Assembly (NCBI RefSeq): GCF_020034655.1
Contig: NZ_JAIQDJ010000001.1
Coordinates: 558,001-622,000 of the forward strand
Length of the DNA stretch: 64,000 nt
Direction: 5' to 3'
From: Thermomonas beijingensis
GTDB lineage: Bacteria > Pseudomonadota > Gammaproteobacteria > Xanthomonadales > Xanthomonadaceae
Shown here: positions 1 to 64,000 of the stretch, in pieces
Layout of the letters: every line of letters begins with the position of its first letter
How positions within the stretch are numbered: position 1 is the stretch's first letter
The notes under the pieces: model-generated
What the model was told of the DNA's origin: nothing
Seen by the model: the letters and a program-made list of their open reading frames with translations, nothing else
The model's database searches: none
Program-made: the position numbers and the translations under genes

Positions 1-3
1 TCC

Positions 4-1845
4 GTGAACAGGCGCGCATCGTTCATCAGTGAATTACGACGGCGCAATGTGTTTCGTGCGGCGACGTTTTACGCGGCGTCTGCGTGGCTGCTGGTCGAGG
101 TGGTTACCCAGTTGTCTTCGCTATTTGACGTGCCGAACTGGGCGGTGCGCTGGATCGTCATTGCGGCCGTGGTGGGGTTTCCGTTTGCGATGACCTTTGC
201 GTGGTTGTATGAGTGGACGCCCAGCGGAATCAAGCGCGAGAGCGATATCGCAGCGGGCGATTCGGTCACCCATTTGACCGGCAAGCAACTGGATCGACTC
301 ATCATTCTGGTGCTGGCGCTTGCCACGTTGGTGCTGCTGGCCAACAAGTTCGTGCTGCACCCGCGCATGCTGGCATTGCAAGATCACTCGATTGCCGTGC
401 TGCCGCTGGTCAATGCCAATCGTGATGCGCAGGAGCAATATTTTTCCGATGGTCTGTCAGAGGATTTGATTGCGGCGTTGTCGCGGTTTCATGGCTTGAA
501 AGTGATCAACCGCAACTCGACGTTCAAGTTTCGTGACAGCCATGAAGACAGCAACAGCATCGGCAAGCAGCTGGGTGCCGCACATTTGTTGGGTGGCAGT
601 GTGCGGCGGCAGGGCGGGCGCATCGAAGTCATGCTGGAATTGATTCGGGCACAGGACGGCAGCACGCTGTGGTCGCAGCGTTATGAGCGGCCGTACGCCG
701 ATTTGTTTGTGTTGCAGGATGAAATCAGCGCATCTGTCGTGCACGCGCTGCAAGCAAGACTGGTGCCGGGCTCGCGCCGCGCAACTACCGGAGATCGTCC
801 TGCGAGCGGTGATTTGGATGCGTACAATGCATTTCTGCAGGGCAGTTTCTACGAGGCACGCGGCAGCGAAGCAGACTATCGCAAGGCGATTGACTACTAC
901 ACGCAGGCCTGCAAGATCGACCCCGGTTACGCGAATGCGCACGCCGCACAGTCATTGGTCGCCACCCGCTTGGCCGGTCGTTTTTTAGAGGGTGATGCAA
1001 TGCGTGATGCCTATGCCATCGCACGCAAAGAAGCGGCGCAGGCATTAGCGCTGGCACCCGATTCGGCGCTGGCCTATCTTGCGCGTGGCCGCTTGCGGGT
1101 TTGGGCCGATTTCGATTGGCGGCGCGGCGAGGCGGACTTTCAGCGCGCACTGCAACTGGACCCCAGCAATGACGCCGCCAGGATTGCGTTAGGGGAGGTA
1201 GAGGCCACCCTGGGGCGGCCTGCCGTTGCGGCCCGGTTGACCGAACAGGCATTGGTCAACGATAGTCTCAACGCGCGTGCGTGGCATGCACTTGGCACCT
1301 ACTTGATGTCACTGCAACGGCTCGACGAGGCCGCCGCCAAGTTTCACAAAGCTGCCGAATTGCAACCGGGGATGTTTGGCAATCAAGAGCAGTTGGCCAT
1401 CATTGCAATCTTGCGCGGCGATGCGGCTGCAGCAATGCATGAAGCGCAGTTGGAGCATGCAGGGGATTGGCGCAATGCGGCACTGGCGCGCAGCTTGCAG
1501 ATTGGCCAGGACCGCAAGGCTGCCGACGCCGCCTTGGCCGACTTGATCGCGCATCAGGCCGGCAAAGCCGCCTACCAAATCGCGCAGGTGCAAGCGCTGC
1601 GTGGCGAGGCTGACCAAGCTTTCTTTTGGCTGGACCGGGCATGGGCGAATCGTGATGCCGGGATCAGTCTGTTGCTGTTTGATCCGCTGATGGTGAACTT
1701 GCGCACGGATCCTCGATTTGTGCAGTTCTGTGCCAAGGCGGGGCTGCCGGCGGCTCCCATCTCACCTGCGCATCCGGCCACGGCGATGGCTATGCGCCAC
1801 TTTTCATTCACTCCTGCAAGCGCAATCGAAAATGCAATCGTATGA
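4..1845 (+). CDS. TPR-repeat membrane protein with FlgO/TolB-like domain
   Basis: Protein of 613 residues, reading from a GTG at the window edge; the frame is open upstream, so the true start could lie outside. Seen: an Arg-rich N-terminus (ELRRRNVFRAA), hydrophobic segments near residues 18-40, 46-68 and 98-116, then a FlgO/TolB-N-like module (about 130-250) that starts IAVLPL and contains FSDGLSEDLI. TPR-like helices follow from about 290 to 560. In Xanthomonadaceae this architecture is common, sometimes fused to CadC-like DNA-binding or adenylate cyclase domains, which are absent here. A role in membrane-linked signalling or complex assembly is inference. Its stop overlaps the next gene's start by four bases, suggesting translational coupling. 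Confidence 0.8.
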   Translation: MNRRASFISELRRRNVFRAATFYAASAWLLVEVVTQLSSLFDVPNWAVRWIVIAAVVGFPFAMTFAWLYEWTPSGIKRESDIAAGDSVTHLTGKQLDRLIILVLALATLVLLANKFVLHPRMLALQDHSIAVLPLVNANRDAQEQYFSDGLSEDLIAALSRFHGLKVINRNSTFKFRDSHEDSNSIGKQLGAAHLLGGSVRRQGGRIEVMLELIRAQDGSTLWSQRYERPYADLFVLQDEISASVVHALQARLVPGSRRATTGDRPASGDLDAYNAFLQGSFYEARGSEADYRKAIDYYTQACKIDPGYANAHAAQSLVATRLAGRFLEGDAMRDAYAIARKEAAQALALAPDSALAYLARGRLRVWADFDWRRGEADFQRALQLDPSNDAARIALGEVEATLGRPAVAARLTEQALVNDSLNARAWHALGTYLMSLQRLDEAAAKFHKAAELQPGMFGNQEQLAIIAILRGDAAAAMHEAQLEHAGDWRNAALARSLQIGQDRKAADAALADLIAHQAGKAAYQIAQVQALRGEADQAFFWLDRAWANRDAGISLLLFDPLMVNLRTDPRFVQFCAKAGLPAAPISPAHPATAMAMRHFSFTPASAIENAIV

Positions 1846-2846
1846 GTAGCCAGATCGAGGAATACGGCAACGGCCAGTGCGTTGATTCGCAGGCATTCGA
1901 GCTTGCCGATGTTGTCGCTGCGGGTCAGCCACGCGTACTGCGCGGCTTGTGTCGGGACTGGCCATTGGTGCAAGCGGCGTATCAATCACACAGTGCATTC
2001 GCGCAAGCGCTGGCAGCGCTGGATAGTGGCGCAGCAGTGGATGTGCTGCACTTGCCGCCCGAGGCCAATGGCGTGGTGGGCTACAACGCTGTCGGTGATG
2101 GTTTCAACTATCAACACTTCAAGGTTAGCCTGACGGATGTCCTGACGCGCTTGGCGGCGTTTAGTCGCAGCCAGGGCGCCGTGCCGGGGGTGGCGCTGCA
2201 AAGTGCATTGATCACCGAGTGCATGCCTGCATTTGTTGCCAATCATCGGATGCCTTGCCTGCCGGCAGCGGTGTTGCCGCGGTTATGGGTCGGCAACCGG
2301 GTGACCACCCCGGCGCATTTTGATGTCTCGCACAATATTGCCGTGGCCGTTTGTGGGCAACGCCGATTCACGTTGTTTCCCACCGGGCAGGTGGCCAACC
2401 TTTATATCGGGCCACTGGATTTTGCGCCAACGGGCGCGGCGATCACTCTGGCGCGCCCAGACCAGCCAGACTTTGATCGTCACCCACGCTTACGCGAAGC
2501 GTTGGACAACGCCGTGGTGGCCGTGTTGGAGCCTGGCGATGCACTGTACGTACCCCCGTTGTGGTGGCACCAGGTTGAATCATTGGATGTGCTCAACGGC
2601 TTGATCAACTATTGGTGGATGCCGCCGCCTCCGGCATCGGGCATGGATGCACTATTGCTTGCCCGACTGGCGTTGCACAGTCTGCCTGCGCCGTTGCGGG
2701 AAAACTGGCGTGCGCTGTTTGAGCACTATGTGTTTGGTGACAGTGATGCAGTCGCACATATCCCCAAACAGCAGCGGGGCGTGTTGGGTGAACAGGACTC
2801 ACAGGGCGCGGCAACGCTGCGCGAGCGGATCCGATCTGCGCTGTAG
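1842..2846 (+). CDS. Cupin-like (JmjC/cupin_8) domain protein
   Basis: Protein of 334 residues related to the cupin_8/JmjC oxygenase-like family. The iron-binding HxD pair is visible in [11 protein letters not shown], followed by a core strand ([10 protein letters not shown]) and a distal histidine in [10 protein letters not shown]. The ligand set is complete, so Fe(II)/2-oxoglutarate-dependent hydroxylation is plausible; the substrate is unknown. In Xanthomonadales such genes often sit next to TonB receptors or tryptophan halogenases. Here the partner is the TPR membrane protein, with which it shares an ATGA overlap. Confidence 0.8.
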
Positions 2847-2870
2847 CAGGCGTGGCTGGTGGTCCCGCGC

Positions 2871-2876
2871 TAAAAT
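2871..2876 (+). promoter_or_regulatory. Putative -10 element for prpB
   Basis: TAAAAT lies 23 bases before the prpB ATG, in the gap after the cupin gene. No good -35 is visible at 16-18 bases. Assigned by position and resemblance only. Confidence 0.35.
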
Positions 2877-2899
2877 GGAGGCTTCGCAAGGAGCCCCGC

Positions 2900-3787
2900 A
2901 TGTCTTCGATGTCCGCAGGCGCACGTTTTCGTAGCGCGATCCAGCAAGAATCTCCGTTGCAGGTGATGGGTGCCATCACCGCATATGCCGGCTTGATGGC
3001 CCAGCGTGTGGGCTATCGTGCGCTGTATCTGTCGGGAGGCGGTGTGGCGGCCAATTCGCTGGGCGTGCCCGACCTTGGCATCAGTACCATGGAAGATGTG
3101 CTCACCGACGCGCGCCGGATTGTTGATGCCACCGGCATGCCGTTGCTGGTGGATATCGATACCGGTTGGGGTGGGGCGTTCAACATCGGTCGCACCATCC
3201 GCAGCTTCGAGCGCATTGGCGTGGCGGCGGTGCATATGGAAGATCAGGTGGGTCAAAAACGCTGCGGCCATCGTCCCGGCAAGGAAGTGGTGACGAAGGA
3301 CGAGATGATTGATCGCGTGAAGGCGGCAGTGGATGCGCGCAGCGATGCCGCTTTCGTGATCATGGCACGCACCGATGCCGCGGCGGTAGAGGGCATTGAT
3401 AGCGCGATCGAACGTGCGGTGGCTTATGTCGAGGCCGGTGCCGACATGATCTTCCCCGAGGCGATGACGTCGCTTGACGACTATCGCAAGTTCAAGGCGG
3501 CGGTGCAGGTGCCGATCCTGGCCAACCTCACCGAGTTCGGCAGCACGCCGTTCTACACCACCGACGAATTACGCGATGCTGGTGTCGACATTGCCCTGTA
3601 CTGCTGTGGCGCTTACCGTGCGATGAACAAGGCCGCCCTGCATTTCTATGAAACCGTGCGCCGAGAAGGCACGCAGAAGGCCATTATCGACACCCTACAA
3701 ACCCGTGCCGAGTTGTATGACTTCCTGGGCTACCACGCCTACGAAGACAAGCTTGATGCGCTATTTGCGCAACACAACGCGGGCTGA
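2900..3787 (+). CDS. prpB: Methylisocitrate lyase
   Basis: Protein of 295 residues, standard for PrpB, the last step of the 2-methylcitrate cycle: 2-methylisocitrate to pyruvate plus succinate. The ATG at 2900 follows AAGGAG at 2888-2893; an in-frame start at 2852 would add 16 unrelated residues and is rejected. The catalytic loop KRCGHRPGK, the metal-site region VDIDTGWGG and the PEP-mutase fold motif MARTDA are all present. Downstream lie a DUF1003 gene and then prpC. The cycle's acnD and prpF genes are not in the window. Confidence 0.96.
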
Positions 3788-3858
3788 TGGCGCAGGTTGG
3801 GCATGTGTATGCGGCATGCCCCTTTGCATGAGGATGTGCATCTCAACCGAGTGCGGCA

Positions 3859-4479
3859 ATGATCAATCCATTTTCTACAACCCGCGCTGACCGCCGCAGC
3901 ACCGCACAACGGTTGTTGCATAAAGAGCTTGAGCAGCTGCCCGACGATGAACGGCAAGTGGTCGAGCGTTTTATCGAGCGCGGTAGCGTGGCACGCAATA
4001 TCCAGCGTGAGGTTCTTCAGTCGCGCAGTTTGGGCGAGCGCGTGGCCGATCGCGTGGCGAAAATCGGTGGTAGTTGGTCGTTCATCCTCACCTTCCTGTT
4101 CGGATTGGTGGTCTGGATGGTGGTCAATACATTTTTCCTGCTCAACGCCTTCGACCCATACCCCTACATCCTGCTGAATCTGGTGTTGTCATGCCTTGCT
4201 GCGATCCAGGCACCGATCATCATGATGAGCCAGAATCGCCAAGCCGATGTGGATCGCCTGCAAGCGCAGCACGACTACGAAGTGAACATCAAGTCGGAAC
4301 TGGAAATCATGCAAGTGCACGAAAAGCTAGACCACTTGCGTGAGCAAGATTGGGCGATGTTGGTGGCGTTGCAAAATCAACAAATCGAATTGCTCAACTG
4401 TCTGCTCGAGCGCGTCACTCGCAACGATACTGCGGCACGCAATCACCACAATGCACACACCACCGGAGGCACCTCATGA
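3859..4479 (+). CDS. DUF1003 membrane protein
   Basis: Protein of 206 residues of the DUF1003 family. After a charged N-terminus ([16 protein letters not shown]) there are two membrane segments at about residues 74-96 and 99-121 with the family signature [15 protein letters not shown] charged, probably coiled-coil tail follows with [10 protein letters not shown]. Function is not established for the family. It lies between prpB and prpC and its stop overlaps the prpC start (ATGA), so it is probably co-translated with the propionate genes. Confidence 0.85.
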
Positions 4480-5627
4480 CCGAACCCAGCATTCCCGGCT
4501 TCAAGCCCAAGAAATCCGTCGCGCTGTCTGGCACTGCTGCCGGCAACACCGCGTTGTGCACGGTGGGCCGTTCCGGCAATGATTTGCATTATCGCGGCTA
4601 TGACATTTTGGATCTGGCCGATGTGTGCGAGTTCGAGGAAATCGCGCATTTGCTGGTGCATGGCAAGTTGCCGAACAAGGCAGAGTTGGCGGGTTACAAA
4701 GCCAAGCTGAAGGCGCTGCGCGGGATTCCTGCGGCAGTCAAGGCGGCCTTGGAAGAACTGCCGCCGTCAGCGCATCCGATGGATGTGATGCGTACCGGCG
4801 TGTCGGTGCTGGGTTGCGTATCGCCAGAGAAAGACGACCACAATCATCCTGGTGCGCGCGATATTGCCGACAAGCTGATGGCCAGTTTTGGTTCGATGTT
4901 GTTGTACTGGTACCACTACAGTCACAACGGTCGTGTCATTGACGTGGAGACCGATGACGATTCCATCGGTGGTCATTTCCTGCATCTTTTGCATGGCGAG
5001 CCACCGCCGCAGTCGTGGGTACGCGCGATGCATACCTCGCTGATTTTGTACGCCGAGCACGAATTCAACGCATCCACCTTTACCTGCCGAGTCATTGCCG
5101 GCACCGGCAGTGACATGCATTCCTGCATTGCCGGCGGCATCGGCGCACTGCGCGGGCCCAAGCACGGCGGTGCAAACGAAGTCGCATTTGAAATCCAGAA
5201 GCGTTACGACACCCCGGACGAGGCCGAGGCCGACATTCGCGCACGGGTCGAGCGCAAGGAAGTGGTGATTGGCTTCGGCCACCCTGTGTACACGGTGTCC
5301 GACCCGCGTAACAAGGTAATCAAAGAGGTGGCCCGCGAACTGTCCGACGAGCAGGGCAATATGAAAATGTATGCCATTGCCGAGCGTTTGGAGTCGGTGA
5401 TGTGGGACATCAAAAAAATGTTCCCAAACTTGGATTGGTTCAGCGCGGTCAGCTATCACATGATGGGCGTGCCCACCGCGATGTTCACCCCGTTGTTTGT
5501 ATTGGCGCGTACCGCGGGTTGGAGCGCGCACATCATCGAACAGCGTATCGACGGCAAGATCATTCGTCCGTCGGCCAATTACGTGGGCCCGGAAGACCAA
5601 GTGTTTGTGCCGATCGCACAGCGCTAG
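4476..5627 (+). CDS. prpC: 2-methylcitrate synthase
   Basis: Protein of 383 residues that condenses propionyl-CoA with oxaloacetate, the entry to the 2-methylcitrate cycle. Citrate-synthase family signatures are present: [19 protein letters not shown] with the active-site histidine, [13 protein letters not shown] with the second histidine, and [20 protein letters not shown] near the C-terminus. The shorter length and GPKHGGA motif fit PrpC better than GltA. The ATG at 4476 has GGAGG at 4465-4469 and overlaps the DUF1003 stop; a longer in-frame start inside DUF1003 is rejected. A strong hairpin follows the gene. Confidence 0.96.
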
Positions 5628-5642
5628 TTCGGTCTGCGGCCA

Positions 5643-5675
5643 AACAAGAAGCCACGCATTGCGTGGCTTCTTGTT
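5643..5675. terminator. Hairpin between convergent prpC and GST genes
   Basis: A perfect 15-bp stem (5643-5657 with 5661-5675) with a 3-base loop. There is no long T-run, but the stem ends in CTTGTT on both strands, so it may end transcription in both directions. Confidence 0.7.
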
Positions 5676-5702
5676 GCAGCTGTGTCTGCCGGGATTTCCG
5701 GA

Positions 5703-6314
5703 TTAGATCAAGCCTTCGGCTTTCATGGCAGCCTGCACGCCGGCGTCATTGGCCATGTGTGCATCGAAGCGGGCAAGGTTGTCCAACCCGCTCAAATCCA
5801 CGCCGGTTTTCTTCGCCCATTGCAGGGTGATGAACAGGTATGGGTCGGCAATCGAGCGGCTACCGGTGATCCAGTCCTTGCCTTCCAGTTGCGCGTCGGC
5901 GTTTGCGAACAATCCACGCAGCTGGGCACGCGCATTGGCGTGCGACTTGTCGATGGCGGCCTGATCTTCCAGATAGTGGGTGGCACCAAATAGTGGTTTG
6001 AACGCCGGGTGCACATCGGCATTGACGAAGGCCAGCCAGCGGTTGACCTCGGCGCGGCTTTGCGCGCCGCCATCGCCGCACAGGCCGGCTTCGGGAAAGC
6101 GGTCCGTCAGGTAATGCAGGATCGCGGAGTTCTGGGTCAGCACCCAGTCGCCCACTTGCAGCGCGGGCACTGCGCCGGAAGGATTGATGGCGCGGTACTC
6201 GGGGGTTGCGCGTTGCTCGCGGGTGACAATCTGGAATTCGTAGGGCTGGCCGAGCCACTGCAGCACGATATGGTCGGCAGTGGAGCAGGCACCGGGGGAG
6301 GTATAGAGCTTCAT
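5703..6314 (-). CDS. Glutathione S-transferase
   Basis: Protein of 203 residues with a thioredoxin-fold N-terminus (MKLYTSPGACSTADHI) and an all-helical C-terminal domain. The glutathione-site cis-proline region (GAVPAL) and TQNSAILHYL, which resembles the family's ESxAI loop, are visible. The Ser/Cys pair in SPGACS resembles beta-class bacterial GSTs (GstA/GstB type), which conjugate or peroxidatically reduce electrophiles in the cytosol. The ATG at 6314 begins the domain exactly; upstream codons in the same frame do not look like protein. It converges on prpC. Confidence 0.9.
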   Translation of the reverse strand: MKLYTSPGACSTADHIVLQWLGQPYEFQIVTREQRATPEYRAINPSGAVPALQVGDWVLTQNSAILHYLTDRFPEAGLCGDGGAQSRAEVNRWLAFVNADVHPAFKPLFGATHYLEDQAAIDKSHANARAQLRGLFANADAQLEGKDWITGSRSIADPYLFITLQWAKKTGVDLSGLDNLARFDAHMANDAGVQAAMKAEGLI

Positions 6315-6420
6315 GGTGTGACACCGGTTTGGGGATGCGTCACTATCCACGATGGCGGGTGTTCTGGCGATGAAGATGCGCGCAACGCTGTGTTGCTGGC
6401 AACGCCAGCGATGGCTGCCA

Positions 6421-6882
6421 TCAACTGCCGCGGCGTGGGCGCAGGCTTTGTACCCGATAGAACGTGTGGTCGCCAATTGTGGCCACTTGATCGGCGCTGT
6501 TCCAGCTGGGGCTGGCGATCGCGGTGGCGGCGAAATGGCTGGCACCCGGAACCACCAGCTTGCGCTGGCTGCGCGGAAGCGCCCAATTGCGCTCGGAGGC
6601 AAACGCTACCGAGACTGCTTCGGTCCACGCCTCGATATTGGACAGGCGCGTTTGTGGCGACAGCAGCGTCGGCGCAAATTGCTTGCGTGCGGTCACCACT
6701 TGGCACAGGTTGCGCCCCCACAGGCCACTGTCGCGGCGACGTAGGGCCACTTCCGCCACCGCCTGTTGGCCCAGCGCGGATTGATCGCGGGCCTCCAGAT
6801 ACACGGTGGTGGACAGGCACAGCGAATCAGCAGCAGGCTGCGGCAGGACATGCGACAGCCAGAGAATCCAAGCCAGTTTCAT
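6421..6882 (-). CDS. SleB-type cell wall hydrolase
   Basis: Protein of 153 residues with a signal-peptide-like N-terminus (MKLAWILWLSHVLPQPAA) and the Hydrolase_2/SleB motifs: STTVYLEARDQ with the catalytic glutamate, GQQAVAEVALRR, LCQVVTARKQF and the end block GDHTFYR. The SleB family are spore-cortex-lytic amidases/transglycosylases; in non-sporulating proteobacteria they act on peptidoglycan, role unknown. The protein is short, holding the catalytic domain and no separate binding domain. Confidence 0.8.
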   Translation of the reverse strand: MKLAWILWLSHVLPQPAADSLCLSTTVYLEARDQSALGQQAVAEVALRRRDSGLWGRNLCQVVTARKQFAPTLLSPQTRLSNIEAWTEAVSVAFASERNWALPRSQRKLVVPGASHFAATAIASPSWNSADQVATIGDHTFYRVQSLRPRRGS

Positions 6883-7172
6883 AGATGAGACTCCTTGCTC
6901 CGTTGCGGCGCTGGGAACCGCATCGAAATGCGAACCACAGGCGTCATGGCGTACTGGGGAGGGCGGCAGCTCTATGGCGGCCTTTGCCCGGGCGCGCCGT
7001 CCCGGATCAGGGTGCGGGTGGCGTGCCGGTGAACCTGAATGAGGGATGCCGCGGGGGCGGTCTTCAGGCGGAAAGTTGGCGCACGGTAGGGGGTGTTCCC
7101 CTAACGTCAGCTGAATGGTTGGGATGGAACTTCCTGATTGGATTGGAATTTTTGTTCTGCATTAACGTCATT
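6883..7172. other. Intergenic stretch, no gene seen
   Basis: About 290 bases between the fadH stop and the SleB-like start, both minus strand. I find no credible ORF. It holds a small inverted repeat, TAGGGG-5-CCCCTA at 7087-7103, roughly 200 bases upstream of the hydrolase start. It may be a regulator site but cannot be assigned. Confidence 0.5.
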
Positions 7173-9281
<2,109 letters not shown>

Positions 9282-9415
9282 TTATGTTAGTGTTAACGGG
9301 GTTTCGCGTGTCCGTTCGATGCTCGGATGGGCTTGCAGCTGGACTCAAGATGTCCGAAGCGCCAATATTTTTTACGCTGCGTCGTGGTTTCTTTAACTGA
9401 ATCAAGGAGCTGAAT

Positions 9416-10501
9416 ATGAATAAGAAACTCCTCTGTGCTGCCCTGCTGGGTGGCTTGGGTCTGGCGCAGGCTGCGTCTGCCCAGGAGTTCGATGATCGCT
9501 GGTATGTGTCGGGTTCGACCGGCGTGAATTTCCAAGACAGCAATCGCAATACCGAAGACACTCTCGCGTTGACTCTGGGCTTTGGCAAGTTCCTCACCCC
9601 GCGCTTCTCGCTGGAAACCGAGTTGAACTATCAAAACCCGGGCAAGACCGCCAACCCCAATCTCCTGTGGAGCCAGTACGGCGTGTCGTTGGATGGCCGT
9701 TACCACTTCCGTAACGCTGATTCCAAGTGGTGGCCCTACTTGCGCGGCGGCCTCGGCTGGCAGCGCCATGAAGAAGAGTTCATCGTTCCGCTGCCGACCT
9801 CGCCGTGGAAGCACAAGGATTCGAATCTTGCCGTCAACTTGGGTGCCGGCCTGCAGTTCGACTTCGGCCGCATGAATCTGCGTACCGAAGTGGGCACCCG
9901 CGTTGATTTTGACGATCAGCAAGCCAATAACGGCAAGCAATACAACCAGTTCACTGATTTGCTGGCATCGGTCGGCATGACCTTGGCCCTCGGCCCAGAG
10001 CCGGTGGCTCCGGTTGCCCCGGCCCCGGCCGCCCCGCAGCAGACCTGTGCAGATATGGATGACGACGGTGACGGCGTCAATAACTGCAACGACAAGTGCC
10101 CGGGCTCGCAGGCCGGTCAGACCATCGGTCCGGACGGTTGCCCGGTGCCGGTGTCGATCGATCTGAAGGGCGTGAACTTCGACTTCGACAAGGCGACTTT
10201 GCGTCCGGACGCCGTGGCGATCCTGAACGAAGCCACCGAAATCCTGAAGCGCTACCCGGAGCTGAAGGTCGAAGTGGCCGGTCACACCGACCAATGCGGC
10301 AAGGAAGGCTACAACCAGAAGCTGTCTGAGCGTCGCGCCAAGACCGTGTATGACTTCCTGACCAGCAATGGTGTGGATGCCTCGCGTCTGGCCGGTCCGA
10401 ATGGCTACGGCTTCAGCCGTCCGCTGGAAGACAAGGGCACCAACAAGCTGCCGCAGTGCAAGAGCGAAATCAACCGCCGTACCGAGCTGAACAGCAAGTA
10501 A
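9416..10501 (+). CDS. OmpA-family outer membrane protein
   Basis: Protein of 361 residues. A cleavable signal peptide (cut after SAQ-AASA, near residue 22) precedes an eight-strand beta-barrel domain to about residue 200. Then comes a Pro/Ala linker (PVAPVAPAPAAP), one thrombospondin-type-3 calcium loop (DMDDDGDGVNNCNDKCP), and a C-terminal OmpA peptidoglycan-binding domain with FDKATLRPDA and GHTDQCGKEGYNQKLSERRA. It should anchor the outer membrane to the wall. AAGGAG at 9404-9409 fits the ATG. A strong terminator follows, so it is probably monocistronic. Confidence 0.94.
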   Translation: MNKKLLCAALLGGLGLAQAASAQEFDDRWYVSGSTGVNFQDSNRNTEDTLALTLGFGKFLTPRFSLETELNYQNPGKTANPNLLWSQYGVSLDGRYHFRNADSKWWPYLRGGLGWQRHEEEFIVPLPTSPWKHKDSNLAVNLGAGLQFDFGRMNLRTEVGTRVDFDDQQANNGKQYNQFTDLLASVGMTLALGPEPVAPVAPAPAAPQQTCADMDDDGDGVNNCNDKCPGSQAGQTIGPDGCPVPVSIDLKGVNFDFDKATLRPDAVAILNEATEILKRYPELKVEVAGHTDQCGKEGYNQKLSERRAKTVYDFLTSNGVDASRLAGPNGYGFSRPLEDKGTNKLPQCKSEINRRTELNSK

Positions 10502-10525
10502 TTTCTGCTGGCAGTGTGTGATCCG

Positions 10526-10558
10526 CGAAACCCGGCCGAGTGCCGGGTTTCGTTTTTT
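10526..10558 (+). terminator. Rho-independent terminator of the ompA-type gene
   Basis: An 11-bp GC-rich stem (10526-10536 with 10542-10552), a 5-base loop and six T residues at 10553-10558, 25 bases after the stop codon. Confidence 0.92.
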
Positions 10559-10680
10559 GTGATCACGGAGCCCGTTGGCGTCACGGTGTGAGTGACGGTG
10601 TTTTTTTCCACGATGCTTTTGCGTTGCAGCAAGATGCTTTCACCGCCTACACTGGCGGCATTCTTCGGGGAGCAGTGTTC

Positions 10681-11160
10681 ATGATGTCGATCCAACGCGC
10701 AGTATGTGCAGCTGTCCTTGCCAGTGCGCCGTTGCTGGCGCATGCCGGTGGTGATGCCTGTCAAACCGATAGATTGACCGCAACACCTGTGCGCCCAACC
10801 TTGCTATCGCCGGTCGCCATTGAATTTGCCCCCGGCACCACACAGCTGGGTGGCGCCAATGGTGTGCTGGTGCAGTCGTTTGACGAAGCGTTGTCGGTAG
10901 ATAATGTGTTGGTGCGAATTCGTGCAGATGGTTGCCGTGCGATGGCCAAGACCTTGACTCCGGCGAGTGCTGTCGGCAATGACGCGGCTGCCTACAAGCC
11001 GCAGACCGCGTTCGACAATACGCCGTGGCGCTTCAACATGACCCAGAATGGCAAACGCATGACTGCTGATGAATTTGATGCGTGGATGAAGGCACGCGGC
11101 GTGCGCGTGGTGGGCAAGAAAGATCCTGCAGCCGAGCCTGCCACAGCCCCAGGCAAGTAA
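10681..11160 (+). CDS. Small secreted protein of unknown function
   Basis: Protein of 159 residues. The ATG at 10681 follows GGGGAG at 10667-10672; an upstream in-frame start at 10540 would fall in the OmpA terminator region. The N-terminus (SIQRAVCAAVLASAPLLAHAGG) is a signal peptide, so the mature protein should be periplasmic or secreted. I recognise no domain. It contains cysteines in DACQTD and ADGCRA that could pair, and a charged Ala/Pro-rich tail. The next gene starts six bases after its stop. Confidence 0.75.
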   Translation: MMSIQRAVCAAVLASAPLLAHAGGDACQTDRLTATPVRPTLLSPVAIEFAPGTTQLGGANGVLVQSFDEALSVDNVLVRIRADGCRAMAKTLTPASAVGNDAAAYKPQTAFDNTPWRFNMTQNGKRMTADEFDAWMKARGVRVVGKKDPAAEPATAPGK

Positions 11161-11165
11161 GTTTG

Positions 11166-11909
11166 GTGGGCAAGCGCCTCTTGGTAACACCCCGCTTTGG
11201 GCTGGCGCGCGTATTGTCCAAGCGCGGCCTGTGTTCGCGTACGGAAGCGCAGCGGCTGATCCGTGCCGGTCTGGTACGCCTGGATGGTCGTGTCATTGAC
11301 GACCCTGAATTTCCGGTGCGCGATATGCACACTGCGCGGATCGACATCGAAAACAGCCGTGCGGTGGCCGCAACGTCGCGCTACCTGATGCTCAACAAGC
11401 CGCGTGGCCTGGTGACCACCACCCGCGATGAGCAGGGGCGCGACACCGTGTACCGCTGCTTTGAAGGTGCGCAGCTGGGCTGGATTGCGCCCGTAGGTCG
11501 ATTGGACAAGGCCAGCGAAGGGCTGCTGTTGTTTACCAATGCCCCGGCTTGGGCGGCTCAAATCACTGACCCTGCCAATGGCCCCGACAAAACCTATCAC
11601 GTGCAAGTGGATGCCATTCCCGATGCGCCTGTGTTGGCGGCGATGCAGGCAGGTGTGGTTGAGGGGGGCGAGTTTCTGCGCGCCAAGTCAGTGTTGCTGT
11701 TGCGTGCGGGTGAGAAGCACGCATGGCTTGAAATCGTGCTGGACGAAGGCCGCAACCGGCAGATTCGCAGGCTATTGACCGCGTTGAATTTGAATGTGCT
11801 GCGGTTGGTACGTGTGGCAATCGGACCACTGGCCTTGGGCGATTTGCCGAAGGGCCAGTGGCGCGAATTGTCCGTGCAAGAGGTCGCCGTGCTGGGTGGC
11901 GACGACTGA
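11166..11909 (+). CDS. rRNA pseudouridine synthase, RsuA/RluB/E/F family
   Basis: Protein of 247 residues. An S4 RNA-binding domain (RVLSKRGLCSRTEAQRLIRAG) is followed by the pseudouridine synthase core. The catalytic aspartate lies in VGRLDKASEGLLLFTN, and the motif LNKPRGLVTT and the C-terminal EGRNRQIRRLL are also present. It isomerises a uridine in 16S or 23S rRNA; the exact site cannot be read from sequence. The likely start is GTG at 11166 (VGKRLLVTP); TTG at 11163 is possible. It converges on kbl with only four bases between them. Confidence 0.88.
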   Translation: MGKRLLVTPRFGLARVLSKRGLCSRTEAQRLIRAGLVRLDGRVIDDPEFPVRDMHTARIDIENSRAVAATSRYLMLNKPRGLVTTTRDEQGRDTVYRCFEGAQLGWIAPVGRLDKASEGLLLFTNAPAWAAQITDPANGPDKTYHVQVDAIPDAPVLAAMQAGVVEGGEFLRAKSVLLLRAGEKHAWLEIVLDEGRNRQIRRLLTALNLNVLRLVRVAIGPLALGDLPKGQWRELSVQEVAVLGGDD

Positions 11910-11913
11910 AGTC

Positions 11914-13107
11914 TTAGTTTTTCAGTACCCCAAGCTCATGCCCGATGCGGATAAACGCATCAATCGCGTGATCCAGTTGTGCGCGGGTATGCGCGGCACT
12001 CATCTGGGTGCGGATGCGCGCCTGGCCCTTGGCCACCACCGGGAAGAAGAAGCCGATCGCGTAGATACCTTCTTCCAGCAGCCGCTCGGCAAAGCGTTGC
12101 GCCAGCGGCGCGTCGTACAGCATCACTGGGCTGATCGGGTGCACGCCGGGGCGAATATCGAAGCCGGCCGCCGTCATGCGTTCGCGGAAGTAGGCGGTGT
12201 TCTCGCGCAGGCGCTCGCGTAGCTCGCCGGCAGACGACAGCATCTCGAAGGCTTTGATCCCGGCGGCTGCAACGTGCGGCGGCAGTGAGTTGGAAAACAG
12301 GTACGGACGCGAGCGTTGCCGCAGTAGTTCGATGACTTCTTGTTTCGCGCTGGTGAACCCACCCAGTGCACCGCCCATGGCTTTGCCCAAGGTGCCGGTG
12401 ATGATGTCGATCTTGTCCAGCACGCCCTTGACCTCGGCGCTGCCACGGCCGTTCTCACCCAGAAAGCCGGTGGCGTGACATTCGTCGATATGCACCAGCG
12501 CGCCGTACTTTGCCGCCAATGTGGTGATTTCGTCCAATGGCGCAATGAAGCCGTCCATCGAAAACACACCATCGGTGGTGATCAGAATCGTGCGCGCACC
12601 GTCGGCCTTGGCCTGCTTGAGCTGTACTTCCAGGTCGGTCATGTCGCAGTTGGCGTAGCGGTAGCGTTTGGCCTTGCACAGACGCACGCCGTCGATGATC
12701 GATGCGTGGTTGAGCGCGTCGCTGATAACGGCATCGTTCTCGTCAAGTAGCGGTTCGAACAGGCCGCCGTTGGCATCGAAACAGGCCGCGTAAAGAATCG
12801 TGTCGTCCTTGCCGAAGAAGCTGGAAATCGTGCGCTCCAGCTGCTTGTGCAAGTCTTGCGTGCCGCAGATGAAACGCACGCTGGCCATACCGAAACCATG
12901 GCTGTCCAGCGCGGTCTTGGCGGCGGCGATGATGTCTGGGTGATCGGCCAAGCCAAGATAGTTATTGGCGCAGAAGTTCAGCACCTTGCAGCCATCAGCC
13001 AAGGTGATTTCGGCCGACTGCGGGCTGGTGATGATGCGTTCGGACTTGAACAAGCCGGCGGCGCGGATTTCATCCAGCGTGTCGGCGTAGCGTTGGGTCA
13101 GGGACAT
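11914..13107 (-). CDS. kbl: Glycine C-acetyltransferase (2-amino-3-ketobutyrate CoA ligase)
   Basis: Protein of 397 residues, the usual length. It is a PLP-dependent alpha-oxoamine synthase that cleaves 2-amino-3-ketobutyrate with CoA to glycine and acetyl-CoA, the second step of threonine catabolism. Visible: the start-region motif [32 protein letters not shown] with the PLP-contacting Asp/His, and the lysine in [13 protein letters not shown]. The partner enzyme tdh lies upstream on the same strand, separated by a nested palindrome. Confidence 0.96.
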
Positions 13108-13126
13108 GGCGATTCCGGAATCGGGA

Positions 13127-13234
13127 GAGGCAGGCGGGACTGCCAGTGAGCGACCATCGGCGGCATGGATGCCGCCGATGAGCCTACAGGGATGTATTCA
13201 CGGCGTGTCGCGCACTGGCAGTCCCGCCTGCCTC
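13127..13234. repeat. Nested palindromic element between tdh and kbl
   Basis: Outer arms 13127-13148 and 13213-13234 are perfect 22-base reverse complements, and three further pairs extend them after one mismatch. Inside, 13155-13166 and 13169-13180 form a perfect 12-bp hairpin with a 2-base loop. From memory, the inner text (GGCATGGATGCC, then GAGCCTACAGGGA) resembles intergenic repeats scattered through Xanthomonadales and some pseudomonad genomes. No second copy is in this window. Confidence 0.85.
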
Positions 13235-13244
13235 ACGCGAGCAA

Positions 13245-14267
13245 TCAATTCCAGCTCAGCACTACTTTGCCGGCCTTGCCTGCTTCCATCAGGTCAAAGC
13301 CTTTCTGGAAGTCGTCAATCGGCAGCTGGTGGGTCAGTACCTTGCCCAGCGGGAAGCCACTCAGCACCAATTGGGTCATCTTGTACCAGGTTTCGAACAT
13401 CTTGCGGCCGTAGATGCCTTGCACGGTCAGGCCCTTGAAGATGATCTTGTCCCAGTCGCAGCCTGCGCCTTTGGGCATGATGCCGAGCATCGCGATCTTG
13501 CCGCCGTGGTACATGCAGTCCAGCATGTCGTTGAACGCGCGCGGGTTGCCGCTCATCTCAAGGCCCACGTCGAAGCCTTCCATGTGCAGGTCGGCCATTA
13601 CGTCTTTCAGTGATGTGTTAGCGACGTTCACCACGCGGGTGGCACCCATGTCGGCGGCCAGCTTCAAACGAAAATCGTTGACGTCCGTCACCACCACGTT
13701 GCGTGCACCGATGTGCTTGCAGATACCGGCGGCGATGATCCCGATCGGGCCGGCACCGGTGATGAGCACGTCTTCGCCGATGACATCGAACTCCAGCGCG
13801 CAGTGCGCGGCGTTGCCGTAGGGGTCGAAGAAGGCGGCCAGCTCGGATGGAATCTGGTCGGGGATCGGCCACAGATTCGACGCCGGCATCGTCATGTATT
13901 CGGCAAATGCGCCGTTGCGGTTGACGCCAATGCCCACTGTATTCGGGCACAGGTGCGGGCGCCCGCCGCGGCAGTTGCGGCAATGCCCGCAGACGATATG
14001 GCCCTCCGCCGACACCCGCTGACCGATTTCGTAGCCAGATACCGCCGAACCCAGTGCGGCGATGCGGCCAACGAATTCATGGCCGATGGTCAGCCCGGGC
14101 TGGATGGTGCGCTGGCTCCAATCATCCCAGAGATAGATATGCAGGTCGGTGCCGCAGATCGCGGTTTTTTCCAGTTTGACCAGCACTTCGTTGGGGCCGG
14201 GGGTGGGCACCGGCACCTGTTCCATCCAGATGCCTTTGCCGGCTTCGCGCTTGACCAAGGCTTTCAT
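13245..14267 (-). CDS. tdh: L-threonine 3-dehydrogenase
   Basis: Protein of 340 residues (E. coli Tdh has 341). It is a zinc-dependent medium-chain dehydrogenase that oxidises threonine to 2-amino-3-ketobutyrate with NAD. Visible: catalytic-zinc ligands in [12 protein letters not shown] and GHEFVG, the structural-zinc cysteines [18 protein letters not shown], and the Rossmann motif [13 protein letters not shown]. The start at 14267 ([10 protein letters not shown]) matches the family; ATG codons at 14282 and 14288 would add five or seven residues. A TAAAAT -10-like hexamer lies on the minus strand at 14312-14317. Confidence 0.95.
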
Positions 14268-14413
14268 TGTTGCCTGTGACATGGACATGACTCGTGGGGT
14301 GGCAGTGGCGTATTTTACGCCTGCTGGATTTGCCTCGCGCCTGACCCAGGTCACAGGTGTTGCAGAGGCGGCAGTGGTCTAATACGGCATCTTGATGCCG
14401 ATGAGCCGAGCCT

Positions 14414-16564
14414 ATGCGCAAGCAATCCATTGCCGCAACTTTCGCAATCACCTTGGCCGCCAGTGCGGCGCATGCCGATGAAGGCATGTGGATGCCCAGC
14501 CAATTGCCGCAGCTGGCGGCGCAATTGAAGGCGGCCGGGTTTGCCGGCGATCCTGCGCAATTGGCGGATGTCACGCGCCCGCCGTTGGCGGCGGTGGTCT
14601 CGCTGGGGGGCTGTACCGCCAGCTTTGTCTCCAGGCAAGGCTTGGTGGTGACCAATCATCACTGTGCGATGGGCGCAATTCAGCTCAATTCCACTCCGGA
14701 CAACAACCTGATCGAAAACGGGTTCATCGCCCACACACCCGCTGAAGAAGTCTCGGCCGGGCCGGCGGCACGGATCTTCGTGACCGTGGGGTTTGACAAC
14801 ATCACCGACCGCATTCTTGCGGGTGCGCGTGGCAAGACGGGGCGTCCGTATTTCGATGCCGTGGACATGGCGAAGAAGGCCGCGGTTGCGCAGTGCGAGG
14901 CCGATGCCGGCCATCGTTGCAGCGTGGCCGATATGTATTACGGCAGCGAGTTCTACCTGATCAAGCAGTTGGAGCTCAAGGACATCCGTTTGGTGTATGC
15001 GCCGCCAGTGTCAATTGGCAATTATGGCGATGAAATCGACAACTTCATGTGGCCGCGCCATGTGGGGGATTTCAGTTTCTATCGTGCCTACGTGGGCAAG
15101 GACGGCAAGCCTGCGGCCTACAGCAAGGACAATGTGCCCTACGTGCCGCCGGCGGTGCTGCATATCTCCACTGCGCCAGTCAAAGCGGGTGATTTTGCGA
15201 TGGTCGCCGGCTACCCGGGCGTCACCTTTCGCCACCGCACCGCGTCGGAATTTGCCAACCAGATCGACTGGTTGCTGCCCAATCGAGTCGCGATGTTCGA
15301 TGGCTTGATCCACACCATCGAGCAGGCCAGCGCCGGGGACAAGGCGAAGCAGGTGTTGTATGCCTCTAACGTGGCATCGATGAAAAACAATCTGAAGCGT
15401 GCGCAAGGTGAACTGGAAGGTTTGCGCCGCAGTGATGCCATCCATGTGCGCGCTGCGGATGAGGCAGCGATGTTGGCGTGGTTGAAGCAGCAACCGGATG
15501 CCAACTCTGAGCAGACTGACATCAGGGCGTTGCAAGCGGAGTTGAATCAGGCCGACGCACAGCGCGAGCGCGATTTCATCCTGCCATTTTTGCGTCCGGG
15601 TCTGCTGGGTGCGGCGGTGCAATTGCAGCGGCTGGCATTCGAACACAGCAAGCCCGACGCACAACGCGAAAGCGGTTATCAACAGCGCGACGAGCCGATG
15701 ATCGAAGGCGGCTTGAAGCAGTTGCAGCGCCGCTTCGATCCGGTCGTTGAAAAAGCCACCTTGCGGTTTGCCTTGCAACGTTATTTTGCCCTGCCGCAAG
15801 CGCAGCGGGTGGCCGAGTTCGATGCCGTGTTCGGCAGCACGATCGACGAGGCCGCCCAGCGCGTGGACGCGCTGTATGCCGGCACCCGGTTGGGCGATCA
15901 AGCGACGCGCTTGGCGGCGATGAATCTGGATGCCACTGCATTGGCCGCATCCAGCGACAGCTTGCTCAAGGCTGCAGCCATCTTGCAGCCGGCGCTGCTG
16001 CGCCTGGAGGGGGAAGCCAAGCAGCGTGCCGGCGAGCTGCTGCGCCTGCGCCCCGCATATATGCAAGCCTTGATTGCCTATCGCAAATCGCAGGGCAGGG
16101 CGGTGTACCCCGATGCCAATTCCACCTTGCGCGTGAGCTATGGCAAGGTCAGTGCATTGACCCCGCGCGACGGTGTGGACTATCGCCCGTTGACCACGGT
16201 GGCCGGTATCGTTGAAAAGAACACGGGCGTGGTGCCGTTCAATGCGCCCAAGCCGCTGCTGGACGCCATTGCCAAAGGTGATTTCGGCAGCACCGCCGAT
16301 GCTGCGCTGGGCACGCAAACGGTGAATTTCATGACCAATCTCGACACCACTGGCGGCAATTCCGGCTCGCCGGTGCTGGATGCACAAGGCAACCTGATCG
16401 GTCTGAATTTCGACTCCAACTGGGAAGCGGTCAGCGCCAGCTGGATGTTCGACCCGCGCTACAAGCGCGCCATCCATGTGGATATGCGCTATCTGCGCTG
16501 GCTGCTGGCCAAGGTCTATCCGGCGCCCAATTTGCTGCAGGAAATGCAGCTGCCAGTGGAATAG
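14414..16564 (+). CDS. S46-family dipeptidyl-peptidase (DPP7/DPP11 type)
   Basis: Protein of 716 residues, the normal S46 length. A signal peptide (MRKQSIAATFAITLAASAAHA) is followed directly by DEGMWMPSQLP, as in the family. The chymotrypsin-like triad is visible: His in VVTNHHCAMGA, Asp in YGDEIDNFMWPRHVGDF, and Ser in TTGGNSGSPVLDAQG. These periplasmic enzymes remove dipeptides from oligopeptide N-termini; S46 enzymes are typical of Bacteroidetes and Xanthomonadaceae. DPP7 or DPP11 specificity is not assigned. A small hairpin (14385-14400) lies just before the start. Confidence 0.93.
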   Translation: MRKQSIAATFAITLAASAAHADEGMWMPSQLPQLAAQLKAAGFAGDPAQLADVTRPPLAAVVSLGGCTASFVSRQGLVVTNHHCAMGAIQLNSTPDNNLIENGFIAHTPAEEVSAGPAARIFVTVGFDNITDRILAGARGKTGRPYFDAVDMAKKAAVAQCEADAGHRCSVADMYYGSEFYLIKQLELKDIRLVYAPPVSIGNYGDEIDNFMWPRHVGDFSFYRAYVGKDGKPAAYSKDNVPYVPPAVLHISTAPVKAGDFAMVAGYPGVTFRHRTASEFANQIDWLLPNRVAMFDGLIHTIEQASAGDKAKQVLYASNVASMKNNLKRAQGELEGLRRSDAIHVRAADEAAMLAWLKQQPDANSEQTDIRALQAELNQADAQRERDFILPFLRPGLLGAAVQLQRLAFEHSKPDAQRESGYQQRDEPMIEGGLKQLQRRFDPVVEKATLRFALQRYFALPQAQRVAEFDAVFGSTIDEAAQRVDALYAGTRLGDQATRLAAMNLDATALAASSDSLLKAAAILQPALLRLEGEAKQRAGELLRLRPAYMQALIAYRKSQGRAVYPDANSTLRVSYGKVSALTPRDGVDYRPLTTVAGIVEKNTGVVPFNAPKPLLDAIAKGDFGSTADAALGTQTVNFMTNLDTTGGNSGSPVLDAQGNLIGLNFDSNWEAVSASWMFDPRYKRAIHVDMRYLRWLLAKVYPAPNLLQEMQLPVE

Positions 16565-16600
16565 TGGATTACCCCGCAAGCCACGTTCGATGCTACCTAT

Positions 16601-16996
16601 TCATGCTGCATTGAAGTCGTAATCAAACGTATAAAAATGCTTGCCATCGACAATGTCGATGGCGATGCGCCCGTGCAAGCCGGTGAGGGCATCGGTGCCG
16701 GTGTCGGGCACCACGGTCAGATCCAGGGTTGGCTTGCCGCGCGCCATCACCCCATTGTGTTGCGCGAAGAAACTGCCGCGGCGGCCATCCAGCGTGCCCT
16801 CGATGCGCTCGATGGCCACATAGGCGCCGGAGCCTGGGGTCGCGGACATCACCGCCAGCATATGCACCACGCTGTTGGCCGTCAGTGGCCCGTGGAACTG
16901 TTTGTCAAAGCGCATGTGGCCGATGCGGGTATTGCCGCCCATGTCCAGCTCACCCTGCGGCGTGCGTTTGACCTCAAATTCGCCTTTGGCTTGCAT
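16601..16996 (-). CDS. DUF3224 family protein
   Basis: Protein of 131 residues, a compact DUF3224-like beta-barrel. The N-terminus (MQAKGEFEVKRTPQGELD) and the core IGHMRFDKQFHGPLTANSVVHML and GSGAYVAIERIEGTLDGRRGSFFAQHNGVM fit the family; the end is HFYTFDYDF. No function is established. The ATG at 16996 begins at the domain edge, and longer in-frame starts overlap the divergent phosphatase gene. It faces that gene across a 116-base region holding a perfect inverted repeat. Confidence 0.82.
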   Translation of the reverse strand: MQAKGEFEVKRTPQGELDMGGNTRIGHMRFDKQFHGPLTANSVVHMLAVMSATPGSGAYVAIERIEGTLDGRRGSFFAQHNGVMARGKPTLDLTVVPDTGTDALTGLHGRIAIDIVDGKHFYTFDYDFNAA

Positions 16997-17078
16997 CGGA
17001 AGTGACCTGTTGTGAAGACGCGCACACCATAGCCGGTTGTGGCGGTGGCGCGCACGGCCGGTGCGCAGTCTGCTAGCC

Positions 17079-17093
17079 TTGTGCGCTGCACAA
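17079..17093. promoter_or_regulatory. Palindromic operator-like site between divergent genes
   Basis: TTGTGC-GCT-GCACAA is a perfect 6-3-6 inverted repeat, 19 bases before the phosphatase ATG and about 82 bases upstream of the DUF3224 start. Its placement suggests a repressor or activator site; the regulator is unknown. Confidence 0.4.
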
Positions 17094-17112
17094 ATAACCG
17101 GATTGACCGTAC

Positions 17113-17757
17113 ATGAAGCTCCTGCTTGCCCGTCACGGCGAAACCCCGTGGAATGCCGAAGGCCGCTATCAAGGCCAAGTGGACATTCCGTTGTCCGAGG
17201 TGGGCATTGGCCAAGCCGCAGCGCTCGGCCAACGCTTGCAGGATGTGCAGGTCGATCGTGCGGTTGCCTCGCCATTGGCGCGCGCCACCCGCACCGCACA
17301 ATTGGCCTTGGGCGAAGACCGTGCGCCGATGTTGACGTTCGATGACGGTTTGCTGGAGATTGCCCACGGCGAGTGGGAGGGCTTGCTGGCCAGCGAAATT
17401 GCCCAGCGTGATCCGCAGCGCTTGCAGGCATGGAAGGATGCCCCCGAATCCGTATTGATGCCGGGTGGCGAGTCGTTGCAGATGGTGCTGGATCGCGCCT
17501 GGCCGGCACTGGAGCGGGCCTGTGTGGGTCTGGGTGCCGACGATACCTTGCTGGTGGTGGCGCACGATGCCGTCAACCGCGTATTGCTGGCGCGCATTCT
17601 GGGTTTGCCACTGGCCAAGCTGTGGGGCTTCCGGCAGGCACCTGCCACCCTCAATCTGCTGCAAGGTGACAGCGTGGAGACGTTGGAGGTGGTGCGCCTG
17701 AACGATTGTGCGCATCACACCGCGTTGTTTGGCGAGGCCAAGCACCGCGCACTGTAG
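17113..17757 (+). CDS. Histidine phosphatase family protein
   Basis: Protein of 214 residues of the phosphoglycerate-mutase-like superfamily. The phosphohistidine motif LLARHGETPWN opens the protein, the second catalytic histidine lies in LLVVAHDAVNRVLL, and LLEIAHGEWEGL carries the acid residue. This form is close to cofactor-dependent PGM, CobC and broad phosphatases; the substrate cannot be told. It lies 20 bases upstream of folC and may be co-transcribed, which would be consistent with a nucleotide or folate intermediate phosphatase (inference). Confidence 0.85.
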   Translation: MKLLLARHGETPWNAEGRYQGQVDIPLSEVGIGQAAALGQRLQDVQVDRAVASPLARATRTAQLALGEDRAPMLTFDDGLLEIAHGEWEGLLASEIAQRDPQRLQAWKDAPESVLMPGGESLQMVLDRAWPALERACVGLGADDTLLVVAHDAVNRVLLARILGLPLAKLWGFRQAPATLNLLQGDSVETLEVVRLNDCAHHTALFGEAKHRAL

Positions 17758-17765
17758 TCGCCACC

Positions 17766-17771
17766 TACAAT
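17766..17771 (+). promoter_or_regulatory. -10-like element immediately before folC
   Basis: TACAAT ends six bases before the folC ATG at 17778. If used, transcription would begin at or next to the start codon (a leaderless mRNA). No -35 is evident. Confidence 0.3.
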
Positions 17772-17777
17772 ACGCGT

Positions 17778-19049
17778 ATGCCAAGCACACTTTCAGACTG
17801 GCTCGCCTTTATCGAGCAACAGCATCCGCAACACATCGAGTTGGGTTTGGATCGCGTGCGCACGGTCGCTCAACGCATGGGGCTGCGGCATCCAGCCCCA
17901 CATGTGATTACCGTGGCCGGCACCAATGGCAAGGGTTCCACGGTCGCTTTTATCGAGGCCATTGCGCGTGCGCAAGGCTTGCGCGTGGGCGCGTACACCT
18001 CCCCGCATCTGCACCGCTACAACGAGCGTGTGCGCATCGATGCAGTGGATGCCAGTGACGCGACCTTGGTGGAAGGCTTTGACGCAGTGGAGCAGGCCCG
18101 TGACACCACGCCACTGACCTATTTCGAATACGGCACGCTGTGCGCCCTGTGGTTGTTCCAGCGCGCAGCACTGGACCTGGTAGTGCTGGAGGTGGGTTTG
18201 GGCGGGCGGCTGGACGCGGTGAATCTGGTGGATGCCGATGCCGCCATCATCACCACGGTTGACCTGGACCATCAAGAGTGGCTGGGCCACGACATCGACA
18301 GCATCGGGCGCGAGAAGGCCGGCATCGCGCGGCCCTTCAAACCGCTGATTCTGGGAGATGACGACCCGCCGGCCAGTGTGCTGCGGCATGCCTACGCGAT
18401 CGGCGCACCGGCGTGGCGGATTGCCAATGATTTTTTCGCCGAACCTGTCGATGCACAGCATTGGCGTTGGCGCGAACTGGGCTACACCATCGAGTTGCCA
18501 TTGCCGATGCGCGCCTTGGGCGCACCGGTGCAACTGCGCAATGCGGCGTGCGCGATTGCGGCCTTGCGTGCGCTGGATTTGCAGATCGACGATACTGCCA
18601 TCGTGCAAGGCGTGGCCAATGCGGAAGTGGCCGGGCGCTTGCAGCACTTCCAGCGCGATGGCGTCGAAGTACTGGTGGATGTGGGCCACAACCCACAGGC
18701 CGCACGTGCGCTGGCTGGCTGGTTGCACGCACAGCCGCCGCGGCGCACGCTGGCGGTGTATGCCGCATTGGCCGACAAGGATGCAGCGGCGGTGGTGGCA
18801 GCGCTGGCCAATGGGGTCGATGGCTGGCATCTGGCCGGCAGTCAAACGTATGGTGCACGCGGCCAATCTGCGCAGGCGTTGGCGCAGACACTGGCTGGCA
18901 GCACGGCCGCTGACGGAACATGCCATGCCAATGTGGCGTCAGCGTTGGCGGCTGCCGTGCAACAAGCGGGACCGGTGGGCCGGGTGCTGGTGTTCGGTTC
19001 CTTCCATGCCGCAGCACAAGCCATGCAATGGCTGAATGAAGGCGGGTAG
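17778..19049 (+). CDS. folC: Dihydrofolate/folylpolyglutamate synthase
   Basis: Protein of 423 residues, a Mur-ligase-family enzyme. It adds glutamate to dihydropteroate and extends folate polyglutamate tails in the cytosol. Visible: P-loop VAGTNGKGSTVAFIEA, TSPHLHRYNERVRID, EVGLGGRLDAVN and the carbamylated-lysine region IGREKAGIAR; the C-terminal domain has VLVDVGHNPQAARAL. The ATG at 17778 gives MPSTLSDWLAFIEQQHP, the family N-terminus. The order folC, SPOR protein, purF follows the widespread proteobacterial arrangement. Confidence 0.95.
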   Translation: MPSTLSDWLAFIEQQHPQHIELGLDRVRTVAQRMGLRHPAPHVITVAGTNGKGSTVAFIEAIARAQGLRVGAYTSPHLHRYNERVRIDAVDASDATLVEGFDAVEQARDTTPLTYFEYGTLCALWLFQRAALDLVVLEVGLGGRLDAVNLVDADAAIITTVDLDHQEWLGHDIDSIGREKAGIARPFKPLILGDDDPPASVLRHAYAIGAPAWRIANDFFAEPVDAQHWRWRELGYTIELPLPMRALGAPVQLRNAACAIAALRALDLQIDDTAIVQGVANAEVAGRLQHFQRDGVEVLVDVGHNPQAARALAGWLHAQPPRRTLAVYAALADKDAAAVVAALANGVDGWHLAGSQTYGARGQSAQALAQTLAGSTAADGTCHANVASALAAAVQQAGPVGRVLVFGSFHAAAQAMQWLNEGG

Positions 19050-19067
19050 TTCGATGCAGCGGGCCGG

Positions 19068-19073
19068 TATAAT
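19068..19073 (+). promoter_or_regulatory. Perfect -10 hexamer upstream of the SPOR gene
   Basis: TATAAT lies 36 bases before the ATG at 19110, just after the folC stop. No clear -35 at 16-18 bases. It suggests the SPOR-purF pair has its own promoter. Confidence 0.45.
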
Positions 19074-19109
19074 TGCGATTCCAACCGCCCCGGTCAGCCA
19101 GGATTATCG

Positions 19110-20138
19110 ATGGATGCTTCGCTGAAACAGCGCCTGGTCGGCGCAGTCGTGCTGGTCGCATTGGCGGTCATTTTCTTGCCGATGCTGGTCAAGGGGCCGG
19201 CGCCAGACAGCGGGGTGTCCAATGTGTCGATGCGGATCCCCGCCGAGCCCGCCGCAGAAGGCAATCCTGCGAACAATGGCGACAGCGTGAGCCAGGATTT
19301 GCCGCTGGTGGTACCGGCTGCAGCACCCTCCAGCGGTGTCTCTGGGATGCCGGCCAACATGGCAGACCCAGTGCCTGATGCGGCTCCGCAAGCCAATCAG
19401 GCATCAACACCATTGACAGCGGTTGCGGCCGGTGACTTTGCCGTGTCATTTGGCAGCTATGCCACTGTGGCCGATGCCGATAAGGTGATTGCCGCACTGC
19501 GAGCTGCGGGCCTGCCGGGGTATCGCGAGGCCGTGACCATTGCCGGTCAATCAGCGCAGCGCGTGCGCATTGGTCCGTTTGCCGATCGTGCGATGGCCGA
19601 ATCGGCACGCCTGCGGTCGGCACAAGTACGCGGCGATATCAGTGCCAAAGTGGTGGCTCTGGATGCCGAGGCGGCACCGGTCACGGCTGAATCCAGAACG
19701 CCGGCAGCGATGCCGGTGGGTCCGGCCACGGCAGCCAAATCAAGCGCAGCAAGTGCGCCCCAGCCTGCTGCAAAAGCGGACCCCAAACCCGATACGCAGG
19801 CGGTGGCCAAGCACGAAGAACTTAAAAAGCCAGCCGCCAAGCCGACTGCGACCGAAACCCCGAAAGTAGAGCCGCCGGTCAGCAAACCGGCCAATCCGGC
19901 GGGTACCGGATTCGTGGTGCAGATGGGGGCGTTTGCTTCGGCCACGGATGCCACTGCACTGCGCGATACGCTGCGCAAAGCCGGCTTCAATGCCTTCACC
20001 GATACCGTGCCCGGCGCCAACGGCAGCTTGACCCGCGTGCGGGTGGGGCCGGTGATCAATCGCGCCGAAGCCGAAGCACTGAAATCCAGACTTGAACACG
20101 CGGGCAAGGCAGGCGGCATGATCCGTCCGCATCCCTGA
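19110..20138 (+). CDS. DedD-like membrane protein with two SPOR domains
   Basis: Protein of 342 residues. A short cytoplasmic start is followed by one membrane helix (RLVGAVVLVALAVIFLPMLV, about 8-27) and a low-complexity Pro/Ala/Lys periplasmic region. There are two separate SPOR repeats: one at about 107-185 (FAVSFGSYATVADADKVIAALR) and one at about 268-340 (FVVQMGAFASATDATALRDTLR). SPOR domains bind denuded glycan strands at the division septum. E. coli DedD, at the same locus, has a single SPOR domain, so the duplication is unusual. purF follows after 27 bases. Confidence 0.9.
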   Translation: MDASLKQRLVGAVVLVALAVIFLPMLVKGPAPDSGVSNVSMRIPAEPAAEGNPANNGDSVSQDLPLVVPAAAPSSGVSGMPANMADPVPDAAPQANQASTPLTAVAAGDFAVSFGSYATVADADKVIAALRAAGLPGYREAVTIAGQSAQRVRIGPFADRAMAESARLRSAQVRGDISAKVVALDAEAAPVTAESRTPAAMPVGPATAAKSSAASAPQPAAKADPKPDTQAVAKHEELKKPAAKPTATETPKVEPPVSKPANPAGTGFVVQMGAFASATDATALRDTLRKAGFNAFTDTVPGANGSLTRVRVGPVINRAEAEALKSRLEHAGKAGGMIRPHP

Positions 20139-20165
20139 TCTGCAATCTCCACAGGAAACAACCCC

Positions 20166-21635
20166 ATGTGCGGCATTCTTGGAATCGTCGGTCAAAGCCC
20201 CGTTGCCGGACAGTTGTATGACGGCCTGACCATGCTCCAACATCGCGGGCAGGACGCTGCCGGTATTGCAACGGCACACGGTACGCGCTTGCGCGTGCAT
20301 CGCGGCAACGGGCTGGTGCGTGATGTGTTTGATGCCAAGGCGATGGCGCTGCTGGAAGGCCACGTCGGTATCGCCCATTGCCGCTACCCCACTGCCGGCA
20401 GCGAGGGCAGTGACGAGGCGCAGCCGTTCTATGTGAACTCGCCGTTCGGTATCGCGCTGGCGCACAACGGCAATTTGATCAATACCGATGCGTTGCGCCG
20501 CGAAGTGTTTGAACAAGACCGTCGCAACATCAATACCGGTTCCGATTCGGAAGTGTTGTTGAATGTATTCGCACATGAATTGGATACCCAGAACGCACTC
20601 ACCCCGGCGGCGGTTTTTGCCGCATTGGAAGGCGTGAACCGGCGCGCCAAAGGCGGCTACGCGGTGGTGTGCTCGGTGCTGGGGCTGGGCCTGGTGGCCT
20701 TCCGCGACCCGCACGGCATTCGTCCGTTGGTGCTGGGCAAGCGTCAGGGCGCAGCGGGTGAGGAATACATCATCGCCTCGGAATCGGTGGCACTGGACGT
20801 CCTGGGCTTCGAACGTGTGCGTGATGTGGAGCCGGGCGAAGGCATCGTCATCACCGATGGCGGTCAGCTGCATGCGCAGCAATGCGCACCTGAGGCCGAA
20901 CACGCCACCTGCATCTTTGAGTATGTGTATTTCGCACGCCCGGATTCGATGATCGAAAACATTTCGGTGCACAAGGCGCGCATGCGCATGGGCGTGACGC
21001 TGGGCGAGAAGATCCTGCGCGAGCGCCCCGACCACGATATCGACGTGGTGATCCCGATCCCCGATACCAGCCGCGATTCCGCATTGGAAATCGCCAACAC
21101 GCTGGGCGTGAAATACCGCGAAGGCTTCATCAAGAACCGCTATGTAGGCCGTACCTTCATCATGCCGGGGCAGGGCGAACGCACCAAGTCGGTCAAGCGC
21201 AAGCTCAACCCCATCCCGCTGGAGTTCAAGAACCGCGTGGTGCTATTGGTGGATGACTCCATCGTGCGCGGCACCACCAGCCAGCAGATTGTGCAGATGG
21301 CCCGCGACGCCGGTGCCAAAAAGGTATACCTGGCCTCGGCCGCGCCACCGGTGCGCTACCCCAATGTGTACGGCATCGATATGCCGTCCAGCGAAGAGCT
21401 GGTGGCGCATGGCCGCAGTGAAAAGGATATTGAGCAGCTGTTGGGTTGCGACTGGTTGATCTATCAGGATTTGGCCGATCTCGAAGCGGCGGTCGCTGGG
21501 CCGAAATTCCCCGGCCGCAAGTTCGATAGCTCGTGTTTCAACGGGGAGTACATCACCGGTATTGATGCTGATTATTTTGACCGCATCAAGCAACTGCGTT
21601 CGGATGACGCGAAGAAGACGCGGCGGGTGTCGTAA
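20166..21635 (+). CDS. purF: Amidophosphoribosyltransferase
   Basis: Protein of 489 residues. It makes 5-phosphoribosylamine from PRPP and glutamine, the first committed step of purine synthesis. Cys2 (MCGILGIVG) is the N-terminal glutaminase nucleophile, so the initiator Met must be removed; [12 protein letters not shown] is also conserved. The C-terminal half is a type I PRPP-binding domain with [24 protein letters not shown] precedes the start. The cvpA gene that normally separates the SPOR gene from purF is missing here. Confidence 0.97.
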
Positions 21636-21638
21636 GTC

Positions 21639-22442
21639 TTGACATCGCTCTTTACCGCCGCCCGCAGGTGTCTTGATGCCGCCACTGCGGATGACAAGCC
21701 CGCACGGACGCTGCGATGGGCGGACGCGTTTGCACGCGGTGAATTGTCGATTCCTGACGACGCCTCGCCACCCGAGGCGATTGGCATGCCGGGCCGTCCG
21801 GCCACCCCAACATTGGTACATCCGCGTGACTTGCCACGGCGCGGGTTTGGCAGTATCGAGGGGCGTGCGGCATTCATTCATGCCGTAGCGCATATCGAAT
21901 TCAATGCGATGGATTTGGCGTGGGACGCGGTGTATCGCTTTCGCGGATTGCCGGCGCAGTTTTATGCCGACTGGGTGCAAGTGGCGCACGACGAAGCGCG
22001 GCACTTCAATTTTCTGCGCGCACGGTTGCGTGAACTTGGGTTTGACTACGGCGATTTCGATGCGCACAACGGGCTGTGGGAAATGGCCGAGAAAACCGCG
22101 CACGATGGCTTGGCGCGGATGGCGCTGGTGCCGCGTGTACTGGAGGCGCGCGGGCTGGATGTCACGCCGGGGATGATCGTGAAATTGCGCGGGCTGGGCG
22201 ACCACGCCACTGCCGATATCCTCGGGCTTATTTTGCGCGAAGAAATCGCCCACGTTGCCGCCGGGTCACGCTGGTATCGCTGGCATTGTGAGCGCGCCGG
22301 AGTCGAGCCGCGGACACGCTTTCGCGAATTGCTGCGCGAGTACGCCAGCGGTGTGCTGCACAAGCCGTTCAATACCGAAGCGCGGCTCGAGGCGGGGTTT
22401 GATCTCGAGGAATTGGAAAGCCTGCTGGCCGCAGCGGGTTAA
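21639..22442 (+). CDS. DUF455 ferritin-like protein
   Basis: Protein of 267 residues of the DUF455 family, a helical fold with ferritin-like metal motifs. Glu/His pairs are visible in HAVAHIEFNAMDLA, VAHDEARHFNFLRARL and LREEIAHVAAGSRWYRW, consistent with a di-metal site. Function is unknown; one E. coli-type relative is linked to tRNA hydroxylation only at superfamily level. The only N-terminal start seen is TTG at 21639, four bases after the purF stop and without a strong ribosome site, so the start is uncertain. A long inverted repeat follows the gene. Confidence 0.82.
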   Translation: MTSLFTAARRCLDAATADDKPARTLRWADAFARGELSIPDDASPPEAIGMPGRPATPTLVHPRDLPRRGFGSIEGRAAFIHAVAHIEFNAMDLAWDAVYRFRGLPAQFYADWVQVAHDEARHFNFLRARLRELGFDYGDFDAHNGLWEMAEKTAHDGLARMALVPRVLEARGLDVTPGMIVKLRGLGDHATADILGLILREEIAHVAAGSRWYRWHCERAGVEPRTRFRELLREYASGVLHKPFNTEARLEAGFDLEELESLLAAAG

Positions 22443-22452
22443 CGCGCCCGCA

Positions 22453-22557
22453 CCCACGCATGGCGGGCTGCCCCTGAAGCAAAATCAAGGAGGAGGCAGC
22501 GGCCACAAGGCCGATGCCGGGGGACATTCGCGCAAGGGGCAGCCCACCGTGCGTGGG
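22453..22557. repeat. Long imperfect inverted repeat between DUF455 and lpxH
   Basis: Arms 22453-22475 and 22535-22557 (23 bases each) are reverse complements with two mismatches. They enclose 59 bases that include a GGAGGAGGCAGC run. The right arm ends two bases from the lpxH stop. The size resembles a MITE or a REP doublet; it may also end transcription from both convergent genes. Its arm sequence differs from the element at 13127-13234. Confidence 0.75.
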
Positions 22558-22559
22558 CA

Positions 22560-23291
22560 TCACGCCGCAGGCAGTGCGGCTAGCGCAAACCCATCCGCGT
22601 CCACCCGCAACACCGAGCCCTGTTCGTACCAATCACCCAGTACGATGCGGCTGCATCCGTCGCCTTCATCATGGATTGCCGGGCGGTGGGTATGGCCGTG
22701 GATCATCCGCGTCACCCCAAAGCGCGCAAACCAGTCCCGCACCGTGGCAGGCGAAACATCCCCAATGGTTTCGGCCATCCCCTTTGCTACCAATTCGCCG
22801 TAGCGCGCCTTGCTGGCGGTGCGCGCTTGCGCGGCAAAGGCCAGCCGCGATTGCAATGGCTGTGCAAGGAATTGCGCCTGCCACTGCGGGTCACGGGTTT
22901 GCGTGCGGAATTGCTGATAGGCGGTGTCATCGGTACACAGCAGATCGCCGTGCAGAAGCAGTGTGGGTTGGCCGTACAGGTCGATGTGGGTGGGGTCGTC
23001 CAGCAAGGTCATGCCGCAGCGTGCGGCGTAGGTTTCGCCCAACAGGAAATCACGGTTGCCGCGAATGAAATAGGTTCGCACGCCGGCGTTGGCCAGGGCA
23101 CCCAATTTTTCAGCCACCAATGCACCCGCCGCGGACGGATCGTCATCGCCCACCCAGGCTTCGAACAAGTCACCGAGGATGTACAGCGCATCGGCACTGC
23201 GGGCCTCGCCAGCAAGGAAATGGCCAAACAGTGCAGTGATCTCGGGGCGTTCGGGGTCGAGGTGGAGGTCGGAAATGAAGAGGGTGGTCAT
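22560..23291 (-). CDS. lpxH: UDP-2,3-diacylglucosamine diphosphatase
   Basis: Protein of 243 residues. A calcineurin-like metallophosphoesterase that hydrolyses UDP-2,3-diacylglucosamine to lipid X in lipid A synthesis, at the inner membrane. All metal motifs are present: FISDLHLD at the N-terminus, [36 protein letters not shown] and [12 protein letters not shown]. The ATG at 23291 gives [11 protein letters not shown]; in-frame codons upstream add 46 residues without similarity and overlap the gltX promoter region. It diverges from gltX. Confidence 0.96.
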
Positions 23292-23380
23292 CGCTGGATT
23301 GTAAGACGCTCGGCGCGGCAAAGCGCCAACCCGTTCCTGCAAGGAAACAAACGGCGCAAGTGCCGGTCTCTTCCAGCAGC

Positions 23381-23386
23381 TAAAAT
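23381..23386 (+). promoter_or_regulatory. Putative -10 element for gltX
   Basis: TAAAAT lies 29 bases before the gltX ATG in the lpxH-gltX divergent gap. No strong -35 is seen. Confidence 0.4.
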
Positions 23387-23415
23387 ACGCAATTGCCCCG
23401 TCCACGTTGCCGCCC

Positions 23416-24819
23416 ATGACCACCCGCACCCGCTTCGCCCCATCCCCTACCGGCTACCTGCATATCGGCGGTGCGCGCACCGCGCTGTATTGCTGGCTGG
23501 AGGCGCGCCGCAAGCGTGGGCAGTTCATCCTGCGCATCGAAGATACCGACCGCGAGCGCAGCACGCAGGCGGCGATCGACGCAATTCTGGAGGCGATGGA
23601 CTGGCTGGGACTGGACTGCGACGAAGGCCCGATCTATCAGACCCATCGCCTCGATCGCTACAAGGAAATGGCCGAACAGTTGGTCGCTTCCGGGCACGCC
23701 TATTACGCCTACGAGACCAAGGAAGAACTCGAAGCGATGCGCGCAGTGGCCGAAGCGGCCAAGGAGAAGCCGCGCTACAACGGTGCGTATCGGGATGCCA
23801 ACGCCGGCTGGCGCGATGACCCCAATCGCGTGATCCGCTTCAAGACCCCGGTCGATGGCGTGGTGGCGTGGGACGACAAGGTGAAGGGCCGGATCGAGAT
23901 CGCCAACAGCGAACTCGACGACCTCGTGATCTTTCGCAGCGACGGCTATGCCACCTACAACTTTGCAGTGGTGGTGGACGACATCGATATGCGCATCAGC
24001 GATGTGGTGCGTGGCGATGACCATGTCAACAACACGCCGCGTCAGATCAATATCTACAAAGCGCTGGGCGCCCCGGTGCCGCGCTTCGCGCACCTGCCGA
24101 TGATCCTTGACGAACACGGCGCCAAGCTGTCGAAGCGAACCGGCGCGGCCGACGTGATGCAGTATCGTGATGCCGGCTACCTGCCGCATGCGCTGCTGAA
24201 TTATCTGGTGCGCCTTGGCTGGTCACATGGCGATCAGGAAATCTTCTCGATTGCCGAAATGCAGTCGCTGTTCGACCTTGCCGATGTCAACGCAAAAGCC
24301 TCGCGACTGGATCCGGCCAAGCTCGGCTGGCTCAACCAGCAATACCTGAAGTCGGACGACCCCGAGGCCGTCGCGAAGCACCTTGTCTGGCACCTGGAGC
24401 AGGCCGGCTACGACCTGTCGAAGGGGCCGAAGCCGGCCGAGTTGGTCATCGCGCTGCGCGAGCGCGCGCAGACACTGAAGGAGATCGCCGAGAAGTCCGC
24501 GGTGTGGTTCCAGCCACTGGCCACCTACGACGAAGCGTCGGTGACCAAGCACCTGAAGGAAGCCGCGCGCGAGCCGCTGGCGCAGATGCGGACGCGGCTT
24601 GCCACGCTGGCGGACTGGTCGCCGGAGCCGATCCACGATGTCGTCAAGGCAGTGTCCGAGGCGCTCGGCATCGGCATGGGCAAGATCGCGCAGCCGCTGC
24701 GGGTAGCCATCACCGGCACCCAGGTCAGCCCGGATATCGGCTGGACGGTGTATCTGTGTGGGCGCGGGGAAGCGTTGGCACGCATTGACGCAGCCATCGG
24801 CATGTTGCCGCGGGCCTGA
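23416..24819 (+). CDS. gltX: Glutamate-tRNA ligase
   Basis: Protein of 467 residues, a class I aminoacyl-tRNA synthetase. HIGH-type motif: [22 protein letters not shown]-type: [10 protein letters not shown]. The GluRS-specific region [13 protein letters not shown] and a C-terminal anticodon-binding helical domain are present. The ATG at 23416 ([13 protein letters not shown]) is preferred over one three codons earlier. zur begins 20 bases downstream on the same strand. Confidence 0.97.
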
Positions 24820-24838
24820 GTGACCCCATAATCCAGTC

Positions 24839-25333
24839 ATGGCCAAGCCGCACACCTGCACCGATCCCAAACACCACGTCCACGATGCCAAAGGCTTCGT
24901 GACGGCGGTGGAGCGTGCCTGTGGTGAACGCGGGCTGCGCCTGACCGACATCCGTGCGCGGGTGCTGGGGCTGATTGCCGATGCCGGCCAGCCGATCAAG
25001 GCCTATGACCTGCTCGACAAAGTGCGTGATGGCGAAGGCGCAGGCGCGGCCGCGCCACCCACCGTGTATCGCGCACTGGACTTTCTGTTGGCCAATGGCT
25101 TCATCCACAAGTTGGAATCCATCAACGCATTCGTGGCTTGCCACCACCCCAATGCCGCGCAACATTCGGTGCCGTTCCTGATTTGCAACCGCTGCCATGC
25201 GGCCACCGAGTTGGAAGACGCCAGCATCGTGGCCACGCTGGATGCCGCCGCACGCAAGTTGGGCTTTGCGCCACAAGCACAGACCCTGGAAGTGCACGGG
25301 CTGTGCGCACGCTGTGCAGATTCCGTAGGCTGA
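24839..25333 (+). CDS. zur: Fur-family zinc uptake regulator
   Basis: Protein of 164 residues with a Fur-type winged helix (RLTDIRARVLGLIADAGQPIKAYDLLDKV, then PPTVYRALDFLLANGFIHKLES). Two CxxC pairs for the structural zinc are visible: ICNRCH and LCARCA. The N-terminus is rich in Cys/His (KPHTCTDPKHHVHDAKG). Location directly before a zinc-transport locus with Zur-box palindromes supports Zur rather than Fur. It should repress uptake genes when zinc-loaded. A CATAAT hexamer ends six bases before the ATG, so its message may be nearly leaderless. Confidence 0.93.
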   Translation: MAKPHTCTDPKHHVHDAKGFVTAVERACGERGLRLTDIRARVLGLIADAGQPIKAYDLLDKVRDGEGAGAAAPPTVYRALDFLLANGFIHKLESINAFVACHHPNAAQHSVPFLICNRCHAATELEDASIVATLDAAARKLGFAPQAQTLEVHGLCARCADSVG

Positions 25334-25376
25334 CGCACCGCATCGGCGCGGCCGATTGCAACACCGCCGGTACATT

Positions 25377-25394
25377 TTCCCGCCGTAGCGGGAA
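25377..25394 (+). terminator. Small hairpin after zur
   Basis: TTCCCGC-CGTA-GCGGGAA, a 7-bp stem with a 4-base loop, 44 bases after the zur stop. The following CCTTTG is a poor T-run, so termination is uncertain. Confidence 0.35.
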
Positions 25395-25458
25395 CCTTTG
25401 CGGCGTTCCCTTGTCTGGGATTGCAGGCGACGATCATGCCACCCTGCCATCAGTCATG

Positions 25459-25496
25459 TTGACTCGGTGGATCCGTTTTGGTGTTATGTTATAACT
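25459..25496 (+). promoter_or_regulatory. Zinc-operon promoter with Zur box
   Basis: A TTGACT -35 at 25459-25464 is followed 17 bases later by TGTTAT. That hexamer starts a 6-3-6 palindrome, TGTTAT-GTT-ATAACT (25482-25496), one mismatch from perfect and close to the known Zur consensus. The box covers the -10, so zinc-bound Zur should block the barrel-znuA-znuB operon. Confidence 0.8.
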
Positions 25497-25518
25497 TATC
25501 AAAAAGGGTGCCAGCTGG

Positions 25519-26907
25519 ATGCGTCATTCCCTCCTTGTGCTTGCATTGACCGCAAGCTTGGCCCCTGCCGCGCAGGCCACCACCCCCAACGATCACCGCC
25601 GCATCGTCACGCTGGAAGCCCAGGTCAAGGCGCTGCAGGCTGAGCTGCTGGCGATGAAAGCGCAGTTGGTTGCCGTGCCGCAGCAGGCGCCAACGATCGC
25701 CCAATTGCCTGCCGCGTCATCGGCCAGCGTGGAGGCCGAAGTGGATGCGCTGGCCGCCGATCCGGCAACACCGGGCAGTGCTGCCAATACTGGCGTGGAT
25801 GCCCTGGCTGCAGCGCCTGGCAGCAGTGGCGGCGGGGGGGGCAATGCCTTCAACCCGGCGATCAGCATCATTCTCAATGGCAGCTACGCGCATCACTCAC
25901 TGGATCCGGCCAGCTACGCTCGTGCAGGGTTCCCGCGGGCGGGCGAGGGCGGCGGTCCCGGCCCGAATGGATTTTCGCTGGGTGAAAGCGAGATCTCATT
26001 CGCCGCCAATATCGATGACAAGTTCTATGGCCAGTTGACCGCGGCAATTGGCAGTGAAGACGGCCAGGACCATCTTGGGATCGAAGAGGCGTACATCGAA
26101 ACCACTGCGCTGCCCAATGGCGTGAGCCTGCGGTTAGGCCGCTTCTATTCCGCGATTGGCTACCTCAACAGCCATCATCTACATACCGATAATTTCTTCG
26201 ATCGCCCATTGCCGTATCAGGCTTTCCTGGGTGGCCAGTACGGCGATGACGGTGTGCAACTGCGCTGGATAGCCCCCACCACAACCTTCCTCGAAGTGGG
26301 GGCTGAGGCATTCCGCGGCCAAAACTACCCCAGTGGCGGCGCGCAAAACGGCGGGCTGGGCACGCGCAGTGTGTTCGCGCATGTGGGTGGCTCGGCAGGG
26401 AGCGATAACGAATGGCTGGCCGGCGTGTCTGCGCTCAAAACCCGGGTTGCCGGCGGCACCGACGGGTTCAGCGGCGATGCCAATCTGTACCTGCTGGACG
26501 CCACGTGGAAATGGGCGCCGCAGGGCAACTTCAAGGATGGCGGCGTCACCTTGCGTGGCGAAGTCATGTGGGACCGGCGCAACGGTGTGTATGCGGAGCC
26601 AGCCGATCCGGCCACGGTGTTGGCGTGGGACGGACAGCGCCGCGGCGCATATCTGGAGGCGGTGTACCGCTTCAATCGGACGTGGGATGCCGGCTATCGG
26701 TACGACCGTTTATGGGGCAATGCGGCGTTGCCGGTGGGCGGGTTTGACCCGTTCCGGCACAGCGCCGAGCTGACCTGGCGCAACAGCGAGTTCAGCTTGT
26801 TCCGTCTGCAACTCAGCCGCGACACGCCCGCCCCTGGTGCCACCGACAACGCCTTCATCCTGCAATACCAGACCAGCTTGGGCGCGCATGGCGCACACAA
26901 GTTCTGA
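25519..26907 (+). CDS. Zinc-regulated outer membrane beta-barrel protein
   Basis: Protein of 462 residues. A signal peptide (cut after AQA, near 20) precedes a short heptad-like coiled segment (RIVTLEAQVKALQAELLAMKAQL). A Gly/Ala/Ser linker follows, and from about residue 112 (NPAISIILNGSYAHH) a porin-like barrel of amphipathic strands runs to the C-terminal residue Phe, as expected for BAM-assembled proteins. It has no TonB box or plug, so passive or facilitated zinc entry is the likely role. It heads the operon behind a Zur box, with znuA-like 24 bases downstream. Function comes from context. Confidence 0.8.
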   Translation: MRHSLLVLALTASLAPAAQATTPNDHRRIVTLEAQVKALQAELLAMKAQLVAVPQQAPTIAQLPAASSASVEAEVDALAADPATPGSAANTGVDALAAAPGSSGGGGGNAFNPAISIILNGSYAHHSLDPASYARAGFPRAGEGGGPGPNGFSLGESEISFAANIDDKFYGQLTAAIGSEDGQDHLGIEEAYIETTALPNGVSLRLGRFYSAIGYLNSHHLHTDNFFDRPLPYQAFLGGQYGDDGVQLRWIAPTTTFLEVGAEAFRGQNYPSGGAQNGGLGTRSVFAHVGGSAGSDNEWLAGVSALKTRVAGGTDGFSGDANLYLLDATWKWAPQGNFKDGGVTLRGEVMWDRRNGVYAEPADPATVLAWDGQRRGAYLEAVYRFNRTWDAGYRYDRLWGNAALPVGGFDPFRHSAELTWRNSEFSLFRLQLSRDTPAPGATDNAFILQYQTSLGAHGAHKF

Positions 26908-26931
26908 ACCCTCTTCACCAGGAGTCGATCC

Positions 26932-27831
26932 GTGAAAATATTTGCAATCCCCGTCCTGCTTGCCGCCGCCTTGATTGCGACGCCGGCACAGGCCAAGTTG
27001 CGTGTGTTCGCCTGCGAACCCGAATGGGCATCGCTGGTGCATGAACTTGCCGGTGACAAGGTGGATGTGGATGTGGCTACCACCGCGCTGCAGGACGTGC
27101 ACGTGGTGGAAGCCAAGCCCAGCTTGATCGCCAAAGTGCGTGCCGCCGATCTTGCGGTGTGTACCGGTGCTGATCTGGAAATTGGCTGGCTGCCGCAGCT
27201 GTTGCGCCAATCGGGCAATACCAAGCTGGCCTCCGGCCCCGGCGCATTCATGGCGGCGATGCAAGTGAAACGGCTGGAAGTGCCCACGGTGGTGAATCGC
27301 GCCGATGGCGATGTGCATCCGGATGGCAACCCGCATGTGCAAATGGACCCGCGGCGTATCCAGGTGATTGCCAAAGCCCTGGGTGCGCGTTTGCTGCAGT
27401 TGGATCCGGCCAATGCCGCCACCTATCAGGCGCGGTTGGCCGACTTCAATACGCGCTGGACGGCGGCCATGCTGCGCTGGAAAGCCAAGGCGGCGCCGTT
27501 GCGGGGCCGTAAAGTCGTGGTGCACCACATCAGTTGGGCGTATTTGTGGGATTGGCTGGGGATGCAGCAAATTGGCGCGCTGGAACCCAAGCCCGGCGTG
27601 CCGCCCACGGCTGCACATATGGCAAGCCTGGTTGCCGCAACCCGTGACCAGCACGCGCTGACCATTGTGCGTGCCGCCTATCAGGACCCGAAGCCGGCGG
27701 ATTGGTTGGCCTCGCGTACGGGGGTGCCGGCCGTCACCTTGCCGTTTACCGTGGGCGGTGATGCGCAGGCGAAGGATTTGTTTGGCCTGTTCGATTCCAC
27801 CCTCGACAAACTGTTGGCGCAAGTCAAATGA
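26932..27831 (+). CDS. znuA: Zinc ABC transporter substrate-binding protein (ZnuA-like)
   Basis: Protein of 299 residues of the cluster A-I metal-binding family. It starts at GTG 26932 with AGGAG at 26920-26924 and carries a signal peptide (MKIFAIPVLLAAALIATPAQA). Family motifs: FACEPEWASLVHELAG, DVHVVEAKPSLIAKVRAADL, GNPHVQMDPRR and VVHHISWAYLWDWLG, supplying the usual metal-binding histidines. It lacks the long His-rich loop of E. coli ZnuA. It should capture periplasmic zinc for the permease that follows, with which it overlaps by four bases. Confidence 0.9.
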   Translation: MKIFAIPVLLAAALIATPAQAKLRVFACEPEWASLVHELAGDKVDVDVATTALQDVHVVEAKPSLIAKVRAADLAVCTGADLEIGWLPQLLRQSGNTKLASGPGAFMAAMQVKRLEVPTVVNRADGDVHPDGNPHVQMDPRRIQVIAKALGARLLQLDPANAATYQARLADFNTRWTAAMLRWKAKAAPLRGRKVVVHHISWAYLWDWLGMQQIGALEPKPGVPPTAAHMASLVAATRDQHALTIVRAAYQDPKPADWLASRTGVPAVTLPFTVGGDAQAKDLFGLFDSTLDKLLAQVK

Positions 27832-28616
27832 GTCTGAACTGGGAAGGACTGGACATCGCCATCCTTGGGCCGGCCTGCGCCGCCGGCCTGCTGGTACTGG
27901 CCACGCATGTGCCACTGGGCAAGCAGGTGTTGGCGCGCGGCATCATCTTCATTGATCTGGCAATTGCCCAAATCGCCGGGTTGGGCGTGATTCTGGCGCA
28001 ATCATTCGGGGTTGATGCACACGGATTTGGTGTGCAAGGTGCCGCCGCGGTGGCCGCGCTGCTGGGGGCTGGCTTGCTGGCGTGGACCGACAAACGCTGG
28101 CCGGAGCGGCAGGAACCCCTGATCGGCACCCTGTTTGTACTGGCGGCCACCGGCGGCCTGTTATTGCTGGCCAACAATCCACAGGGGGGCGAGCACCTCA
28201 AGGATTTGCTGGTGGGGCAAATTTTGTGGGTGAACTACACCCAGCTGATTCCGGTGGCGCTGTTGTCGGTGCTGTTGCTGGGGCTGATGGGGTGGCGGCG
28301 CGGGCGCTTGAGCGGGCTCTGGTTCTATGGCCTGTTTGCGCTGGCGATCACCGCCTCGGTGCAGCTGGTGGGGGTGTATCTGGTGTTTGCCAGCTTGATC
28401 GTGCCGGCCTTGGCCACGATCACGGTGAAGGGCCGCGCTGGGCTGGGCTGGGCGTATGCCATCGGCGTGCTGGGCTATGTGGGTGGGTTGGTGGCTTCGG
28501 CGCTGCTGGATCTGCCCAGTGGCGCACTGATCGTGTGGGCGCTGGCGGGGTTTGCCCTGTTGGCGCAGGCCGTGCCCGCGCTGCGGCGGCAGGCACCCGT
28601 GGCAGTCACGCATTGA
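27828..28616 (+). CDS. znuB: Metal ABC transporter permease (ZnuB-like)
   Basis: Protein of 262 residues with about eight membrane helices, of the ABC-3/ZnuB permease family. LARGIIFIDLAIAQIAGLGV is the conserved early region and VQLVGVYLVFASLIVPALAT the late one. ATGA overlap with znuA. No znuC ATPase gene is found before or after it, nor anywhere in the window, so either a distant ATPase serves it or this permease subtype works differently. The assignment is by family; metal specificity comes from zur and the Zur boxes. Confidence 0.86.
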   Translation: MSLNWEGLDIAILGPACAAGLLVLATHVPLGKQVLARGIIFIDLAIAQIAGLGVILAQSFGVDAHGFGVQGAAAVAALLGAGLLAWTDKRWPERQEPLIGTLFVLAATGGLLLLANNPQGGEHLKDLLVGQILWVNYTQLIPVALLSVLLLGLMGWRRGRLSGLWFYGLFALAITASVQLVGVYLVFASLIVPALATITVKGRAGLGWAYAIGVLGYVGGLVASALLDLPSGALIVWALAGFALLAQAVPALRRQAPVAVTH

Positions 28617-28662
28617 GCCGGTGGCTGCAGCAGGGCTGGGTTGTGGCCGGGTTCACCCTAGT

Positions 28663-28691
28663 TTGACTGTACTTATGTTATAAAATAACAA
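28663..28691 (+). promoter_or_regulatory. Second Zur box and promoter, upstream of merC-like gene
   Basis: TTGACT at 28663-28668 is a good -35. TGTTAT-AAA-ATAACA at 28676-28690 is a perfect 6-3-6 palindrome of the same type as the box at 25482. It ends one base before the annotated ATG at 28692, so operator, -10 and start codon nearly coincide. Confidence 0.82.
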
Positions 28692-29105
28692 ATGCCAGAG
28701 ATGCCCCGCTCACATTCGCTACTCGATCGCTTGGGTGCCACCGGCGCATTGGTGTGCGCGGTGCATTGCGCGCTGCTGCCGCTGCTGATCGCCGCGCTGC
28801 CCTCGATTGGAGTAGCGGCGTGGCTGGGGGACGGCTTCGAGGTCGGCTTCGTGCTGTTTGCCAGCCTGTTCGGGCTGGCCGTGCTGATGTGGAGCTATCG
28901 CAGGCATCGTGTATTGCGGGCATTAGCCCTGTTGCTGCCGGGGTTGGCGGTGCTGTGGGTTGGCATTTTGTACGCGCCGTTGCACCATTCGCTGCTCCCG
29001 CATGCCGTGGCGATGACTTTCGGCGGCACTCTGGTGGGGCTGGCGCATATTGCCAATTTGCGTCTGAACCACCGTCATGTGCATGGGCCGGCCTGCGCGC
29101 ACTGA
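28692..29105 (+). CDS. MerC-domain membrane protein, probably Zur-regulated
   Basis: Protein of 137 residues with four predicted helices and the MerC-type start GATGALVCAVHCALLPLL, with two cysteines in the first helix. It ends in a His-rich tail (LNHRHVHGPACAH). MerC proteins move mercury or related soft metals across the inner membrane. Here the Zur box suggests a zinc role instead. The first ATG (28692) abuts the Zur box; the second (28701, MPRSHSLLDRLG) fits better with a promoter whose -10 lies near 28686, giving a near-leaderless message. Confidence 0.85.
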   Translation: MPEMPRSHSLLDRLGATGALVCAVHCALLPLLIAALPSIGVAAWLGDGFEVGFVLFASLFGLAVLMWSYRRHRVLRALALLLPGLAVLWVGILYAPLHHSLLPHAVAMTFGGTLVGLAHIANLRLNHRHVHGPACAH

Positions 29106-29135
29106 TCCCCCGAATCCGCCCGCCGGGGCGTACCG

Positions 29136-29144
29136 TGCTAGAAT
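29136..29144 (+). promoter_or_regulatory. Extended -10 promoter for the THX gene
   Basis: TGCTAGAAT, an extended -10, lies 57 bases before the THX start and 30 bases after the MerC-like stop. No -35 match at 17 bases. Confidence 0.5.
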
Positions 29145-29201
29145 GCTCGGCCTCGCGCGCGTCGCGAACACCTCACACGAACCGATTTCAGGAGCAACAC
29201 G

Positions 29202-29366
29202 ATGGGCAAGGGCGACCGCAAGACTGCCAAGGGCAAGCGCTACAACGCCAGCTATGGCAATTCGCGTTCACATTCGGTGACCAAGGCTGCCGGCACTGCC
29301 GCTGCACCGGTCACCAAGAAGGCGGTGAAAGCACCAGCCAAGAAGGTTGTGGCCAAGAAGGCCTGA
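29202..29366 (+). CDS. Small ribosomal protein bTHX
   Basis: A 54-residue basic protein. The N-terminal half (MGKGDRKTAKGKRYNASYG, then NSRSH) is the conserved THX/RPS31-like sequence, a small subunit peptide that sits at the head of the 30S subunit. The C-terminal half is a Lys/Ala/Pro-rich tail. AGGAG at 29190-29194 supports the ATG. It has its own promoter and a hairpin terminator, so it is a separate unit between the zinc locus and the dipeptidase. Confidence 0.9.
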   Translation: MGKGDRKTAKGKRYNASYGNSRSHSVTKAAGTAAAPVTKKAVKAPAKKVVAKKA

Positions 29367-29390
29367 CCCATCCGCTTCCAAGCGTGATCC

Positions 29391-29417
29391 CGAAAGCCCC
29401 GCAGTGCGGGGCTTTCG
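29391..29417 (+). terminator. Hairpin terminator after the THX gene
   Basis: A perfect 12-bp stem (29391-29402 with 29406-29417) with a 3-base loop, 24 bases after the stop, followed by CGTTGTTG, a modest T-rich tail. It may serve the convergent dipeptidase gene too. Confidence 0.75.
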
Positions 29418-29430
29418 CGTTGTTGTAAGG

Positions 29431-30627
29431 TTATTTGCCAGCACCTGCTTCCACTGTGGCCCAAGTTCGCAGCAGATTGTTGCCGAGCAGTTTGCGGATG
29501 TCGGCATCGCGATAACCGCGCGATTGCAGGCCGGCCACAATGTTGGGGTAGTCGGCCACGCTTTTGAGCTCGGCCGGCAACTGGCCATCCACGCCATCGA
29601 AATCCGAGCCGATACCGATGTGGTCGATGCCAATCAGCTGCACCCCATAGTCAATTTGGTCGAGTACTTGGGTCAGCCTGCTGGTGCGCGACGGATGCGT
29701 GCGTGCCCAGTCTTTTTCGAAGGCATCCCGACTAAGCTCCGGCTGGCCTTGCGCCCTGAGTGCACGGTTATGCTCGTTGAAGTCGTTGATGGCACGGAAG
29801 TGCGCCTGGGTGTCGGCGGCACTGGCGGGGTCGATGAAGGCCGTGCCAAACGGCACCTGCACCACGCCGCCCTTGGCGGCGACTGCCTTGGCGATTTCAT
29901 CACTGATATTGCGTTCGAAGCCGGGCGTGAAATGGCGGAATGCGGAGTGGCTGGCGATCACCGGTACCTTGCTCAGCTGGATTGCCTCCAATGCGGAAGC
30001 GTCGGCTAGATGGGAGACATCCACCATGATGCCGACCCTGTTCATTTCTGCCACCACCTGCCGACCAAACGGACTCAAGCCGTTCCAGTGCTTTTCCAGC
30101 ACGTACGAGGAATCGGCGATGCGGTTATTGGCGCTATGAGCGAGGGTGATGTAACGCACCCCGCGATTGAAGAAAAACTGCACGTTGTCGAGTTTGTCGC
30201 CCAGCGGCGCACCGTTTTCCATGCCCAGTGGCAGCAATACATGACCACCTTTGTGCAGCCGCGACGCATCTGCGGGGGAGGTGAGCAGGGCGAATTTGTC
30301 CGGGTGCCGCTGTACCAAGGCCTCGATGCTGTCGATCATCTGGTTGGCCGTTTGCCATGCGCTGCCATCGGCATCCTGTTTGGCCGAGGTGTAGATCGAC
30401 ATGAACGCCACATCCAAACCACCAGCGCGTGCGCGCGGGTAATCGAATTCGCGGCCAGGCACGGCGTTGCCAAGATCGGCCCAATGATCCAGCAGGTTCT
30501 CCGGTGCATCGATATGGGTATCCACGATGATCGCGTCGTGCGCCAACTTGCGCGCAGCGTCATTCGCTTGAGCGTGAACGGTGGATGCCGCCAGCAGGCA
30601 GGCGGTGGCAAGCAGGGTCAGGCGCAT
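29431..30627 (-). CDS. Membrane-dipeptidase family (M19) protein
   Basis: Protein of 398 residues. A signal peptide (MRLTLLATACLLAASTVHA) is followed by an M19 renal-dipeptidase-like TIM barrel with zinc motifs: IIVDTHIDAP near the N-terminus, ITLAHSANN, VDVSHLADAS, VIASHSAFRHF and the late IGIGSDFDGVDG. It should cleave dipeptides, including D-amino acid forms, in the periplasm. The ATG at 30627 has GGAG on the minus strand and starts the signal peptide; a GTG four codons earlier is less likely. It lies downstream of hutI with a 20-base gap. Confidence 0.92.
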   Translation of the reverse strand: MRLTLLATACLLAASTVHAQANDAARKLAHDAIIVDTHIDAPENLLDHWADLGNAVPGREFDYPRARAGGLDVAFMSIYTSAKQDADGSAWQTANQMIDSIEALVQRHPDKFALLTSPADASRLHKGGHVLLPLGMENGAPLGDKLDNVQFFFNRGVRYITLAHSANNRIADSSYVLEKHWNGLSPFGRQVVAEMNRVGIMVDVSHLADASALEAIQLSKVPVIASHSAFRHFTPGFERNISDEIAKAVAAKGGVVQVPFGTAFIDPASAADTQAHFRAINDFNEHNRALRAQGQPELSRDAFEKDWARTHPSRTSRLTQVLDQIDYGVQLIGIDHIGIGSDFDGVDGQLPAELKSVADYPNIVAGLQSRGYRDADIRKLLGNNLLRTWATVEAGAGK

Positions 30628-30647
30628 ACGCAGACACACTCCAAAGG

Positions 30648-31862
30648 TTAGAGCGATGGTTGGCCAGCCACGATGACTTGCGCAGCCAGATCACCACCTA
30701 GCCAATAGCATAATTCGGCGGGGTGGGCGACATTCCATGCAACAAGATCGGCACGCATCCCTGTGCACAGGGCACCGCGGTCGGCCAAACCAAGCGCTTT
30801 TGCGGCATGCACGGTGGTGCCCTGCAACGCTTCTTCCGGGGTCATCCGAAAATGCGTGCACGCCAATTGCATGGCCTGCCGCAGCGACAACAGGGGCGAG
30901 GTGCCGGGGTTGCAGTCGGTGGCCACCGCCATCGCCACGCCGTGTTCGCGCAGTTGCGCGATGGGGGGAAGTTTGGTTTCGCGCAATAGATGGAACGCAC
31001 CGGGCAGCAACACCGCAACCGTGCCATGCGCGGCCATCGCCCGCACACCGTCATCGCGGGTGTATTCGATATGGTCGGCGGACAGGCCATTGAACTCTGC
31101 CACCAACGCAGCACCGCCCAGATCGCTGAGCTGGTCGGCGTGCAACTTCACCGGAATGCCCAGTGCACGCGCTACTTCGAATACACGCCGGGTTTGTGCA
31201 GGCGAAAACCCGATGCCCTCGCAAAACGCATCCACCGCGTCCACCAAGCCTGCGGCATGCAGTTGCGGCAACCACGCGATTACCGCGTCGATATAGCCAT
31301 CCGCGTGGTCTGTAAACTCTGGCGGCAGCGCGTGTGCGGCCAGATACGTGGTGCGCACACCCACGCCCACGGTTTCACCCAGGCGGCGTGCCACCCGCAG
31401 CATTTTGCCCTCGTTGGCCAAATCCAATCCGTAACCCGATTTGATCTCCAGGGTGGTGACGCCATCGCGCAGCAGCGCGCGTGCCCGCGGCAGCGACTGC
31501 TGCAACAGCTCTTCTTCGCTGGCCGCACGTACAGCAGCCACGCTGGATGCAATGCCGCCACCGGCGCGTGCGATGTCCTCGTAGCTTGCGCCGTTCAGAC
31601 GCATATCAAATTCACGCACACGGTTGCCGGCAAACACCAGGTGGGTATGGCAGTCGATCAAGCCCGGAGTCAGCAACTTGCCCGCAAGGTTTTCGGTGCG
31701 CACGGCGCTCGCAGCGGAAGGCAGATCGGACATCCGGCCCACCCACGCGATGCGGCCATTGGCGCAGGCCAGTGCGCCATCCTTGATCAAGCCAAAGGGC
31801 TGCTCGCCATCAAGCGTGGCCAGGGTGGCGTGAGTGAGTAGCAAATCCCAGCGAGGGGTCAT
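30648..31862 (-). CDS. hutI: Imidazolonepropionase
   Basis: Protein of 404 residues, an amidohydrolase that opens imidazolone propionate to formiminoglutamate, the third step of histidine degradation. Metal motifs: [36 protein letters not shown], and the late aspartate in [11 protein letters not shown]. The ATG at 31862 (MTPRWDLLL) is chosen; an in-frame start nine codons upstream is possible. hutG diverges from it. hutH and hutU are not in the window, so the pathway is split. Confidence 0.95.
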
Positions 31863-32004
31863 CAGTCCGTGTCCGTGCAACGCAGCCAAGACGCGATTAT
31901 TGCAAACGCCGCCGGCATGCGGTCGCCCGCTAGAATGCGTGAAGTATTCGATTGGAGATTGTCATGCCGGCATCGCTCGTGTTGTCTTGTTTGCAGGTCT
32001 CCCG

Positions 32005-32946
32005 ATGAGCCTCGTGGATGGCTGGAGTGGCCGCGTCGATCTACCCATCGAGGCTTCCACGCTACGCTGGCACCAATGGGTGCGCGCAGCCGAAGGTGCA
32101 ACCGCGCCGGGGGTGGCAGTATTGGGCTTTGCTTGTGATGAAGGCGTGCGCCGCAACCATGGCCGCGCAGGGGCCGCCGAAGGCCCGGCTGCGCTGCGCA
32201 GGATGCTGTCCAATCTGCCGGTATTGAACGCTGCGCCACTGTTCGATGCGGGCACGATCACCTGCGCCGATGGCGAGCTGGAAGCGGCGCAAACGCGCTA
32301 TGCCGATGCGATGGCGGCGTTGTTGGATGCTGGGCATTTTGCGGTGGGCCTGGGCGGCGGCCATGAAATTGCGTTCGCGTCGTATCAAGGCCTGGCCAAA
32401 CATTTGGGCGCGCGCCGCCCACGCGTGGCGATCGTCAATATCGATGCGCATTTTGATTTGCGCAAACAAGACCAAGCCAGTTCCGGCACGCCGTTCCTGC
32501 AAGCCATCGAACACGCGCGCGCACTGGGCTTGCCGTTGGACTACTTGGTGTACGGCATCAGTGCCGCCGCCAATACGCGGGTGTTGTTTGATACCGCCAA
32601 CCAGCTGGATGTGCACTATGTCCGTGATGACCAATTAGGCCTGCTGGAGTTGCCGCAGCGCATCACCCAGTTGCGTGAAAAATTGGCGGATGTGGACCTG
32701 ATTTATCTCACCATCGACATTGATGGCTTGCCGCATGCCATGGCGCCGGGTGTCAGCGCGCCGGCCGCGCGCGGTGTACCGATGGAGGTGGTGGAGCCTC
32801 TACTCGACGCGATTGCCGCAACCGGCAAATTGAAGTTGATGGACGTGGCCGAACTCTCGCCGCCGCTGGATCGCGACAATGTGACGGCACGCGTGGCGGC
32901 ACGCTTGATTCACCGGGTGGCAGATGCGGTGGTGCGGGCCAGCTAG
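32005..32946 (+). CDS. hutG: Formimidoylglutamase
   Basis: Protein of 313 residues of the arginase/ureohydrolase family, splitting formiminoglutamate to glutamate and formamide. Binuclear manganese motifs are complete: GLGGGHEIAF, VNIDAHFDLR, TIDIDGL and the late DVAELSPPLD. The start at 32005 (MSLVDGWSGRVD) follows AGG; longer in-frame codons overlap hutI. It diverges from hutI, and both probably respond to histidine. I could not identify a HutC site. A TAGAAT hexamer lies at 31931-31936. Confidence 0.94.
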   Translation: MSLVDGWSGRVDLPIEASTLRWHQWVRAAEGATAPGVAVLGFACDEGVRRNHGRAGAAEGPAALRRMLSNLPVLNAAPLFDAGTITCADGELEAAQTRYADAMAALLDAGHFAVGLGGGHEIAFASYQGLAKHLGARRPRVAIVNIDAHFDLRKQDQASSGTPFLQAIEHARALGLPLDYLVYGISAAANTRVLFDTANQLDVHYVRDDQLGLLELPQRITQLREKLADVDLIYLTIDIDGLPHAMAPGVSAPAARGVPMEVVEPLLDAIAATGKLKLMDVAELSPPLDRDNVTARVAARLIHRVADAVVRAS

Positions 32947-32954
32947 CACTGGCC

Positions 32955-33389
32955 TCAGGCCTTGTCCACGGGCGTGATGCTCAAGGTTGCCTCAGGGGCA
33001 ATCCCGCGTTCCAGTGCTTGCAGGGCGATATGCACCTTGCCCACGTCCAGACCGGTTTGGCCGTGGTCTCGAATGGGGTTGGTATGCAGTGAAAATGTTT
33101 TCGGTTTGCCGCTGGCGGCGGGTTCCCAGCGCAATGAGATTTCGGCATCGCCGGCCCAGATGCATTGCACGTTGGGGGGGCAGCGGGAATCATTGACCAA
33201 ACTCAAGTAGGTCAAACGGCTGCCGTCGGCCAACGTCGCTTTTTCACCGATGCCCAAGGTAATGGTCTGCATGGCGGCCGGTGGCTCCTGTGCTGTGATC
33301 GTAGTGGTCGCGGTGGTGGTGGGTTGTGAATCTGCACTTGCGCAACCGGTCAGCAGGGCGATCAGAGTGAGGCAGGCGGTGCGGTACAT
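32955..33389 (-). CDS. Small lipoprotein of unknown function
   Basis: Protein of 144 residues. The lipobox LLTGC at residues 12-16 predicts lipidation; a Thr-rich linker follows. The globular part opens with a beta-rich domain containing CPPNVQCIWAGDAEI, a two-cysteine loop that I have seen in uncharacterised periplasmic proteins. No known function. It converges on hutG with eight bases between stops. Confidence 0.78.
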   Translation of the reverse strand: MYRTACLTLIALLTGCASADSQPTTTATTTITAQEPPAAMQTITLGIGEKATLADGSRLTYLSLVNDSRCPPNVQCIWAGDAEISLRWEPAASGKPKTFSLHTNPIRDHGQTGLDVGKVHIALQALERGIAPEATLSITPVDKA

Positions 33390-33470
33390 GAGGAACGCTC
33401 GCTTGGGTGGCAGGTGTTATCCGATATACCACGATGCTGCGGCTTGCGATGAACAATTACTGCGTGACGC

Positions 33471-34151
33471 TTACTGGCTGTCGCGGCGCGATGCCAGCCG
33501 GTCAGCCAGACGGGTAGGTTCCGGCAGGCGATAGGTGGTGACAAACCGCATCACCAATTCCGCTGCGGAGGCCATCGCCACTTTATGCCCGGGTGAGATC
33601 ACCAGCGGCAGGCAGCCGGGTTTGCTGCGCAGCAACCAGCCAATTTGTTCGCGGCCATCGCGCAATGGCGTGAATGCACCCCGCATCCCGTGCAGTGCCT
33701 GCCTCGCTTCGCCCACATGAATGCTTTTGCCCACGCCAATACTGGGCAGGCCCGTGACCACACCAAAATGTGCGGCAATGCCCAAGCGGCGAGGGTGTGC
33801 GATGCCGTGGCCATCCACAAACGCCAAATCCGGCGGTGAGGACAGCATGTTGAGGGCTTCCAGCAGCGCCGGCAATTCGCGGAAACTGAGCAGCCCAGGG
33901 ATGTACGGCATGCGCGTGGGCAGGCATGCAACCTGTTGGTCGATGACGGCAAGCGTGCTGGCATCCAGCAATACGGCGGCAGCGCGAGTGATGCTGCCGG
34001 CTTCCTCAAACCCGACATCAAAGCCGGCAACCGTGCGCAGTGGCTTGGCAAAGCCATCGCGCAGCGACACTTGCCGAGCCAGTTCGATTTGCAGCGCACG
34101 CATGGCATCGCCATTGCCATGCCATTCGGGCAGGTCGGGCTTGTGGTCCAT
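33471..34151 (-). CDS. nfi: Endonuclease V
   Basis: Protein of 226 residues. It nicks DNA (and RNA in some species) one base 3' of deoxyinosine, starting repair of deaminated adenine. Active-site motifs: VAGFDVGFEE with the first aspartate, MPYIPGLLSFRELPALLEAL with the PYIP wedge and Glu, and FVDGHGIAHPRRLGIA with Asp and His. Pro/Gly-rich VISPGHKVAM near the C-terminus is also conserved. The ATG at 34151 overlaps the upstream phosphatase stop (TGATG), so translation is coupled. Confidence 0.94.
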   Translation of the reverse strand: MDHKPDLPEWHGNGDAMRALQIELARQVSLRDGFAKPLRTVAGFDVGFEEAGSITRAAAVLLDASTLAVIDQQVACLPTRMPYIPGLLSFRELPALLEALNMLSSPPDLAFVDGHGIAHPRRLGIAAHFGVVTGLPSIGVGKSIHVGEARQALHGMRGAFTPLRDGREQIGWLLRSKPGCLPLVISPGHKVAMASAAELVMRFVTTYRLPEPTRLADRLASRRDSQ

Positions 34152-34660
34152 CAATCCTGATTCACCTGCAGCTGGCTACGACCAGCGCTATCAAATTGCA
34201 CGGTATAGCGGATGCCATAGGTGGCTTCATCCATCTCGCCCACAGTGCAATGGCATAGAGCGCGCACCAAGGCCGGTAGGGTATTGCTGTGGCCGATGAT
34301 CAGCACATTGCCATGCGGGTATCGCTGCCGCAGCTGGCTGGCGAAGGTCACGGCATCGCTGGCGTCGTACTCCAAGATAGCCAGCCCGTGTGCTTGCGCA
34401 GTGGGCGCGGCGGTTTGCCGGGCGCGTTGGGTGGCGGTGCTGTAGATTGCTTCTAGCGGCACCTTGGCCAATAGCGTTGACAGCTGTTCGGCGCGAGTGC
34501 GGCCGGCAGGCGTCAGCGGGGGGTCTTTGCCGGCGGCGAGGTCTTTTTCGGCATGCCGCACCAGGTACAGCGTACTCGCCGTAGCCGGCGGTGCAGGCGT
34601 TGACGCACACGCGCTGATAAGTACACATGCAGGAAACAACATCGCACGAAGCAGGGTCAT
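34151..34660 (-). CDS. Histidine phosphatase family lipoprotein
   Basis: Protein of 169 residues. The start MLFPACVLISACAS carries a lipobox (LISAC), so it should be a membrane-anchored periplasmic protein. The catalytic motif LYLVRHAEKD and second histidine in VLIIGHSNTLPALV mark the phosphohistidine family (SixA-like length). The substrate is unknown. It overlaps mfd by four bases upstream and nfi by one base downstream, an operon-like run on the minus strand. Confidence 0.86.
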   Translation of the reverse strand: MTLLRAMLFPACVLISACASTPAPPATASTLYLVRHAEKDLAAGKDPPLTPAGRTRAEQLSTLLAKVPLEAIYSTATQRARQTAAPTAQAHGLAILEYDASDAVTFASQLRQRYPHGNVLIIGHSNTLPALVRALCHCTVGEMDEATYGIRYTVQFDSAGRSQLQVNQD

Positions 34661-37600
34661 CGAGGGGCTCCTTTATCCATGGCAATCAAAAGCCCACGCG
34701 CCGCATTGAAGCGGGTGCTGGCATCGGGCAATTCCAGCAGGATGCGCAATTTGTCCGGGCCGTCCATCTTGTAGTGCGTGGGCTGGCCTTGAATCAAGCG
34801 GATCACCGCCATCGGGTCCACATTGGGCTTTTCGACAAATTGCACGCGGCCGCCCTTCTCGCCCAGCACCAATTTCCGAATCCCCAGCGCCGTGGCATGC
34901 AGCTTCAATTCGGCGGTGGCGAACAGGTGTTTGCCGGCGTCCGGCAGCAGGCCGAACCGGTCAATCATTTCCACCTGCAATTCACGCAGCGCATCCACGC
35001 TGCGGGCGGCGCTGATGCGCTTGTACAAAGTCAGGCGCGCATGCGGGTCGGGCAGGTAGTCGTCGGGGATCAGGGCGGGCACATGCAGATCCACTTCCGC
35101 GCCGAAGCGATCATCGGCATCGGTGTCGGGTAGTTTGCCTTGCTTGATGCTGCGCACCGCACGTTCCAGCAATTCGGTGTACAGGCTGAAGCCGACTTCG
35201 GCCATCTGCCCGCTTTGGCCTTCACCCAGCAGCTCGCCGGCACCGCGAATTTCAAGATCATGCGTGGCCAAGGTGAAGCCGGCACCCAGCTCGTCCATCG
35301 AGGTGATGGCCTCCAGTCGCTTTTTGGCATCCGGGGTGATGTTGCGGCCATCGGGCACCAGCAGATAGGCATAGGCGCGATGGTGGCTGCGGCCCACGCG
35401 GCCACGCAACTGGTGCAACTGGGCCAGCCCGAATTTGTCGGCGCGGTTGATCAGGATGGTGTTGGCGTTGGGGATGTCGATGCCGGACTCGATGATGGTG
35501 GAACACAGCAGCACATTGGTGCGTTGCTTGTGGAAGTCCAGCATCACGCGTTCCAGTTCACGCTCGTGCATCTGGCCGTGGGCAATGCCGATGCGCGCAT
35601 CCGGCACCAAGATTTGCAGCGCATCGTGCATGCGGCCGATGCTTTCCACATCGTTATGTAGGAAATACACCTGCCCGCCGCGTGACAGTTCGCGCAGGAA
35701 GGCTTCCTTGAGCAGCGCGTCGTCCCAGACGTGGACAAAGGTTTGCACCGCCAGCCGGTGGGCCGGTGGGGTCGCAATGATCGACAAATCGCGCAGCCCA
35801 CTCATCGCCATGTTCAGCGTGCGTGGAATCGGGGTGGCGGTCAGCGTCAGCAGGTGCACATTGGCGCGCAGTTTTTTCAGCGATTCTTTTTGACGCACGC
35901 CAAACCGCTGCTCTTCATCGACGATGACCAGCCCGAGATCCTTGAACTTCACGTCCGGTTGCAGCAGGCGATGGGTGCCAACGATCACGTCGAGTTTGCC
36001 TTCGGCCAGTTTGGCCAATTCGGCTTCGATTTCTTTTTTGGTCTTGAAGCGGGACAGCACTTCCACCCGCAGCGGCCAGTCGGCGAAGCGGTCGCGCAGG
36101 TTCTGGTAATGCTGCTCGGCCAGCAGGGTGGTGGGCACCAGGATCGCCACCTGCTTGCCCGCGCTGGCGGCCGCAAAGGCGGCGCGCACCGCCACCTCGG
36201 TCTTGCCGAAGCCGACGTCGCCGCAGACCACGCGGTCCATCGGCTGCGAGGAGGCCAGGTCGCGCAGCACCGCTTCGATGGCGGCGTGCTGGTCGGGGGT
36301 TTCCTCGAACGGGAAGGTGGCGGCGAAGGGTTCGTACATCGCCCGGTCCACGTCGATGGCCAGGCCCTGGCGTGCGTGGCGCTTGGCTTGGATTTCAAGC
36401 AACTCGGCGGCCACATCGCGGACCTTCTCGGCGGCTTTTTTCTTCGCCTTGGCCCACTGCTCGCCGCCCAGGTTGTGCAGTGGTGCGGTGTCGGGGTTGG
36501 CCCCGGAGTAGCGGCTGATGCGGTCCAGTTGCGCCACCGGCACATACAGGCGGTCGCCCTTGGCGTATTCGATATCCAGAAACTCGCCGGGCATGCCGCC
36601 CACGGCCATCGCGATCAGCCCACGATAGCGGCCCACGCCATGATCTTCGTGCACGATCGGTGCGCCCAGCGAGAGCTCGCCCAAGTCACGGATGATGGCT
36701 TCGGGTTCGCGCCCGGCACGCTTGCGGCGGCGCGGCTGGCTGGCGCGTTCGGGGAAGAGTTGGCGCTCGGTGAGCACGCACAGTGGCGGCGCATCCAATG
36801 CGAAGCCGTCATCGAATGCGGCGACGGTGATGGCTAATCTGCTCCCGTCATCCCGACTTGCGCCAGGATGACGGGCAAAAGCGCTCCAGCTCTCCACCCC
36901 CGCCAGCGGCATCCCCGCTGCCTCCAACACCTCGCGCAGGGCCTCGCGGCGGCCGGCGGAATCGGCGGCAATCAACACCCGGCCCGGATAGCTTGTCAGG
37001 AAGCTGCGCAAGGCATCGGCAGGGGCGTGGTCTTTTTGCGTCAGCGGCAAGGCTGGGGCTGGTTGCACGGGCAGCGTGTGGGCCTCGGCATAGCGCGGAT
37101 GTTGCGTGTTGCAAATGTCGATCCGGTTGCCTTGGTTCAAGCGTTCACGCAGGGCACCCGGTGCCAGCCAAAGCTCGCCGGGGGGCAGCAAGGGGCGCTC
37201 GATATCGTGGCGCAGTTGATCGTAGCGGTGCTCGATGTGTTGCCACGCCTGCTCGCTGGCCTCCAAGGCGCCCTCACACAGCACCGGCATGGCGCCGGGC
37301 AGATAATCGAACAAGCTCGCGGTACTGCTGTCGTGGTTGCGGTCATTGGCAAAAAACAACGGCAGGTAATACTCGATACCCGCCGGTGCCAGACCGGCTT
37401 TCAGATCCTGCACCAGTGCGCTGCGGCGGGTGTCGATGTCGAAGCGTTCGCGCAGCGCGTCCAGTGCACGCTGCACATGGGCATCGTCCATCGGCACTTC
37501 GCGGCCGGGCAATAATGCAATCGCGCTGATTTTTTCCAGCGAGCGCTGGCTGTCGGGATCAAAGATGCGGATCGAATCGATCTCGTCATCCAGCAATTCA

Positions 37601-38169
37601 ATCCGAAACGGGGTGTCTGCGCCCATCGGATACACATCCAGTAGCCCGCCGCGCACGGCAAAATCACCGGGGTCGAACACCTGCGGCACGTTGCGATAGC
37701 CGGCTGTTTCCAGCCTGCGCTTTTCCGCATCCATGTCCAGCTGCTGGCCAAGCTTCAAATCAAACCGGTTGCCCAGCACATGGCTGCGCGGGGCTAGCCG
37801 TTGCATCAAGGTGGCGGCAGGCACGATGACTATGCCGCGGGTCAGCCCGGGTAGCCGCGCCAAGGTGGCCAGGCGCTGGCTGACGATCTCCGGGTGCGGG
37901 CTGAAGCGGTCGTACGCCAGTGTTTCCCAATCGGGGAAGCCCAGCACCGGCAGTGTGGGCGCGCTGGCCAGCAGGATGCGCAGATCGGTTTCCAGTTGCT
38001 GTGCGGCGTGGTTGTCACGCGCAATGGTCAGTAGTGGGCCATTGTGCTGCTGCGCGGCCGCCGCAATCGCGCAGGCCAATGCAGTGCTGGAAGCCGGCGC
38101 ACGCCAGTAGGCGCGGGCCTGGCCGCTGCGGGGCAAGGGGGGGGCAAACGCAAGCAAGGATTCAGACAT
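34657..38169 (-). CDS. mfd: Transcription-repair coupling factor
   Basis: Protein of 1170 residues, the usual length. It displaces RNA polymerase stalled at DNA lesions and recruits UvrA. In order: a UvrB-like N-terminal region (to about 350), an RNA-polymerase-interaction domain starting at LGAPIVHEDHGVGRYRGL, a RecG-like translocase with Walker A GDVGFGKTEVAV and DEEQ box VIVDEEQRFGV plus TATPIPRTLNMA and QLRGRVGRS, and a C-terminal TRCF domain. Odd: codons at about 432-442 are supplied by a palindromic repeat (see 36844-36875), giving ARHPGASRDDGSR, which does not look native to Mfd. Confidence 0.97.
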   Translation of the reverse strand: MSESLLAFAPPLPRSGQARAYWRAPASSTALACAIAAAAQQHNGPLLTIARDNHAAQQLETDLRILLASAPTLPVLGFPDWETLAYDRFSPHPEIVSQRLATLARLPGLTRGIVIVPAATLMQRLAPRSHVLGNRFDLKLGQQLDMDAEKRRLETAGYRNVPQVFDPGDFAVRGGLLDVYPMGADTPFRIELLDDEIDSIRIFDPDSQRSLEKISAIALLPGREVPMDDAHVQRALDALRERFDIDTRRSALVQDLKAGLAPAGIEYYLPLFFANDRNHDSSTASLFDYLPGAMPVLCEGALEASEQAWQHIEHRYDQLRHDIERPLLPPGELWLAPGALRERLNQGNRIDICNTQHPRYAEAHTLPVQPAPALPLTQKDHAPADALRSFLTSYPGRVLIAADSAGRREALREVLEAAGMPLAGVESWSAFARHPGASRDDGSRLAITVAAFDDGFALDAPPLCVLTERQLFPERASQPRRRKRAGREPEAIIRDLGELSLGAPIVHEDHGVGRYRGLIAMAVGGMPGEFLDIEYAKGDRLYVPVAQLDRISRYSGANPDTAPLHNLGGEQWAKAKKKAAEKVRDVAAELLEIQAKRHARQGLAIDVDRAMYEPFAATFPFEETPDQHAAIEAVLRDLASSQPMDRVVCGDVGFGKTEVAVRAAFAAASAGKQVAILVPTTLLAEQHYQNLRDRFADWPLRVEVLSRFKTKKEIEAELAKLAEGKLDVIVGTHRLLQPDVKFKDLGLVIVDEEQRFGVRQKESLKKLRANVHLLTLTATPIPRTLNMAMSGLRDLSIIATPPAHRLAVQTFVHVWDDALLKEAFLRELSRGGQVYFLHNDVESIGRMHDALQILVPDARIGIAHGQMHERELERVMLDFHKQRTNVLLCSTIIESGIDIPNANTILINRADKFGLAQLHQLRGRVGRSHHRAYAYLLVPDGRNITPDAKKRLEAITSMDELGAGFTLATHDLEIRGAGELLGEGQSGQMAEVGFSLYTELLERAVRSIKQGKLPDTDADDRFGAEVDLHVPALIPDDYLPDPHARLTLYKRISAARSVDALRELQVEMIDRFGLLPDAGKHLFATAELKLHATALGIRKLVLGEKGGRVQFVEKPNVDPMAVIRLIQGQPTHYKMDGPDKLRILLELPDASTRFNAARGLLIAMDKGAPR
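36844..36875. repeat. Palindromic repeat inside the mfd reading frame
   Basis: CCCGTCATCC (36844-36853) and GGATGACGGG (36866-36875) are perfect 10-base arms around a 12-base loop. The core CGTCATCC/GGATGACG is the hallmark of a REP-like repeat common in proteobacterial intergenic DNA. Here it lies in frame within mfd. Confidence 0.75.
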
Positions 38170-38233
38170 GACATGATCGGCAGCGCCGGACGCAGCACGC
38201 CAGCGCTTGTGTGGTTGGGTTGTGTGGGAAATT

Positions 38234-38827
38234 TTACCCCTGCACGCTGCTCAGGAAGGCCGGTGGCGGGAGTGGGGGTTTGGGTTTGGGCGGCGGGATA
38301 TTCAACACCACCCGCACCAAACCGGCTTCACCGGCGGCTTCGCGATGGAAGCCCAGTGACTGCGCCAGCGCTTGCATCGGCAGATTGCTTTCCAATACAT
38401 CGCCATACACGCGCAGCACCTTGCGGCCCTTGGCCCAACGCACCAGCCGGCGCATCAAGTGCCGGCCCAAACCCATGCCATTGACGTAGTGACTGACCAG
38501 GATGGCGAATTCCGCATCTTTGCCATTGGCGTCGATGCAAATGCGCGCCACCGCGCCAATCAACGCCTCGCCCGGCGGTAGTGGCTCGGCAGCGACCAGC
38601 GCGAAGTCGCGGCGCGGGTCGGGTCGGGTGAGCTGCTCGGCTTGCTTGTGGCTGAGCTCCTTCATCGGATGCAAGAAGCGCTGGCGAATTTCATCTGGCT
38701 CCAGCAAGGTAAACGCGGCTTGTATTGGCCCGGCGTCTTCCGGCCGAATCGGGCGGATCAAAATATCCCGCCCGTTGCTGAGGCGGACATGTTCGTGCCA
38801 CGGGGGCATGCGGTTGCGAGCGGACAT
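38234..38827 (-). CDS. GNAT-family N-acetyltransferase
   Basis: Protein of 197 residues. The fold follows GCN5-type acetyltransferases: ILIRPIRPEDAGPIQAAF at the start, a middle strand FAILVSHYVNGMGLGRHLMRRLV with the acetyl-CoA loop, and VLESNLPMQALAQSLGFH. It resembles the stand-alone acetyltransferase module of Pat-type protein acetylases; the target is unknown. A Pro/Lys-rich tail (PPPKPKPPLPPP) ends the protein. The gene lies 64 bases upstream of mfd on the same strand. Confidence 0.85.
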   Translation of the reverse strand: MSARNRMPPWHEHVRLSNGRDILIRPIRPEDAGPIQAAFTLLEPDEIRQRFLHPMKELSHKQAEQLTRPDPRRDFALVAAEPLPPGEALIGAVARICIDANGKDAEFAILVSHYVNGMGLGRHLMRRLVRWAKGRKVLRVYGDVLESNLPMQALAQSLGFHREAAGEAGLVRVVLNIPPPKPKPPLPPPAFLSSVQG

Positions 38828-38853
38828 GGCAGCATCATCGCGTGACAGGTGTT

Positions 38854-38880
38854 AAAAAAATGAACGGCGCGTGTCCGTTC
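38854..38880 (-). terminator. Terminator of the DUF808 gene
   Basis: On the minus strand, GAACGG-7-CCGTTC is followed by ATTTTTTT (plus-strand A-run 38854-38860). It lies just past the DUF808 stop at 38888. Confidence 0.75.
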
Positions 38881-38887
38881 GGTGAGT

Positions 38888-39829
38888 TCATGCCGGTGGA
38901 GTATGCGACTTGCCGCGCAAGCGCGACAGGGCCGAAAGTATCGCCACCAGCAGTGCGCCGGCCAACACCCCAACCCCGCCATTGAGCAACGCGCCCCACA
39001 GCCAGCCCAAACTGCCCGTGCTCAGCGCAGCAATGGCGTGGTGCAACGGCGCGATGCCATGCGCCAGGATGCCGCCACCCACCAGAAACATCGCCACCGT
39101 ACCGGCCACCGACAAGAACCGCATCAGCTTCGGCGCGAAGGCCAGAATGCCGCGGCCCAGTGCGGCGCTGAGGTTGCCGGCGCTGGGGCGGGCCAGGTGC
39201 AGGCCCACATCGTCCAATTTGACGATGCCAGCCACCAGCCCATACACCCCCACTGTCATCAACAGTGCAATGGCCACCAAGACGCCCAATTGTGCGGGCA
39301 GCGTTTGCGTGGCCACCGTGCCCAGCGTGATCACGATGATTTCCGCCGACAGCACAAAATCGGTGCGAATGGCGCCTTTGATCTTGTCCTGTTCGAAGGC
39401 GAGCAGGTCCACGGCGGGGTTGTCCACTGCCCGCACCAGCGCGGCGTGGTGCTGAGCGTCTGCCTGCCGATGCAGGAACTTGTGGGCCAGTTTTTCCGCC
39501 CCCTCAAAACACAGATAGCCGCCGCCCAGCATCAGCAGCGGCAGAATCAAAGGAACGGGGGTGCCCTGCGTTTTCAGCCAGGCCTCCAGCGCGGCGATGG
39601 CCAATGCCGCCGGCACCAGAATCGCCTTGTTGATCAGCGAGCCTTTGAACACCGCCCACACCACCGGCAGCTCACGTTCGGCGCGAATGCCGGATACCTG
39701 TTCGGCATTCAGCGCCAGATCGTCGCCCAGTACGCCGGCGGTCTTGCCGCTGGCCACTTTGGTCATGGATGCGATGTCATCCAGCAGGCTGGCGATGTCG
39801 TCGAACAGGGCAAAAAAACTGGAAGGCAT
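38888..39829 (-). CDS. DUF808 family inner membrane protein
   Basis: Protein of 313 residues of the DUF808/YedI family with about six to seven membrane helices. The start MPSSFFALFDDIASLLDDIASMTKVA and the pattern VLGDDLALNAEQVSG, then ELPVVWAVFKGSLINKAIL, is the family signature. Function is unknown. The ATG at 39829 begins this signature exactly; an in-frame start 33 codons upstream is rejected. It lies downstream of rlmJ on the same strand. Confidence 0.9.
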   Translation of the reverse strand: MPSSFFALFDDIASLLDDIASMTKVASGKTAGVLGDDLALNAEQVSGIRAERELPVVWAVFKGSLINKAILVPAALAIAALEAWLKTQGTPVPLILPLLMLGGGYLCFEGAEKLAHKFLHRQADAQHHAALVRAVDNPAVDLLAFEQDKIKGAIRTDFVLSAEIIVITLGTVATQTLPAQLGVLVAIALLMTVGVYGLVAGIVKLDDVGLHLARPSAGNLSAALGRGILAFAPKLMRFLSVAGTVAMFLVGGGILAHGIAPLHHAIAALSTGSLGWLWGALLNGGVGVLAGALLVAILSALSRLRGKSHTPPA

Positions 39830-39906
39830 CAGAAACCGGGGCCAGGAATGGGGATGGAGGGAATTATGCGGGCTTAATTCCCGCTGTCTCCTGTTCCACC
39901 CTGTTC

Positions 39907-40764
39907 CTACAGCGGGGCTTTCAGCCATTCCACGCGGGCGGATGCGCCGGTTTCGCCCAGCGCGCCGGCCATCGCCGCCAAGGCTGGCTGCATCAGGCCA
40001 TCAAACTGCCACGGGGCATTGAGCAGCAGCAGGCCGCTGCCATTCATGCGTAGCGGGGAGTCATCCGGGCGCACCAGCAATTCCAGCAGCAGGCTGGATT
40101 TGGCCGATAGCCCCGCCGCCTTGCGGTAGAACGTGTGCAGGCTGCGACGCTGTTTGATCGGGTACCACAGGGCGAACATGCCCTGCGGCCAGCGTGCCAA
40201 CCCTTCGCGCAGGGCGGCTAGCGCGAAGTCGAATTCGTCCAGTTGCGCCTCATACGGCGGGTCGATCAGGACCAGCCCGCGGGCGAATTTCTGTGCGCCG
40301 TGTTTGGCTGGCAGCAGCGCCTTGATCGCGGCGTAACCATCGCGCGCATGCACGGCCATGCGCGGGTCGGCTTCGAAATGGCTGCCCAGCACTTGCGCTT
40401 CTTCCGGATGCAATTCGCACAGCGCGATGCGGTCTTGTTCGCGCAGCGCATGCGCCAGCAGCCACGGTGAGCCGGGGTAGCTGTGCGCGCCGTGTTGCTC
40501 GCGGCAGGCTTGCACTGCGGCCAGATAGCGGCGGATCGCGGGTTGCCTGGGGGTTTCTGCGATCAAGCGGGCAATGCCGTCCTGCGCCTCACCGGTTTTC
40601 TGCGCGGCTTCGCCATCCAGGCGATACAAGCCGCGTCCGGCGTGGGTATCCAGTGCGAAGCAGGGCGCAGGCTTGCTGGTCAGTGCATCGCACAGGGCCA
40701 GCAAGACCACGTGTTTGAGCACATCGGCGTGGTTGCCGGCGTGAAAGGCGTGGCGGTAATTCAT
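39907..40764 (-). CDS. rlmJ: 23S rRNA (adenine-2030-N6)-methyltransferase
   Basis: Protein of 285 residues. The start MNYRHAFHAGNHADVLKH is the RlmJ signature. The SAM site follows in ALDTHAGRGLY and the catalytic motif is LVLIDPPYEAQLDEF (DPPY type). It methylates A2030 of 23S rRNA, a modification found in many gammaproteobacteria. The predicted fold is a Rossmann methyltransferase with an inserted helical subdomain. Confidence 0.95.
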   Translation of the reverse strand: MNYRHAFHAGNHADVLKHVVLLALCDALTSKPAPCFALDTHAGRGLYRLDGEAAQKTGEAQDGIARLIAETPRQPAIRRYLAAVQACREQHGAHSYPGSPWLLAHALREQDRIALCELHPEEAQVLGSHFEADPRMAVHARDGYAAIKALLPAKHGAQKFARGLVLIDPPYEAQLDEFDFALAALREGLARWPQGMFALWYPIKQRRSLHTFYRKAAGLSAKSSLLLELLVRPDDSPLRMNGSGLLLLNAPWQFDGLMQPALAAMAGALGETGASARVEWLKAPL

Positions 40765-40912
40765 GCTGCAATTCTACGGCAGGCATACCGGCTGCCCGGC
40801 ATCAGAACGTGGTGGGCGTCACGTCCTTGCCGGCAACGGTATGACCGATGGCCCACGAATCTGCATAAGCACATGTCTAGACTCCAGTGTTCTTGTGACG
40901 AGGGGATAGCCA

Positions 40913-42502
40913 ATGAAACGATGGAGTTTGGCAACCGCAGTGTTGCTGGTGTGCACACAGGCGGCATTTGCGCAGGAGCGCGTGGATCTGGATATGACCG
41001 CGAAGATTCGCCAAGAGGCGTTTGCACGCTCGCAGGTGATGAAGACGCTGGATCACCTGACCGACGTGATCGGGCCGCGCTTGACTCTGTCGCCTTCCAT
41101 GCTTGAAGCCAACCGCTGGACACGCAGCAAATTCACCGAATGGGGCATGGCCAATGTGCATGACGAGGCGATTGACGACCTCGGCCGCAGCTGGGCGTTT
41201 ACCGATGCCAGCGTGGAAATGCTCAGTCCGCGGGCGATGCCGCTGCATGCGCTGCCCAAGGCGTGGACGCCGGGTACCACCGGGCCGGTGGAAGGCGAGG
41301 CGATATTCGCCAAGATCGAGTCCAAGGCGGATCTGGAAAAGTGGAAAGGCAAGTTGCGCGGCAAGATCGTGTTCACCGATGACTTGCGTGCCTACAAGCC
41401 CAATGAAAAGTCTGATTTCCAGCGCCACGACCATGACAGCCTGGAAGAATTGATTTCATATCCACTGGCCGATGACCGCAAGACGGATCCGGCGATGATT
41501 GCGCGCTTTCGTGCGCGCATGGAGCTGGCGCCGTTGATCAATCAATATCTGGTTGACGAGGGCGTGGTCGCGACAGTGTCGATCAGCAGTTGGAACGATG
41601 GCATCGTGCGGGTCATGGGCGGTGGTTCGCGCAAAGCCGGTGAATCGGCAGGCGTGCCATCACTGGTGATGATGGCCGAGCACTACAACACGGTGATGCG
41701 TGCGCTGGAGCGCAAAGAGCCGGTGAAACTGCGGTTGGCGGTGGACGCCAAATTCCTTAGCGATAACAACCAAGCCGGCTACAACACGATTGCCGAAATC
41801 CCCGGCAGCGGCCCGCAGCGTGATGAGGTGGTAATGCTGGGTGCGCATATGGATTCCTGGCATGCCGGTTCCGGTGCCAATGACAATGGCGCGGGCGTGG
41901 CGGTCATGATGGAAGCCATGCGCATTTTGAAAGCCGTGGGTGCCAAGCCCAACCGCACCATCCGGGTGGCATTGTGGACTGGTGAAGAGCAAGGCCTGAT
42001 TGGCTCGCAGGAATACGTGAAGCAGCACATCGGCAAGTTCGAAGAACCCAAAGACCCCGAACAAAAAGCACTGCCGGCCTTCTTGCGGCCCAGCAAGGGC
42101 AAGCTGATCCGAGGCCAGGACTACGGCAAGGTGTCGGTGTATTTCAATCTGGACAACGGCAGCGGCAAGATTCGCGGCATCTATGCGCAAGAGAATCTGG
42201 CCGTCGCGCCGATTTTTGCCGAATGGCTGAAGCCGTGGAATGACGTGGGAGCAACCATCGTCACCCAGCGCAATACCGGCAGTACCGACCACATCAGTTT
42301 TGATGCCGTGGGCGTGCCCGGATTCCAGTTTGTGCAAGACCAGCTGGATTATTTCAGTCATGTCCACCACACCGATCTGGACGTACAAGACCATGCAGTG
42401 GAAGCCGATTTGAAGCAGGCCTCCGCGATTGTGGCTTCGTTCGTGTACAACGCAGCCACTCGCCCGCAGAAGCTGCCGCGCAAGCCATTCGTTGAGAACT
42501 GA
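40913..42502 (+). CDS. M28-family metallopeptidase with PA domain
   Basis: Protein of 529 residues. A signal peptide (MKRWSLATAVLLVCTQAAFA) is followed by a PA-like insert (about 120-260, KLRGKIVFTDDL). The M28 zinc site is visible as VVMLGAHMDSWHAGSGANDNGAG (His, Asp), WTGEEQGLIGS (Glu pair), FNLDNGSG (Asp) and SHVHHTDLD (His). It should act as a periplasmic or secreted aminopeptidase or carboxypeptidase. GAGGGGATAGCC precedes the ATG. Monocistronic, with no close neighbour in its direction. Confidence 0.92.
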   Translation: MKRWSLATAVLLVCTQAAFAQERVDLDMTAKIRQEAFARSQVMKTLDHLTDVIGPRLTLSPSMLEANRWTRSKFTEWGMANVHDEAIDDLGRSWAFTDASVEMLSPRAMPLHALPKAWTPGTTGPVEGEAIFAKIESKADLEKWKGKLRGKIVFTDDLRAYKPNEKSDFQRHDHDSLEELISYPLADDRKTDPAMIARFRARMELAPLINQYLVDEGVVATVSISSWNDGIVRVMGGGSRKAGESAGVPSLVMMAEHYNTVMRALERKEPVKLRLAVDAKFLSDNNQAGYNTIAEIPGSGPQRDEVVMLGAHMDSWHAGSGANDNGAGVAVMMEAMRILKAVGAKPNRTIRVALWTGEEQGLIGSQEYVKQHIGKFEEPKDPEQKALPAFLRPSKGKLIRGQDYGKVSVYFNLDNGSGKIRGIYAQENLAVAPIFAEWLKPWNDVGATIVTQRNTGSTDHISFDAVGVPGFQFVQDQLDYFSHVHHTDLDVQDHAVEADLKQASAIVASFVYNAATRPQKLPRKPFVEN

Positions 42503-42630
42503 GCACGCGTAGCCAGTGAGGTACCGGCAGGCCGGCAGTCGGCGGCCTGTCGCATTCGGGTGGCCCAATCTCCCACACACGCACCACAAGGCGCACCGTG
42601 ATGGCGTATGCCGGGTAAAATGGCCGGATC

Positions 42631-43347
42631 ATGCGTCTTAATCGTCATATCGCCGACACCGGCCACTGCTCCCGCCGCGAGGCCGATCAACTGATCGCCG
42701 AAGGTCGGGTCACCGTCAATGGTCTGCGCGCCGGCATCGGCGCCGAGCTGGGCGAGGGTGACGAGGTCCGCATCGACGGCACGGCACTCGCCGCGCGCAG
42801 CGCCAGCAAGGGCCAGCGCCGGCATGTGTACATCGTCCTGAACAAGCCGGTGGGGATCACCTGCACCACCGAAGCCTCGGTCAAAGGCAATATCGTCGAG
42901 TTTGTCGGCCACCAGCAACGGATATTCCCGATTGGGCGGCTGGACAAGGATTCTGAAGGTCTGATTCTGCTGACCAGCAATGGCGATATCGTCAACCGCA
43001 TCCTGCGCGCGGAAAACAAGCTGGAAAAAGAGTACCTGGTCGCCGTCAACCATCAGGTCACCGATGAATTCTTGCGCGCGATGGCGCGCGGCGGAGTGCC
43101 GGTACACGGTCAGGCCACCTTGCCTTGCAAGACCGGCAAATTGGGCCGGTTTGGCTTCCGGATCGTGCTGACCCAGGGCTTGAACCGGCAAATACGGCTG
43201 ATGGCGGCGCATTTTGGCTACCGGGTGAAACAGCTGCACCGGGCGCGCATCGGCAGTCTGAAGCTGGGCCATCTCAAGCCCGGCCAGTGGCGCAATCTGA
43301 GCGATGCCGAGTTGCGCAGCTTGCTGCCGGAACAGGCCGATTGGTAG
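42631..43347 (+). CDS. rluF: 23S rRNA pseudouridine synthase RluF
   Basis: Protein of 238 residues. An S4 domain ([24 protein letters not shown]) is followed by the synthase core. The catalytic aspartate is in [17 protein letters not shown] and the late motif is [28 protein letters not shown] and NIVEFV match RluF, which modifies U2604 of 23S rRNA. A TAAAAT -10 candidate (42616-42621) ends nine bases before the ATG, so the leader may be very short. cspA follows after 224 bases. Confidence 0.92.
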
Positions 43348-43571
43348 GGCCAAACCGGGTTGTTAAAAAAAATTTCGCGTGGGTTCACACTTGCGACCAA
43401 AAACAGGGTATGGTGCGCCCACTGTTTCAAGCGGGATCACGGTACATCGTGACCCGATGCGGTAGATCCATTGCGATCCGCTCATCGTGTGCGTTACCCC
43501 TTGCTCGACAGTCATACCCCGGTTTCGAGGTATGTGTCCATTTCCAAACTGTTTATCTAGGAGTTGCAAAC
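43348..43571 (+). promoter_or_regulatory. Long leader region of the cold-shock gene
   Basis: 224 bases between rluF and the cspA ATG, beginning with an A-rich tract (TTAAAAAAAATT, 43362-43373). I could not fix a promoter with confidence. Cold-shock genes often have long structured 5' leaders that act as thermosensors; the length fits, the structure was not computed. Confidence 0.4.
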
Positions 43572-43781
43572 ATGTCGGATCGTCAGACCGGTACTGTCAA
43601 GTGGTTCAACGACGCCAAGGGCTTTGGCTTCATCACCCCGGAAAGCGGCCCGGACGTTTTCGTCCATTTCCGCTCGATCCAGGGCACCGGCTTCAAGTCC
43701 TTGCAGGAAGGCCAGAAGGTCACCTTCAAGGTCGTGCAGGGCCAGAAGGGCCTGCAGGCCGACGAAGTGCAGGCCGGTTGA
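43572..43781 (+). CDS. Cold-shock protein (CspA family)
   Basis: A 69-residue single OB-fold protein. RNP1 (KGFGFITPE) and RNP2 (VFVHFRSI) are intact, with the start TGTVKWFND typical of the family. It should bind single-stranded RNA/DNA and act as an RNA chaperone; whether it is cold-induced cannot be told. GGAG-like AGGAGTTG precedes the ATG. A strong terminator follows. Confidence 0.95.
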
Positions 43782-43802
43782 TTCCGCCTGCGCCTCGCGC
43801 GA

Positions 43803-43831
43803 AAAACCCGGCTTCGGCCGGGTTTTTTTTT
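43803..43831. terminator. Bidirectional terminator, cspA and MFS genes
   Basis: A 10-bp stem (43803-43812 with 43817-43826) around a stable TTCG loop, followed by a T-run to 43831. The A-run on the left side gives a matching T-run on the minus strand, so it can serve the convergent MFS gene. Confidence 0.93.
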
Positions 43832-43873
43832 GTTAGGCGCACACATTGTGTAGCGCCCCGAATCGGGCAGGGC

Positions 43874-45046
43874 TCAGGATTTCTTGAGCAGCCCCAGCAG
43901 GGCCAATATGCAAAATACGGCGCTGGCCAAAAAGGTGAAAGACGCCCCCAGCTGCTCCCACAGCAGGCCTGCCACCGCACTGGCGATCAACATCGCCACA
44001 CCACTGACCAGATTGAACATACCGAATGCGGTGCCGCGCAGATCGGCCGGTGCAGTATTGGCGACCATCGTTGCCAGCAAGCCCTGGGTCATTCCGAGAT
44101 GGATGCCCCACAGGGCAACCCCCGCCAGTACTGTGCTCCAGTGCCCATCGTGCGCCAGCACCAAGTCGGCGGCGAGCAGTACCAGCAGGCCCAGCCCCAG
44201 CAGCGTTCGGTGGCGCATCCGATCAGAGAGCTTGCCGAAGGGGTAGGCCGATGCTGCATAAATGGCATTCATCGCCACCATCACCAACGGCACCAGTGCC
44301 AGTGCAATGCCGCTTTGCTGGGCGCGCAGCACTAAGAATGCTTCGGAAAAGCGTGCCAAGGTGAACACCGCACCCACCGCCACCACCCACCAATAGGCCC
44401 CGCTCAGGCGTTCGAGATTGTCACGCCGAATCGGGTTGCGGCGTTTTTCGGCATTCGGTGCTGCCGGCTCGCGCACCCCCAATAGCAGCAACGCGACCGC
44501 CAACAGACCAGGAATCACCGCGACCCAGAACACTGCCCGGAAGTCATTGGCCCATAACAGCATCAAACCCACGGCCAGCAGCGGGCCCAGCAAGGCCCCT
44601 ACGGTATCCAGCGATTGGCGCAGACCGAATGCGGCCCCGCGTATCGCGGCGGGCGCGATGTCGGCAACCAAGGCATCGCGGGGTGCGCCACGCACGCCTT
44701 TGCCCACGCGATCCAATAGCCGTGCACTCAGAACGATGCCCAGACTGGGCGCAAGCGCGAACAACGGCTTGCTCAACGCGCCCAAGGCATAGCCAAACAC
44801 CGCCAAGCCTTTGCGCTTGCCCAGATAGTCAGACAGCGTTCCGGAAAAGACTTTCACGAGCAGTGCGGTTGCTTCGGCCAGGCCTTCAATCAAGCCCACC
44901 ACCAGCGCACTGGCACCCAAGGTTCCGACCATGAACAGCGGCAGCAGGCTGTGGATCATCTCCGAGGAAATGTCCATCAGCATGCTGACAAAGCCCAGCA
45001 CCCAGATCCCGGCAGGAATGCGTAAGGCGGATTGCGAGCTGGGCAT
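43874..45046 (-). CDS. MFS transporter
   Basis: Protein of 390 residues with about twelve helices. The MFS loop 2-3 motif is visible as SGTLSDYLGKRKG; RLLDRVGKGVRGAPRDALVADIA is a related signature of YfcJ/SotB-like sugar or drug exporters. The substrate is unknown. The ATG at 45046 is used; an earlier TTG at 45064 lies only 18 bases after the upstream gene's stop. It follows the manganese exporter gene and probably shares its transcript. Confidence 0.88.
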   Translation of the reverse strand: MPSSQSALRIPAGIWVLGFVSMLMDISSEMIHSLLPLFMVGTLGASALVVGLIEGLAEATALLVKVFSGTLSDYLGKRKGLAVFGYALGALSKPLFALAPSLGIVLSARLLDRVGKGVRGAPRDALVADIAPAAIRGAAFGLRQSLDTVGALLGPLLAVGLMLLWANDFRAVFWVAVIPGLLAVALLLLGVREPAAPNAEKRRNPIRRDNLERLSGAYWWVVAVGAVFTLARFSEAFLVLRAQQSGIALALVPLVMVAMNAIYAASAYPFGKLSDRMRHRTLLGLGLLVLLAADLVLAHDGHWSTVLAGVALWGIHLGMTQGLLATMVANTAPADLRGTAFGMFNLVSGVAMLIASAVAGLLWEQLGASFTFLASAVFCILALLGLLKKS

Positions 45047-45082
45047 CGGGGAGGGTACCTGCAAGCTGAGGTGGTTCGAACG

Positions 45083-45661
45083 CTACAAGCCGAATTGGGT
45101 TCCCGCACCCAACAAGGTGGCCGCACCCAGCACTGCAAAGATGGCGGCGGCGATGCTGTGCACCAGTTTCATCGGGATTTTGGCCGCCAGTTTGTCGCCA
45201 ATAAACACCGCCGGCACGTCGGCAATCAACATTCCCAGCGTGGTACCGGCGATAACCAGCAGCGGGGTACCGTAATGGGCGGCCATGGCAATCGTGGCGA
45301 TCTGGGTTTTATCGCCCATTTCAGCCAGAAAGAAGGTGATCAAGGTCGCCCCGAACACACCGAAGCGGCTGGCAATGGTGGTTTCTTCGTCCTCGATCTT
45401 ATCGGGGATCAAGGTCCAGATCGCCATGCCGATAAACGACAGACCCAGCACCCAGCGCAGAATACCGGGGTTCACGCTATGGGTGATCCATGCGCCCAGT
45501 GCGCCAGCCAGCCCGTGGTTGACCAAGGTGGCGGCAAGAATACCGAGGATGATGGGGACGGGCTTCTTGAAGCGTGCGGCCAGGATAAAGGCCAGCAGTT
45601 GGGTCTTGTCACCGATTTCAGCCAGGGCAACGACACCGGTGGAGACGAGGAGTGCTTCCAT
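45083..45661 (-). CDS. mneA: UPF0016/GDT1-family manganese exporter
   Basis: Protein of 192 residues with six helices. The duplicated signature Glu-x-Gly-Asp-Lys-Thr-Gln appears twice (ALAEIGDKTQLLAF and FLAEMGDKTQIATI), each starting a three-helix half. Relatives in Vibrio and Xanthomonas export manganese (MneA); eukaryotic TMEM165/Gdt1 transport Ca/Mn. The ATG at 45661 has GGAG at the right spacing; a start twelve codons upstream would fall in the riboswitch expression platform. The yybP-ykoY element ahead of it supports control by manganese. Confidence 0.93.
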   Translation of the reverse strand: MEALLVSTGVVALAEIGDKTQLLAFILAARFKKPVPIILGILAATLVNHGLAGALGAWITHSVNPGILRWVLGLSFIGMAIWTLIPDKIEDEETTIASRFGVFGATLITFFLAEMGDKTQIATIAMAAHYGTPLLVIAGTTLGMLIADVPAVFIGDKLAAKIPMKLVHSIAAAIFAVLGAATLLGAGTQFGL

Positions 45662-45832
45662 GAGGGCTCCGAGGCCGGTCTGCGGACGATTGACCACGAC
45701 GCTTCCCCGGCCAACTCGGAGGCGTGGTGGTCAAAGGTCTTGCCAAGCGATGGGTACCGCCTGCGCCATGGCATGTCTGCCAAGTGTGTTGACGCAGGCC
45801 ACTTCGGGATGAAGTGCGGCTACTCCCCAATG
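45662..45832 (-). promoter_or_regulatory. yybP-ykoY manganese riboswitch and expression platform
   Basis: Aptamer core on the minus strand: GGGGAGTAGCC at 45828-45818, the conserved CGTCAACACACT near 45795-45784 and GACATGCC near 45778-45771, closing GACCTTTGACC at 45739-45729. These are the conserved yybP-ykoY blocks. After it, CTCCGAG (45721-45715) can pair with CTCGGAG (45673-45667), which holds the ribosome site of the exporter gene. A competing stem (GACCACCACGC with GCGTCGTGGTC) precedes it. Translational control by Mn2+ is therefore likely. Confidence 0.9.
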
Positions 45833-45846
45833 ACCCGGCCAGTTTA

Positions 45847-47331
45847 TCAGTTCGCGTTGGTTCGCGCCGCGAACAGGCCGCCCCATAGCGCATCCACGCG
45901 CTTTTCCACTGCGGCATCCAGCTGGATCGGTTTGCTCCACGTGCGGGTGGTTTCCGCCGGCCATTTGTTGGTGGCATCCAGGCCCAGTTTGGAGCCCAGA
46001 TTGGGCGTGGGGCTGGAGAAGTCCAGATAGTCGATCGGGGTCTTGTCGATCAGCACGCTGTCACGCACCGGGTCGACGCGGGTCGAGATCGCCCAGATCA
46101 CTTGCGACCAGTCACGCACGTCGATGTCGTCGTCGGTGACGATCACGAACTTGGTGTAGGTGAACTGGCGTAAATAGGACCAGATACCCATCATGATCCG
46201 GCGTGCGTGGCCCGGATACTGCTTGCGAATGGAGACCACCGCGATGCGGTACGAACACGCTTCCGGCGGCAGGTAGAAGTCCACGATCTCGGGGAATACC
46301 TTGCGCAGCAGCGGCACGAACACGTCGTTCAGTGCCATCGCCATTACCGACGGTTCGTCGAACGGCGCCCGGCCCATGTAGCTGCCCTGGTAGATGGCGT
46401 TTTGGCGCAGGTGCATGCGCTGGATCGTCATCACCGGGAAATGGTCTTGCGCGTTGTAGTAACCGGTGTGGTCGCCAAACGGGCCTTCCAGCGCGGTTTC
46501 CGCCGGGTCGATGAAGCCTTCCAGCAGGATCTCGCAACCGGCTGGCGCATCCAGGCCGGTGAGCTTGCTGGGCCAGACGCGGGTGCGTTGGCCGCGCAAC
46601 AGGCCGGCAAATTCGTATTCGGACAAGGTGTCCGGAATCGGTGCAACCGCAGCCAGCAAGGTGGCCGGGTCGGCACCGATCGCCACCAGGATCGGAAATG
46701 GTTTGCCCGGATGGCTGGCCTTGAAGTCAGCGAAATCCAGCGCACCGCCGCGGTGCGGCAACCAGCGCATGATGATGCGGTTCCTGCCGATCACCTGCTG
46801 ACGGTAGATCGCCACGTTCTGGCGTGGCTTTTGGGTGCCACGGGTGATGACCAGCCCCAGCGTGATGAGCTTGGCGGCATCCTGCGGCCAGCAGCGCTGG
46901 ATCGGCAGGCGTGACAAATCCACGTCGCCACCCTCCAAGGTTTCATATTGGAACGCGGCTTCCCGCACTTTTTGCGGGGCGACGTGTGCCAGCTGCGCCA
47001 GTTCCGGCCACGTCCCCAGTGCCTCGCGCAGGCTGGACGGCCATTTGGGTTCTTTGATGGCGGCCAGCAGCTCGCCCAATTCGCGCAACGATGCCAACGG
47101 CCGTCCGGCCAGCGCTGCTTCGATGCGGTCGCGGTGGCCGTACAGATTGCCCAGATAGGCGTGCTGGCTGCCGATCGGCTGTTCCATCAGCAGCGCTGGG
47201 CCGCCTTCGCGCAGGGCGCGCAGGCTGAGCGAGGTGGTTTCGAGTTCGGGATCGACCGGCGCGTCGACGCGCTGCAGGCGTCCTTGGCGTTCCAGGGCGG
47301 ACAGAAAGCTGCGCAGGTCGTGGAAGCTCAT
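45847..47331 (-). CDS. ubiD: 4-hydroxy-3-polyprenylbenzoate decarboxylase
   Basis: Protein of 494 residues, the standard length. A prenylated-FMN enzyme that decarboxylates the ubiquinone precursor. Family blocks: MSFHDLRSFLSALERQGRL at the start, ITRGTQKPRQNVAIYRQQVIGRN, FPILVAIGADPATLLAAVAPIP, EGPFGDHTGYYNAQDHFPVM and DDDIDVRDWSQVIWAI. ubiX, which makes the cofactor, is not in the window. The ATG at 47331 is the family start; in-frame codons upstream run into the next gene. It is last in a five-gene minus-strand run. Confidence 0.96.
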   Translation of the reverse strand: MSFHDLRSFLSALERQGRLQRVDAPVDPELETTSLSLRALREGGPALLMEQPIGSQHAYLGNLYGHRDRIEAALAGRPLASLRELGELLAAIKEPKWPSSLREALGTWPELAQLAHVAPQKVREAAFQYETLEGGDVDLSRLPIQRCWPQDAAKLITLGLVITRGTQKPRQNVAIYRQQVIGRNRIIMRWLPHRGGALDFADFKASHPGKPFPILVAIGADPATLLAAVAPIPDTLSEYEFAGLLRGQRTRVWPSKLTGLDAPAGCEILLEGFIDPAETALEGPFGDHTGYYNAQDHFPVMTIQRMHLRQNAIYQGSYMGRAPFDEPSVMAMALNDVFVPLLRKVFPEIVDFYLPPEACSYRIAVVSIRKQYPGHARRIMMGIWSYLRQFTYTKFVIVTDDDIDVRDWSQVIWAISTRVDPVRDSVLIDKTPIDYLDFSSPTPNLGSKLGLDATNKWPAETTRTWSKPIQLDAAVEKRVDALWGGLFAARTNAN

Positions 47332-47354
47332 GCAAGGCCTGAGGTCGGGGGCGG

Positions 47355-48449
47355 CTAGGGGGGAGTGAGCGTGCCGGCGCGCAGCGCGGCAGCGATGGCC
47401 TGTTGCCACGGGGCAATGACCAGGCCATGTGCGCTGCGCCAATCGGCATCGAACAAGGTTTGTTGGTAGCGCTTGCCGCGATCACACAGCAAGGTCACCA
47501 AACTGCCGCGCTCGCCACGGGCGCGCATCTGGCTGGCCAACTGCAGGCAAGCGACGAAATTGGTGCCCGAAGAGCCACCGTAGCGGGTGCCCAGCAGGTC
47601 TTCCAGTTGCAGTGCTGCCGCAATCGATGCGGCATCGTCCACTTCCGCCACCGCATCCACCACATCGAAAATGAAGCCCGGTTCTACCCGTGGCCGGCCG
47701 ATGCCTTCGATCAAGGTGGGCTGGCTGGCCACGGCACCGCGATCCCGGTGGCGCCAACCGTGCACAAAGCCGCTGCCGGTGGGTTCGGCCACGCACAGGC
47801 GGGTCTCCAGCCGGCGGTAGCGCAGGTAGCGACCGATGGTGGCCGAGGTGCCGCCGGTGCCGGCACCGCACACGACCCAAGTGGGTTCCGGTTGTGGTTC
47901 GCGGCGCAGCTGGCCAAGGATGGATTCGGCGATATTGTTGTTGCCGCGCCAGTCGGTGGCGCGCTCGGCCAGCCCGAACTGGTCCAGATGGCAGGCACCA
48001 TTGGCGGCGTGCTGGGCGGCGTGGGCATGGACTTGGCTTGCATCTTCCACCAGATCACATTGCCCGCCCAGCGCTTGCACCGCCTGGATTTTCTGCGGCG
48101 CAGTGCAGGCCGGCATCACTGCGATAAAGGGCAGCCCCAGCAGGCGCGCAAACCACGCTTCGGAAATCGCAGTACTGCCGGAGGAGGCATCCACCACGGT
48201 TTGCCCCGCATGCAGGCGGCCATTGCACAGCGCGTACAAGTACAGCGAACGTGCCAGGCGGTGCTTCAGGCTGCCGGTGGGGTGGGTGGATTCGTCCTTG
48301 AAATAAAACGCAATGTCGGGGAAACCCGGAAAATCCAGCCGCAGCAGGTGGGTGTCGGCCGAGCGCGTGGCTTCCTGCTCCAGCAGGGCCAAGGCATCGC
48401 GCACCCAGTGCCGGGTGGCGGCAGCATGATCGAATGAGGAGATAGTCAT
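47355..48449 (-). CDS. PLP-dependent cysteine synthase/desulfhydrase-like enzyme
   Basis: Protein of 364 residues of the fold-II PLP family. The PLP lysine lies in DESTHPTGSLKHRLA and the substrate loop is VVDASSGSTAISEAW. The phosphate cup CGAGTGGTSATIG and the late SSGTNF are also present. The best match from memory is the L-cysteine desulfhydrase Cds1 type, larger than CysK. H2S production from cysteine is possible but unproven. Start ATG 48449 is chosen; ATG codons at 48458 and 48461 are alternatives and no strong ribosome site separates them. Confidence 0.84.
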   Translation of the reverse strand: MTISSFDHAAATRHWVRDALALLEQEATRSADTHLLRLDFPGFPDIAFYFKDESTHPTGSLKHRLARSLYLYALCNGRLHAGQTVVDASSGSTAISEAWFARLLGLPFIAVMPACTAPQKIQAVQALGGQCDLVEDASQVHAHAAQHAANGACHLDQFGLAERATDWRGNNNIAESILGQLRREPQPEPTWVVCGAGTGGTSATIGRYLRYRRLETRLCVAEPTGSGFVHGWRHRDRGAVASQPTLIEGIGRPRVEPGFIFDVVDAVAEVDDAASIAAALQLEDLLGTRYGGSSGTNFVACLQLASQMRARGERGSLVTLLCDRGKRYQQTLFDADWRSAHGLVIAPWQQAIAAALRAGTLTPP

Positions 48450-48481
48450 GCGACGCATCATTGCTTGGATGACGGCAATCC

Positions 48482-50419
48482 TCAACCTGCCAGGAGTCGC
48501 TGGACTTGCGTGGCGAGGTGTTCGAAGTACATGTCGATATAGCTGACGCCGTTTTCAGCGTCGATCAGATACGGGTTCATCAAGGTATGCCGCAAAATAG
48601 TCAGGCGGTCGCCGCCTTCCTCTCCCAGACTTGCCATATCCAAACCGAGCGCATCGAGGATGCGTTGGGTTTCGGCATCGCCCAAGACATCGGGGCGCAA
48701 GGTGGTGACCGATCCGAAGAATTGTTTGTCTTGCAATGGGCGGCTTGGGTCGCAGCGCAATTCGTCGTGCAAATGGCGAACGAATGTATTGGCAGTGGCA
48801 ACGCGATGATTGCCCACCGGATTCAGGGCAACGCAAACAAGATTGCTGTCGGGCACAAACGGTACCATCACATGCACCACAGCGGCCATTGCTTTGGCAA
48901 ACTGCAGTGCGCGGGCATGGAAGGCTTCGGCATGATGAATGGTATTGGCGGGCAGCAAGCCGAAATGGGCATGGTCGAGTGGCAGCACTTTATGTGTGAC
49001 GTACACCCCGGCCACACTGGCGCCGGATTTGGAACCTTCGGGGATGAATTGGCCCAAGCTGCGATAGCGGTTCAAATAGTCCTTGGGGGTGTCGGCATGG
49101 AACACATAATCGGCGGCCTCGGCCAGCAAGCCCACGGCGCGGTGGTCGCGGCAAATGAACGCGCCTGCGCCATAAGGCAGGTAGCCTAATTTGTGCGGAT
49201 CGACGGTGACCGAATCAGTTTGCCCCAGCGCGGCCACCGCGTTGTAAACATCCACTGATGGGAACTGCTGGAAGCCCATCGCCACCGCCTCGCGTGTGCG
49301 CAAGCTGCCATCTTCATTGCGGAACAACGTGGCCAGATAGCCACCCCAGGCGGCATCTACATGCACACCAAAGCCCATCCCGCGTGCGGCAAAGCGGTCA
49401 CGCGCCGAAACCACAGCATCGATGGGATCCACGGTGCCGTATTCGGTGGTGCCCAGTACCGCGACCGCCAGCAATACCGGCTGTCGTTCGCGCAGGCAGC
49501 GCTCCAGCGTGGTTTCCAGTGCATCCACATCGGTACGCATGCCGCGCTCTGGCAAGAGTGCCAATTGATCGCGGCCAAGACCCAGCAGTTTGCAGCCCTT
49601 GCTCCACGAATAATGCGCGGTGATCGGAGCCAACACCTTGGGTACTTTCAGGCTGCTGTGTTTGGCAAAAAAACCCACTAGGCCAGATTGCTCGATACGT
49701 GCATCACTGACGCGCATCTGCCAATGTCTGCGTTCGGCCGCTGTGGCCTGTGTCAGCCAATGCTGCCATTGCGCATACAGCGCAATGCTGGCACTGGGAG
49801 ATAAATTGAACGCCGACCAGTCATCCTCGGGCAGGGTCAGCTCGGGCACATCTGCTGCACGCAATGCCACCGGAAATGCCTTCAGCGCCAATGCCAACCG
49901 CAACGCCTGATAATTGGCGACGGTACCGCCCGAAGTCAGGTGGCCAAATGCGCATTCCGGCTGCGCGGGGTCGTGTGCATATCCCAGCATGCGCGCCAGT
50001 TGCAGGCCCACTTGCACTTCCATGTCCACCGTGACCGGCGCTGCATCTTCAGACACATTATTGGGGTTGTATGGCAGGGTCAGAATTTGTGCGACCAGTC
50101 CTGGCAATAGCAAATCCGACGCCATGTGGCCGATGTAGCGCGGACTATGGAATGGCACCGATTTCTTCAGCGCGGCCGAGAGTTGGTGCAGCTCACGACG
50201 CATGCGGGCCGCAAACGCCAAGTAGTCTGGGTGATGGGCCGCGTGGGTGCCGATGGCAATCGGGTCTTCGGGGTGGAAGTTGCGCCGCCAATACACATGG
50301 TCACGTAAAAATTCGACCACCAATTTTTCTAAAAGATTGTCATTTTCTGCATAAGGGCCGAGGAAGCAGGCATCCAGCATGGGCGGGCGTGACCCGGTGG
50401 CAGTGTGTTGTGATGGCAT
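48482..50419 (-). CDS. Group II PLP-dependent decarboxylase (tyrosine decarboxylase-like)
   Basis: Protein of 645 residues. From memory, the order of conserved blocks parallels enterococcal tyrosine decarboxylase: LDACFLGPYAEN, HSPRYIGHMASDLLLPGL, NNVSEDAAPVT, GHLTSGGTVANYQ, APITAHYSWSKG, HVDAAWGGYLA, and the PLP lysine in SVTVDPHKLGYLPYGAG. It should decarboxylate an aromatic or acidic amino acid; specificity is unknown. The ATG at 50419 (MPSQHTATG) is chosen over a TTG at 50437. It lies between SirB2 and the Cds1-like gene with short gaps. Confidence 0.85.
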   Translation of the reverse strand: MPSQHTATGSRPPMLDACFLGPYAENDNLLEKLVVEFLRDHVYWRRNFHPEDPIAIGTHAAHHPDYLAFAARMRRELHQLSAALKKSVPFHSPRYIGHMASDLLLPGLVAQILTLPYNPNNVSEDAAPVTVDMEVQVGLQLARMLGYAHDPAQPECAFGHLTSGGTVANYQALRLALALKAFPVALRAADVPELTLPEDDWSAFNLSPSASIALYAQWQHWLTQATAAERRHWQMRVSDARIEQSGLVGFFAKHSSLKVPKVLAPITAHYSWSKGCKLLGLGRDQLALLPERGMRTDVDALETTLERCLRERQPVLLAVAVLGTTEYGTVDPIDAVVSARDRFAARGMGFGVHVDAAWGGYLATLFRNEDGSLRTREAVAMGFQQFPSVDVYNAVAALGQTDSVTVDPHKLGYLPYGAGAFICRDHRAVGLLAEAADYVFHADTPKDYLNRYRSLGQFIPEGSKSGASVAGVYVTHKVLPLDHAHFGLLPANTIHHAEAFHARALQFAKAMAAVVHVMVPFVPDSNLVCVALNPVGNHRVATANTFVRHLHDELRCDPSRPLQDKQFFGSVTTLRPDVLGDAETQRILDALGLDMASLGEEGGDRLTILRHTLMNPYLIDAENGVSYIDMYFEHLATQVQRLLAG

Positions 50420-50437
50420 GGGTTGAATCCGACTCAA

Positions 50438-50845
50438 TTAGCGCAGCAACAGCAGCCAACCGGCCGGGTTGTGCATGCGGGCGATGCCGTAGATGAAGGT
50501 GAAGGTGGCCAGGGCGGTGATGTAAAACCCGATGCGCTGGCTACGGCTGCGCTTGGGACGCATCGCCAGGATGCCCAGTACGATGTAGGCCACCACCAGG
50601 CAAAGTTTTACGGTGAGCCAACCATTGGCGAACATCGCTCCCGGCAACATCGAAAACAACATGGTGGCCGAGGTCAATAAAATGGTGTCCACCGTGTAGC
50701 TGGTGTACTTCGGAAGCCAGTGCTGCGGCCAGTGCGCACCCAGGATTGCCGCGCCGCCGCGCAGCGCGAAGATCGCGCCACTGCACATCACTGCATGCAC
50801 ATGCGTCCATTTGACTTGCGGGTAGAACTCCATCATCGGCGACAT
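50438..50845 (-). CDS. SirB2-family membrane protein
   Basis: Protein of 135 residues with four helices, of the SirB family. The start EFYPQVKWTHVHAVMCSGAIFALRG is typical: the His pair and the helix order match the family. Function is not established; relatives sit near respiratory or nitrosative-stress genes. It lies 12 bases downstream of nnrS on the same strand, so the two are probably co-transcribed. Confidence 0.82.
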   Translation of the reverse strand: MSPMMEFYPQVKWTHVHAVMCSGAIFALRGGAAILGAHWPQHWLPKYTSYTVDTILLTSATMLFSMLPGAMFANGWLTVKLCLVVAYIVLGILAMRPKRSRSQRIGFYITALATFTFIYGIARMHNPAGWLLLLR

Positions 50846-50857
50846 GTGCGTGTGTCC

Positions 50858-52108
50858 TCAGCCCGGCCGCCCATCGGCACGCGGGTGCAGATAGATCGAC
50901 AGCGAGCGCAGCGCCCACGGCAGGAACGCCAGCAGCCAGCCGGCGGCGGCAATCACCTGCCACAGATAACTATCGGGAACGGCCTCGGCTGCAATCCGCG
51001 TGATGGCCACCAACTGCAGCATGGCAAACGCAAACCAGCCAGCGGCGGGCATTGCCATTGGGCGGCCGGAATGACCTTGGGTCACGCGGGTCACCATCGC
51101 CACCAGCAAGCTGCCGAAGAAGCCAATATAGATCGCGTGTTGCGGGCCACGGCCCAATATGAATTCGCCGCCAAATGCATACAGCGCGCTTTGTGCAGTG
51201 AATAGTGCGAACGCCACCGGCAGCCACGCAAAGCCGAAGAACAACACGCGCAAAATGCCCGGGGCTTTGCCATGCGGCCACCAGCGCCACAACACATACG
51301 CGCTACCCAGCGCGAGCACGCCATCCACCGGCCACAGCCATGCATTGGCATGCGCCAGTTCCAGACCCAGATGGGCCAGCAGCAACACCCACAGCGCAGC
51401 AATAATTTTCATCGGCCGCCAGGCACGATAGCCCGGCACTGCATTGCCGGCGAAGAACGGGAACATGCGGTGAGCCACCGACAAGTACACTGGCAGCAGC
51501 AAGGCGAAGGTACCCAACTTGATCGATACCACCACCGTCCATGCTGCGGCCCCGTGCAGGAAGGCGGCCATCAGAAATACGCCCGCCAACCCGAATGACA
51601 GCGCCGCAAAGCACGACCACGCATGCCATGTGGGTCCTTTGCCGGCGCGGCGTTCGGCCAGCAGCACGCGCAGCAATTGCACCAGCCCATAGCCCCAGCC
51701 CACCAGCGACATCACCACGCCGATATGCACCATCGGCTCTTGCCCCAGCAACATGCCGCCTACCACCGCCACCTGCCCACCCAGTAACCCCAACCCCACC
51801 GGCACGTAATGCCAGCGCGACAGATCCGGCATCCCCATCCAGCGTGGGAACGTGGTCAGCAAAAAACCGAACATGAAGGGCGGCAACAATTGGTATTGCA
51901 TGATGAAGGCGTGCATCCAGCCGCCAAACGGCGTACCAGCGCGCAAGCCAATCACACCCCAGCGTGCATCGATCAACCACAGCAGCCACCAGCTCATCGC
52001 CAGCAAGACATTGAGTGCGCCGACGAAAAACAGCAGCCGGTGCGGGGCGGTGGTCAGCAGGGCGGGCGAGAGGCCAGTCGCGGATCGATTCGGCGGGGTC
52101 TTGTTCAT
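50858..52108 (-). CDS. nnrS: NnrS-family heme/copper membrane protein
   Basis: Protein of 416 residues with about twelve helices. NnrS features include the early HRLLFFVGALNVLLAMSWW, GWMHAFIMQYQLLPPFMFGFLLTTFPRWM, AHRMFPFFAGN, and the late HAIYIGFFGSLLVAMVTRVTQGHSGR. NnrS proteins carry heme and copper and protect against nitrosative stress, under NnrR/FNR-type regulators. An FNR-like box about 36 bases before the ATG fits that. The ATG at 52108 is the only good start. Confidence 0.92.
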   Translation of the reverse strand: MNKTPPNRSATGLSPALLTTAPHRLLFFVGALNVLLAMSWWLLWLIDARWGVIGLRAGTPFGGWMHAFIMQYQLLPPFMFGFLLTTFPRWMGMPDLSRWHYVPVGLGLLGGQVAVVGGMLLGQEPMVHIGVVMSLVGWGYGLVQLLRVLLAERRAGKGPTWHAWSCFAALSFGLAGVFLMAAFLHGAAAWTVVVSIKLGTFALLLPVYLSVAHRMFPFFAGNAVPGYRAWRPMKIIAALWVLLLAHLGLELAHANAWLWPVDGVLALGSAYVLWRWWPHGKAPGILRVLFFGFAWLPVAFALFTAQSALYAFGGEFILGRGPQHAIYIGFFGSLLVAMVTRVTQGHSGRPMAMPAAGWFAFAMLQLVAITRIAAEAVPDSYLWQVIAAAGWLLAFLPWALRSLSIYLHPRADGRPG

Positions 52109-52143
52109 GCCGGCTAGTGTCGCGCAGGGGCGCGCCGGTCGCC

Positions 52144-52157
52144 TTGATTCAAGTCAG
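52144..52157 (-). promoter_or_regulatory. FNR/DNR-like box upstream of nnrS
   Basis: Read on the minus strand: CTGAC-TTGA-ATCAA. The right half is a perfect ATCAA and the left keeps the TGA core of the TTGAT consensus. Its centre is about 42 bases from the nnrS start codon. Confidence 0.5.
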
Positions 52158-52267
52158 TAGCGTGCCGTGGAGGGGATCCCCCGATTGCGATGGGCAAGCC
52201 GTCCTGGTCCGCCCGGCACAAGTTCCCACACGTATTTGCTGCGCGATAACCCGGGGTTGCGCAAACT

Positions 52268-53356
52268 TCAGGCGATGACGACCGTCAATGGAATCTCCCG
52301 CTTCTTCTTTTTCTGCAGATTCCATGACATCACGCCGGTGCGTGCGTAGGATTTTTCGCAATCCTGAATCGACGGGCCGCGCATGTCGCCTTCCAGATAG
52401 GCCAGCCCCGGGCAACGGCTGCAACTGCTGCCATGCACACAGGACGAGCACCCGTTCAGGTCTGACACGCGGATCGCACGCACCTCGTTGAGTTGTGGCG
52501 AGTCGCGTCAGATGTCGATGAAACGCTGTTCGCGGACGCTGCCCACCTTGTACGGAAACTGCACGCAGGGGTACACATCGCCATACGGCGAGACGTAGCA
52601 GGCGGTGTGGCCGGCGCTGCAGGGCAGGGTTTCGTAGGCTTCTTCCATCGGCGTGGGGCCGCTGGGTGGCGACAGCATCTGCTCGGCTTGGTCACCCAGC
52701 AGGGAGGCATCCTGCAACACACCCGCCAGTCGCCCCGCATCCATGTTCAAGTCCAGGATGGAGCGATCGCCATCCATCATGGGGGTGATGGTGGCATCCA
52801 CCTCGTAGCGGATGCCCATGTCATCTGCCAGTGCCTGCACCTGCTTGTAGTGATCTGCGTTCTGCTTCATCAGCACATTGGCGAAGATGACCTTGACGCC
52901 GGCATCGCGCAGGAAACGGACGCCCTCCATCGTGCGCTTGAACGAACCTGGCAGCTTGGTGATCTGGTCGTGGGTGGCGGCATCGTGCGAATACAGGCTG
53001 ACCTGCACCGACTCCACGTTCAGTGCGGCAATGCGCTTGGCCTTGGCGGCGCGAATCATGACCGCGTTGGTTTTCAGCTTTACCGAAAATTGCAGCTTGC
53101 GGGCGTACTCCACGATCTCGAACAGATCCGGCCGCATGAAGATTTCGCCGCCGCTGATGTTCAGAAAGAACGTGCCCGCCGCCGCCAGCTGATCCAGCAG
53201 GCCCAGGATTTCGGCGGTCGTCATCTCGCCGTGATCGTCGTGATCGAGATAGCAGTGGATGCAGCGCTCGTTGCAGCGGTAGGTCAAATCCAGCTGCACG
53301 CCCAGCGGGATACCCAGCGAGAGCGCGCGTGCGCCCATGTCCCCCATCACGCTCAT
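52268..53356 (-). pseudogene. Radical SAM/SPASM peptide maturase, interrupted by in-frame TGA
   Basis: The upstream part (282 codons, 52508-53356) starts at ATG 53356 with AGGAA ahead. It has the radical SAM cluster site LTYRCNERCIHCYLD (Cys28, 32, 35), then NISGGEIFMRPD, and ends in the first SPASM block CYVSPYGDVYPC. A TGA at 52510-52508 then stops it. The same frame continues 79 more codons with RDSPQLNE and CSSCVHGSSCSRC, the rest of the SPASM motif. In this family the codon at the stop position is usually Trp (IW), so TGG to TGA is a single change. The product as read would lack ligands for an auxiliary cluster. It may be a nonsense mutation or sequencing error. Confidence 0.85.
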
Positions 53357-53371
53357 GAGTGGCGTTCCTGT

Positions 53372-53665
53372 CTAGTGTGCGAAGGGTTGCTCGGCGATCA
53401 GCAGGATACCGCGCTCAGCCAGCCCATGCGCCAGTTCGGTGGCATCCGCCAGCGCGATGTCGTAATCGATGTCGAATTGCGCGCAAAGCGTATGCGCCAC
53501 GATCTCGGCCAACGGAGTTTTGCCGTCGGCGGCTTGCCACAGCAGCGCGGCGGTTTCATTCAGGCTGAACAGCGAGGAGTCGCGGGCCAGCATGATCATC
53601 AGCTCGTCGCCAATCCGGCGCGCCGCAACGTCGCTGGAATGGAGGATATACAGCGGGTTGCTCAT
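53372..53665 (-). CDS. PqqD-family peptide-binding protein (RiPP recognition element)
   Basis: Protein of 97 residues with the PqqD fold pattern: VAARRIGDELMIMLARDSSLFSLNETAALLWQAADGKT, then a helical C-terminal half rich in Ala/Glu. In RiPP pathways such proteins hold the leader of the precursor and present it to the radical SAM enzyme. The gene overlaps the kinase gene upstream by four bases and ends 15 bases before the radical SAM start, which supports the same job here. Confidence 0.9.
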   Translation of the reverse strand: MSNPLYILHSSDVAARRIGDELMIMLARDSSLFSLNETAALLWQAADGKTPLAEIVAHTLCAQFDIDYDIALADATELAHGLAERGILLIAEQPFAH

Positions 53666-54495
53666 GCTTCATTTCCAATCATGTCCCAGACGCGAGCATC
53701 GGGGAAGAACGTGAGACGCCGAACCGGTATGCATGCGGCCAAGGCGATGGCGTTGTCGAACACCTTGGCTGTGAGCGCCTTGTCCTTGGCGAAATACAGG
53801 ATATTGGTCATGACTGCGCGTATTGCTTCGGCCGGGCTGAGGTCGTCGATGCGGTTGTCGGGGCCTTGCGCCAGCAGGAACACCCCCGCCAGCGGGGCGC
53901 GGATATTTTCGCCGGGTGTTGCCAGTTCACCAGCAAAAGGCGTGCCATACGCGTAATAGCCGTCCGCTTCGCGGCGGATAAATGACATCTCATCGGTCAG
54001 GATGTGTGCACCGGGCGGTACCAGCCGTGAAATAGTGGTTTTGCCCGCGCCGGACACGCCCGTGCACACGAAGGCGCGCCCGTCCGCCAGTACCACGCTG
54101 GAGGCGTGCATCAGCATGCCGCCCTGTTCGGCCAGCAGCACCGTGTGGAGGATGCGCAGCACCGAATCCAGCGCATACGGGTTGGCGCGCAGGCGTGCCG
54201 TGCCGTGGCGGGTGGCGGGATCCCAGCGGGCTTCGAAGTCGCCGCGCAGCAGGTGCCAGCCTTCGTCCTCGCGGCGCACACTGACCTCGATGTCGCTGAG
54301 CTCGTCGGGCGCATCGGGGGTGTATGTGAAGGGAAGAATATCGATGTCGAAGATGTAATCGGGCGTATCCACGCTGCCGATGAAACCGCGGAAGCGGTCG
54401 ACCATCAGCGTATTGAACTCCGCGGAGGCGGCACGCAAACGGACGCTGATCCCGCCGATGCGGACGTCGAGATGATGAGGGCGAAGATCGGTCAT
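53662..54495 (-). CDS. HPr kinase-like P-loop kinase
   Basis: Protein of 277 residues. The C-terminal half carries the HprK-like catalytic core: MLMHASSVVLADGRAF (His130), Walker A GVSGAGKTT (about 146-154), ILTDEMSFIRR with a Walker-B-like Asp168, and YGTPFAGE (183-190). The first 110 residues are variable. In lasso-peptide clusters, HprK homologues phosphorylate the C-terminal serine of the precursor; the peptide encoded here also ends in Ser. The gene overlaps the S26 peptidase upstream and PqqD downstream by four bases each. Substrate is inference. Confidence 0.86.
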   Translation of the reverse strand: MTDLRPHHLDVRIGGISVRLRAASAEFNTLMVDRFRGFIGSVDTPDYIFDIDILPFTYTPDAPDELSDIEVSVRREDEGWHLLRGDFEARWDPATRHGTARLRANPYALDSVLRILHTVLLAEQGGMLMHASSVVLADGRAFVCTGVSGAGKTTISRLVPPGAHILTDEMSFIRREADGYYAYGTPFAGELATPGENIRAPLAGVFLLAQGPDNRIDDLSPAEAIRAVMTNILYFAKDKALTAKVFDNAIALAACIPVRRLTFFPDARVWDMIGNEA

Positions 54496-54989
54496 GCCGT
54501 GATAGCGGTGATGCGTGGCCAACGGCAGGCAATACGGTGGGCCAGTGGCACGTTGCGCAGCAGCCAGCGGGTGGTCCGCGGCAACAGGCGGCGGTGGTGG
54601 CCAACCGGATGCGCCAGGATGCGCGAGCGGCGGACGTGTGCTTCCAGCACACCCAACACCTGGCTGGGGTGGACCGGTGCATCGGGGCTGGGCAACGCAT
54701 CGCCCATCGTGATCAGGTGGTCGCCATTGCAGGACACCAGGCGATGCGCCACCAGCGCCGCGTCGCGACGCACCAGCACGATCTGCCCCAAGGCAAGCTC
54801 GTCGGCCGCCGCTTTGCGGAACACCAGCAAGTCGCCGGGGGCGATGGCGGGCAGCATGCTGCTGCCCAGCGCACGGAAGCGGAGCTGGCCGAACCGCTGC
54901 AAGGCCTCCTGCGCCAGCGCAACGCGGGTGCAGGAGGCATCGGCTGGGTGGTCGGTGCTGCTCAAGAGGTTTTGCGGTTGGCGCGGCAT
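54492..54989 (-). CDS. SipW-like S24/S26 signal-peptidase-type protein
   Basis: Protein of 165 residues. The catalytic region RALGSSMLPAIAPGDLLVF has the Ser-Met motif (Ser44). Instead of the bacterial Lys, it has AHRLV (His82), followed by ITMGDALP (Asp97), the Ser-His-Asp pattern of archaeal/SipW signal peptidases. No clear membrane anchor is seen; the C-terminus is Arg/Trp-rich. The ATG at 54989 lies inside the precursor gene (28-base overlap); GTG at 55019 is an alternative. It probably processes the peptide encoded just upstream. Confidence 0.82.
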   Translation of the reverse strand: MPRQPQNLLSSTDHPADASCTRVALAQEALQRFGQLRFRALGSSMLPAIAPGDLLVFRKAAADELALGQIVLVRRDAALVAHRLVSCNGDHLITMGDALPSPDAPVHPSQVLGVLEAHVRRSRILAHPVGHHRRLLPRTTRWLLRNVPLAHRIACRWPRITAITA

Positions 54990-55135
54990 GCTTGCTGGGT
55001 GACAGCAACCTTGCCGCACGACAGCGCCATGGTTTCAAACACGGTTTCGTGGCGGAAGCTGGGCTTGATGTATTCGCGCTTGCTGTTCGGCTGGGAGGAG
55101 TGCGGCGCAAGGGTTGTGTGGTGTGTTTGGGTCAC
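54962..55135 (-). CDS. Candidate RiPP precursor peptide
   Basis: A 57-residue ORF. GTG at 55135 has GGAG at 55148-55145, nine bases ahead, inside the last codons of the upstream gene. The N-terminal third (TQTHHTTLAPHSSQPNS) is Thr/Ser/His-rich. Then comes a leader-like stretch with Tyr22-Ile-Lys-Pro25, as in the YxxP motifs bound by PqqD-type recognition proteins. Then FETMALSCGK (33-42), a second Cys at 50, and the end RANRKTS with Ser57 last. ALS before Cys40 fits the -3/-1 rule of S26 peptidases, giving a possible 18-residue core. It overlaps the peptidase gene and lies in the RiPP operon. Function is inferred from context. Confidence 0.75.
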   Translation of the reverse strand: MTQTHHTTLAPHSSQPNSKREYIKPSFRHETVFETMALSCGKVAVTQQACRANRKTS

Positions 55136-55141
55136 CGGGTA

Positions 55142-57526
55142 TTACTCCAATCCGCTCTGGCTGGCCTGGACGGCGTTGCCGCCAGCGGCCTGCTGTGTGA
55201 AATAGATTTGTGCTGCACCGGGGGCGGTGGTGCTGTTGTTGTCGAGCACAATGCCGCCGGTGCCGCCGGGGGTGGCAAGGGCGGCATTGGCGGTGGCCGT
55301 CGTGCCCCAGCTGACCGTGTTACCGGTGCCATTACGCAGGTTGTTGAGCTGGTACATGTACAGACAGGCACCGTTGCAACCGGTCTGGTTGCCCAGGTAC
55401 GGCATGCTGAAGTAGATGTATTCGTTGCTGCCCTGCTTGGCATAGGTGACCGGTGACCAGTTCCAGACGCCGGTGAGGCAGTCGTTGTTGACATTGTTGC
55501 AATTTGCGCCGACCACTGGCCCCTTGACCTGGGAGCTCATGACCCCGTTCGTGAGCAAAATCTTCCAGAGCGTCGGGTTGAATGTCGTGGTGGGATCCCC
55601 GCCGACGATGTACATCGCGCCGGTGCCGTTACTGCTGTTGTAGTAAGCGTCATCGAACGCGCCGGCATACAGGCTGCTGACCCGGCTGTTGCCGCGGCCC
55701 ACGTAGGCGCGCTGGGCAGGCTGCGCACCGGCGGCAAAGCCGGGGGTGAAGCGCGCCACCACGCGGCAGGCACTCTGGTCGCCACCCGTCGTGGTGTCGG
55801 GCGCGCAGTTGGTGGTATCGCCGGCGGTGCCGTCGTTGAACAGGAAAGCGAATACGCTGCCGCTGCCCGCGGGGGTACCGGTGACGATCACGGATTCGCG
55901 CAGGCCGGTGGAGTCGACGTTCGCCAGCTTGGCGCTGTCGTACTTGGTGCCATTGGTAGAGTTGATACGATGCAGTTTGCCACCCAAATCACCCGCGCCG
56001 CTCTGGCTGCCGATATAGACATTGCCGTTGTAGTACACCGGCGCGGATAGTTTCATGCCACTGGCCACCGGGGCCGGGAAGCCGCCGCTGGTCACCTCGG
56101 CGGGGGTGCCTTTGAACACGCCGGTGAACTTGTGCAGCTGGCCGTTGCCATCGCCCACGTAGAGCTCGTCTTTGGCGTAGTCCACAAATGGCGAGGAATA
56201 GGTCGGGGTGCTGCCCGTGTTGGTGATGCCAAAGAGTGTGATCGCGGTCATGGCTGCCGCTGAACCGCTGCGCGCAGCGGCATACGCGGTAGCACTGCTG
56301 GAGGTGATGGCGGTGGGGTTGGCAGCCGCCGCAAGGCGAGCGGCGCTGGTGGTAAGTGCGGCCGGCTTCAGCAACACCAACTGCAGGGTATTGCCATTGC
56401 GCTGGATGAAGGCCACCTGCTTGGCATTGTCATGCCAGGACAAGACGGGTGAGGTTTCCACCACGTAGCCGTCACCTGTGTTGTAGGACCACATCACGTT
56501 GGGCGCCTTGGCGTCGTCGGCGGCATCGCGACCGGTGGCGGTGGTGCAGGTGCCGTTATACAGCTGGTTGAAGGCGATGATGGTGGGCTGGCCGGCGGTG
56601 CCGCTGCCGTTGACGCCGCCAGGGCCAGTCACATTGCTCAAGCCATTGCTGATATGGCCGTCGGGGATGTTCCCCAGCGTGTTGGCAGTGATGGTGATGG
56701 TGGACGACGTGATGGCGGTGGCGATATAGCCGGTTTGGCCGCTCCAGCGATTCACCGCATCACGCAGGTTCTGAATCGTGTTAGCCACACCATTGATGCG
56801 GAAATTCTGTTGGGTATTGCTGGTGCTGCTGGCGGTGAGAACCACTTGGCGTGGGCCTGCCGGACCAATCGTGAAGGTTTGCAGGTTGTTGGGGACAGCG
56901 CTGAACGTGTATACCCAAGTTTCGTTGGTGCCAGCCACTTGGGTGGCGCCCGGAGCATTGGTGGGGTACACGATAAAGTCGGTAGGGCAGTTGGCTGCGC
57001 TGACCGGCTGGGTAATATCAAACCGGTACTTGGCCGGATATACCCCTTCCATGCCTCGGCCGCCCTGCCCATTGGTGCCGCCGCCGAGCACATTGCTCCA
57101 GTCGCGCACCACGCTGCTGTCGGGGGCTTGCGGAGTATCCGTGCAGTGCCAGCTGCGGGGGTCCGGGCCACGCTTGGTGGGGCAAGCCGCAGGGGTGGCC
57201 TTTGCCGTGGCGGCAACGGCGGAGCCGGCACCGGGTTGCAGCGTGTTGGTGCGCGGCGCGGCAGGCGCAGGCATTTCGGCATCAATGCGCCGCAGCAACT
57301 GGGCAAGATAGCGCGGGTCGTTGTACAGCCGGCCCATGTCTGCATTGCGGCCAGCGGCGGCAAATTCATCCGGCGTCATGGGTTTGCTGTACACCACGGA
57401 GCGGCTGCTCCAGTCGGTGACTGCAGGAATATTGCCGGGGTCTGTTTGCTTGTCCGTTGCATGCGCAGAGGACAGTCCGCAAAGACCCATTGCGCACGCA
57501 AGCGCAAGCGAATTGGTGTAACGCAT
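55142..57526 (-). CDS. Secreted beta-propeller-like protein heading the RiPP operon
   Basis: Protein of 794 residues. A signal peptide (MRYTNSLALACAMGLCGLSSAHA) is preceded by GGGGG-AC before ATG 57526; a start 16 codons upstream is rejected. The sequence has repeated blade-like strands such as SPFVDYAKDELYVGDGNGQLHKFTG and APVYYNGNVYIGSQSG, and many Asn/Thr/Gly loops with paired cysteines. The long middle resembles PilY1/PQQ-propeller proteins but no pilus or Ca-site match is convincing, so I do not call it PilY1. Its stop lies six bases before the peptide start, with the peptide's ribosome site inside it. Confidence 0.75.
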   Translation of the reverse strand: MRYTNSLALACAMGLCGLSSAHATDKQTDPGNIPAVTDWSSRSVVYSKPMTPDEFAAAGRNADMGRLYNDPRYLAQLLRRIDAEMPAPAAPRTNTLQPGAGSAVAATAKATPAACPTKRGPDPRSWHCTDTPQAPDSSVVRDWSNVLGGGTNGQGGRGMEGVYPAKYRFDITQPVSAANCPTDFIVYPTNAPGATQVAGTNETWVYTFSAVPNNLQTFTIGPAGPRQVVLTASSTSNTQQNFRINGVANTIQNLRDAVNRWSGQTGYIATAITSSTITITANTLGNIPDGHISNGLSNVTGPGGVNGSGTAGQPTIIAFNQLYNGTCTTATGRDAADDAKAPNVMWSYNTGDGYVVETSPVLSWHDNAKQVAFIQRNGNTLQLVLLKPAALTTSAARLAAAANPTAITSSSATAYAAARSGSAAAMTAITLFGITNTGSTPTYSSPFVDYAKDELYVGDGNGQLHKFTGVFKGTPAEVTSGGFPAPVASGMKLSAPVYYNGNVYIGSQSGAGDLGGKLHRINSTNGTKYDSAKLANVDSTGLRESVIVTGTPAGSGSVFAFLFNDGTAGDTTNCAPDTTTGGDQSACRVVARFTPGFAAGAQPAQRAYVGRGNSRVSSLYAGAFDDAYYNSSNGTGAMYIVGGDPTTTFNPTLWKILLTNGVMSSQVKGPVVGANCNNVNNDCLTGVWNWSPVTYAKQGSNEYIYFSMPYLGNQTGCNGACLYMYQLNNLRNGTGNTVSWGTTATANAALATPGGTGGIVLDNNSTTAPGAAQIYFTQQAAGGNAVQASQSGLE

Positions 57527-57787
57527 AGATGTCCCCCTGAAGTCGAATCTGGCATGCCAACAAAGTGGCGGCATGGTAACAGATGGGCGTCACACAAACG
57601 GAAAGAGCATCTTTATTTTTTTTTCGTAATGTGCGTTTGAGCTAAAAAGTGACACGGGAGGTCAGTTGTTGCCGTGTGAGGGTTAAGTATTCGAAAATTA
57701 ACAAGTGGTCTGGTAGGGTGAAGCCACATAAATTGCTGCAGTGCAGCAATAGTTTTGCGAAATCCCCCCCCCGCAATGTCCTGGATG
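57527..57787 (-). promoter_or_regulatory. Upstream region of the RiPP operon
   Basis: 261 bases between the esterase stop and the propeller gene. It holds a small hairpin (57732-57750, 8-9 bp arms of ATTGCTGC) and an A/T-rich stretch at about 57610-57630 whose minus strand reads AAAAAAAAATAAAG. Promoter signals are not clear enough to place. Confidence 0.4.
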
Positions 57788-58750
57788 TCAGCGCCGGACT
57801 TGCCCCACCGCACGGTCAATCCAGTCCGCTACCGCACGGGTGTAGTTCGAAGCCAGGCCCAGCTGCTGGTTGATTGCGCCGTGTTGCATGGCCTCCGGTA
57901 GCACCTGCATGGACACGCCAAGCGCGCGCGCGCGTTGCTCGAGTTTGCGTGCTTCATCACAGGGTGCGGTGGGAAAGTGGCGGGTGCTGGAGCACACCAG
58001 CAGCATCGGCAGTGCGTTGCGGTTGAGTTGTTGCAGTGGCGACACCGATGCCCAGTAGGCCGGGTCACTGCCGAAGGCGTCGTGATACAGCTGAGGTACG
58101 CGCGCCTGCCCCATCAAGGCCGGCACATCCAGTGCGCCGCTGTCCAGTGACACCACGCCCAGTGGACGGCGTGCACCGGCTTGGCGCAGCAATGCAGGTG
58201 CACTGCCCAGCAGGGCCACCAGATGGGCACCGGCCGAATGCCCCATCAGCACCACGCGCTCCGGATCCGCCCGCCATTGCCGCGCATGCTGTTGCACAGA
58301 AGCCAAGGCGGCAGCCACATCGCGGGCTTGGGTCATGGGGTCGGCCGCTGGCTCCAGCCGGTTGTTGACCGAAACAAATACAAAGCCTTTGCCCAGCCAG
58401 TACGTCGCTTTGTTGTCGACCACACTGGCATAGGCCTTGTCGCCACGCCGCCAGCCGCCACCGTGCACCATGAACAGCACGGGCGCGTTAGCGTGCAGCT
58501 GGGCGGGCAGATACACGTCGTAGCGCTGCTTGGGGTCTTGGCCATAGGCGATATCACGCTCAACGTCCGCACCTGGCGGCACACTGGCCAGCAATGCCCG
58601 TTCATGGCCTTCTGCATCGCTTTGCAGGCCGTCCTGCAGGTGTTGCAGGATGCGCTCGCGAATGCGTTGTTGGGCGGGAACCGGGCTACTTGCAGTGGCA
58701 AGCAAACCCAGTGCAAGCAGGCAAACCAGAGTTGGGGCAGCAACGCGCAT
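57788..58750 (-). CDS. Secreted alpha/beta hydrolase (esterase)
   Basis: Protein of 320 residues with a signal peptide (MRVAAPTLVCLLALGLLATASS). The oxyanion motif HGGGWRRGD and the nucleophile GHSAGAHLVALLGS put it in the carboxylesterase/HSL-like group; the third-triad histidine is probably in EAMQHGAIN. The start at 58750 begins the signal peptide; an ATG 13 codons upstream is less likely. Substrate unknown, probably a small ester or peptide ester in the periplasm. Confidence 0.88.
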   Translation of the reverse strand: MRVAAPTLVCLLALGLLATASSPVPAQQRIRERILQHLQDGLQSDAEGHERALLASVPPGADVERDIAYGQDPKQRYDVYLPAQLHANAPVLFMVHGGGWRRGDKAYASVVDNKATYWLGKGFVFVSVNNRLEPAADPMTQARDVAAALASVQQHARQWRADPERVVLMGHSAGAHLVALLGSAPALLRQAGARRPLGVVSLDSGALDVPALMGQARVPQLYHDAFGSDPAYWASVSPLQQLNRNALPMLLVCSSTRHFPTAPCDEARKLEQRARALGVSMQVLPEAMQHGAINQQLGLASNYTRAVADWIDRAVGQVRR

Positions 58751-58920
58751 GGCCGGCAATCCATTGGGAGGTTGATGGCGACAACGCACGGCACGGACAA
58801 GTGGTTGACCTGTGGCCCTGAGTGACAGCTGTCATCGACGACCACTGACGCTTGCACGTGGCATGAGAATCCTGCTTGCGGACAATGCACAGCGTCCAAT
58901 CCGGACGCAGGAGAACCCCC

Positions 58921-59181
58921 ATGAATACCCAGACCCAATCCCGCCCAGTGTTTGCAGAGCAGCTACAGGGGAAAGTGGGTGAGTTGATGGATCGTGTCAC
59001 CAGCGAGGCGCCCGGCGCAGAGCGTTCGCGCCTGTTGCGCTGGCTGTTGCTGGCGGTTACCGTGTTTGTGTTGTGGCGTATCGGGCGCGGCGCGAAGAAA
59101 CTGTTCTGGAGCCTGTTCGGGATCGGCATGGCGCTGTGGTGGAGCGGCGGTGCGGTGTGGTTTTTCCGGCACGTCAACTAA
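58921..59181 (+). CDS. Small membrane protein of unknown function
   Basis: An 86-residue protein. The first half is polar and helical (QTQSRPVFAEQLQGKVGELM). Two hydrophobic segments (about 37-55 and 61-82, with WLLLAVTVFVLWRIG and FGIGMALWWSGGAVWFF) predict two membrane helices. No family recognised. The ATG at 58921 follows AGGAGAA at 58909-58915. It lies upstream of the SET-domain gene in the same direction. Confidence 0.65.
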   Translation: MNTQTQSRPVFAEQLQGKVGELMDRVTSEAPGAERSRLLRWLLLAVTVFVLWRIGRGAKKLFWSLFGIGMALWWSGGAVWFFRHVN

Positions 59182-59252
59182 CCACGATGGGGCGATGACG
59201 GATGGCTGATCTTGCGCCAGAATGGCGCCATCCCAGAGCACTTGTTGCCACG

Positions 59253-59717
59253 ATGCCGAAAAAAATCGCGACCCGTAAATCCACCATCCACGGCAATGGC
59301 ATGTTCGCAGTTGCCGCAATTGCCAAAGGCGAGCGATTGATCGAATACAAGGGCCAGCGGCGCACCCATGAGGAGGTGGATGCCGGTGAGAGTGGCGACA
59401 TCGAAAGCGGCCATACCTTCTTGTTCACGCTCAACGATGCGTGGGTGATCGACGCCAACATCGAAGGCAATGCGGCGCGTTGGATCAACCACAGCTGCGC
59501 GCCCAATTGCGAGGCAGTGCTCGTGGAGGATGCAGGCGCGCCGGCAAAGTCGCGGGTGTTCATCGAGGCAATTCGTGCCATCAAACCCGGCGAAGAATTG
59601 ACCTACGACTACGGCATCACCTTGGCCGAACGCCACACCGGGCGGCTGAAAAAAATCTGGGCTTGCCGCTGCGGCTCGAAAAAATGCACGGGCACGATGC
59701 TGAAGTCGAAGCGATAG
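59253..59717 (+). CDS. SET-domain protein-lysine methyltransferase
   Basis: A 154-residue single SET domain. Motifs: HGNGMFAVAAIAKGE at the N-terminus, WINHSCAPNCEAVL for the SAM/active-site knot, EELTYDYG for the catalytic tyrosine, and a post-SET cysteine cluster CRCGSKKCTGTM. Such small SET proteins are widespread in Xanthomonadaceae, Bordetella and chlamydiae; targets are mostly unknown. The ATG at 59253 (MPKKIATRKS) is chosen; an in-frame start 17 codons upstream is rejected. It converges on the lipoprotein operon with three bases between stops. Confidence 0.9.
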   Translation: MPKKIATRKSTIHGNGMFAVAAIAKGERLIEYKGQRRTHEEVDAGESGDIESGHTFLFTLNDAWVIDANIEGNAARWINHSCAPNCEAVLVEDAGAPAKSRVFIEAIRAIKPGEELTYDYGITLAERHTGRLKKIWACRCGSKKCTGTMLKSKR

Positions 59718-59720
59718 CGT

Positions 59721-60470
59721 TCACTCGCCTTCGTGCGGCCAACTGATGCCAAGCTCACTGACCACCAGCGCGTTGCCGATGGCTGGCCAGCGCGGGTCGT
59801 CGCTGCGAAAGACGGTATCGCCAGTGGGCAGCGCCGTGGCAGTGGTGCGGGTGCGTGCAGCCAAGGTGACCCGATGAAACAGCTTGTCGCCTACCGCGTT
59901 GGCCAGCTTGCCACCGTGCCAGTCCTGCACGCTGCCGCCGTAATCCCAATCCAGTCCATAAAAACTGATCGGTGCGCCATTGCGTTTGACTAACTCGGCC
60001 AACGTCATTCCCGGGTGCAGGCCATTGACATCGTGCCAGCGTGAATCAGGATCGGTGATGCGCAATTCCTGAATCGGTGCATCCTGGTTGTTGGGTTGTT
60101 CGGGGTCGAGCACCAACTGCAGCCGCTGTTTGGCATCGTCGGGGAACACGGTCAGCACCGGCACTGCGCCTTCACCCTCGGCACCGGGCAGGCGGTCATC
60201 GCGCACATTGGTTTTACCAAACCGGGCTTCAAGTTCAGCGCGGGTGGTGAGTGGGCCCAGACTGCCGGGCAGTTCCCAGGTTTCTGTCGCTGCCGGTGCC
60301 GCGTGTGCTGCGGTTGCCGGTGCTGCAGTGGCCGCAGGCGCGGTGGATGCCGCCGTGCCGGGGTTGGGCGCAGCTGATGGGGCGGGTGTTGGTGTGGGTG
60401 TGCATGCACTGAGTGCTGCCACAAGGCTGCTGAGTCCCAGCGCGAAGATGCGCACAGAGGATGAGTTCAT
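59721..60470 (-). CDS. Lipoprotein of unknown function, Ala/Pro-rich linker
   Basis: Protein of 249 residues. The lipobox LSAC (residues 20-23) is followed by a 40-residue Ala/Pro/Thr linker. The globular part begins TWELPGSLGPLTTRAELEARFG and includes GLHPGMTLAELVKRNGAPISFYGLDWDYGG, two repeats of a SmpA/BamE-like 'G(M)T-AEL-R-G' pattern. I infer a periplasmic BamE-like fold but not a function. It is third in a four-base-overlapping operon of lipoproteins. Confidence 0.78.
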   Translation of the reverse strand: MNSSSVRIFALGLSSLVAALSACTPTPTPAPSAAPNPGTAASTAPAATAAPATAAHAAPAATETWELPGSLGPLTTRAELEARFGKTNVRDDRLPGAEGEGAVPVLTVFPDDAKQRLQLVLDPEQPNNQDAPIQELRITDPDSRWHDVNGLHPGMTLAELVKRNGAPISFYGLDWDYGGSVQDWHGGKLANAVGDKLFHRVTLAARTRTTATALPTGDTVFRSDDPRWPAIGNALVVSELGISWPHEGE

Positions 60471-60838
60471 TTGCTGGGTACCGGTTCTGCGGTGGACGTG
60501 GCATTTGCGGTTGCGGCGGGGGGCGCAGGCAGTGCGGGTGCGGGGTTGCCAGGTTGCATCGTCGGGTCGCTGTTGTCAGCTGTGGCAGGCGTGTTGGCAT
60601 CTGCCGTCGCGGTATCCTCGGCTTGCACTTGCGGGGTGGCGAGCGGGGGTGGTTGTGGAATGGCTACCCCGGGGTCGGGCATGCCGGTTACCGAACCGCC
60701 CTTGGTGGCTGGTGCGGGCAGGGCTTCGCTGCCGATGGTTGGGTTGCCGTCGGTGGGGGTGGGCTTGCTGCAGGCGCTTGCCAACATACCTGCAAGCAGC
60801 AGGCTGCCCAAGCGGGCAGCAAAACGAAGAGTAGGCAT
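60467..60838 (-). CDS. Low-complexity lipoprotein
   Basis: Protein of 123 residues. After a lipobox (LASAC, 21-25) nearly the whole chain is Ala/Pro/Thr/Asp-rich (for example PPPLATPQVQAEDTATADAN). No domain is seen; it may be a spacer or disordered surface lipoprotein. The ATG at 60838 lies two bases after the upstream gene's stop, and its own stop overlaps the next start by four bases. Confidence 0.7.
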   Translation of the reverse strand: MPTLRFAARLGSLLLAGMLASACSKPTPTDGNPTIGSEALPAPATKGGSVTGMPDPGVAIPQPPPLATPQVQAEDTATADANTPATADNSDPTMQPGNPAPALPAPPAATANATSTAEPVPSK

Positions 60839-60840
60839 GT

Positions 60841-61392
60841 TCAATCCATCCGTAGCGTGATTTGGCTGGCGTCAATGTCCACGCGCTCGATGCGGCGACT
60901 GGCGATGCGCCCATAAGTGCTGTCATCCAGCCGATACACGGGCTCTTCACGAGCGTAGTCGAGCAGCCAGCTATTGAGCATGGAACGAGCGGAATCATTC
61001 ATCATTCCACCCAGTGCCGGCACATCCACCGACACGATTTCGGGATTATCCAGATGCAGGCCATGCGTGCCGGCATCAAACCGCAATCCACTTTCCAGCG
61101 CGAAATGGCCGGACGGCGAACGGCTGGCAGTGCCCGGCCCACCAATGCCGATATCCAGCTCCAGCCGCAGACGGCCGCCACCGGGCAGGCTCAATCGCGG
61201 GTTCAATAAGCTGAGGTTGAGTAGCCCTCCCAACTTCTTGTAATCGCGCGGGAACTTGCGATCCAGTTGCGCCTGCAATTGTGGTGCACTGAAATGGATA
61301 TCGCGGCCCAGCAGCACGTCGGCCCCCAAGCTGGAGCAGGCACTGAGCAGGCAGGCAATGACAATCAGCAGGAAGACGACGCTACGGCGCAT
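60841..61392 (-). CDS. DUF1439 lipoprotein
   Basis: Protein of 183 residues with a lipobox (LLSAC, 15-19) and a DUF1439/YceB-like beta-rich fold. FSAPQLQAQLDRKFPRDYKKLGG and the strand pattern LNPRLSLPGGGRLRLELDIGI fit the TULIP-like family. Relatives are periplasmic lipoproteins of unknown role, perhaps lipid binding. It starts the three-gene lipoprotein operon. Confidence 0.84.
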   Translation of the reverse strand: MRRSVVFLLIVIACLLSACSSLGADVLLGRDIHFSAPQLQAQLDRKFPRDYKKLGGLLNLSLLNPRLSLPGGGRLRLELDIGIGGPGTASRSPSGHFALESGLRFDAGTHGLHLDNPEIVSVDVPALGGMMNDSARSMLNSWLLDYAREEPVYRLDDSTYGRIASRRIERVDIDASQITLRMD

Positions 61393-61471
61393 GAGGATGA
61401 TGGCATGGGGAAAGTGCGCACCTTAGCGCGCAGCGGTGATGCTGTGTCAATCCGCTGCGCGCGTGGTGACC

Positions 61472-63523
61472 TCAATCTTCCTCGGGATGTGGCTTGTAGG
61501 TGTCTGCCAACTTTTTCTGCACTGCCGCTGGAACCGGCTCGTAATGGCTGAAATCCAGTGCATAGCGTCCGCGCCCGGCGGTGGCCGACTTCAGCTCGGC
61601 GGCATAGCCCTCCAATTCGAACAAGGGCACTTGCGCCCGAATCACAATCTCGCCACCGCGCAGGGCATCGGTGCCACTGATGCGTGCACGCTTGGACGAT
61701 AGTCCGCCACTGACATCACCCATATGCTGCTCGGGGGCGCTGACTTCCAGGTCCACGATGGGTTCCAGTACCTGCGGGTGCGCGTGGGAAATTGCGTCCA
61801 GGAACGCCCGTTTGCCGGCCGCGATGAACGCCACTTCCTTGCTGTCCACCGGATGATGTTTGCCGTCGTACACCGTGACCCTGACGTCTTGCATCGGGTA
61901 GCCGGCCAATGCGCCGGCACCGAGGACCTGGCGCACGCCTTTTTCCACCGCCGGTAAAAATTGGCCGGGAATGGTGCCGCCCTTGACCGCATCCACAAAC
62001 TCGAAGCCGCCGCCACGTGGCAGCGGTTCGATGCGCAGGAAGACTTCACCAAACTGGCCGGCACCACCGGTTTGCTTTTTATGCCGATGATGGCCTTCTG
62101 CCGGCAGGCTGATGGTTTCGCGATACGCAATCCGCGGAGGATGCGATTTCACCTCTACGGTGAAGCGGTCTTTCAGGCGTTGCAACATCACCCGCAGATG
62201 CAAATCCGACAGCCCGCGAATCACGGTTTCATTGGTTTCGGTGTTGTGTTCGACCGCAAACGCCGGGTCTTCTTCGGCCAATTTATGCAATGCCGTGGCC
62301 AACTTCTGTTCCTGACCTTTGCTGGCCGGCTCTACCGCCAGACCGAACATGGGTTTGGGGAAGTTGAGCGGTGCCAGATGGATATGGTCTTCGTCGTGCG
62401 AGTCGTGCAGCACGGCATCAAAATGCAGCTCGTCGATCTTGGCCACCGCCGCGATATCCCCCGGGATAGCCTGGCTGATTTCGATATGGTCTTTACCCTT
62501 GAGTTTGAACAAATGGCCGACCTTGAACGGCTTCTTGCCGTCATCCACAAATAATTGGGCGTCTTTTTTCACCGTGCCTTGGTAGACGCGGAAAATGCCG
62601 AGCTTGCCAACGAATGGGTCGTTGACGATCTTGAATACATCGGCAATCACATGCGCCGATGGATCGGGTTTGGCATCAATCGGGTCACTGCCTTTCATGA
62701 AGGGTGGCGAGTTGGCCTCGCCGGGGTGCGGAAACAAGGTTTCGGCAATGTCCAGCAATTCCTTGACACCGGCTCCGGTACGCGCCGACACAAAGCAGAT
62801 TGGCAGCAAGTGCCCTTCCCGCAGGCATTGCTCGAAGGCATCGTGCAGCTCGGTGCCAGACAAGCCAGTTTCGCCCACATCCAGGTAGTGATCCATCACG
62901 GTTTCATTGATTTCCACCACCTGGTCGATGATCTTTTGGTGCCAGTCGGCGACCGCGCCGAGGTCGCTGTCACCGCTGGTTGACCCAAAGCAATCCACAA
63001 CTTGGTTGCCGCCCCCTGCCGGCAAATTGAGCGGGAGCAACTCGGGGCCGAATTCCTCACGCAGGGCATTGACCAATCCGGCAAGATCGGCACCGGCATG
63101 TTCAATCTTGTTGATCACGATGGCACGGCACAGACTGCGCTGTTTGGCGTACTCCAGCATGCGGCGGGTGCCATGCGCGATACCGATATCGGCATCCACC
63201 ACAATCGCAACCGTTTCGACTGCCGCCAGCGCACCCAGTGCGGGGCCACGGAAATCGGGATAGCCGGGAGTGTCAATCAAGTTGAGATGGATGTGCTGGC
63301 CGGAACTGGCCAAGTGGTCGGTACTGGCAATCGCGGCATCCAGCGAGTGACCGCGTTCTTTTTCTATGGGATCGAAGTCGGAGACCGTGCTGCCGCGTTC
63401 GATGCTGCCTGCTGTTTGCAGTGCGCCGCCGGCATGCAGCAGGGCTTCGAACAACGTGGTCTTGCCGGCGCCAGGGTGGCCTGCCAAGGCCACATTGCGG
63501 ATTTGTGATGTGCTGTAGGACAT
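61472..63523 (-). CDS. Elongation factor G-like protein (second EF-G type)
   Basis: Protein of 683 residues. GTPase motifs: G1 AGHPGAGKTTL, G3 DTPGYPDF, G4 VINKIEHAG, G5 near FVSARTGAG. EF-G domains II-V follow, ending with GDVSGGLSSKRARI and LKSATAGRGRYALDFSHYEPVP. It is the EF-G-like group found beside a normal fusA in many proteobacteria, with changes in the G1 region; a role in recycling or stress is not proven. AAAGGAGGAA before ATG 63523 is a strong ribosome site; the 86 in-frame codons upstream are not protein-like. Confidence 0.92.
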   Translation of the reverse strand: MSYSTSQIRNVALAGHPGAGKTTLFEALLHAGGALQTAGSIERGSTVSDFDPIEKERGHSLDAAIASTDHLASSGQHIHLNLIDTPGYPDFRGPALGALAAVETVAIVVDADIGIAHGTRRMLEYAKQRSLCRAIVINKIEHAGADLAGLVNALREEFGPELLPLNLPAGGGNQVVDCFGSTSGDSDLGAVADWHQKIIDQVVEINETVMDHYLDVGETGLSGTELHDAFEQCLREGHLLPICFVSARTGAGVKELLDIAETLFPHPGEANSPPFMKGSDPIDAKPDPSAHVIADVFKIVNDPFVGKLGIFRVYQGTVKKDAQLFVDDGKKPFKVGHLFKLKGKDHIEISQAIPGDIAAVAKIDELHFDAVLHDSHDEDHIHLAPLNFPKPMFGLAVEPASKGQEQKLATALHKLAEEDPAFAVEHNTETNETVIRGLSDLHLRVMLQRLKDRFTVEVKSHPPRIAYRETISLPAEGHHRHKKQTGGAGQFGEVFLRIEPLPRGGGFEFVDAVKGGTIPGQFLPAVEKGVRQVLGAGALAGYPMQDVRVTVYDGKHHPVDSKEVAFIAAGKRAFLDAISHAHPQVLEPIVDLEVSAPEQHMGDVSGGLSSKRARISGTDALRGGEIVIRAQVPLFELEGYAAELKSATAGRGRYALDFSHYEPVPAAVQKKLADTYKPHPEED

Positions 63524-63804
63524 GAGCCCGTTCCTCCTTTCGGTGTGCGTGGAGAGAGCGTCATGGCTGTCCGCGTCCCACGCCGACGCGTGGGCGTTCG
63601 ACGGGCGGTCATGGCATTGCCACCTTAGCGCAGCTGGCGCGCTCACGCTCGTGCAATGCAGCATTGACACAACGCTGGTGGCTTGCTGTCGGCGCGCTAA
63701 ACACAGTTCAGACCGGCCGGCTCCATTCAGCTTCGCGTCAAGCGTACAGTCGCAGTGTGGGCGTACGCCGGACACTTCCAACTCCCGGCGACGGGGATTT
63801 CAAC
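63524..63804. other. Divergent intergenic region, no gene seen
   Basis: 281 bases between the EF-G-like gene and the next plus-strand gene. TTGACA at 63664-63669 is a perfect -35 hexamer but has no good -10 at 17 bases. I see no other element. Confidence 0.4.
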
Positions 63805-64000
63805 ATGAAGCGCCTTCTTGCCAGCTTGCTTGCCCTGGGCCTTGCTTCCGCCAGTGCCTGCGCATTTGCGCAGTCCAATTACGATGGCTATCAGGACAAT
63901 AATGGGTACAACACCGGCTACGACAACGCGGCCAACAGTGATGGGTCGTACTACGACTATGCGCAGGTCATTCGGGTAGATCCGGTGTTGCAGAGTAATG
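63805..64000 (+). CDS. Start of a secreted Tyr/Asn/Gly-rich protein (runs off window)
   Basis: Only 65 codons are present. ATG 63805 begins a signal peptide (MKRLLASLLALGLASASACAFA) followed by a Tyr/Asn/Gly/Asp-rich stretch (NNGYNTGYDNAANSDGSYYDY) and YAQVIRVDPVLQSN. From memory this matches the N-terminus of glycine-zipper 2TM (Rick_17kDa-like) outer membrane lipoprotein relatives of Xanthomonadaceae, whose Gly zipper lies further on. The call cannot be proved here. Confidence 0.7.
   Translation, partial: MKRLLASLLALGLASASACAFAQSNYDGYQDNNGYNTGYDNAANSDGSYYDYAQVIRVDPVLQSN

Follow-up and report, generated by a model that had tools for sequence, protein, structure and literature searches.

Several described systems share components with the locus reported here. 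In quinohemoprotein amine dehydrogenase (QHNDH), a small subunit modified by a radical SAM enzyme assembles with a propeller subunit. The SynChlorMet cassette has two radical SAM enzymes, and the HprK-related kinase A and B families are reported with PqqD-like proteins. The kinase of the paeninodin lasso cluster is PadeK. To our knowledge, no HprK-like kinase occurs in sactipeptide or ranthipeptide systems. Lasso leaders are described as carrying a YxxPxL motif (PMC10368454), and lasso kinases as phosphorylating a C-terminal serine (PMC8498205). BsfK, a characterised lasso-peptide kinase with the motif H-G-G-G-K-S-D-D, is described as acting on an internal serine and not on the terminal one (PMC10368454).

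The window (the whole stretch of 64,000 nucleotides that was analysed) carries six adjacent genes on its minus strand. Recomputed reading frames placed all six where the first-pass annotation had them. In reading order they encode a predicted secreted partner of 794 residues (55142..57526, an ORF possibly coding for a beta-propeller), a precursor peptide of 57 residues with a GTG start (54962..55135), an S26/S24-type, signal-peptidase-like peptidase (54492..54989), an HprK-like P-loop protein, putatively a kinase (53662..54495), a PqqD-family peptide-binding protein (RRE; 53372..53665) and a radical SAM/SPASM protein (52508..53356 up to an in-frame TGA, with its frame continuing over 52268..52507). 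Both four-base overlaps (54492-54495 and 53662-53665) were exact, as were the two gaps, of 6 and 15 bases. The 28-base overlap proposed for peptide and peptidase holds when the S26 gene starts at the ATG at 54989; an alternative GTG lies at 55019. We infer transcription as an operon. Scans for promoters and terminators gave matches no commoner than chance, an Rfam scan of 50000-59500 gave none at the gathering threshold, and PHROGs gave none.

The family assignments stood in part. Radical_SAM (PF04055, 1.4e-21), SPASM (PF13186, 2.6e-06) and PqqD (PF05402, 1.4e-12) passed their Pfam cut-offs in the window, whereas the peptidase (TIGR02228, 32.7 bits; PF00717, 20.9 bits) and the HprK-like protein gave matches below threshold. 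The PqqD protein matched lasso_PqqD_Strm weakly (26.4 bits, cut-off 70). All 25 NCBIfam matches listed for the radical SAM protein were far under cut-off, and its profile found SkfB as the best match among solved structures (E 2.6e-20).

The precursor, identified by its reading frame, alignment and a reciprocal profile test, consists of a leader with a YxxPxF motif followed by a C-x9-C pair, with serine as the last residue. Y22, P25 and F27 of the leader were invariant across the ten rows from the genus. Eight residues were invariant in all 13 rows of the full alignment, among them the tyrosine, the proline, both cysteines, a lysine and the C-terminal serine. As a control, a terminal serine was counted in 61 of 883 frames of 100 amino acids or more. 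When 4264 reading frames were searched with a profile built from nine genus peptides, four of the five distant peptides took ranks 1 to 4; in the reverse search of 1915 frames, whose target set lacked the L015 and L063 peptides, seven of its eight genus peptides took ranks 1 to 7. The weaker ranks were those of the L069 peptide (11th) and the L064 peptide (9th). Kinship between genus and distant peptides was argued from ranking because the single profile E-values were weak (0.27 to 4.9 in one direction, 0.00056 to 2.1 in the other). The peptide is conserved between species, as the first-pass annotation had asked of it. Since the precursor was found beside PqqD and radical SAM genes at ten genus loci and four distant loci, the locus has the feature of a RiPP cassette, namely a short precursor with a conserved leader next to modifying enzymes. 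Judged from sequence, it is probably a RiPP cassette, of a family that would unite a front end of the lasso kind with a radical SAM enzyme resembling those of sactipeptides.

The block of six genes was confirmed, and it is conserved as one unit. The co-occurrence anticipated for relatives was found, with the genes in the same order at nine relative loci, of which L015 stops short of the partner gene and L019 and L020 have some genes split. Proteins flanking the block in the window had no match at the relative cassette loci, and the cassette tree disagreed with the Mfd tree; both argue for a unit with a history of its own. Against the window, pN/pS lay between 0.16 and 0.71 for every gene compared; pS was close to saturated. 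A dedicated ABC exporter, said to be lacking, was not seen in the window, but an ABC transporter gene lies near the cassette in three relatives (L017, L018 and L064), as the second gene along from that for the radical SAM enzyme, in convergent orientation and within a polysaccharide locus.

The radical SAM frame, read from 53356, is interrupted by one TGA at 52508-52510 and continues in the same frame to 52268. A frameshift was considered and rejected, the frame being identical on either side of the single stop. The gene is open, with no internal stop, at all nine relative loci. In the window the stop removes the latter half of the SPASM domain, and an enzyme ending there would be without its C-terminal iron-sulfur ligands. 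The segment behind the stop still encodes the CX2CX5CX2C..C cysteines and is 80-86% identical to the relatives. If the stop is not an assembly error, the window strain probably has an inactive copy and a silent pathway. Elsewhere, three genes of G081 (L020), those for the partner, the S26 peptidase and the HprK-like protein, have frame breaks, and the partner gene is split at L019; with the broken gene of the window strain, these indicate either that the pathway is often broken or that the assemblies are faulty. A functionless, decaying remnant in the window strain, with the working system confined to relatives, would account for the lost half-domain and for the broken genes of other carriers. 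The other five genes of the window are open, however, and pN/pS is about the same past the stop (0.21-0.33) as before it (0.16-0.40), which points to a recent break or a sequencing error. We regard decay as a serious possibility, standing a little below even.

The most telling result comes from outside the genus, where the four strongest relatives of the HprK-like protein (24-37% identity, from three other families) were each accompanied by a small precursor peptide as well as by S26-type, PqqD and radical SAM genes. With the family of the genus itself, four gammaproteobacterial families share the precursor pattern. At three of these loci (L067, L068 and L069) the peptide gene directly follows a gene for a large C25-type peptidase. 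The distant peptides were found through gene context and not with the genus profile, which in wider searches matched only its own genome, among 321 from the class and among 349 from the phylum; in many genomes only part of the first-look candidates was scored, so that distant members can be missed. The HprK-like search matched 36 class genomes, of which all but 14 weaker ones were viewed in wide context. In 16 weaker contexts (L129-L144) no radical SAM gene, S26 gene or motif peptide was present, and the stretches fetched from G361 (E 0.0024) and G378 held no cassette gene or motif peptide. The search that gave the G361 match hit 44 of 279 genomes at E values of 0.5 or below; its other matches are presumably chance. 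One of the weaker contexts, L142, contains a PqqD match of 32 bits. In G525 (L071) the HprK-like gene is paired with a Gly/Cys-rich peptide whose last residue is not serine. A plasmid search with the HprK-like protein gave no match.

The top NCBIfam match of the HprK-like protein was TIGR04249 (ScmC), at 38.3 bits against a cut-off of 125. Its AlphaFold2 model (pLDDT 84.3) matched PEPCK folds, and HprK folds more weakly. The motif H130-G146-G149-G151-K152-T153-D168-E169 (H130..G146xxGxGKT..DE) differs from that of BsfK by threonine in place of serine and glutamate in place of the second aspartate, and G149 is variable in the kinase alignment. The reading as a kinase gains support from this predicted PEPCK/HprK-type fold, from the largely kept lasso-kinase motif and from the serine that ends the peptide in all 13 rows.

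The HprK-like kinase and the terminal serine, together with the YxxPx[FL] leader and the PqqD protein, are also lasso-like, and the cassette of G237 adjoins a lasso-type cluster that includes an Asn_synthase gene, so that an unusual lasso-peptide locus with its cyclase encoded elsewhere was considered; no lasso precursor was identified in the G237 cluster. As the first-pass annotation had it, neither an Asn_synthase-type lasso cyclase nor a transglutaminase-like B2 leader peptidase was present, either in the cassette or in a scan of ten nearby window proteins (43.9-63.8 kb); an S26/S24-like peptidase is found instead of the latter, and a radical SAM/SPASM enzyme takes the place of the cyclase. 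The core has two conserved cysteines and, in the alignment, no conserved acidic residue for a macrolactam ring. An unusual lasso locus of this kind is very improbable.

In the RiPP cassette favoured here, PqqD would bind the leader through YxxPx[FIL] and present the peptide, by analogy with lasso systems. The radical SAM/SPASM enzyme would join the core, the likeliest link being a thioether formed by one conserved cysteine or by both. CX3CX2C and CX2CX5CX2C motifs were both present in the nine intact radical SAM proteins of the genus; the four distant proteins have CX3CX2C, and none of them has CX2CX5CX2C, so the chemistry there may differ. The HprK-like kinase would phosphorylate the C-terminal serine, a candidate target because it is the only invariant hydroxyl residue of the core. 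The S26-type peptidase would free a core of about 18 residues near the first cysteine. Its Ser54, His92 and Asp107 were invariant in a six-row alignment, and it has no evident membrane segment (max KD19 1.21) and seems to be intracellular. Before the first cysteine, ALA or ALS fits such a cleavage site in the genus, and distant peptides keep only the alanine at -3. Least certain is the role of the secreted partner, which may be the product's extracellular receptor, carrier or target.

The partner begins with a signal-peptide-like stretch, judged by eye, so that secretion is a prediction. Its membership in the block was upheld within the genus, where its homologues and the peptide occur in the same nine of 25 genomes; in distant relatives a C25 peptidase stands in its place. 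The propeller label fared less well: no family match was above cut-off, and although many of the Foldseek matches listed are beta-propellers by title, the query-normalised TM-scores were just 0.12-0.26 for a poor model (mean pLDDT 54.7). No match was found among sequences of solved structures. A widespread propeller family was rejected, the only match being the partner's own genome (1 of 299 phylum genomes).

The placement of the partner bears on what the peptide is for. Wherever a cassette locus offered enough context, the peptide gene comes immediately after one for a large, secreted-looking protein, propeller-like in the genus and a C25 peptidase in L067, L068 and L069, and methylamine dehydrogenase heavy chains are among the Foldseek matches of the partner (TM-scores 0.18-0.19). 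Instead of being a free product, the peptide could then be a small subunit or ligand, cross-linked and phosphorylated, that joins the partner in a QHNDH-like assembly; the thioether chemistry of QhpD is described (PMC8326336). We consider this unlikely, since the type of partner varies between lineages, a lone second peptide gene in G351 (L176) is preceded by a PqqD gene instead, no peptide exporter turned up in the window, and the confidence of the partner model is too low to give its fold matches weight. It is likewise doubtful that this is a gammaproteobacterial RiPP class whose two-Cys peptide, cross-linked by the radical SAM enzyme and phosphorylated on its terminal serine by the HprK-like kinase, is mounted on, or regulates, the co-encoded secreted protein (a propeller in the genus, a C25 peptidase elsewhere); such a peptide would be a detachable cofactor or regulator and not an antibiotic. 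An antibacterial role, in which the peptide would be a bacteriocin and the secreted protein would confer immunity or aid delivery, would suit the short, cationic core (net charge +3 to +4), the patchy distribution (nine of 25 genus genomes) and the incongruent trees. The core is, however, well conserved and not diversifying, the cassette has no typical immunity gene, and the C25 peptidase of distant lineages is no obvious immunity factor; a bacteriocin is improbable.

Among the known systems closest to the cassette of the preferred reading, a RiPP pathway, are the kinase-containing lasso clusters (paeninodin, ThcoK, SyanK and BsfK). As these are described (PMC8498205, PMC10368454), both have a PqqD-type recognition protein and an HprK-like kinase, a YxxPx[L/F] leader at nearly equal distance and a terminal serine on the precursor. 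The cassette differs in its radical SAM/SPASM enzyme, S26-type peptidase and secreted partner, and in having no cyclase or B2 protein among the neighbours scanned. With sactipeptide and ranthipeptide synthases (SkfB, AlbA, StsB and CteB) it has in common the radical SAM core, the SPASM layout and the core cysteines; its recognition domain is a separate PqqD protein, whereas SkfB and CteB are described as carrying it N-terminally (PMC8326336). The SynChlorMet cassette (ScmC, ScmD, ScmE and ScmF), for which no naming paper was found in the literature and for which NCBIfam lists two radical SAM models, likewise has HprK-like, PqqD-like and radical SAM proteins, but the window proteins fell under the curated cut-offs (ScmC, 38.3 of 125 bits; ScmD, 16.6 of 100). 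The same holds for HprK-related kinases A and B (TIGR04352 and TIGR04355; 20.2 and 27.0 bits, cut-offs 200). In the open-access literature searched, no system was found in which a single precursor is served by a peptide kinase together with a radical SAM/SPASM enzyme and a soluble protease of the signal-peptidase type. If the chemistry holds, the lasso-kinase and sactisynthase toolboxes would be joined in one system, and there would be a testable reason for such peptides being encoded directly behind large secreted proteins.

Six minus-strand reading frames run from 57526 to 52268. In gene order they encode a secreted-looking protein of 794 aa, a peptide of 57 aa, an S26/S24-type peptidase, an HprK-like protein, PqqD and a radical SAM/SPASM protein, and the overlaps and gaps described for them in the first-pass annotation agree with the frames of the window. 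The radical SAM frame contains a TGA at 52508-52510, after which the same frame resumes to 52268; the segment lost beyond this stop contains the SPASM cysteines, CX2CX5CX2C..C. No internal stop was present in the gene at any of nine cassette loci of same-genus relatives (L015-L020, L062-L064). Because the segment after the stop keeps 80-86% identity to relatives and a similar pN/pS (0.21-0.33 after the stop, 0.16-0.40 before), the break is judged from the sequence to be either recent or an assembly error.

The peptide was present in 9 of 25 same-genus genomes, and the secreted partner in the identical nine. Gene order is identical at eight loci (L016-L020, L062-L064) and is kept at L015 as far as the contig end. 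Two cassettes were found in one genome (G614), and at L062 and L063 a second partner gene, cut by the contig, adjoins the first. The partner frame is broken in L019; in G081 (L020:8139-12191) the partner, S26 and HprK-like frames are broken and the peptide, PqqD and radical SAM frames are open, reflecting either decay or assembly errors. Strong HprK-like matches (at least 278 bits) were obtained in 5 of the 296 genomes of the family search, all of the same genus, and seven further genomes gave best matches below 25 bits.

Across the class, the HprK-like profile matched in 36 of 321 genomes, exceeding 46 bits in five besides its own genome (G404, G520, G351, G479 and G525). The contexts examined were L067-L072 for these five and 16 contexts of weaker matches. 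S26/S24-type, HprK-like, PqqD and radical SAM genes are all present in L067 to L070, which belong to three other families; in L068 and L070 the S24 match clears the Pfam cut-off, which it misses narrowly or by somewhat more in L069 and L067. A search pattern built on peptides of the genus and of L069 and L070 found exactly one peptide per locus in the window, the nine genus loci and L067 to L070 (14/32 loci), but had no hit in L071, in L072 or in any of the 16 contexts of weaker matches. Searched with the genus profile, the distant set returned its five peptides at ranks 1-4 and 11 among 4264 frames; the distant profile placed eight genus peptides at ranks 1-7 and 9 among 1915 frames, a recovery by rank in which single E-values are weak. 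A joint-profile search of the class gave E <0.001 in 5/279 genomes, every one already in the alignment, and one extra place in G351 (L176) from outside it.

At this place (L176:2623-3257), a second precursor with YxxP, two Cys and a terminal Ser adjoins a lone PqqD gene; the 16-kb stretch held no radical SAM, S26 or HprK-like match. The contig of the main G351 cassette also carries a second S26-type and HprK-like pair (L069:2-808). L071 and L072, both of G525, have HprK-like, PqqD, S26 and radical SAM matches. Directly before the HprK-like gene of L071 (L071:7438-8504) is a peptide rich in Gly and Cys that includes YxxPxL and has an end other than Ser, perhaps another kinase-linked peptide family.

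Invariant in the ten genus rows of the peptide alignment are Y22, K24, P25, F27, E30, V32-L38, C40, G41, K42, Q47, C50 and the last Ser. The tail from the second Cys to this Ser is variable in the genus, so the constant terminal Ser is conspicuous; among 883 control frames of at least 100 aa, 61 end in Ser. Y22, P25, E34, A37, C40, K42, C50 and S57 are invariant when genus and distant peptides are aligned together (13 rows), and the two Cys are spaced by 9 or 10 residues among genus peptides and by 9 to 13 in the others. Counted from the first Cys, the core has 18 or 19 residues and a net charge of +3 to +4. The cassette is a conserved unit whose precursor pattern is common to four families.

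The gene before the peptide encodes a propeller-like protein in the genus. In L067, L068 and L069 its product has 1415, 1426 or 1297 aa and a Peptidase_C25 domain close to the end (1.4e-61, 1.2e-72 and 9.6e-72). The L067 frame stops within this domain. L070 meets a contig end, and the last residues of its upstream frame look, by eye, like a C25 end. L176, where the peptide comes after the PqqD gene, is an exception. The propeller identity is a weak assignment from a structure model. In the secreted protein of the window, an inserted region at 56627-56977 (about residues 184-300) was modelled better and could form a domain of its own.

Six genus genomes were examined for the left flank of the window (NnrS, SirB, decarboxylase), and all six are syntenic there. 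The cassette is absent from five of them and sits on a different contig in G620; none of its genes were found on the six flank stretches. At L016, L017, L018 and L064 the cassette shares its locus with a WecA-like and a TetR-type gene; at three of these four, ManC and an ABC transporter are present as well. The polysaccharide-locus ManC, ABC transporter and WecA-like genes adjoin the cassette convergently at L064:1177-5435, L017:3410-7669 and L018:10367-14584. G621, G620, G237 and G225 group in the cassette tree with support 100, G081 lying outside, whereas the Mfd tree groups G225, G237 and G081 (support 100; 91 with 18 genomes). On this evidence the cassette has a history of its own, via transfer or duplication and loss. 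The G237 cassette is directly adjoined on one side by a lasso-type cluster (L019:12197-16781) with Asn_synthase, HprK-like and PRMT-like methyltransferase genes. On its opposite side is an NTP_transf_5 nucleotidyltransferase gene (L019:5483-6634), with relatives also on L018, L020, L067 and L068.

The HprK-like model (pLDDT 84.3) matched PEPCK folds best (8.3e-10), with HprK/P lower in the list (8.1e-04); the two folds are related. The S26-type residues Ser54, His92 and Asp107 are invariant in six rows, which is the catalytic pattern of Ser-His signal peptidases, and no membrane-like stretch was seen in the three proteins checked. SkfB was the best solved match of the radical SAM protein. The radical SAM proteins of the distant loci can be aligned across the core (hhalign 99.9% with L069), but CX2CX5CX2C occurs in 0/4 of them, and they therefore resemble twitch more closely than full SPASM proteins. 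In the proposed pathway, PqqD would bind the leader, the radical SAM enzyme would cross-link the peptide, the HprK-like kinase would phosphorylate the terminal Ser and the S26 enzyme would free the core. The cleavage site is weakened because only Ala at -3 is general among the peptides. The kinase site is weakened because the peptide paired with the L071 HprK-like gene has a last residue other than Ser and because BsfK phosphorylates an internal Ser (PMC10368454).

In the open-access library searched (most subscription papers and bioRxiv being outside its scope), no description of this gene set was found, nor any paper on SynChlorMet, on HprK together with radical SAM and a precursor peptide, on PqqD and radical SAM alongside a signal peptidase, or on radical SAM, RiPP and a peptide kinase together. 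Papers joining four or more of kinase, PqqD, radical SAM, RiPP and S26 concerned other RiPPs, and those on PqqD with HPr kinase all concerned lasso peptides. The cassette is best read as a RiPP cassette outside the lasso and SynChlorMet families, since each of these families has tested features that were not found for it. Assuming a cut before the first Cys, its peptide has Tyr at -18, Pro at -15 and Phe at -13; lasso leaders have Tyr -17, Pro -14 and Leu -12 (PMC10368454). The kinase motif of the window is H130, G146, G149, G151, K152, T153, D168, E169; the H-G-G-G-K-S-D-D given for BsfK (PMC10368454) is largely kept in it, with T153 in place of S and E169 in place of the second D.
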